The notes under the pieces were generated by a model. That model saw only the letters and a program-made list of their open reading frames with translations. It ran no database searches and was not told the origin of the DNA. A program made the position numbers and the translations under genes. From Bodo saltans (lineage: Eukaryota; Euglenozoa; Kinetoplastea; Eubodonida; Bodonidae): a DNA stretch of 31,204 nucleotides. Of the stretch, positions 1 to 31,204 are shown one piece after another (the stretch's first letter is position 1; every line of letters starts with the position of its first letter). Location: positions 28,445 to 59,648 of the forward strand of contig CYKH01000420.1 of assembly GCA_001460835.1 (NCBI GenBank). The letters are read 5' to 3'.

Positions 1-605
1 CTCGCATCAATTCATCCAACTATTCACCGGTGCTAGCCTGGTCCCTTGGCGCGCACGTTGTCGCACTTAATTTTCAAACGTGGGATGAGCCGATGATTGT
101 CAACGACGGATTCTTCTCGCGTAACGCACGCTGCGGGTACGTCCTCAAACCGCCGTACCTTCGTGACGTCGACGACCACAGCGGCAGCGATGCTGTGTTG
201 CCGGCACAGCGAGTGGACTTTGTGGTTATGTTAGGGTCGCAGCTTCCAAAGCCAGCGAACGCAGTGAGGGGTGAGATTGTAGACCCGTACGTCACAGTGC
301 GCCTTTTTGGCGCCGGGGAAGATTCTCAACAGGCGAGAGTGAAGACTCCAGTCGTGAACGACAATGGGTTTGCTCCTAGTTGGAACACCAAAGGATCGTT
401 TATCACCAAGAATCCAGAACTTGCTGTCATCGGCTTCGACGTCTTTGACAAAGATTTGGACGCAGATGATCACTTGTGCACTTGCTACCTTCCCGTGGCC
501 TCTATCCGCAACGGGGTACGAGCGCTACCACTGCGACTTGCCAGTAGCGGTGAGAGACTGCCGCACAGCACGGTTCTTGTTCATTTCCAGATTTCGCCTC
601 TATGA
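1..605 (+). CDS. PI-specific phospholipase C, C-terminal part (Y-domain end plus C2), cut by window start
   Basis: The frame is open from base 3 to a TGA at 603-605, so the 5' part of the gene lies outside the window. The first visible residues, RINSSNYSP, followed by LNFQTWDEPM and CGYVLKP, match the end of the catalytic Y half of eukaryotic PI-PLC. A C2 domain follows (about bases 215-600), with DPYVTVRLFG, a FAPSWN strand and a FDVFDKD acidic loop that could bind calcium. The family cleaves PIP2 into diacylglycerol and IP3 at membranes. The next gene is a complete paralogue of the same family, so this is a tandem duplication. In the Y segment this copy keeps the canonical SSNY, which the downstream copy has changed. 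The catalytic X domain is not visible, so activity cannot be judged. Confidence 0.9.
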   Translation, partial: RINSSNYSPVLAWSLGAHVVALNFQTWDEPMIVNDGFFSRNARCGYVLKPPYLRDVDDHSGSDAVLPAQRVDFVVMLGSQLPKPANAVRGEIVDPYVTVRLFGAGEDSQQARVKTPVVNDNGFAPSWNTKGSFITKNPELAVIGFDVFDKDLDADDHLCTCYLPVASIRNGVRALPLRLASSGERLPHSTVLVHFQISPL

Positions 606-1051
606 GCTCACGCACTTTTCGCTGAGCGAGTAGAACACCATAAACAAAACAAAAACACTCACCCTCTGCTTGTTTGCTCGCCACCGTTAACGTCACTTTT
701 TTGTACCATCCTTTTTTCACTACTGCGCTGTGAGCAATGTTAGGTCTTTTCTCCCCTCCTCTGCTGTTTCGCAGATTGTGATGGGGTGCTTGGCTACTTT
801 GAGTTTCAAGTTACTCAACTGATCGTGAAGTACCGCAGTGCACTTTGTTCTCTGAAAGAGATCTTTTGATCGTTTCACTTCAGTGGAATGCAAGGCGTTT
901 GGACAAATTGGCAAAGAATTGTTTTAAAAATGGAGATGCACAACATCGCCTTCACACATGTCCCGTCGTTGCGTGGCCTGCTCAAGAACTACATAGATTC
1001 AATAATAGAGCAAATTTCCCGCCACACATCTCATACACACAGGTTTGACAC
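606..1051 (+). other. Intergenic region between the two PLC genes
   Basis: This stretch of 446 bases has no convincing gene. It contains several pyrimidine-rich runs (about 694-719, 862-883 and 1016-1040) followed by AG, any of which could be a trans-splice acceptor for the downstream PLC. An ATG at 888 opens a 130-codon frame that overlaps the PLC start out of frame. It would act as an upstream ORF only if splicing occurs 5' of it. Confidence 0.5.
1016..1042 (+). promoter_or_regulatory. Candidate trans-splice acceptor for the second PLC gene
   Basis: A C/T-rich stretch with few guanines ends in CAG at 1040-1042, ten bases before the ATG at 1052. Using this AG would exclude the upstream ATG at 888. 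Alternative AGs near 735 and 883 also follow pyrimidine runs, so the choice is uncertain. Confidence 0.35.
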
Positions 1052-3673
1052 ATGGCGTCAACCACCACCATTCAGCAACTTCCTACAATCACCTTGTCCA
1101 AGCGTGAGCTTCAAGAGGGAGCATACCGATTGCAAACAAGTGGCGTTGGGTGCCTCAAGTGGATCGGAATATCAAAGACAGTTCCAAAAACTCTCTACAT
1201 GGACCGTGGTGGGACGGCGTTGTTTTACACCCCTTCTGAGAAACCGTTGGTTAACCGTCTTATTTCCTTTAAGCACATGACTTGCATCAACGTCGAGGTG
1301 AAGGATGTCATGTCGATCGACAATGAAGTGAGGCGGGTGGAGTTGCGCATTGAGTCCAATGGGCCTTTCAAGAAGCCTTTAAGGCTCAGCATGATGGAGA
1401 AGGACGGAATTTTAGTGGCGCAAGTAGCAGCCCGAAGAGTAGGGTATCATTCTGAGCACATTACAAAAAATGCCTTTCAACGCCGGCTGCGCGAGGTGTG
1501 GCTACTAGGCGACGCAGATCGGAGTGGCAGCATCAGCTTACAGGAGCTGGTGGAGCTTCTCAAGCGGCTCAACGTCAAAGTGTCTCCTGCGGAGGTGGAA
1601 GAACGGTTTGCTCAAGTCGACACGGATCACAGCAATTCGTTAGAGTTTCATGAGTTTGTCCATTTATTCAGAGGCCTTACGACGATTCGCTGCCTGTCAG
1701 AGCTGTTTCGGTACTTTGCAGCGGACCACCGTCACGAAGAGATTGAGGGCGATGCTGCGGCTGAGGACGAGGAGGAGCAAGCGGCAAAACAACCTCCTAA
1801 GCTCCTGTTCGCAAACGGCCTCGTGCGGTTCTTCAGGGAGGCTCAAGGGGAGATTGTACCCGAAGAGATTGCTGATGGTATCATTGAACTGTACGCTGGT
1901 GGCAGGAACTCGACAAAGAAGAACGAGGAGTATGACGGCCTTGAGGAGACGAACCCCTCCGTCACCACAGCACCGAATGTAGGGGCCGTGGGTATGACGC
2001 TCCACGCATTCTCATTGCTGATGGTGGACACAGTGCGCAACAGCTGGTTTGACGGGGATCATGACCGCGTGTTTCAGTCCATGGATGAGCCGCTGCACCA
2101 CTATCGCATCGCTTGCTCACATAATACATACTCCAGCGGATCTCAATTCTCCTCTCAGTCCAAAACGGAGATGTATCACCGAGTCCTTCGGCAGCAAGGG
2201 TGCCGCTGTGTTGAGATCGACTGTCACAACGGTGCACGACTTCCGATGGTGTACCATCACTACACGCCCACCTCTGAGATTTCGTTTGAGGACGTTGTGG
2301 ATGCGATCAAAGAGTCAGCTTTTGTATCGTCTCCTTTTCCAGTGGTGCTTTCGTTGGAAGTTCACACGGACGCCCGCCAAACGATGATCATCGCGCACAC
2401 GCTTATGTCGAAGCTCGGCACCGCACTGCTGTATCCAGAGGAGCTTCAGTCCTATGGTGGACCTCTGCCCTTCACCCCAAACGCACTTCAATATCGCATC
2501 CTCGTGAAGTGGAAGGGTAGCCCTGATGATATTATCGCACAGCAGCAGCATCCCACACCACCCTCAAGTCAGCAACATTTTGATCCTAATGACCAGGCAC
2601 ATGCAGCAAGAACACTGCTTGGGTTCCGCTCGTGCCGAGCGAAGCTTGATGGAAATTCGTTGCTGCGGTCACTGATCACCGTTGGTGGTGTTCACTCGAA
2701 AGATGGCGTGAACTGCAAGCCCTCTGACATTCAGAGCACTTCAGAAGGGGACATGATCAAAATGGTGGGCAAAAGCTTCCAGCTAAAAAATACGCGCATG
2801 ATGACCCGAGGTTACCCTGCAGGATCACGCATGATGGATAGCACCAACTTGGACCCAATGGTGCCGTGGTCGAATGGCGTTCAAATGGTTGCCATGAATT
2901 ATCAGACGTGGGACGAACCGATGCATCTGCACGAAGGCATGTTCCGCGTCAATGGGCGATGCGGGTATCTCCTCAAACCACTTAGTCTACGGACAGCAGA
3001 ACGAGTGGAAGACATGTGGCTGGGAACGACGATGCCCAAGTCGATGGTGTTGACGGTGCGGGTTTTGTTTGGATACCAACTGAGTCACTTGAAGGCCGAC
3101 GTGGACACATTGAACACTCTTGTCGAGGTGTCGGTCCGTGAATGCCCCCAGACGCTGAATGCTGCTGCGTCTCCGTTCACAAGCCCAAATGCTATGCATG
3201 AAGACTCCTCGTTCGCCGCATCGTTGCGTAGTCCGTCCACTGTGACGTCGGTTGGCAGCGGTTGCGGCAACGATCATGCCTCAGCGTTTGAGCCCGCTGG
3301 GACATTTGAGGCGCTGCGCTCTCCCGCATCACGATCCAGCACAACGCCCATTACATTCAGCCAACACAAAGCACCGAAGTCCTTGAGCCTTAGCAAGACT
3401 CGTGTGATCACCAAAAAGACATCTGTTGTGAGGAAGGAAGGGTTCTTGCCATACTGGGACGAAGTCTTCACATTCCCTATTCTTGACGTCGAGCTTGCGA
3501 TGCTCTCGATTCACGTCAAGGACAAGGAACTGACAACTGACAAGAGCGTGGGCTACGGCTGTGTGCCGTTGTCCTCGCTGATGCTTGGATATCGCGCTGT
3601 ATCGTTGTTGAGCCCTCAAGGCGAGCCACTTTACGGCTCTGCTGTCGTTTGTCACTTTTCACTTTCGGTGTAG
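1052..3673 (+). CDS. PI-specific phospholipase C (PH-like, EF hands, X, Y, C2)
   Basis: 873 residues; an in-frame stop (TGA, 1046-1048) just upstream supports the ATG at 1052. Residues 1-130 are PH-like. Two EF-hand loops follow: D154-E165 (DADRSGSISLQE) and D190-E201 (DTDHSNSLEFHE). The X domain (about 348-475) has CSHNTY with the first catalytic His at 357, CRCVEIDC with the calcium-ligand Glu and Asp, and LSLEVH. The Y domain (about 490-655) has VKWKG, TRGYPAG, MNYQTWDEPM and CGYLLKP. The C2 domain (about 664-873) is interrupted by a Ser-rich insert at about 690-790. Expected reaction: hydrolysis of PIP2 to diacylglycerol and IP3. Oddity: the usual YHGHT reads YHHYT (401-405), so Tyr404 sits at the second catalytic His. 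Family assignment is firm; catalytic competence is doubtful. Confidence 0.95.
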   Translation: MASTTTIQQLPTITLSKRELQEGAYRLQTSGVGCLKWIGISKTVPKTLYMDRGGTALFYTPSEKPLVNRLISFKHMTCINVEVKDVMSIDNEVRRVELRIESNGPFKKPLRLSMMEKDGILVAQVAARRVGYHSEHITKNAFQRRLREVWLLGDADRSGSISLQELVELLKRLNVKVSPAEVEERFAQVDTDHSNSLEFHEFVHLFRGLTTIRCLSELFRYFAADHRHEEIEGDAAAEDEEEQAAKQPPKLLFANGLVRFFREAQGEIVPEEIADGIIELYAGGRNSTKKNEEYDGLEETNPSVTTAPNVGAVGMTLHAFSLLMVDTVRNSWFDGDHDRVFQSMDEPLHHYRIACSHNTYSSGSQFSSQSKTEMYHRVLRQQGCRCVEIDCHNGARLPMVYHHYTPTSEISFEDVVDAIKESAFVSSPFPVVLSLEVHTDARQTMIIAHTLMSKLGTALLYPEELQSYGGPLPFTPNALQYRILVKWKGSPDDIIAQQQHPTPPSSQQHFDPNDQAHAARTLLGFRSCRAKLDGNSLLRSLITVGGVHSKDGVNCKPSDIQSTSEGDMIKMVGKSFQLKNTRMMTRGYPAGSRMMDSTNLDPMVPWSNGVQMVAMNYQTWDEPMHLHEGMFRVNGRCGYLLKPLSLRTAERVEDMWLGTTMPKSMVLTVRVLFGYQLSHLKADVDTLNTLVEVSVRECPQTLNAAASPFTSPNAMHEDSSFAASLRSPSTVTSVGSGCGNDHASAFEPAGTFEALRSPASRSSTTPITFSQHKAPKSLSLSKTRVITKKTSVVRKEGFLPYWDEVFTFPILDVELAMLSIHVKDKELTTDKSVGYGCVPLSSLMLGYRAVSLLSPQGEPLYGSAVVCHFSLSV

Positions 3674-3779
3674 TCTCCCACTTTTTTGAGATTGGAGCTG
3701 CCAACAACATTCGCTTCGAACCCAATTTTTTTAGACACTGCATCGGCGTGTCTCACTGCTGATATTCATTTTTTGAAGA

Positions 3780-3807
3780 TTTTTTTTTCTCGTTGCTTTG
3801 TGAACAG
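3780..3807 (+). promoter_or_regulatory. Trans-splice acceptor candidate for the ML-domain gene
   Basis: A T-run followed by CTCGTTGCTTTG and then ACAG, with the AG at 3806-3807, gives a 38-base 5' leader before the ATG at 3846. This is one of the clearest polypyrimidine/AG pairs in the window. Confidence 0.6.
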
Positions 3808-3845
3808 GCTGTGCTATCTCAAAGCTTCCCATCAGATCTTCAGAA

Positions 3846-4271
3846 ATGCTCGCTCGCATTGTTGTCATTGCTGCCGTTGTTGCCGTTGCCCTCGCTGGTG
3901 TCCCGACCTTCGGTATCTGCGGCACTGGTACTCTCCAGAACCCCGTCATCACCACCTCTGATGCCGAGTGGAAGGCCGGAACCACCGTCCACTTCACCAT
4001 CTCTGGTGACCTGACCTCTCCCATCGAGAGCGGCTCCAAGCTGATCAACCTCGCCAAGTTCTCTGGCACGGTTGTTGAGGACACCACCCAGGACCTGTGC
4101 TCCTTCCCCAACACCCCCTTCACTTGCCCCACCGCTGCAGGCGTGAACTCCTGGACCTTCTCTTTGGACCTGCCCGCCATTCCCTTCGCCGGCAAGCTGG
4201 CCAGCACCTCCAACTTCAACAATGCCGATGGCTCCACCATCGTTTGCATGACCGCTGATGTTCAGTTGTAA
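3846..4271 (+). CDS. Secreted ML-domain (NPC2/MD-2-like) lipid-binding protein
   Basis: 141 residues. Residues 1-18 form a signal peptide (hydrophobic Ile/Val/Ala core ending ALAG). The mature part has four cysteines at 25, 85, 94 and 134, placed like the outer pair and the late inner pair of NPC2-type ML domains. WKAGTTVHFTISGDL early in the domain, the closely spaced C85/C94 and a final C134 in a beta strand all fit. ML domains are single beta-sandwiches that bind sterols or phospholipids in secretory or lysosomal compartments; the ligand here is unknown. The gene uses almost only C-ending or otherwise preferred codons (GCC, ACC, ATC, TTC, AAC, AAG), unlike its neighbours, which suggests an abundant protein. 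The reverse-strand frame over the same bases is a shadow. Confidence 0.8.
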   Translation: MLARIVVIAAVVAVALAGVPTFGICGTGTLQNPVITTSDAEWKAGTTVHFTISGDLTSPIESGSKLINLAKFSGTVVEDTTQDLCSFPNTPFTCPTAAGVNSWTFSLDLPAIPFAGKLASTSNFNNADGSTIVCMTADVQL

Positions 4272-4711
4272 GAAGTCCGACAAGTTTGTCCTTGCTTTCT
4301 AAGAATTGGAAAAGAAAAAAGAAAACTCTTGTTGGCCGCATCTCGCTGTTTAGATGTGTTTGCCGCATTGATGTTGACATTGATCCTCCCCGCTTTACAA
4401 AACAAACACACAAAGCTCCCAAAAGCTCATAACGCGTTGCCGGATTTTCTTTTTGTCCCCCAGGGTTATGTTTTATTCGGTTGTCCAAAGGCCGTCTCAC
4501 CGCGTTGCACCGCACGTGCGCTTTGTGTCATGCAAAACGCTTGTTGCTGGCTTCGAGGGGGTGATCCGCCTCAACCATGAAGTCATGTTCCCAACTGATA
4601 ACACTTTTTATTAAATTGTTTTCTTTGCGCATTCACAAAACCCTAATTTCAGCTGTTCGGATGTTTGTATTTCTTTGAGAAAACAAAACAACAACAACAC
4701 ACTACACGAGT
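4272..4711 (+). other. Intergenic region between ML and DGAT genes
   Basis: 440 bases with no supported gene. It should hold the 3' UTR of the ML gene (A-rich near 4308-4326) and the 5' leader of the next gene, which is A/C-rich (about 4680-4708). Short open frames on either strand show no family resemblance. Confidence 0.5.
4605..4652 (+). promoter_or_regulatory. Candidate trans-splice acceptor for the DGAT fusion gene
   Basis: A T-rich tract (about 4605-4630) is followed by CCCTAATTTCAG, with the AG at 4651-4652, 60 bases before the ATG. A second possible AG follows TATTTCTTTG at about 4679. Confidence 0.45.
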
Positions 4712-7700
4712 ATGCTTGGGTGGGACGTGCCACTGATCAACGCGGTGTTGATCTACGCAGGGAACGTCGATAGCATTGCGTTGTCAAAAGCGCTGAGCAT
4801 CATTAGTGTGATTCTCGGTGTCCTTGCGCTTTGTGCTAGTCTTCACGCAGATCTTTTCTTTTGCGATGATCGCTCGCTAGCATTCGCGGGCCTCATAGGC
4901 TCCCTCTTTTGCACGATTGCAGGAGGCGCGTGCGCGTACTTCGTTGGCCAAGCACTTCTGCGCGCCGAAGGCTTCAAATTCTGGCAACCTTTCCAAGGAG
5001 GATTGTCTTTTGTGATTCTCCAGTATTTTGGGTGGCTGTTTTTTGGCGTTTCTGTCACAATGTACACCGTGTTCGCTGCTTCGTTTGAGCTAATCTTCAG
5101 TGAAGGTTGTCGCAGTGGTACGGTTACATCCGTAGGGTGTCTTGCGTTTGCGTCTATTCTCACTCTGCTCGCCTCAGTCCCTCGGTACGACGGCGCTGCC
5201 TCTCCGCTGTTTGCAAACCTAAAACTCATCAAGACGGACAACCTTGTCGTTGTTGCGTGCCTCACGGCATCGATGGTGTTCTCTTTCTTGTTGGAATTTC
5301 GAGCGCGGCTCCTTCAACCTTACCGAATGGGCCTCAGTATGTCCCTGTTCACCATCAACATTATCGCGCTTGTGCTTGTGGTGTTCTTGGGACGTCGTCG
5401 TTTCGATGGACAGAAAATCTTTCACCCGTTTCACGGTGGTTTTTACTTCGTGCTCATGCAGAGCAGCGGGTGGGCAGGCGTTGCCGTTGCCATTTTTTTC
5501 TTCCTTCGGTTTGCCATCGACACGATGCTTCCAGGTATGCTTGTGGGTGTCACGTTCCTCCAAGTTAGCTCCACCTGGCTGCTGTTGTTGTCGCTTGATT
5601 GCTTTGAGAATGCAGAGAGTGTGGATGCTCTCTTGCGGTTTCGACTCTCACGTGAAATCGTTGCACTGCTTATCATTGGTGTTGTTGCGTTGGGTACGAT
5701 CACCATTTGCGATTTAGCAAGCGTGCATCATTCGTTTTTGTACCACTTTGCACTACTATGCCAGGCATGCGTTGCCCCGCTCGTGCACATTTACGCGTCG
5801 GCGAATATTCGAGGATTTAACTTATGGCAGCCGTTTCTCGGTGGCCCACGGTTCATTTTGTTATCTGGAATCGCGTGGAGTGTGTACGCACTGGCCCACA
5901 TGATTCTTATTCTTGCGCTCTGGAATCGAATTTACGCTGTAGTCGCTGCTGCATCGCTGTTTGTCTTAGTGACCGATGTCCTTGTGTGTGCGTCGCTGCA
6001 CGTCTTCGACGAGCTTGAGGCTGGTAACGCCTTGCGCCAGGCGAGACGGGCTGCAGTTCGCCGACATTCTCCGTACCTGAACGGAGAGCTAGTGACCAGC
6101 GCACTCATGTCGATCGGGGGTGCCTTGACGCTCGGTGTGATTGATTACTCGACTCAGGTGATCTTTCGTAAGGCTCACATTGGTATTTTTGGTGTCGTAG
6201 CGATGCTCATTGGACCGCCACTTGCGCAAGCATCTGGGCGATGGGTGTACCCAAACTCATTTCGTGTCATGCGCCCATTCTATGGCGGCTCCGATCACGT
6301 TGCCCTGCAGACAGTTGGCTGGTCACTATGGGGAGCGATGGTCGTCGTGTTTGCGATCTTAGAAGTGAACCTCCTTATTGCAGAGGACTCAGTAGCTCAC
6401 GGCGCTGCAACCACCGCAGCTGCAGCCGCACTGTTTTCCTACTGCCTCATTGTCGCCAGCCTTCCTCTCTTTCGCCCGGATGAATCTACAACCGCAACGA
6501 CACCACCACGTGACAATGATCGTGTTCAAGTAGAGAATAACAACGGTGCACGTCGTGGCATTGGTGACAATGATGAGCGCACGGAAGGAATTCGTGAAGC
6601 GCAAGAACTCCTCCGAACTGGTGTCATTGTGAGCCCAGCATTGCGCCGAGCACTGCTTACCTATATCGCCACCTCAGCAAACACTGATGATGATAATGAG
6701 CCTCATCCCACGCCACCAATAGAACCTAGAGCCCATCAGCGCCGCACAATGCAGTCGATCGATTCTGAGTCACCGTCTCTTTCACCCAGAATGGCGCCAA
6801 CGAGTGTTCCTCGATCAGGAGAAGGGATGGGCTTCTTGGCTGTCACCCTCAGCAGTGGCTCACTGGTCCTAGGCCCAATCTGCGAGCTGCTCAATGGAAT
6901 GATGCAAGATCCCATGCGAACGGCTGCAGTGGGTCCTACAATGCTGGCCATGTCTCTTGCCGCGGTATCGGGGTGCCTCATCACGCATCTTGTGTGCGGA
7001 AGGCATCGCTACCCACACCACTACACGTGGTGGATGCCATTTGGTGGTGGTAGCAACTTCGCACTGCTTCAAACTCTCGGTTGGGCGATGGTGTCTGTCC
7101 ATTTGTCGTTGATCTTATCAAGTTTGTACTCGCTGGTGGCCCTGGGGAACCTTTCCTTGTTTGCGGGTGTGTTCTTTGCTGCTGGATTCTTCGGATTTGC
7201 TGGCCATATGTTCCTCGTTGTGTCCTTGTCGCAGTTCGACGTCAATGCGGAGGCCATGCCAGCCCACGAAAAATCATTCCTGCACCGAAACTCTGAGTGG
7301 TTTCTGGGGTCGATTCTTACCGTGCTGTTTGTTGCCTCTCTGTCCATGGTGGAAATGCGGTGGAAGCAGTCCCAGCAACTCTCCGTCGCTACTGTTCCTT
7401 TGATTTGTATCGGTGGTTTCTCATTTCTCGCGGCCATCGGTCTTGGCTGGGCTTCGGTGTGGAAGAGCAGGAGACTTGGCGCCACTGGTGAGCTATCGTG
7501 GGACCGCGCACCGATTACCCCACTGATGGCAGTACCACATCATCGAGCGCAGCACGCATTTCTCCCAGACCCGTCGCGCCGACAGCAGCGAAGAGCGTAC
7601 CAAGTCACCATGTTGAGTGAGACCGTGGTGGGCACGCTATTCCTTTTATGGGTGCTCAAACAGCTGTTTGCCTTCTCCGCGAACCGTTGGCTGCTGGGAA

Positions 7701-8920
7701 TCGCCATGGCCGCCATCACACATCACGCGATCATGCTGCTCACGATTGTGTGGCACGAGCACAGGTCCCTTACCGTTGTGGGTCGGGAACTCGCGGCGGA
7801 ACTTGCAACGTTCAGCATGTACTCATTTCACTACGTTGTGATGTTCGTGCTCGTCTACACCAGCTTTTACGCCCATCTTTCCACGCCGAGCGTGTTGTTC
7901 TTTGTGGGCATGAATGTTCTTTCCCTTGGGTCCGATACGATTGTTCGCTTCGTGCAGGTTGGTGCCATCGTGTGCATGCTGTCTGATGTCATCTCATGGA
8001 CGCTGGAGTGCACATGGTTCATGCTCCCTCTGCTTGCGTACAGTAGCAGCTACTACGGTACGAGTCAAGTGGACGGTCGACGAAGGCTTATGGCATTACT
8101 TCAGCATCCGTGGCTGGAGCGCTTCTGTGATGCGATTGCAAAATACTTCAGCTTACGTGTGGTGAGCGAATTTAACCCCACCCAGCCAAAGCTTCATGTA
8201 GTGTCAAGGCCGAGCGTTCAGTTTGCGCACACTCCAACGCCAGAAAGCCGCAAGCGAACCAAGGTGGTGTACGGCTTTCACCCTCACGGTGTGTGTCCCT
8301 ACACATGCTTATGGGCTAGCATGGGCAGTGCGTGGGTTCGAGCAGGCCTCCCTCGTGCAACGGTTCACGTCTCCTCGTTCCTGATGTCGGTGCCGGTGGT
8401 GCGCGACGTTCTTTTGAGCATTGGGGCCGTGGACTGCACCTTCGACGCGCTACGCGTATCCCATGGATCACCCGATGTGCAGGCGATGATGATCGTGCCG
8501 GGTGGATTGCGCGAGTGTAATCAGCCACTTCCGTCGTCAGAAGGATTCACCCTCGTCACCAAGAATAAAGGATTGTTTCGTTTTGTCCTGCAGAACGGTG
8601 GAACGTTGGTCCCAGTGTTTTGCTTCGGAGAGACGGACATCATGGGTAACGCTCCATTACCTATCATGCAATTCTGGGCCAAGAGCCGGTTGGGGATCAC
8701 CTATCCGCAGCTGCCGCATGGCCGCTTGTTGCTCCCTATCCCACGTCGATTGCCTATTTACATAGCCGTGGGTGAAGGCATCGTAGTGGACGCGATTCTT
8801 GATCCCCGGCCAGTGGACGTTGAGGCACTGCACAAGGAATACTACGCTGCTTTGCGAGCGCTGTTTGAGAAGCACAAAGTTGCCGCAGGGTATCCAGATA
8901 GTGTGCTGACATTGGTGTAA
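4712..8920 (+). CDS. Multi-pass membrane protein with five repeated modules fused to a DGAT2-type acyltransferase
   Basis: 1402 residues. Residues 1 to about 1115 are largely hydrophobic, with roughly twenty or more predicted membrane spans. They contain five copies of a motif close to WxPFxGGxxFxLLQxxGW, with the PF at residues 93-94, 239-240, 374-375, 522-523 and 776-777. Hydrophilic linkers lie at about 587-704 and 919-966. The C-terminus (about 1125-1402) is a DGAT2/MGAT domain: KYFS in place of the usual YFP, the catalytic HPHG at 1190-1193, VPGG at 1262-1265 followed by RE, GLFRFVLQNGG, and LVPVFCFGE. DGAT2 enzymes transfer an acyl group from acyl-CoA to diacylglycerol or related acceptors, usually at the ER or lipid droplets. 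Ordinary DGAT2 proteins are about 350 residues, so the N-terminal region is a large addition of unknown function. The enzyme domain is well supported; its substrate is not known. Confidence 0.85.
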   Translation: MLGWDVPLINAVLIYAGNVDSIALSKALSIISVILGVLALCASLHADLFFCDDRSLAFAGLIGSLFCTIAGGACAYFVGQALLRAEGFKFWQPFQGGLSFVILQYFGWLFFGVSVTMYTVFAASFELIFSEGCRSGTVTSVGCLAFASILTLLASVPRYDGAASPLFANLKLIKTDNLVVVACLTASMVFSFLLEFRARLLQPYRMGLSMSLFTINIIALVLVVFLGRRRFDGQKIFHPFHGGFYFVLMQSSGWAGVAVAIFFFLRFAIDTMLPGMLVGVTFLQVSSTWLLLLSLDCFENAESVDALLRFRLSREIVALLIIGVVALGTITICDLASVHHSFLYHFALLCQACVAPLVHIYASANIRGFNLWQPFLGGPRFILLSGIAWSVYALAHMILILALWNRIYAVVAAASLFVLVTDVLVCASLHVFDELEAGNALRQARRAAVRRHSPYLNGELVTSALMSIGGALTLGVIDYSTQVIFRKAHIGIFGVVAMLIGPPLAQASGRWVYPNSFRVMRPFYGGSDHVALQTVGWSLWGAMVVVFAILEVNLLIAEDSVAHGAATTAAAAALFSYCLIVASLPLFRPDESTTATTPPRDNDRVQVENNNGARRGIGDNDERTEGIREAQELLRTGVIVSPALRRALLTYIATSANTDDDNEPHPTPPIEPRAHQRRTMQSIDSESPSLSPRMAPTSVPRSGEGMGFLAVTLSSGSLVLGPICELLNGMMQDPMRTAAVGPTMLAMSLAAVSGCLITHLVCGRHRYPHHYTWWMPFGGGSNFALLQTLGWAMVSVHLSLILSSLYSLVALGNLSLFAGVFFAAGFFGFAGHMFLVVSLSQFDVNAEAMPAHEKSFLHRNSEWFLGSILTVLFVASLSMVEMRWKQSQQLSVATVPLICIGGFSFLAAIGLGWASVWKSRRLGATGELSWDRAPITPLMAVPHHRAQHAFLPDPSRRQQRRAYQVTMLSETVVGTLFLLWVLKQLFAFSANRWLLGIAMAAITHHAIMLLTIVWHEHRSLTVVGRELAAELATFSMYSFHYVVMFVLVYTSFYAHLSTPSVLFFVGMNVLSLGSDTIVRFVQVGAIVCMLSDVISWTLECTWFMLPLLAYSSSYYGTSQVDGRRRLMALLQHPWLERFCDAIAKYFSLRVVSEFNPTQPKLHVVSRPSVQFAHTPTPESRKRTKVVYGFHPHGVCPYTCLWASMGSAWVRAGLPRATVHVSSFLMSVPVVRDVLLSIGAVDCTFDALRVSHGSPDVQAMMIVPGGLRECNQPLPSSEGFTLVTKNKGLFRFVLQNGGTLVPVFCFGETDIMGNAPLPIMQFWAKSRLGITYPQLPHGRLLLPIPRRLPIYIAVGEGIVVDAILDPRPVDVEALHKEYYAALRALFEKHKVAAGYPDSVLTLV

Positions 8921-9036
8921 GGGTTGTACCGCATAGCAGCGGCTACACAGGTCCGTTTTGCTAGGTGGGTCCTTTCTTTTCATTTCATTTACCATGCATC
9001 TGTGAGGAAATTTTGTTCATAAGTCTCATAGGATCT

Positions 9037-9078
9037 CATTCATTTTGCTACTTCATTTTTTCGTTGATACTTTCAAAG
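9037..9078 (+). promoter_or_regulatory. Candidate trans-splice acceptor before the EF-hand-like gene
   Basis: A T-rich tract (about 9037-9074) is followed by AAAG, with the AG at 9077-9078, ten bases before the ATG at 9089. Confidence 0.5.
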
Positions 9079-9088
9079 GATTGCAAGC

Positions 9089-9595
9089 ATGGGTCCAACC
9101 ATCAAACGCCGTGCGTCCATCACCTCCGATCCAGGAGGCAAGGGTGGAGGTATGATGTCGGTTGTTGCAGCTGCAAACGTGCTTCAGATTGGATTGTCGA
9201 AGAGCTTTCGTCGCACTGGAAACGCGGAGAAGCGGTCGCAATCGTTTCGCAGAATTTTTCGAGCGTTGGTTTTTGTTGTGATTGCCATCAAACGCCTTCA
9301 GCCACGTTTAAATCAATCCGAAGTAGAGCAGATCAAACTCCTGTACGATAATGCGGGAGGCGTCAACAATGTCACTCAGCTCGTATTGCTCATGCAGCAC
9401 GCCGGCATTCACGGCACAGATGATGTATGTCGCCAGGCTCTGAAAGAAATAGGATACAAAGACGGATTTCTGATGAGCATGGAACAGTTTCGGCACGCGT
9501 TTGAACACTGCAAGCGTGACTTGCTTGCCATGGCCAAACGCAATGATGATACACTCGATGCATTCACTGCATACCCTCCTCCACTCCGTAGCTAG
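9089..9595 (+). CDS. Calmodulin-like protein with degenerate EF hands; frame may continue past its stop
   Basis: 168 residues from the ATG at 9089 to a TAG. Residues 1-70 are basic, with SFRRIFRALVFVV. Residues about 74-140 have the helix-loop-helix spacing of a calmodulin EF-hand pair (LNQSEVEQIKLLYD ... LVLLMQHAGIHGTDD ... LKEIG ... MSMEQFRHAFEH), but the loops lack the Asp/Glu calcium ligands, so calcium binding is unlikely. The same reading frame holds two further open stretches downstream, 9623-9865 and 9866-11158, separated only by stop codons. This may therefore be the first part of a longer, interrupted gene. The specific product was not recognised. Confidence 0.6.
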   Translation: MGPTIKRRASITSDPGGKGGGMMSVVAAANVLQIGLSKSFRRTGNAEKRSQSFRRIFRALVFVVIAIKRLQPRLNQSEVEQIKLLYDNAGGVNNVTQLVLLMQHAGIHGTDDVCRQALKEIGYKDGFLMSMEQFRHAFEHCKRDLLAMAKRNDDTLDAFTAYPPPLRS

Positions 9596-9622
9596 CTGGG
9601 GCTTTGCTACCGTTTGCGGTAA

Positions 9623-9865
9623 CTCCTCATTGGACTTACCGTAGATGTACAATTGATCGCGAAAGGCGGCGTTGCTGCTGGTGGTGGTGTGACAGCTGCT
9701 GCATCGCCGGCGTCCTCTATGGCTCCAGCAGGTGCGACAGTGTCACCAGGGACAGCCGCGCTGGTCAAGCCAGGATCGCCTGCTGTTGTGCACAAAAAGT
9801 TTGTGACGTATGAACACTTTGCAAAGTTCTTTAACTCCACAGGACTTGACGAAGACGACGGATAG
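9623..9865 (+). pseudogene. Open, coding-like segment between in-frame stops (Ala/Gly/Pro linker plus EF-like helix)
   Basis: 81 codons in the same frame as 9089-9595 and 10112-11158, bounded by TAA (9620-9622) and TAG (9863-9865). The translation is an Ala/Gly/Pro/Thr-rich linker followed by KKFVTYEHFAKFFNS, which resembles an EF-hand exit helix, and ends DEDDG. There is no plausible independent gene start other than an internal ATG at 9719. It reads as an internal part of a larger protein whose frame is interrupted by point stops, a small unrecognised intron, or sequence error. Confidence 0.4.
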
Positions 9866-10111
9866 CAGAATCTTACCAGTAGCGGGAAGATAGTACCATC
9901 AAAGAAACGAGGAGGCAATCGAAGTCATCATCAAGACGAGTGGTGGACTCGAGCCGGAGACCCAGATGACACTCGCTGGCTTGACACCAACAGTAGTGCG
10001 TGGTGTCCCCCTGCATCCTCGTCCGATATCCACCTTTCCACCATCGACCGAAACTCGCCGCTTTCCTTGCTGGAGAGGCTAGAGAGCAATCTTGAGCTGT
10101 CTGAAACGAAC

Positions 10112-11158
10112 ATGTCTCGAGCGTCCCCTCATTATCTACAAACTATGAAATCTTTCGAGTCCACTGCGTCAAGTCCAATTGCACCAAGCCGCGCGAAAAA
10201 CGGCACGGGGGGAGACGCCCAACAACGGTCGCTGTTGCCCATCCATACCGTCGCTGCAAGCACATCGAACGTGACGTCTGCACGCGAAGACTCCACAAGT
10301 TCATCTCGCACAGAAGGGAGCGCCGGAATCAACGGACTTCTATCCGACCGAGGAAACCTCGGGATGTCGACAGATAGCATCGGTGGTGCTCCACCAGGGA
10401 CCACAACTATTTTAGTAGACTGCGACAGCCGCTCCCCAGCAGCTGCACAAGAGATACTCAAGCCTCAAAGTGTCAAAATTGTTGCGGAAAACTCGTACCT
10501 GACGCAGCAACCTGGTGAACGAGAGCCGGCGGAAAAGGTTGTCACGCTGGACGCTGCACGCTCCCCAACTCGGTCTGACCAGCACCGTCCGCTATCTGCA
10601 GCCTCGCGACGATCTGTCTCACCCTCCAGTTGGGCCGACTTCATTGAGCGATCTCACCAAGACGAAGTACGGCGCCAACAACGCATTCACTCTGCACCTT
10701 CGCAGCGACGCTTTGGGGGAAAGAAAGATTTTTACGTCGCATCAACTCTCCCAGGGGCTTGCTTAAATCCTCCTGCAGCCCCATGCTACTGGCGCGAGGC
10801 AATCATAGAGAAGAATGTCCTTGCGTCAGCCGATGGAGTCGCTGAAGTGAGCTCATTGACTGCAGCAGCCTTACTCAACCGTCCGCCGTTTTTGATCAGA
10901 CCAACCTCAGCATGCAGCACCGTAAGTGGCAGCGCAGCGCGCGTTGTGCGGCAACTGCAGCAACAGCGCCCAGCGTCAGCAACACCAAGCAACGCAACAA
11001 GGAGTTCGCTGCTGCCGCTGTCAACGTTCGCTGACAACAGCGAGCCAACCAGCAACGAATTGATGTCGCGGTGGGTGAGCGGTGGCAAGTTGGCCTGTGG
11101 CGACAGCAAACCTCGAAAAATGTTTCATCGAGGTGCAACCTCACACTCGAAAAGGTAA
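10112..11158 (+). CDS. Disordered hypothetical protein with RPxSA motifs; frame open upstream to 9866
   Basis: 348 residues from the first in-frame ATG (10112) to TAA. The frame is open without a stop back to 9866, directly after a TAG, and that extra stretch is Trp-rich and coding-like (DEWWTRAGDPDDTRW). The protein is Ser/Ala/Thr/Arg-rich and probably disordered, with no enzyme motif. It has three short RP-x-SA motifs (HRPLSAASRR, IRPTSAC, QRPASAT). The start is uncertain: the protein may begin here, or this may be the 3' part of a gene starting at 9089. Function not recognised. Confidence 0.5.
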   Translation: MSRASPHYLQTMKSFESTASSPIAPSRAKNGTGGDAQQRSLLPIHTVAASTSNVTSAREDSTSSSRTEGSAGINGLLSDRGNLGMSTDSIGGAPPGTTTILVDCDSRSPAAAQEILKPQSVKIVAENSYLTQQPGEREPAEKVVTLDAARSPTRSDQHRPLSAASRRSVSPSSWADFIERSHQDEVRRQQRIHSAPSQRRFGGKKDFYVASTLPGACLNPPAAPCYWREAIIEKNVLASADGVAEVSSLTAAALLNRPPFLIRPTSACSTVSGSAARVVRQLQQQRPASATPSNATRSSLLPLSTFADNSEPTSNELMSRWVSGGKLACGDSKPRKMFHRGATSHSKR

Positions 11159-11413
11159 CATCGCTCATGTGTATTCACGCTTTTATCTTTTCGGAATGAC
11201 AACACTCATCGTTCTCGGGAGTAAGCCTATCGTTTGTCAGCGACGCTTGCTTCTTTGTACACTCTCATGAATATCTTGAATTGCATCGTGGATGCGTTGA
11301 TTGGTGACACATCATATTCTTCTCAGCTTCTTTTGTTGCACTTGAGATACGAAGCCAATTGCAGGAGTAAGAAAAAAAAAGTCAACAACAACAAAAAAAA
11401 AAGAAATCAAACA

Positions 11414-12334
11414 ATGGAGAAGCACAATATGCGAACTCTCCAAGTGCTGTCGCTTTTAGTGTTGGTCCTTGTGCAACATCAAGCAGAGTGTGCTGTAAAA
11501 TGCGACTCGACGGTAGCTTGCTTTCCCATGAGTGCACCATCGTGTACCCGAGGCAACAATATCAACTTGAGATTTTTTATGGAAGCCGCTGAAGGGTATG
11601 AGGACTCGACCATCGAGGATATCACCTCTCCGTTCAGCAACCGCACCATCACGTATGCGTTCTGCCCTCGTGTGGATGAGCTGCAGGCCTTCAACCTCAC
11701 CAGTGCCCCCATGTACGCCTCTATCAACCACACGAGTGTGCAAAACAGCACCAACTACACCTACTTTGTGGACAGTGTGAACGATACGTATGTATCTGCC
11801 TACGGTTTTGGAGGATCACTGTCAGTAGCAGTGCCTGCTCCCAACACCTCGAGTCAAGTGATGATCGTCACCAACGGCACTTACCAATGCGACAATGAGC
11901 CCAACGCAATCCTGTTGGTGGATTTCTTGGTGTTTCAAATCTCGTTAACGAGTGGCGTGTTCACCTACCCAGGGGCGGTTGCTCCCCAAGAGAACGTGAC
12001 GGAGGGGGTGAGTGCGCAACCACAGGGTGTCGGATTCCAACCAACGTGCACCGGAGGCCTTTGTCAACTCGACGCGACACTGCCGTGTATTGGTGATCCG
12101 GGAATCCAAAACTGCGCGCGCTGCTACAAAAATTCTGCCGATGTTCTGAACAAAACTGTCCAAATTTGGGTGTCCTACTACGGCACCGACAACAACGGGA
12201 GAACTCTTCTTAGTGGAAGCAGTAACCCATTGAACTTCCGGAAGTACGCGGGTGCTAGTGTGTACAGCACCCTCTCCAGCAGCCTTGACAAAGTGTCTAA
12301 TGGAGCTTCACTTGATCCGTCTCTTTCCCCGTAG
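11414..12334 (+). CDS. Secreted Cys-rich glycoprotein, first of a tandem pair
   Basis: 306 residues from the ATG at 11414; the longer open frame upstream begins with a non-ATG codon and lies in the leader. Residues 1-27 form a signal peptide with core VLSLLVLVLV. The mature protein has about a dozen cysteines and roughly ten N-glycosylation sequons (for example NRT, NLT, NHT, NST, NYT, NGT, NVT, NKT), and no C-terminal membrane span. Near the C-terminus it has CIGDPGIQNCARCY and then VSYYGTDNNGRTLLSG and NPLNFRKYA. The next gene shares the Cys layout and these signatures. It is likely secreted or at the cell surface. I do not recognise the family. Confidence 0.75.
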   Translation: MEKHNMRTLQVLSLLVLVLVQHQAECAVKCDSTVACFPMSAPSCTRGNNINLRFFMEAAEGYEDSTIEDITSPFSNRTITYAFCPRVDELQAFNLTSAPMYASINHTSVQNSTNYTYFVDSVNDTYVSAYGFGGSLSVAVPAPNTSSQVMIVTNGTYQCDNEPNAILLVDFLVFQISLTSGVFTYPGAVAPQENVTEGVSAQPQGVGFQPTCTGGLCQLDATLPCIGDPGIQNCARCYKNSADVLNKTVQIWVSYYGTDNNGRTLLSGSSNPLNFRKYAGASVYSTLSSSLDKVSNGASLDPSLSP

Positions 12335-12410
12335 AAAAATATCAGCCGAGGAGAGAGAGAGGGCGCTCAGGTACCAAAGTTGCTGCACTTGCTCGAAAAC
12401 GCTATCACCG

Positions 12411-12431
12411 CTCTTTTTTTCTGTTTGATAG
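12411..12431 (+). promoter_or_regulatory. Candidate trans-splice acceptor for the second secreted protein
   Basis: CTC followed by a T-run and CTGTTTGATAG, with the AG at 12430-12431. The leader to the ATG at 12567 would be 135 bases and would contain a 6-codon upstream ORF starting at about 12475. Confidence 0.45.
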
Positions 12432-12566
12432 ACGGATTGCGCAAATTGATACATTAAGAAAAGAAAATTGATTCAATGTCTAATGTGTTGTCGTAAAGTC
12501 ATCTGTGATTCCTTTGCATATAGCAACCCCTTTGAACGCTTTTTTCAAAACCATAAAGTTGTCGGG

Positions 12567-13376
12567 ATGGTGAAACTCGGGCTGATTGCCGTTGTTGCTC
12601 TTCTATTAATCGCTTTTGCGCACGCTGTGGATGACTGCGTTGCCTCACTCGCATGCCGCCCGTGGAATCAACACGTTCCCTGCACATCAGGTGCGTCAAT
12701 GGACCTTCGCTTCGTCATCGATACCTGGGAGGGAAGCACAAATGACGCCTACTCCAACGGCCAAGTTGCATTCTGCCCACTGGTAGACGCAAACCAGGCG
12801 TTTGTTCTCGATGGCGTGTCGGACTATATCGATGGGGCGTTCCTTAATGGTAACGCGTCGTCTACCTTCAACAACACGAACATTTATGTCTACGGACAAG
12901 GATCCCTCGACTCATCCGCCAATCCACAATCCGACGGCTCAGGCGCACTGTTCTCTTACATTTTCCCTTCAGCTGGCGGTGATGCGCCGCAGTTCGGTTC
13001 CGGCTGCGGGGACGGCGAGCTGGCTGTGGTATCGTTCTTGATGATTAACTTTACCATGACCAACGGCGCGTACCTGTATCAGCACAATGGCACTGAGATT
13101 GGAGGGAACCCCATCAACAGCGGATGGGTGTCCACGTGCGACTCTGGCAACAAGTGTTTATTTGGCGACCCAGCGTGTATCGGCATGGGGAACGTCATGA
13201 ACTGTGCCAAGTGTTACAACCAGGCTAGCCTCGACCAAGTGTCCACGCGAGTGTGGGCTGCGTACTACGGAACAGACGCGTCAGGGAAGACGTACATTAG
13301 TGGACAGGACAACCCGTTGAACTTCTTGCAGTACGCCTCGGGCTCTGCCTACATTGATATCGCGAACAACCTTTGA
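12567..13376 (+). CDS. Secreted Cys-rich protein, second of a tandem pair
   Basis: 269 residues from the ATG at 12567. The frame is open further upstream, but starting here places a clean signal peptide (MVKLGLIAVVALLLIAFAHA) at the N-terminus. The mature protein begins with three cysteines near CVASLACRPW, then MDLRFVIDTWEG and AFCPLVDANQAF. Its end has CIGMGNVMNCAKCY, AAYYGTDASGKTYISG and NPLNFLQYA, all matching the preceding gene. It has about four N-glycosylation sequons, far fewer than its neighbour, and no C-terminal anchor. The pair is a local duplication that has diverged strongly. The family was not recognised; a secreted or surface role is inferred from the signal peptide. Confidence 0.75.
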   Translation: MVKLGLIAVVALLLIAFAHAVDDCVASLACRPWNQHVPCTSGASMDLRFVIDTWEGSTNDAYSNGQVAFCPLVDANQAFVLDGVSDYIDGAFLNGNASSTFNNTNIYVYGQGSLDSSANPQSDGSGALFSYIFPSAGGDAPQFGSGCGDGELAVVSFLMINFTMTNGAYLYQHNGTEIGGNPINSGWVSTCDSGNKCLFGDPACIGMGNVMNCAKCYNQASLDQVSTRVWAAYYGTDASGKTYISGQDNPLNFLQYASGSAYIDIANNL

Positions 13377-13701
13377 GAAGGGGGTCATGTTTAGAGTGAC
13401 CACGATAGGCGTGTATGGTGTGAGAGTGGCGCCTGCGTTCGGGGGTTACTGTGTGGAATATACCGAAGAGAAAAATCAACTGTTGCGACAAAAAAAAAGT
13501 GCACAAAAAAGCGAGAGAAGCGATCTGCATGCTGTTTGAACCGTGCTGCTCCAATTACATAACCACTTTTTTTGATACTTGCCACAACATTAGTTGTACC
13601 TTTGGTGATGTGAGGCATATTGCTCATGTTCTTGATTTCCTTAATTTGAGGACACAATACAGAACTTTCTCCACGGACAATTACTCACCACGATTAGAAA
13701 A
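13377..13701 (+). other. Intergenic region
   Basis: 325 bases. The first part is G/T-rich 3' UTR-like sequence. It then carries an A-run near 13491 and several weak pyrimidine/AG pairs (for example TCTTGATTTCCTTAATTTGAG near 13630-13650 and an AG at 13696-13697 just before the next ATG). No gene is visible. Confidence 0.45.
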
Positions 13702-14391
13702 ATGTCGTGGACAATAGGTCAATATGCAACAACACTAGTGGGTTCAAGTTGCATGGGTCTACTTTGCGCGTACTACATTCAGCATAGCAGCCAATGGGAA
13801 AGAGCGCAACGGCAATTTCTTCACAGTCAGAAAATGGTGGAAGCAACTAAAGTAGACGAACCTCGCATCGACATGGTAATCACTCGTGATCATGGAGGTG
13901 AAATTGTGGGGACGACGTCATCGCCACCCCCGCCCACATCTCCAAATATGGCGACATCTGCCAGCGCGCTCACCGGCAACGTTGTCAACGCCGTGTTGCG
14001 CGACGATAACACAACGCAAAACGTTGTCGTGTTGTTAAAGGGCGTCTTTACCCATCACGATTTCTTATTTCACTTGAAGACTCACTTCAAGGAGCAATTC
14101 ACCACCAATGACGAGACCGTTTCATCACTCAAGCACTTTGTTGTGGATGGCATTCTAAAGGACCCATTTGTATCCGACCAACTCATTGGCGTGGGAAAGG
14201 ACTTGGGCACTCACCTGAGGGAACACCCACGAGTGCATCCTGAGCCTGTGTTAGAGCTGCTCAAAAACGCATCGCTTGACGCACTGCGGAGCGATCGATT
14301 CCAGCGAGAGCTCTTAGAATCGTTGAAGGAGGGTGGGAAGCACGCCGTATTTTTCGGTAGCAGCCCTCCGGCCGAATCCCCCAAAAAGTGA
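13702..14391 (+). CDS. Small N-terminally membrane-anchored hypothetical protein
   Basis: 229 residues. Residues about 6-27 (QYATTLVGSSCMGLLCAYYI) form one membrane-spanning segment at the N-terminus, then a charged stretch, a Pro/Ser/Thr-rich linker (SSPPPPTSP, about 73-82), and a helical domain (about 95-220). The helical domain has VVVLLKGVFTHHDFLFHLKTHF, several DxxV repeats and LLKNASLDALRSDRF. This layout resembles an organelle-anchored protein facing the cytosol or matrix. No family motif was recognised. The C-terminus SPPAESPKK is disordered. Confidence 0.65.
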   Translation: MSWTIGQYATTLVGSSCMGLLCAYYIQHSSQWERAQRQFLHSQKMVEATKVDEPRIDMVITRDHGGEIVGTTSSPPPPTSPNMATSASALTGNVVNAVLRDDNTTQNVVVLLKGVFTHHDFLFHLKTHFKEQFTTNDETVSSLKHFVVDGILKDPFVSDQLIGVGKDLGTHLREHPRVHPEPVLELLKNASLDALRSDRFQRELLESLKEGGKHAVFFGSSPPAESPKK

Positions 14392-14489
14392 CCACACCAG
14401 TTCTGCACCTTCCTTCTTTTTCTCGTTGCGATTTTTGATAGCTGCCTATCGTTGTCACACAAAATACTTAATCTTGAGCTCAGTTCATG

Positions 14490-14527
14490 CTTGTCTTGTT
14501 TCTTTTTTCGTGAACAACTGAACGCAG
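14490..14527 (+). promoter_or_regulatory. Trans-splice acceptor candidate for the kinesin-like gene
   Basis: The tract TTGTCTTGTTTCTTTTTTCG is followed by AACGCAG, with the AG at 14526-14527, giving a 76-base leader. Confidence 0.5.
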
Positions 14528-14603
14528 TCCAATCACTCTCAAGATACCGGAACCGGAAAAGAATAGAGAGAGAGGAAGAGCATTTCTCTCACAGGGACAC
14601 ATT

Positions 14604-16301
14604 ATGACGTCACCAAGTGGTGTGATTGGCCAAAGCCAAGCAACTCTGGTGGTGTCCAGTGCCACACTCTCCGAAGGAACTGTGCTGAGCTGTGACGCTG
14701 ACCACAATCGGCTGCAGCTGGGGAGTCACGGTGTACTGTCTGGCAGAAGGGTTGCGAATGCCCCAACTCAAGGAGAACTGGCGAGGCTCTTGTCATCTGC
14801 AATTTTAAACCAACCCACAGGCAGTAGTGCGACGCACTACTATGTTCTGGCCGGATCGGGCGTGGAGGATGCGCTTCTGCTCAGAATTGTAGCTCAAGTT
14901 TGTGCGGAGCACGCTGCTGACGCGTACTGTCACGTGTTTGCCTCGGTGGAAAATACCCCTCAGCTCGTTTGCGAAACTCTCACATTCGATGATTTGTATC
15001 CTTTTGCAGGAAACAGCGACATCACCGCTAGCACTACAACGATGCCAGCTGGAGGTGGTGATGCTGCTCCTCCTTTGCGGGGGATTGCATATATCACTGT
15101 TGTGTTTCGTCAGAGTGCGTCGCGTGCTGTCATAGTGGGTGGGGAACGTATTTCGATCACCATGATATCGCTTCTCGAAATTGCAGGTGGAGATCGAACC
15201 TCTGTGTTTCTCTCCATTGGAAACAAATTATCGCCAGCGAATGCGCTTAGCCTTGTGCATGAAGTCGAGGCCCTAACCGAACTGCTGAAGGGCGATTCCG
15301 TTGACGTGTCTCTTGACACGATCGCACCTTCAAACCCCCAACCGTTGCAACCTATAGATCACACAACAGGTCGGACAAACGATTCCATTGAAATCGCGCG
15401 GCTTGAAGAAGAACTTCGCGGTTACGTTCTTAGATTAGATGAGGTTCGACGGGAAGTAGCCGTTGAGCGTGACTCGTGCAATAGACTTCGAATGTTGCTC
15501 GAGGAATCGCAAGCCGCCTTGTCCAGCGCAACACGACGTGCGTCCTCCGCCGAAGCAAATGATCACGCCCGGCAGCGAGAGGAGCGAGAACGCCATCACC
15601 GTGAGCGTGAAGGACTGACGCTTCAGATTGACGCGTTACAGCGGCAAGTAGATCACCTTTCCGCAAATAATCGAACGCTAGAGGAGCGGATACTCCGACA
15701 TCAGCAAGAGCGAGATGATCATGAGAGAGATCGACACGCATGGCAGCGTCAGATCGACGCAGCAGAATTACGCTCGGCAAACATGTCATCGGTTATTATG
15801 GAGGCGAAGGAGGAGTTTCAACGGCATCAGAAGGAAATGCAGCGTGAGCTGATGCAGACCGCTATGGATTTTCAGATTCGCGAGAGGCAATGGCAACGCG
15901 AGCTCACTGAGGCATTTCAGGGTCGCGAAGATCAAGACCGGTGCGTTGCAGAGTTGGAGGCACGTGTCGAAGCGCAAAGCAGACTGGCTGCTCGTGACGC
16001 AGAGCAGTTTGCTGCGCACCATCATGATACGGAGATGGAATCGTTACTCCACCAAGTGAAGGCCCTCTCCCCGCTTGGAAAGTTGTTGACCCTCTCCGCT
16101 GCGGCATCGCCATTTCGCCACCACCACAACGAGCCAATGGTGCATGGAGCGCTTCGCCTTGACCCCTATCCATCGCACGCGTCTCAACTAACGTTCCAAC
16201 GAGACAACAACGCGTCGCCGCACCGGCTAACGAGGAGGAGCCCAAGCGGACACCGAACCCTTGTCTCACCCCACCCTGGTGATCGAAACCTTGAGTTTTA
16301 G
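14604..16301 (+). CDS. Coiled-coil protein with a divergent, P-loop-less kinesin-like N-terminus
   Basis: 565 residues from the ATG at 14604. Residues about 260-480 are a heavily charged coiled coil. The N-terminus (about 40-230) has elements in kinesin-motor order: PTQGELARLLSSAILN (54-69) like the TQEEVF...SVLNGYNG helix; VLAGSG (81-86) where GQTGSGKT would be, without Lys-Thr; a strand ending TLTFDDLYPF like EIYNE..DLL; RGIAYITVVF like the Switch I exit strand; and ISLLEIAGGDR (188-198) like LVDLAGSER of Switch II, then VFLSIGNKLS like NKSLSALGN. If correct, this is an ATP-binding-dead kinesin-like protein. The assignment is inferred from motif order; the coiled coil is directly visible. 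The C-terminus is disordered. Confidence 0.5.
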   Translation: MTSPSGVIGQSQATLVVSSATLSEGTVLSCDADHNRLQLGSHGVLSGRRVANAPTQGELARLLSSAILNQPTGSSATHYYVLAGSGVEDALLLRIVAQVCAEHAADAYCHVFASVENTPQLVCETLTFDDLYPFAGNSDITASTTTMPAGGGDAAPPLRGIAYITVVFRQSASRAVIVGGERISITMISLLEIAGGDRTSVFLSIGNKLSPANALSLVHEVEALTELLKGDSVDVSLDTIAPSNPQPLQPIDHTTGRTNDSIEIARLEEELRGYVLRLDEVRREVAVERDSCNRLRMLLEESQAALSSATRRASSAEANDHARQREERERHHREREGLTLQIDALQRQVDHLSANNRTLEERILRHQQERDDHERDRHAWQRQIDAAELRSANMSSVIMEAKEEFQRHQKEMQRELMQTAMDFQIRERQWQRELTEAFQGREDQDRCVAELEARVEAQSRLAARDAEQFAAHHHDTEMESLLHQVKALSPLGKLLTLSAAASPFRHHHNEPMVHGALRLDPYPSHASQLTFQRDNNASPHRLTRRSPSGHRTLVSPHPGDRNLEF

Positions 16302-16400
16302 CTGGCTCGTATCTTTTGCGAGCCACCCCCCTGTATGATTTACACTCAGCGCCCTTTTTTGTTGACTGGAGCACTGACACTGCTACTTTTCTCAACTTAG

Positions 16401-16429
16401 TCTTTTTTTTTTTTGCCCGAATAACGCAG
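16401..16429 (+). promoter_or_regulatory. Strong trans-splice acceptor for the TPH-like gene
   Basis: A run of 12 T preceded by TC, then GCCCGAATAACGCAG, with the AG at 16428-16429, 16 bases before the ATG at 16446. This is the longest uninterrupted T tract in front of a gene here. Confidence 0.65.
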
Positions 16430-16445
16430 AACAAGATTGTTTCAA

Positions 16446-17738
16446 ATGACCGCTGGAGATCGACTGCGCCAACTGAAAGACTTACGTCAAGCGCGAGCGT
16501 CGCTTCCTCGAGATCGTGTCTCGTCAGCACCAGCGGGGCACTTCTCGGCAACCGGCAGCGTAGCCGCTGCAGCGACATCGTCGTCACACGCCACATCGCC
16601 CACACCAACGTTCTCCAAAATGAGGTGGACACCCACTCCCCACGTGGCAATTATTTCCGACGAACCTCAAGGAAACATGTGGAAGGTGATTGCCGATCAA
16701 GCAGCAAAGGAGGAAGCTGCTCGTCGGGCACTCGCGAAGGAAGCCAAGGAGGCCAAGGTTCGTGCGCAATCAGAACTTCTCGCGCAACAAGTACGCGAGC
16801 GAGAGCGCCGCGCAGAAGAGCGCCGTGAAGAGTCCATGCGCGATCGCAAGATGATCGAAGAAGATCGAGAGAAGTGGCGCCAGCAGAATGAATTGGCTGC
16901 TGAGGCAAGGAAGCGGAAGAACGCTGTGGTGGTCGACAATTTGAACACCCAACGTGACGAACGCCAACGCAGAAAAGAAGCGGACACCCGTGCGCGCGAA
17001 ATTGAGGATAAAATTCTTCTTCGCCAAATTGAAGAATTCAATCAGGAAGCTCAAAATCAACTTCTTCGTCAACGAGAGGAGAAAGAGCTCCTCAAAGAAG
17101 CGCTTGATCGTGCCAATCAAGCTCAGATCGAAGAGCATCACCGTAGAAAGCAAGAAGAAATTGAGTACAACCGTCGACTGGAAGAGGAACAGATTCGTAG
17201 ATCAGAAGCCGAAGCCGCGCGACGCGAAAAGCAGTTGGAGGACCTTCGTCAGCGCATTCTCAAGCAGGATAGCATGGGTACTCAAATGAAGGCCGTTGCA
17301 GACGAAAAGGAAAAGCTCGAGGAAGAGCGTCGCGCTGCGGAGAACGAACGGAATGAGCAGAAGCGAATCGAAAAGGAAACCCGTGAAAAACTCCAAAAGC
17401 GTGCTGCCTTCGAGAAGATCCTTCGCTTGCAAGCACTTCAGATTCGCGAACGCCATCAGCGTGAGGAAGAAGCTCAGGCGCTGAAGCACTCAGAAAAAGA
17501 AGAGATGGAGCACCTGCTCAAGGCTGCGGAAGCCTCCAAAAAGGAAGAGCGACTGCGACTGAAGGGCAAGGCGCATCATCATTTGCACGATATTAAGAGC
17601 CAGATTGTGTTGAACACCAAGAAACACGAGGTAGTCATGTCTACTGAAGAGCAACGCTTTAACAAACGCATCTTAGAACGTGCACAAGGAGTGCGAACTA
17701 TCACACCAGGCACTCTCCGGTCATCCAGTCCAATCTAA
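16446..17738 (+). CDS. Long coiled-coil protein, TPH-like (probable flagellar/cytoskeletal)
   Basis: 430 residues from the ATG at 16446 (the open frame also includes a preceding TTG). After a Ser/Ala/Pro-rich head (about 25-65), residues about 75-400 are an almost unbroken, extremely Glu/Arg/Lys-rich helix (REREARRAEERREE type). It resembles trichohyalin-plectin-homology proteins such as the CFAP45, CFAP53 and MNS1 group, which are microtubule inner or axonemal proteins. The family is suggested by composition and length rather than a unique motif. A flagellar role is therefore inferred, and fits a flagellate. No enzymatic signature is present. Confidence 0.6.
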   Translation: MTAGDRLRQLKDLRQARASLPRDRVSSAPAGHFSATGSVAAAATSSSHATSPTPTFSKMRWTPTPHVAIISDEPQGNMWKVIADQAAKEEAARRALAKEAKEAKVRAQSELLAQQVRERERRAEERREESMRDRKMIEEDREKWRQQNELAAEARKRKNAVVVDNLNTQRDERQRRKEADTRAREIEDKILLRQIEEFNQEAQNQLLRQREEKELLKEALDRANQAQIEEHHRRKQEEIEYNRRLEEEQIRRSEAEAARREKQLEDLRQRILKQDSMGTQMKAVADEKEKLEEERRAAENERNEQKRIEKETREKLQKRAAFEKILRLQALQIRERHQREEEAQALKHSEKEEMEHLLKAAEASKKEERLRLKGKAHHHLHDIKSQIVLNTKKHEVVMSTEEQRFNKRILERAQGVRTITPGTLRSSSPI

Positions 17739-18118
17739 ACTTGTTGTCGTCTTCTGCTACCATCGCCCCGTATTTCAATTTGCTGTGAACCCAAAATGTA
17801 CGCCAAATGAAATGGAAAGAACATCACCACTCCTTCTTGTAAGTTATTCAACAATTGTACATGTATTGTTTCAACGAAAACAGTGGTGTTAGCTTCATGA
17901 GGGGGGAAAAAAAAGAACAAACTAAGTGGTACTCGTGTCCCTTAACAACACGCAATTGAGCGTCTCAGACTTTTCTTTTCGTGCTTTCTGAAACCAAAAC
18001 CCCCGAAATTTTGAGGAGCTCCGAAGAGCTTTTTAACATTTAGAACATCATACGTCGTACACCACCCCCCTTTTCCTTTAGCAGCAACGCAAAGACTCGG
18101 CATCTAGTAAGCAGTTTG
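17739..18118 (+). other. Intergenic region before the MAP kinase gene
   Basis: 380 bases with no supported gene. It contains a G/A-rich stretch near 17899-17920, a short inverted repeat (AGCTC-CGAA-GAGCT, 18018-18031) followed by T's, and the pyrimidine tract of the MAPK acceptor at its end. Confidence 0.45.
18061..18084 (+). promoter_or_regulatory. Trans-splice acceptor for the MAP kinase gene
   Basis: A C/T tract (CCACCCCCCTTTTCCTTT) is followed at once by AG (18080-18081) and CAG (18082-18084), 35-38 bases before the ATG. Confidence 0.55.
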
Positions 18119-19288
18119 ATGTCATCCTACGCCACAAGCATCACAAATGCCTCCATTACATCCGCTGCGCACACATGCAATCTTGTCACCACACGCAACA
18201 ACAGAAAAGTGTATCGTGTTCGAGGCGGTCCGTTTGAAATCGATGACCACTACTCTGTCACGACTGTTGTAGGCCACGGCGCCTATGGTGTCGTGTGCGC
18301 TGCCCTTGACGAGCGCACTGGACGTGAAGTTGCCATCAAACGTATTGGTCGGATATTCGACGATCTCGTCGATGGTCGCCGCATTTTACGAGAAATTACG
18401 ATTTTGCGACTTTTGCGAGAAAGTAAATGCCGCAATGTTCTGCAACTTCATCGCGTTCTTCGCCCATTTGAACCTGTGGACACCTTCCGAGATTTGTATG
18501 TCGTCACGGAGCTGCTCGACCATGATCTGTACTCATGGATTCGTCAAAAGCGCGACACGTCGACACAACAGATCCGACATGTCATCGCACAAGTGCTTCG
18601 GTGTTTAGCGGATATGCATGCAATGGGCATTATCCACCGTGACATCAAGCCCAGCAACGTTTTGCTGAACGACAGCGAAGATGTGTTCGTATGTGATTTC
18701 GGTTTAGCGAGGGCAGGTATGCATGAGTTCCGTGAGCCAACCGACCTTACCGATTACGTCGTGACGAGGTGGTATAGACCCCCTGAGCTGCTGATGATGT
18801 GCAAGTATCACCTTCCAGTGGATGTGTGGACGGCGGGTTGCGTCATGGCCGAGTTTGCCATGCAGCGTCCACTATTCTCAGGCAGAGACTACATTCATCA
18901 GCTAAGCCTTTTAGTATCAACTGTGCAGGTGCGCAGCATTGAATTTGTACAGGAGTCTGGATCTGCTGCCGCTGGGTTCTTGTCGGAACTCGTAAGCAAA
19001 AGTCAACCACTGACGCGGCCACTCACACGCGTTCTCAGCATGCTCCCACCAGACGGAATCGATGTAGTGGAGAAGATGTTGGCGTTCGACCCGAAGGAGC
19101 GCATCACGGCGAGAGAGGCACTTAGACATCCGTTTTTCGCATCGGTCGGTGGCGAATCGCAGGCCATTTACCCGAAACCTCCCACCGAGAATCTTGACAT
19201 GTCCTTCGACTTGCAATGCGATATCTCGGAAGCTCAACTTCGACGAAAGGTATGGGACGAGATTGACGCACACTATGGAGAGAGTTAA
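18119..19288 (+). CDS. MAP kinase with TDY activation loop
   Basis: 389 residues from the ATG at 18119. All kinase landmarks are present: Gly loop GHGAYGVV (52-59), VAIK with Lys74, HRDIKPSN with Asp175, CDFGLAR with Asp193, the activation motif T211-D212-Y213, then VVTRWYRPPELL, DVWTAGCVMAEF, and RITAREALRHPFF. CMGC Ser/Thr kinases of this type are activated by dual phosphorylation of TxY by a MAPK kinase and phosphorylate Ser/Thr-Pro sites. TDY is common among trypanosomatid MAPKs. The APE Glu segment reads PPE, as in several MAPKs and CDKs. A 45-residue N-terminal extension precedes the kinase domain. All catalytic residues are in place, so it should be active. The exact orthologue was not identified. 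Confidence 0.93.
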   Translation: MSSYATSITNASITSAAHTCNLVTTRNNRKVYRVRGGPFEIDDHYSVTTVVGHGAYGVVCAALDERTGREVAIKRIGRIFDDLVDGRRILREITILRLLRESKCRNVLQLHRVLRPFEPVDTFRDLYVVTELLDHDLYSWIRQKRDTSTQQIRHVIAQVLRCLADMHAMGIIHRDIKPSNVLLNDSEDVFVCDFGLARAGMHEFREPTDLTDYVVTRWYRPPELLMMCKYHLPVDVWTAGCVMAEFAMQRPLFSGRDYIHQLSLLVSTVQVRSIEFVQESGSAAAGFLSELVSKSQPLTRPLTRVLSMLPPDGIDVVEKMLAFDPKERITAREALRHPFFASVGGESQAIYPKPPTENLDMSFDLQCDISEAQLRRKVWDEIDAHYGES

Positions 19289-19455
19289 AACGTTTTGGTG
19301 CGTTACTTTCTTTTTCTTTTTGCTTCTTGCATCTACCGAGAACATCAATTCCTTTTCAACCACAAAAATGAATGATCGATCCGCTACATTTCTTAACATC
19401 TCAATTCCATTCATCACGCAATAACTGATTACTACGGAGGCGCAAGACAATGAAC

Positions 19456-19484
19456 TTGTTGTTGTTTGTTATTTTTTTTTAAAG
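19456..19484 (+). promoter_or_regulatory. Trans-splice acceptor candidate
   Basis: A GTT-repeat/T-rich tract ending in a T-run, then AAAG, with the AG at 19483-19484, 48 bases before the ATG at 19533. Confidence 0.55.
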
Positions 19485-19532
19485 GATAGAGCGTTTCATT
19501 CAGAAGAACTTCCCGCTCTCTTTGGAAAAGAA

Positions 19533-20795
19533 ATGTCTTCTTCTTACACTGCCACAGTTACGCTAGGCCCCTCACTGCAACGCACCACTCTTTTGCTGCC
19601 TCGTCCTCGGACAGTGTCGCCCCACGATACCAGCATTCCTGTGCTGCCGTCATTTAGGACGAGAAGTGCTGGTGGAGACACACCCTCCCTAAATGTTGCC
19701 ATTCTGCGACGATCAGTGTACACCCAACGATTACTGCGAAACGAGCTGCGCACTATTATTTCAGATCGAGGGAATTTCGGCAATCCATCGATTCCCAGCA
19801 AAGCACTGGCAAGACGAGGAGGTGCTGATGGTGATTCGTCCCTCAAACAACGAATCACGAGCCCAACGTCCCTTAGTTCCGCTTCGACATCATTAGTGAT
19901 TCCAAACTATGACCTCGCAGCGACTTGTTCAAGTCCTGCTGATGCTGCTACCGCGTCAGGGCGTCCCCCGACAGCAACATCAATGGTTCGTTCTCTACTC
20001 ACCGGCCTCGTCGCTCGAACAGTGCCTCCGCAAGCAGGACCAAGCCCAAGGACGGAGAAAGACACTCTCAGTTTTCCCATTGCTGGTCCTCCCTCTTCTT
20101 CGCTTGCCGGCGGTGAAGACGATACCAACAACCAGAAGCACTCTATTGGGACGTATCTGCCCTATCGCGCACACGACCGATTTGTGGACAACCGGCCACC
20201 TAGTCGCGGCGGTATTGCCATATTCCGGGAAAAACTGCATCGGGACTTAGAAGCGGCACTCCCTCAAGCCTTGCTCGATGGAGATGTGTCATACTCTGCC
20301 GGAACTACTTCCAGTGGTGGTGACGATGGTAACGGAGGAGGAGCGGTAGGGCAACCAACTGCACTGCCACATAACCTTCTGATACCGTGTGTCAGTCGTT
20401 ACCCGGAAGCCGTTCATGGGCCCACTGGCATTGAGAGTGTTGCAAAGGAAGCCAGCGCGATTCGACAGCCTCCGCCTACTTCGTATGTGAGGGAATTGCA
20501 GCGTCAGTCACAAATGGACTCCCCAGGGAGATGCAACTCAGGTGAATTTCAACGGAGACTTCTCCGACCTCGGTCAGTAGACGTGCTCCTTGGAGGAAGA
20601 CCTCGCCCACCGGATGGTGCCGTTGTTGTTCATGCAGCTCCGACACAATCAACGATTGCGTCGCGTCGACGCGTTGCATCCTCACGAAAAGCGTTTCTGG
20701 CGCAACAAGCGATGGGGAAAGGAGACGACGCGCCGTTGGAGCAGTTTCACCATCAGCCTTCGATGGCAGCTCGACCTTTGTCATCCCTGCACTAA
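19533..20795 (+). CDS. Disordered hypothetical protein
   Basis: 420 residues from the ATG at 19533 to TAA. Composition is rich in Ser, Pro, Arg, Thr and Gly, with no clear folded domain. Ordered-looking pieces are LRRSVYTQRLLRNELRTII (about 59-77) and AIFREKLHRDLEAALPQALL (about 229-248). The C-terminus ends MAARPLSSLH, similar to RPxSA motifs in two other genes of the window. No signal peptide or membrane span. Function not recognised; the codon pattern and lack of stops support a real gene. Confidence 0.6.
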   Translation: MSSSYTATVTLGPSLQRTTLLLPRPRTVSPHDTSIPVLPSFRTRSAGGDTPSLNVAILRRSVYTQRLLRNELRTIISDRGNFGNPSIPSKALARRGGADGDSSLKQRITSPTSLSSASTSLVIPNYDLAATCSSPADAATASGRPPTATSMVRSLLTGLVARTVPPQAGPSPRTEKDTLSFPIAGPPSSSLAGGEDDTNNQKHSIGTYLPYRAHDRFVDNRPPSRGGIAIFREKLHRDLEAALPQALLDGDVSYSAGTTSSGGDDGNGGGAVGQPTALPHNLLIPCVSRYPEAVHGPTGIESVAKEASAIRQPPPTSYVRELQRQSQMDSPGRCNSGEFQRRLLRPRSVDVLLGGRPRPPDGAVVVHAAPTQSTIASRRRVASSRKAFLAQQAMGKGDDAPLEQFHHQPSMAARPLSSLH

Positions 20796-20850
20796 TGACG
20801 ACCCTCCCTGTGGATGACACTTTTTGTAGATTTTGTTGTGCAGTACTGAT

Positions 20851-20880
20851 TTCGAGCTTGTCCGTGTCCTCTTAATGCAG
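20851..20880 (+). promoter_or_regulatory. Trans-splice acceptor candidate for the aldehyde dehydrogenase gene
   Basis: TTCGAGCTTGTCCGTGTCC then TCTTAATGCAG, with the AG at 20879-20880, gives a 76-base leader to the ATG at 20957. Confidence 0.5.
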
Positions 20881-20956
20881 TGACAAGATGTGTAAAAATG
20901 CGTGGAAACGATAATTGCGTTGAAAAAAAATCCTGTGTAGCAAGAGAGAGACCTAA

Positions 20957-22714
20957 ATGTCAAACGACGATTGCTGGTATTGCACACCGTGGTTCACCGT
21001 GTCGCTGGTGTTGCTCGAGCTTAAGTTCGGGATTGTGCGGTTTATTGTATCAATGATTGCTCAAACGATCGAGCGATACACTGCACCCACCATCAAGGTG
21101 GAGGCTCCCAAAACAAGGTTTGATGCTGCCCCATCGGCAACACAACTGACACCACAGTCCGCCGGTGCAGGGCAAATTCAGTGCTTCGATAAAGGCACGA
21201 ATGCTCCCCTTGGCCTCGTGCGTGCCATCCCCACTGATGAGGTGAAGGCTATTGTTGCTCGTGCTCGTGTGGCACAAGAGAAATGGGCCAAGACTAGCTT
21301 CTCCACCCGCCGAAAGTTGATGTTCTCCCTTCTAGATTACGTGATCGCAAACCAGCGTCTCATTTGCGAAACGGCAAGTGTGGAATGCGGCAAGACGATG
21401 ATGGACGGCACTCTGGGCGAGATCTTGACGACCCTTGAGAAGCTCCGTTGGACCGCTGCGCACGGTGAAGATGTTCTGCAAGAGGAGGTCCGTGATGTTG
21501 GCCTTATCACCATGCACAAGCGTGCTGCAGTGAATTACGTCCCTTTTGGTGTGATTGGTGCCATCGTCTCTTGGAACTACCCCTTCCATAACATCTACGG
21601 GCCCATGATATCAGCGCTTTTCGCTGGAAACGCGTTTGTCGGCAAGGTATCTGAGTACAGCTCGTACTACGCAAAGTTTTACGAATCGATTGTGCGCGAG
21701 GGTCTGAAGCAACTTGGTCAGTCCCCTGACCTCGTTACGTTTCTCACCGGCTTCGCAGAAACTGGAGAAGCGCTCGTGTCGTCTGCCGATAAGATTACGT
21801 TTATCGGCTCCCCTGGCGTTGGTAAGCTTGTCATGCGCAAAGCATCCGAAACCCTCACCCCTGTTGTGCTTGAGCTCGGTGGTAAGGACCCTGCCATTAT
21901 CCTTGAAGATGCTGATTTGGAACAAGTGATTCCCATTGTCATGCGTGGTACGTACCAGAATTGCGGCCAGAACTGTGTTGGCCTTGAGCGCATCCTCGTT
22001 CACGCATCGATTCACGACAAGCTGGTCAACATCCTTGTCGAGAAGGTCAAGAAGCTGACGCAAGGCGCCGCTTCCACTGGATCTGTGAAGGATCTGGGTG
22101 CAATGACGATGGGACCCGCGTCCGTAAAGAAGATTCAAAAGCTTGTGGATGAGTCTGTTGCCTCCGGTGCAAAAGTACTCGTGGGCGGCAAGGCAACCAC
22201 GGATCAGTTCTTCCCCCCAACCATCATGGTCAACGTGACCTCCAAGACGCCGATTGCCGTGGAGGAAGTCTTTGGCCCTATTCTTGTCGTCATGAAGTTC
22301 TCCTCGGATGAGGAGGCCATCCATCTTGTGAACGACTGCCCATACGGCCTGGGCTCCAGCGTCTTCTCCGCCAACACTGCTCGTGCGAAATCCATTGCAG
22401 ACAGGCTGAAGACTGGCATGGTGAACGTCAATGACTTCGGCATCAACTACCTGTGCCAATCCCTTCCTTTTGGTGGCGTGAAGGTGTCTGGTTTCGATCG
22501 ATTTGCTGGACGTGAGGGGCTTCGTGGCAACTGCGTGGTGCGTGCCTCCACCACTGACAGAATTCCAGGAGTGAAGACCGTCATCCCCCCTATTCTGCAG
22601 TACCCCATCCAAGAATCCGCGTTTGTGTTTATGGAGAACCTTGTCCGCGTCTTGTATGGCACAACGCTGCAGTTTGTGACAAGTGCCGTTAGCCTTGCGA
22701 CCTTCAAGAAGTAG
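20957..22714 (+). CDS. Membrane-associated aldehyde dehydrogenase (MSC7/ALDH22-like)
   Basis: 585 residues. The N-terminus has a hydrophobic segment (about 12-34) and the C-terminus another (about 560-580); the rest is a full ALDH fold. Catalytic landmarks: SWNYPF with Asn207, FIGSPGVGK in the NAD-binding region, the general base Glu306 in LELGGKDP, and the nucleophile Cys340 in GQNCVG, plus EEVFGPILVV and PFGGVKVSGFDR. It oxidises aldehydes to acids using NAD(P). The membrane-associated subfamily around yeast Msc7 and plant ALDH22 fits the hydrophobic ends and the GQNCVGLER sequence, so a lipid-derived aldehyde substrate is plausible but unproven. Codon use is strongly biased toward C-ending codons, suggesting high expression. 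An alternative Met at residue 33 would remove most of the membrane segment. Confidence 0.9.
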   Translation: MSNDDCWYCTPWFTVSLVLLELKFGIVRFIVSMIAQTIERYTAPTIKVEAPKTRFDAAPSATQLTPQSAGAGQIQCFDKGTNAPLGLVRAIPTDEVKAIVARARVAQEKWAKTSFSTRRKLMFSLLDYVIANQRLICETASVECGKTMMDGTLGEILTTLEKLRWTAAHGEDVLQEEVRDVGLITMHKRAAVNYVPFGVIGAIVSWNYPFHNIYGPMISALFAGNAFVGKVSEYSSYYAKFYESIVREGLKQLGQSPDLVTFLTGFAETGEALVSSADKITFIGSPGVGKLVMRKASETLTPVVLELGGKDPAIILEDADLEQVIPIVMRGTYQNCGQNCVGLERILVHASIHDKLVNILVEKVKKLTQGAASTGSVKDLGAMTMGPASVKKIQKLVDESVASGAKVLVGGKATTDQFFPPTIMVNVTSKTPIAVEEVFGPILVVMKFSSDEEAIHLVNDCPYGLGSSVFSANTARAKSIADRLKTGMVNVNDFGINYLCQSLPFGGVKVSGFDRFAGREGLRGNCVVRASTTDRIPGVKTVIPPILQYPIQESAFVFMENLVRVLYGTTLQFVTSAVSLATFKK

Positions 22715-22882
22715 AGTCTCTTGAGTGCGACCAAGAGAGAGGGGGAGACAGAGAGAGACAAGGAGTTGATAACGACTACGTATGGAAGACACACAACTGC
22801 TGTTTAAATGCGAACCACAACAAACATTGCTTATTTCTGTAAACACCACCCTGAAATATGAGTTAAGATTTCTTCACGTGAC

Positions 22883-22897
22883 TTCTCCTTTTTTGAG
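22883..22897 (+). promoter_or_regulatory. Trans-splice acceptor candidate that decides the next start
   Basis: A TTCTCCTTTTTT tract is followed by GAG, with the AG at 22896-22897. It lies downstream of an in-frame ATG at 22782 and upstream of the ATG at 22923, and so favours 22923 as the start of the next gene. Confidence 0.5.
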
Positions 22898-22922
22898 TTT
22901 CATACATTTTGAGGGATCCAAA

Positions 22923-23870
22923 ATGTTTCAAAGCTGGGCAGTGCGACACGAAGTATCCGTGCGGTGCGGCCAGCTCGCGAAGGATGGGTACTTGCCAACC
23001 CACACCTCTGCGTTGAAGGTGACAAGTTTGAGGTATCAGAAGAGTCATATTGCTGAAGTTCTTTTCGCGGAGTACTGCGCAGAACAAACCTTCTCGCCTC
23101 CCAGTGAAGAGATTTACGAGAGCATCGTCGTGCAAACTCAACACTTGCTGGTACAGGCCCTTTCTCACTTCTCACACGCGCAAGGAGCTGAGCTCGCTCC
23201 CTCCGCCAAGCGTGTGCTGTCAGACATTGTTCAAAATGAATGCTTGCACTTGACGCGCATACTATGCGACGTGTTCTGGTCGATCCTTGTCGATTTGCAT
23301 TCCACCCGCACGCTAGAGCCCCTTAAGAACCTCAAACCATCAACGGATCCAGCTGCTTCGCGAAAAGTAGCGCAATCATTAGCAAGCATGATGGATCTGG
23401 AGGAAATATTTGCGGCCGCTTGTGCAACTCGAAGTGAGACGTTGGACCACGAAGCGTTTTCTAGGCTGTTGACGCGCCTTCAGCTGCTCATCTCTGGGAA
23501 CATCGTGGAGTCGCTACTCAACGACATGCGATTGGAAGGGAATCCTCTTAGTCTGGTGCCACCCCCAACTTCCGTATCGCGCAGGCAGCAAGCAGGACCT
23601 CATGGGCAGTCGCCCTCACCTCCGTCAGCACTTGCACACAATCCCAATGGATCATCGAAAGACTTGAGCAACGGTCTTCTACGCAATTCGATGGAACTTT
23701 CACGAACCTCATCCGCCGGTCACTCTCCAAAAGGTGGCAGTGGGGCTGCATCTCGTGTCATTTCCCCGGTAGACAATTTTCATGACGACGCTGCAGCTCG
23801 AACTCCTCATAGCACGCTAAGAGTTAGACCTGCTCGACGTCGAGATGCGCGTGACTTCAGCCTTAAGTAA
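22923..23870 (+). CDS. Hypothetical protein; frame continues past TAA into the next ORF
   Basis: 315 residues if it starts at the ATG at 22923; the frame is open back to an ATG at 22782, but a likely splice acceptor lies between. Residues about 1-190 look folded and mostly helical (SHIAEVLFAEYC, ESIVVQTQHLLVQALSHFSH, LTRILCDVFWSILVDLH). The C-terminal third is a disordered Ser/Pro/Arg-rich tail ending RDFSLK. Directly after the TAA the same frame stays open for 1.67 kb, with no spacer or pyrimidine tract. This may be the first half of one gene of about 871 codons. No family was recognised. Confidence 0.55.
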   Translation: MFQSWAVRHEVSVRCGQLAKDGYLPTHTSALKVTSLRYQKSHIAEVLFAEYCAEQTFSPPSEEIYESIVVQTQHLLVQALSHFSHAQGAELAPSAKRVLSDIVQNECLHLTRILCDVFWSILVDLHSTRTLEPLKNLKPSTDPAASRKVAQSLASMMDLEEIFAAACATRSETLDHEAFSRLLTRLQLLISGNIVESLLNDMRLEGNPLSLVPPPTSVSRRQQAGPHGQSPSPPSALAHNPNGSSKDLSNGLLRNSMELSRTSSAGHSPKGGSGAASRVISPVDNFHDDAAARTPHSTLRVRPARRRDARDFSLK

Positions 23871-24071
23871 GCTACCCGAGCACACGTTTTGTTGTCGGAT
23901 GTCGGCCATGCGAAACTTCTGCAATCAGGGACTCAATATGCACAGCGTGCAAGCAAGAAGTTTCGACACTTATTATCACCGTTTGCTAAGAGCGAACGAC
24001 AAGCTCTACGGCAACTTGAGGGGGACCACAGCCACTACAGGTGCCACGACCAGAGAACCTATCGCAGCGCC

Positions 24072-25538
24072 ATGATATTGCCAGATGACGGCCCATACGG
24101 AACACTAACAGCAGGTGGCCTCAATGCATTTCACGTTCACGTCGAGCGCATGTCATCACGCATGCTTCTGGGCATCGCAGTGACAGCACCTGGAAACGTT
24201 CACCGTGCCAAGGATGAGGCGATCGGTCAAGGGCTGCGGGATGAGATGTCAGTTGAGCGTGGCACTACAACGTCAGCAGGCGGGCACCAACCGCGAAAGC
24301 CTGCTGTCCATTTGTCATTAAATAGCACCGCACGGAGCGCGAGGACGGCACCAGAGGGGGGAGCCGACAATCAGCCTTTCGCCGTTTCCAGTGAAGGAGC
24401 TCCCTCGTCTCCGATGGACGCAGCCATGTTGCCTTTCACGAAGCTTGTTCGCCTGGGATTACGGCAAGTACCTCCTGCACCACCGTCAACAGAAAAACCC
24501 ACCACCTCGTCGCTCAGCCGCGACATTGTGGGGAAACATCGAGGCTTGACAACAAAGTCATCGCAACATTTTTACACGACAAACCCATCCACTGTGTACC
24601 GCTCGTTCCAGACAATGCTGAGCGTCATGGATGAAGAAGTCGTGCATGAAAGGAAACCCGGGAACGAGGCAAACATTCACCGAGCATCTAAGTACATCGT
24701 TGCACAGCAGAAGCTGGCCAACATCATACCCTCACAGCGCCTTCCAGACGAAATGGAGGACACGCCATCGCCGATTGCAAGCGATGCCGGAGGTGCTTCA
24801 CCAAAGCGGAAAGCTCCGCTCCCTTACGGCGCTGTCTCACTGGAAGACATGCTGCGTGACGAGCTCCGCCCGGAGTGTGTGAGGCAGGCGTTGGAAAACG
24901 GGGCCTCGAGTGCAATTGCCTCAGCCCAGTCTATTTTTCAAAAGCATGACGTCCATCCGCTGTCCACAAAAGAGCGCCTTTCGGTCATCCTTGACCAAGG
25001 CGAGGCCAAGGCAGCAGCGATGGTTCGACCATTCTCTGCACGGCGTCGCACTGCTCCTGTTGCCGACATTACGTCAGCCACATCGCAGCGGACAATTGTG
25101 AAGCATGCTCGTCGTCTCCAACAAGAACAGGAATCTGCTCGTTCTACTGCTGAGCGCAGCCTCGAGAAGCAAAGTTTTCACCTCATGCGTGAGTATCACC
25201 ACAATATTGCGCCTCGTGTTCCCACCATCGCTGGACAAAGTCCAGAGGATGCTTCAATCCTTCGTCTGCAACTGATGCGGTCCAATGAGCAGTTTCTTCG
25301 GGTGCTGCGCCACACTGGGTTTCTGTTTCTCAAGAACGATCTTCGTCTTTCACTTGTGCAGTGCTCCACTGCAGTTGGCAAAGATCTTAAGACACTGCAA
25401 CGAATGCATCAACGTTTTCGTCGCGCAGGTCTACTTGTGAGTGATGATGATGATGATGATGACGACGATGCAGGAGAGGATGAGCACGATGAAGACGACA
25501 GTTTGGACGCGAGCATCGAGGCTTCGATTCGCGTGTGA
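24072..25538 (+). CDS. Hypothetical protein with acidic tail; frame open upstream to the previous stop
   Basis: 488 residues from the first in-frame ATG (24072) to TGA. The frame is open back to 23871, the codon after the previous gene's TAA, and that extra 67-codon stretch is coding-like (TQYAQRASKKFRHLLSPFAK). The body is Ser/Arg/Ala-rich, with a helical region near the C-terminus (about ARRLQQEQESARSTAERSLE onward). A stretch near the end (LFLKNDLRLSLVQCSTAVG) looks folded. VRPFSARRR matches the RPxSA motif seen elsewhere in the window. The tail carries nine consecutive Asp and then EDEHDEDD. Either a separate gene or the 3' half of one gene with 22923-23870. Function not recognised. Confidence 0.55.
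   Translation: MILPDDGPYGTLTAGGLNAFHVHVERMSSRMLLGIAVTAPGNVHRAKDEAIGQGLRDEMSVERGTTTSAGGHQPRKPAVHLSLNSTARSARTAPEGGADNQPFAVSSEGAPSSPMDAAMLPFTKLVRLGLRQVPPAPPSTEKPTTSSLSRDIVGKHRGLTTKSSQHFYTTNPSTVYRSFQTMLSVMDEEVVHERKPGNEANIHRASKYIVAQQKLANIIPSQRLPDEMEDTPSPIASDAGGASPKRKAPLPYGAVSLEDMLRDELRPECVRQALENGASSAIASAQSIFQKHDVHPLSTKERLSVILDQGEAKAAAMVRPFSARRRTAPVADITSATSQRTIVKHARRLQQEQESARSTAERSLEKQSFHLMREYHHNIAPRVPTIAGQSPEDASILRLQLMRSNEQFLRVLRHTGFLFLKNDLRLSLVQCSTAVGKDLKTLQRMHQRFRRAGLLVSDDDDDDDDDAGEDEHDEDDSLDASIEASIRV
25443..25469 (+). repeat. GAT/GAC trinucleotide repeat coding for poly-Asp
   Basis: Nine consecutive Asp codons (six GAT, two GAC, one GAT) near the 3' end of the upstream gene, within an acidic C-terminal tail. 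Confidence 0.85.
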
Positions 25539-25643
25539 AGAAAGTGTACACTTTTGTAGCAACATTCCTTGGTCGACCATCTTTGGTCGTTCTCTCCTGA
25601 GTTGCGTTTAGATGTGTCATCAAATGATGTTGACGAGTGAAGG

Positions 25644-25668
25644 ATTCTTTGCCTCGCATCTATTCAAG
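25644..25668 (+). promoter_or_regulatory. Trans-splice acceptor candidate for the J-domain gene
   Basis: The tract ATTCTTTGCCTCGCATCTATT then CAAG, with the AG at 25667-25668, 63 bases before the ATG. Confidence 0.45.
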
Positions 25669-25731
25669 TAAAGCAAGAACACAAATATCACTGACAAATG
25701 TGTTGAAAGAGTTGGATTGTTTCACAATCAT

Positions 25732-27054
25732 ATGGAAAGCATCGCACGTTCGTACCTGGTCAAGGGTGATGTGATGGCGGCGGCGAAACTATTGACGTCG
25801 CTCGAGTTAAGTCAGCCTCGAGTGGCGGCGTTGGCGAAGCGTTGCCGTGTTCTCGCCGATCCTTCGACTGTTCCAATACCTCATCGATACACTGACATGG
25901 CGGATGCAATTTTGGATACGGGTTTGCCGCTTGAGGCATATTTTGGGACGATGGAAACAGAGGAAGACACTCTCCAGAAGTTTAACAAGCTACTTTTGCT
26001 TGTTCACCCCGACAAAAACCCGTGCAAGCGTGCCTCCGAGGCATTTGTGCGGCTTCGAGCATTGAAGGAGAAAGCACTTCAACACGTCAGCGAAAAGAAA
26101 ACTGCGCAAGAGCAGCACGCCGTGGAAACTGCGCAGTACGAGAAGCTTCGTTCTACACCGCCACCACTTCAATCATCCCTTTCTTCTTCGTCGCGGCGGC
26201 GTGACGTGCCAACTGTTCAAACGAGGAAACCGCCCACCAAGCGATCGAACAGCAGTGGGCACCCACCAGCTAACACACTTGGAGCGAGCTTCTCAATGCG
26301 GCCTGAGGCAGTGAATCTTCCCGAAATTGTCAAGGAGGAGCGGAAAGATTCGTTCTTTAGCACCAGGTCTCTCGGTGGGGGTGGTGGCAGTGGTGGCAGT
26401 GGTGGAGCGACAACAAGCAGTTCTATTCGATCTCGCTTTCCTTCGATGCAGGAAATCGTACTGACGTCGCTGTCCAAGACTTCCACTGCAAAGTCAAGAA
26501 CACCAACTCCACCGCCGAATGGCGTGTTGGAGACGATGCGAACTGAATTGCTTCGGCGAAAGGAAATTTCATTGAAACTGAGTTGCACATTTGGTGGTGA
26601 TATTACCGGCAATTACGTCGGCGTAGCAACAAGTACAACAGGGAGCAGTCTCGATGACGACCTGCACTTCACTGGTGGCGGTGGCGGCTCAGTTTCATTG
26701 CCTCCTACCGATGACTCCGTCCCGTTGACGACAGAACCAAATGATGGCGATGAGGGAAGTAGTGGTGACGAAGAAACATTGTTTTGTACTGTCCGCTCGA
26801 CACTGAGCCTTGCCGATACAACCGCAAGTCAATCATCGCTGAGAGGCACGCGTGTGATCTCCACTCACGAATCGAGTTTTCAAATCAACCCCACAACATC
26901 GAAAGACACGGAAGAGGTCGTGACTGAAAAAGTGGTGGCGCAAGGAATATCAACTCAATTTACGTCGAATGCACTAGCATCACTGCAAGCCGCGTGGTCA
27001 GGGTATCGACGACGTAAGGCAGAGTTGGACTTGCCTTCAAATGGCAACCAGTGA
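25732..27054 (+). CDS. J-domain protein with C-terminal IQ motif
   Basis: 440 residues from the ATG at 25732; an earlier TTG in frame was not used. After an N-terminal helical pair (1-50), a compact J-domain (about 68-120) reads LPLEAYFGTMETEEDTLQKF then LLLLVHPDKNPCKRASEAF, with the HPD motif at 92-94. J-domains stimulate Hsp70 ATPase, so this is probably an Hsp40-type co-chaperone. The middle is disordered, with a Gly run (GGGGGSGGSGG). The end has a likely IQ motif, LQAAWSGYRRR (418-428), which could bind calmodulin or a calmodulin-like light chain. The J-domain to IQ arrangement is not one I recognise as a standard class. The Hsp70 partner is unknown. Confidence 0.8.
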   Translation: MESIARSYLVKGDVMAAAKLLTSLELSQPRVAALAKRCRVLADPSTVPIPHRYTDMADAILDTGLPLEAYFGTMETEEDTLQKFNKLLLLVHPDKNPCKRASEAFVRLRALKEKALQHVSEKKTAQEQHAVETAQYEKLRSTPPPLQSSLSSSSRRRDVPTVQTRKPPTKRSNSSGHPPANTLGASFSMRPEAVNLPEIVKEERKDSFFSTRSLGGGGGSGGSGGATTSSSIRSRFPSMQEIVLTSLSKTSTAKSRTPTPPPNGVLETMRTELLRRKEISLKLSCTFGGDITGNYVGVATSTTGSSLDDDLHFTGGGGGSVSLPPTDDSVPLTTEPNDGDEGSSGDEETLFCTVRSTLSLADTTASQSSLRGTRVISTHESSFQINPTTSKDTEEVVTEKVVAQGISTQFTSNALASLQAAWSGYRRRKAELDLPSNGNQ

Positions 27055-27148
27055 ATACGAGTGCGCACAACTACCACGATGTTTATTGTACACTTTTATA
27101 CAACGGCTCCAATCAGCTCTCGAACAATTTGGTCAGTAATGAAAGTGA

Positions 27149-27222
27149 TTTTCTCCTTGCATTTTCTTGCTTCGTCCCTCATTTTTTTTTGTGTCCCACT
27201 CGAAAATACATTCAAACTGGAG
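27149..27222 (+). promoter_or_regulatory. Trans-splice acceptor region for the CH-domain gene
   Basis: A long pyrimidine-rich stretch (about 27149-27199), including nine T at 27182-27190, is followed by AG at 27221-27222, 66 bases before the ATG. Confidence 0.5.
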
Positions 27223-27259
27223 CTTGTAGCTAGTTAGCAAAGAAGGCCATTCCACAGAG

Positions 27260-27277
27260 AAAAAAAAAAAAAAAAAA
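27260..27277 (+). repeat. A18 homopolymer in the 5' leader of the CH-domain gene
   Basis: Eighteen consecutive A ending 11 bases before the ATG at 27289. A comparable A-rich stretch (11372-11400) precedes the start at 11414. Confidence 0.85.
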
Positions 27278-27288
27278 GTACCAGAACA

Positions 27289-30200
27289 ATGGAAACAAGG
27301 GACTTGTTCCCGACAGATGCACAACATCCGCGCACATTAGTTAGTTCACATAGCACGTACCGCCCTCCTCATACGCCTCGACTCCCTCGATCCGTTCAAG
27401 GGTCACGCAATCGTAGCGTTCCACTTCCAACGGCCCTCAGCAGGAAGCCAGGAACTGCCAACTCCCATGCAGGTTCGTTGTTTAACGGCACTCTTGGATT
27501 TGGTGGAACGTTAGGAGGCATCTTGTCCCCAGGACAGTACGTGACGCAGCATGCAGCTGAGGATATTGGGGCGGTGGTGCCCTACACTCTTATGACGGAG
27601 TCATCGGAGGTTGCCCTGGTGATGGATACAGACGCTCGGATGGTGGACTCTTCACGAACCAGGTACGCCTCATTCGTGAAGGACATTGACGCCGCTCATC
27701 TACAGTTTCAATCTCCTTCCCTTTTTGCGGAGGCGATTGTGCGGGAAGTGCAGTGTCGTGAGACGACGACGCCAGCGATGCGCGTCGCGGCCGCGACATG
27801 GGCCCTTGAGGTACTGTCCTCGCAGCCAGGCCAGGAAACGCTTCGCAACATTCGAAACATTCTCATGCCTGCGTTGTATATTGGATTCAATGACGTGTTC
27901 GACCCGAAAGCAATCCCAGGAGGAGCGCGAAGTATTCTAGCGGACACATCCGTTGCGGTAGTCGCTCAGAATGCATTTCTTATCAACGACCTGTACGCTG
28001 ATCAATATTTGTATCGCTATCAAGAAACGATGCAAACAACGCAAATGACGGCGAAACTACAACAACTTGGGGTGAGCAAGAAGGGTGCGATTTTCAATAT
28101 GACCGAAGCATTGGCGTCGCAGCGACTTGCCTTTTCCTTCCGAGCTTGGCGAGTTCGCACGCGCTCGAAGCGCCTTGAGCGATGCAGTCGAGGGAATCGC
28201 ATTATTCGCAGGGATGAAAGCTCGAGGCAGTTAGTTCTTCAAAACTGCTTTAGCGTCTGGAAGAGTCACGTCGAGCGGTCACGTAGCGTTTTTCTTAGCG
28301 AGCGCCTGCACAATGCGGCCTCGCAGCTGGAGAATGCAAAGAATCAGTTTCAACTGCAATGTTTCCGCTCCGACAAGCACCTTTTCACTGTCGAGGAGCT
28401 GCGCAGTGAGCTCTACACGATTCGCAAAGACTACGACACACTCTTGCAGCAGAAGCGAGACTTGGAGAAAACACTTCGAGACTACGATGTTGAGGCAACC
28501 AAGAAGCTGAATCATCACGTCAACAGCATTTTGGCAGAATTAAACTCATGGCGGCGATTCTCACGACGATGCGTTGAAGGCTTGTCCGTGCACGACGAGA
28601 TTGTGAAGAAACTGGAAGAGCAGCAGGCCGGATCGCAAGCGTCGGGCTCCGATGATGAACATCAACCAACGCTGTCCCCATCGCATGAACCGGTCGGTGC
28701 GCAGCACAGTAGTGGAAAGCGGAAAAGTGCCATCGGAGCGTTAGCATCGCCCACGTCCAACGACGGCACTTCGCATGACATGAGCGGCACTTCCGAAGCT
28801 GTGTTGTTGTCATGGGTCCAATCCGTGTTGCTGAGTGCACCACTCACGCCATCCACCACAACAGTGTCCAACTTCTCGACAGATTTCCAGTCTGGTGAGG
28901 TGATGCTCCTTGTGCTCCACAGTGTATTCCCAAATGACGTTCCCCTCACCCCGCTGCAGGAAGCAACTGTGGCAAAGCGATTGGAACGCTTAGTCGCGTC
29001 CTTTGTGAAGTGCGGTGTCGCAGTGGTGCCCAGCGCATCTGACTTCTTGGACTGTAACAGCGATGTGATTTTCATCGTTCTTGCGGAACTGTTTGGCCGT
29101 AATTTGCAACTTCAGTCCCTTCGGAAAGCAAAGGAGCTCACGGATGGATCCTACACTGGGTTGGAGGAAACACTCACATCCCAAATTGAATACACCCAAG
29201 AAATGCTGCCCTCCATCCTTGAGAGCTCACGAACAGAAATCGCAAACTTGATTGAGCAAGAAAACGTCATGCGCCAACAAAGTGGTGCGTTGTTGAAATG
29301 GCAAGAAGCTGTCGGACGTGATGCTGCGTTTGCGACGCGTGAGCGCATGTCCGGGAATCCAGTGCGCGCCATCGGCAAAACAGTCGTGGAAAAGTATTGG
29401 AAGTTTAGGGTGGGGCGGTACTCTGATTTGGAGCCAAAGTACCGCATCAAAGATGAAGGGTGGAAAGACCATCTCGTGGGCTCGTTGCGAAAGGTCCTGC
29501 AGAAGCACGTTCACACGACCACAGGGTTGTTTTTCCGTTTTTCGTGGTCGGCAACGACAATGAATGAAGTTCACTTTTGGAGAATCGCACACGTCTTTAA
29601 ATTTGCAGAGAAACCCATGACGCCCCAACTCGTGGAGAAGATCTTCGCGCAAGTGGTGAAGAACACTCAGCACAACCCTGATCTGCAAGATGGACCGGAA
29701 AATGTGTTGCTCCAAGAGATTGCTCCTCAAGACTTCATCGAAGTCTTAATTCGCCTAGCAGACGCTAAATACACTGCTAAGTCGCTACCTGACCGTGTTG
29801 ACCAACTCCTACAAGCGGTCCACAAGATCTCTCTTGGTGGCACGGTGACAAGCAATCCGGCCATGCAACAGTATTTGTATTCAGAGCCATCTCAGCGTGT
29901 CCTTGACCGATTTATGGTGGACGTGGTACGCATTTACCTGTTCTACGCCAAGCGACTTGCTCGAGGCCAAAATTACGCACGGTTGCTATCCTATGTTCTG
30001 CACATTGATCACCTTATGCAGCTGTTAGAGGACTTGGGCGCCATTCCAGGCGAAGGGAATTCGGCGCCGTTTGTCACGACACCCCAAGTGCTGTCTGTGT
30101 TGAAGGTAATCTCTGCTCAGGACGACGGCAGCGTCCTCTCTGAATTTTCGTTCCACAACTTTGTGGAGCTGCTGGGATCCTTGAGTGGATACCGTACCCC

Positions 30201-30327
30201 AGATCCTCTAGTTCCTGTCGCCACAAAACTAGAAATCATGCTGACGACTTTGATTTCAAGAATCAGAGCTCGTAACAAAGGAAGCTCTCTAGTTGTTTCA
30301 GATGTACGAATCACAGCGGTTGTTTAG
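27289..30327 (+). CDS. Large SFI1-like / coiled-coil / calponin-homology-like protein
   Basis: 1012 residues. The N-terminus (1-100) is basic and disordered. Two SFI1-like segments with FxxW cores follow (SFRAWRVRT near 283 and CFSVWKSHVE near 320), a type that often binds centrin. Residues about 345-420 form a coiled coil. Residues about 505-610 look like a calponin-homology (CH) domain of the axonemal type: LLSWVQSVLL, NFSTDFQSGEVMLLVLH, then DVIFIVLAELFG. The C-terminal third (about 700-1010) is helical, with EF-like FIEVLIRLADAKY and FHNFVELLGS and no clear calcium ligands. Such combinations occur in basal-body and axonemal proteins, so a flagellar or centrin-linked role is inferred. No specific orthologue was recognised. 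Confidence 0.65.
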   Translation: METRDLFPTDAQHPRTLVSSHSTYRPPHTPRLPRSVQGSRNRSVPLPTALSRKPGTANSHAGSLFNGTLGFGGTLGGILSPGQYVTQHAAEDIGAVVPYTLMTESSEVALVMDTDARMVDSSRTRYASFVKDIDAAHLQFQSPSLFAEAIVREVQCRETTTPAMRVAAATWALEVLSSQPGQETLRNIRNILMPALYIGFNDVFDPKAIPGGARSILADTSVAVVAQNAFLINDLYADQYLYRYQETMQTTQMTAKLQQLGVSKKGAIFNMTEALASQRLAFSFRAWRVRTRSKRLERCSRGNRIIRRDESSRQLVLQNCFSVWKSHVERSRSVFLSERLHNAASQLENAKNQFQLQCFRSDKHLFTVEELRSELYTIRKDYDTLLQQKRDLEKTLRDYDVEATKKLNHHVNSILAELNSWRRFSRRCVEGLSVHDEIVKKLEEQQAGSQASGSDDEHQPTLSPSHEPVGAQHSSGKRKSAIGALASPTSNDGTSHDMSGTSEAVLLSWVQSVLLSAPLTPSTTTVSNFSTDFQSGEVMLLVLHSVFPNDVPLTPLQEATVAKRLERLVASFVKCGVAVVPSASDFLDCNSDVIFIVLAELFGRNLQLQSLRKAKELTDGSYTGLEETLTSQIEYTQEMLPSILESSRTEIANLIEQENVMRQQSGALLKWQEAVGRDAAFATRERMSGNPVRAIGKTVVEKYWKFRVGRYSDLEPKYRIKDEGWKDHLVGSLRKVLQKHVHTTTGLFFRFSWSATTMNEVHFWRIAHVFKFAEKPMTPQLVEKIFAQVVKNTQHNPDLQDGPENVLLQEIAPQDFIEVLIRLADAKYTAKSLPDRVDQLLQAVHKISLGGTVTSNPAMQQYLYSEPSQRVLDRFMVDVVRIYLFYAKRLARGQNYARLLSYVLHIDHLMQLLEDLGAIPGEGNSAPFVTTPQVLSVLKVISAQDDGSVLSEFSFHNFVELLGSLSGYRTPDPLVPVATKLEIMLTTLISRIRARNKGSSLVVSDVRITAVV

Positions 30328-30751
30328 TGAGGCAAACAGATTTGTACACACGAGTGAACATGAACAGCAACGCTGTCACGTCTTCTCTCTTTCTTTATCA
30401 TGTTTATGGTTTCAAAAGCCTTCTCTAGTGTGAATATCAGTGAGCAGTTTTTTTTTTGGCAGCAAATGTGTACTGTACAATGTTAATGCAAGCAGAGGTA
30501 ATACCTCTCATGGAATACACCGTGGCAAGCACATCATTGAAATCATTTTAGCCTTCGCATTTGGAAAGCCCTTAGCATATCTCAATTCACGTTTCCTCTT
30601 TGCTTGTCTGTGAACACATAGACTGTATCTTTTCCTCGCGAAGATTTTTTTTCTTTTTTAGGATTCTGGCCATTGATTGCCAGCGGTAGTAAGAAGCAAC
30701 ACGGTCGTGCACTTCTCTTGCACAACATTAGAAATATTTTTTTAGATCATC
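30328..30751 (+). other. Intergenic region before the repeat-bearing surface protein
   Basis: 424 bases, no gene. It holds a T-run near 30449, a perfect 6-bp inverted repeat AGAGGT-AAT-ACCTCT (30494-30508), and the acceptor tract of the next gene at about 30626-30661. Confidence 0.45.
30626..30661 (+). promoter_or_regulatory. Trans-splice acceptor for the surface-protein gene
   Basis: A tract rich in T and C ending in TTTTTTTTCTTTTTTAG, with the AG at 30660-30661, gives a 90-base leader to the ATG at 30752. Confidence 0.6.
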
Positions 30752-31204
30752 ATGATGCTGCAGCCGCTTGTAGCATTGTGGATAGTCATCGTCCTCCTTG
30801 TCGCCGCTGCTTGCGCCATACATTCCCCAGACGCGACACCAACAGCGTCAAGTTTGTCCAAAGACATCAGCGAATCTCGTAGCGTCACGATATCCGCACA
30901 AGGTCGGTCACGCAGTCTGACCCCGTCAACATCGTCATCGGCATCCAAAGAATGGTCCCTCACCGCTGTGTCTGGAAGCCCATCGCCAACGGCAAGCGTG
31001 ACGGCCACGAGTGAAAGTAGCGCCTCCAAGTCGCTCGATATCCGCACAAGGTCGGTCACGCAGTCTGACCCCGTCGTCATCGTCATCGGCATCCAAAGAA
31101 TGGTCCCTCACCGGTGTGTCTGGAAGCCCATCGCCAACGACGAGCGTGACGGCCACGAGTGAAAGTAGCGCCTCCAAGTCGCCTTCGAGGAGCCCGGAAA
31201 CACT
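30752..31204 (+). CDS. Secreted Ser/Thr-rich repeat protein, 5' part, frame broken in the repeat
   Basis: The ATG at 30752 opens a signal peptide (core LWIVIVLLVAAACA), followed by a Ser/Thr-rich region (SLTPSTSSSASKEWSLT, SPSPTASVTATSESSASKS) typical of a heavily O-glycosylated surface protein. The unshifted frame ends at TGA 31160-31162. In the second repeat copy the Ser/Thr-rich sense lies in another frame (codons from 31038), which stays open to the window edge, so a single-base shift at the repeat junction would restore a continuous product. The gene is cut at the right edge. It resembles large low-complexity membrane proteins predicted in Bodo saltans; this is from memory of family style, not a match. 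Confidence 0.55.
30888..31182 (+). repeat. Two tandem copies of a 148-bp repeat
   Basis: Copy 1 spans 30888-31035 and copy 2 starts at 31036. They differ at about five positions over ~147 bases, so they are recent. The period of 148 is not a multiple of three. Confidence 0.9.

Follow-up and report, generated by a model that had tools for sequence, protein, structure and literature searches.

Acyltransferases of the canonical DGAT2/MGAT/AWAT group (PF03982) share a catalytic domain with HPHG, GG..E and VP...F.E motifs. In the available sections of the literature, canonical DGAT2 has one or two membrane spans, with as many as four predicted in plants (PMC3185287), and no PF.GG-type repeats are described in the group. 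In DGAT2 enzymes the HPHG domain faces the cytosol (PMC4694924, PMC3185287), and the spans adjoining the catalytic domain are reported to contribute to the choice of acyl chain by mouse AWAT2 (PMC4694924) and by plant DGAT2 (PMC7650248). A further motif, YFP, is described as important for the yeast enzyme (PMC8821962).

The closest described architecture is that of the thraustochytrid sterol acyltransferases. According to the accessible part of PMC10686087, Aurantiochytrium DGAT2C is an acyl-CoA:sterol acyltransferase that produces steryl esters and carries 12 putative N-terminal spans (10 elsewhere in the same paper), which are missing from ordinary DGAT2D and are not conserved among DGAT2 homologues of other eukaryotes. 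Both ER location and product depend on the stretch with spans 9-10, whereas spans 1-8 are dispensable for the two; their removal increased protein and steryl ester in A. limacinum, and steryl ester synthesis in yeast was not significantly raised. Knockout of dgat2c in A. limacinum did not lower triacylglycerol, and an earlier study cited in that report found that Aurantiochytrium DGAT2C synthesised triacylglycerol in yeast. Two further enzymes, AlASATa and AlASATb (of which AlASATb very closely resembles DGAT2C), are described as having HPHG, lacking YFP and possessing a multi-span N-terminus to which their authors found no PDB match (PMC8821962).

The window analysed here, a stretch of 31,204 nucleotides from the euglenozoan Bodo saltans, contains a gene that reads as a single ORF of 1402 codons (positions 4712-8920, plus strand). 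The initial annotation had closed it at 8200, a shorter extent that removes the catalytic domain. Its features are as follows.

4712..8920, + strand: whole gene, predicted multi-span DGAT2-like acyltransferase, 1402 aa (ORF)
4775..5179, + strand: membrane module copy 1, aa 22-156, core P93 (hydropathy, profile matches)
5234..5596, + strand: membrane module copy 2, aa 175-295, core P239 (hydropathy, profile matches)
5612..6001, + strand: membrane module copy 3, aa 301-430, core P374 (hydropathy, profile matches)
6068..6460, + strand: membrane module copy 4, aa 453-583, core P522 (hydropathy, profile matches, four-helix prediction)
6473..6814, + strand: hydrophilic linker between copies 4 and 5, aa 588-701 (sequence)
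6815..7222, + strand: membrane module copy 5, aa 702-837, core P776 (hydropathy, profile matches)
7265..8011, + strand: additional hydrophobic spans, aa 852-1100 (hydropathy)
8258..8896, + strand: DGAT2-type acyltransferase domain PF03982, aa 1183-1395 (E 2.5e-27)
8276..8290, + strand: FHPHG motif, aa 1189-1193 (alignment)
8495..8515, + strand: VPGGLRE (GG..E) motif, aa 1262-1268 (alignment)
8606..8632, + strand: LVPVFCFGE motif, aa 1299-1307 (alignment)

The PF03982 (DAGAT) match scored 96 bits against a curated cut-off of 22, and this was the sole Pfam family listed for the protein at E values up to 1. A search of the draft assembly (29.3 Mb in 934 contigs) gave four PF03982 matches: the window gene, one paralogue described below and a pair of ordinary proteins, 416 and 462 aa long. 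The HPHG, GG..E and VP...F.E motifs that characterize the canonical group are invariant in all four aligned proteins, including the two ordinary ones, so the catalytic domain of the window protein looks functional, and the identity of its C-terminal part as an acyltransferase is well supported. The ordinary proteins (L009 and L010) carry the YFP motif; in its place the window protein has KYFS and the complete paralogue SYFR. Since the protein departs from canonical DGAT2 in both features examined, YFP and the number of spans (at least 20 by hydropathy), we class it as DGAT2-like. MBOAT enzymes such as DGAT1 and ACAT/SOAT (PF03062) also have many spans and a neutral-lipid product, as the window protein putatively does, but they form a different protein family, and PF03062 had no match in the window protein at E values up to 1.

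The C-terminal DGAT2-type domain, HPHG without YFP and the long multi-span N-terminus are all found in the available descriptions of DGAT2C, AlASATa and AlASATb, although shared absence of YFP is one mark that is not necessarily specific to sterol enzymes, and the likeness of the membrane regions is one of published description. The two sets also differ: in the thraustochytrid enzymes the extra spans number about 12 and HPHG falls near residue 642, whereas the window protein has five four-span modules, more spans beyond them and HPHG at 1190; and thraustochytrids are stramenopiles, the present genome euglenozoan. Judged from its sequence, the window protein is thus best described as DGAT2-like and sharing testable marks with the thraustochytrid sterol acyltransferases, and we do not file it among them.

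The N-terminal region had attracted attention for five PF-x-GG repeats, and these were recovered at P93, P239, P374, P522 and P776, with exactly the spacings claimed (146, 135, 148 and 254 residues). The cores of copies 1 to 5 read WQPFQGGLSFVILQYFGW, FHPFHGGFYFVLMQSSGW, WQPFLGGPRFILLSGIAW, MRPFYGGSDHVALQTVGW and WMPFGGGSNFALLQTLGW. In the motif originally proposed, WxPFxGGxxFxLLQxxGW, PF.GG holds in all five copies and Q and the final GW in four of five each; the leading W occurs in just three. Every copy contains four hydrophobic spans by hydropathy, in agreement with the approximately four that had been suggested. The linker in the last gap is present and hydrophilic (33 K/R/D/E), with a length of about 114 aa instead of the claimed 117 or so.

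Repetition was assessed with an HMM made from 15 repeats of three paralogues, chosen by eye, with the window protein left out. Against residues 1-1100 of the window protein it returned seven rows, of which two scored below zero and five were positive, at the five cores (51.9, 35.6, 39.3, 55.0 and 47.4 bits). The best domain among 1000 shuffled copies of the window protein, with local hydrophobicity retained by shuffling in blocks of 12, reached 9.7 bits. Profile-profile comparison linked the copy positions in 10/10 pairs (probability 52.6 to 98.0%). The HMM and profile-profile results confirm at the sequence level that the repetition exceeds chance. A possible sixth copy at aa 853-1030, in the membrane block that follows copy 5, was rejected as undetectable: its profile-profile probability was at most 0.5% against every copy position. 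Across 20 diverged copies, from the window protein and the three paralogues, the core P is conserved in all 20 and the first G and the Q in 18 each, and none of the 40 columns around the core has a charged residue in more than five copies.

The three paralogues were found by searching the same genome with the repeat region; two additional hits (E 0.42 and 1.29) were discarded as chance. One paralogue, in C794, is complete at 1552 aa and retains the DGAT2-type domain. A second C794 paralogue lies downstream of it, with one 370-aa ORF between them, and is truncated by the contig end. The frame of the third, in C917, becomes unreadable sequence (N) past 1090 residues, which places any catalytic domain out of view. 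The window protein is 23 to 25% identical to the three, and five copies could be picked by eye in each. Copy 2 of these paralogues has lost PF.GG and keeps P, Q and W, offset by one residue in one paralogue. Same-position repeats had a mean score of 94 (30 pairs) versus 40 for the 160 other pairs, a difference reached by 0/2000 label shuffles, and the best partner was the same-position copy for 14 of 15 paralogue repeats versus two of five window repeats. On this pattern the five-copy layout clearly predates the split of the three paralogues; probably, though less clearly, it also predates the divergence of the window gene.

The module has no match in Pfam and no clear match in PDB. The 13 Pfam families that appeared each matched one of the 20 repeats, with a best E value of 0.057, and were taken as chance. 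A sequence search of solved structures with the whole protein gave no match up to E 1; four matches to the C-terminal part, at E values between 1.1 and 1.4, were judged chance, and the repeat profile yielded a single match of the same low order, the potassium channel KAT3, at E 1.2. Copy 4 predicted alone forms four helices (pLDDT 80.5); the model of all five copies (pLDDT 40, pTM 0.36) was used for helix boundaries alone. A fold search with the module returned generic helix bundles, with no transporter, scramblase or sterol-binding fold prominent among solved structures, but for a unit of four helices such a search has little power and excludes none of them. The clear transporter or scramblase fold that the initial annotation had seen as contrary to its view of the module was thus not encountered in that search. 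Scans of viral contigs and prokaryote genomes found no relatives, and as they demand close patterns of 7-10 residues they say little about distribution. We found no report of a repeated module ahead of a DGAT2 domain in open-licence literature; the novelty of the module is accordingly relative to Pfam, PDB and that literature. In the available text of PMC4262433, on T. brucei lipid droplets, DGAT, acyltransferase and steryl ester are confined to the reference list or absent.

In every module spans 2 and 3 are connected by the PF.GG loop. Over 20 repeats this loop has 43 K/R against 12 D/E, compared with 18/30 and 19/24 in the other two short loops, spans having been assigned by a script whose placement of span 4 is wrong in window copy 2 at least. 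The tails past span 4 are balanced in charge (61/63), so the topology call rests on the short loops. From this bias we predict that the PF.GG loops are on the cytosolic face, where they would share one side of the membrane with the active site, given the cytosolic HPHG domain of DGAT2 enzymes.

We give a probability of roughly 0.5 to the reading that the window gene encodes a DGAT2-like acyltransferase, presumably acyl-CoA-dependent, that would act on the cytosolic face of the ER and make a neutral lipid, probably a steryl ester, while the repeats would form a membrane platform that handles the acceptor. The five four-span modules and further spans would stand where canonical DGAT2 has a short membrane hairpin; they may hold the enzyme in the bilayer and bind or gather its hydrophobic acceptor. 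The lipid esters would be made at the ER, and steryl esters seem more probable than triacylglycerol. The reading draws on the PF03982 domain and its motifs, on the DGAT2C architecture, on HPHG without YFP, on the ordinary DGAT2 proteins with YFP in the same genome, on the charge bias of the PF.GG loops, on the reported part of adjoining spans in acyl-chain choice, and on the lack of any MBOAT match in a six-frame search of the draft assembly, in which one candidate was scored and none passed. The dispensability of spans 1-8 in DGAT2C argues against catalysis needing every module. Also counting against the reading are the poor conservation of the DGAT2C spans in other eukaryotes stated in PMC10686087, the one LCAT/PDAT-type gene of the genome, and its two ordinary DGAT2 genes, from which neutral lipid could come.

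The initial annotation had suggested a lipid- or sterol-contacting element. This has become more likely, because a DGAT2-type domain occurs on the same polypeptide and the nearest characterised architecture, in the accessible part of PMC10686087, is a sterol acyltransferase. More tentatively, the PF.GG four-span module could be an undescribed lipid-acceptor-binding membrane domain, with tandem copies concentrating sterol and feeding it to the fused enzyme, so that steryl esters would be made by DGAT2-type instead of MBOAT-type enzymes; we give this fuller proposal an appreciable but minority probability.

Alternatives that concern the acceptor or what the repeats do have the enzyme part in common with the platform reading. 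The strongest, with an appreciable but minority claim, keeps the enzyme class and changes the acceptor to diacylglycerol or a fatty alcohol, so that the product would be triacylglycerol or wax and the repeats would merely enlarge the membrane anchor. The Pfam name of PF03982, diacylglycerol acyltransferase, and the triacylglycerol synthesis by DGAT2C in yeast cited in PMC10686087 speak for it, but the genome already has two ordinary DGAT2 genes with YFP, and in the same report DGAT2C made steryl ester and its knockout kept triacylglycerol. Somewhat less probable is a regulatory or retention device that senses sterol or lipid in the membrane and sets protein level or location, leaving catalysis untouched. 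The DGAT2C variant without spans 1-8 (PMC10686087) fits such a device, since protein level and steryl ester rose in A. limacinum but steryl ester synthesis in yeast did not increase significantly; but the conservation of P, first G and Q seems more than expected of a mere anchor, and Pfam gave no other domain in the window protein.

Bacterial MprF combines a membrane translocase with a cytosolic synthase. By analogy the enzyme might be coupled to a flippase or scramblase made up of the repeats, as a multi-span unit fused to a lipid-modifying enzyme and five units of four spans each would allow; we consider this improbable. The pore-forming repeat that was also suggested initially is very improbable, with nothing in its support, an acyltransferase domain joined to the repeats and no charged residue kept in more than five of 20 copies at the columns around the core.

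If the platform reading is true, a second eukaryotic lineage, beside the thraustochytrids, would have a DGAT2-type domain fused to a large membrane platform. The platform would here be visibly assembled from one repeated unit, offering a handle on the role of extra spans in DGAT2-type enzymes, and the gene would hint at how an organism with no detected MBOAT gene might make steryl esters. As minor observations on the same genome, a spliced-leader exon pattern had 0 matches within 3 mismatches, which taken alone would speak against a plain kinetoplastid although a draft may lack such arrays, and the flagellar rod family PF05149, a mark of euglenozoans, had nine matches.

A profile search of the whole B. 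saltans draft assembly in six frames returned no match to MBOAT, the acyltransferase family of DGAT1 and ACAT. A single gene of the LCAT/PDAT type is present, located at locus L052. If the assembly is complete, this neutral-lipid toolkit is unusual.

The other genes assigned in the window, together with one at L027, another locus of the same genome, are as follows.

Window 1052-3673, + strand: PI-PLC-like gene, with matches to the EF-hand, X, Y and C2 domains
Window 3846-4271, + strand: ORF of 141 aa, ML domain (PF02221, E 3.4e-10)
Window 18119-19288, + strand: protein kinase gene
Window 20957-22714, + strand: aldehyde dehydrogenase gene
Window 27289-30327, + strand: calponin-homology gene
L027 2228-5050: PI-PLC-like gene, judged by the ORF listing alone

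For several further ORFs in the window, Pfam gave nothing above the cut-off. The ORF immediately 5' of the acyltransferase gene has a match to the ML (MD-2-related lipid recognition) domain, for which the profile search of the genome gave only two matches. The PI-PLC-like genes are two neighbours, one in the window and the other at L027. Diacylglycerol is the product of PI-PLC; shared function need not follow from neighborhood.

In the paralogue at L028, whose frame stops at the contig end, a 41-residue stretch is present twice (positions 3315-3566) at a distance of 43 residues, reflecting either an assembly artefact or a recent duplication.
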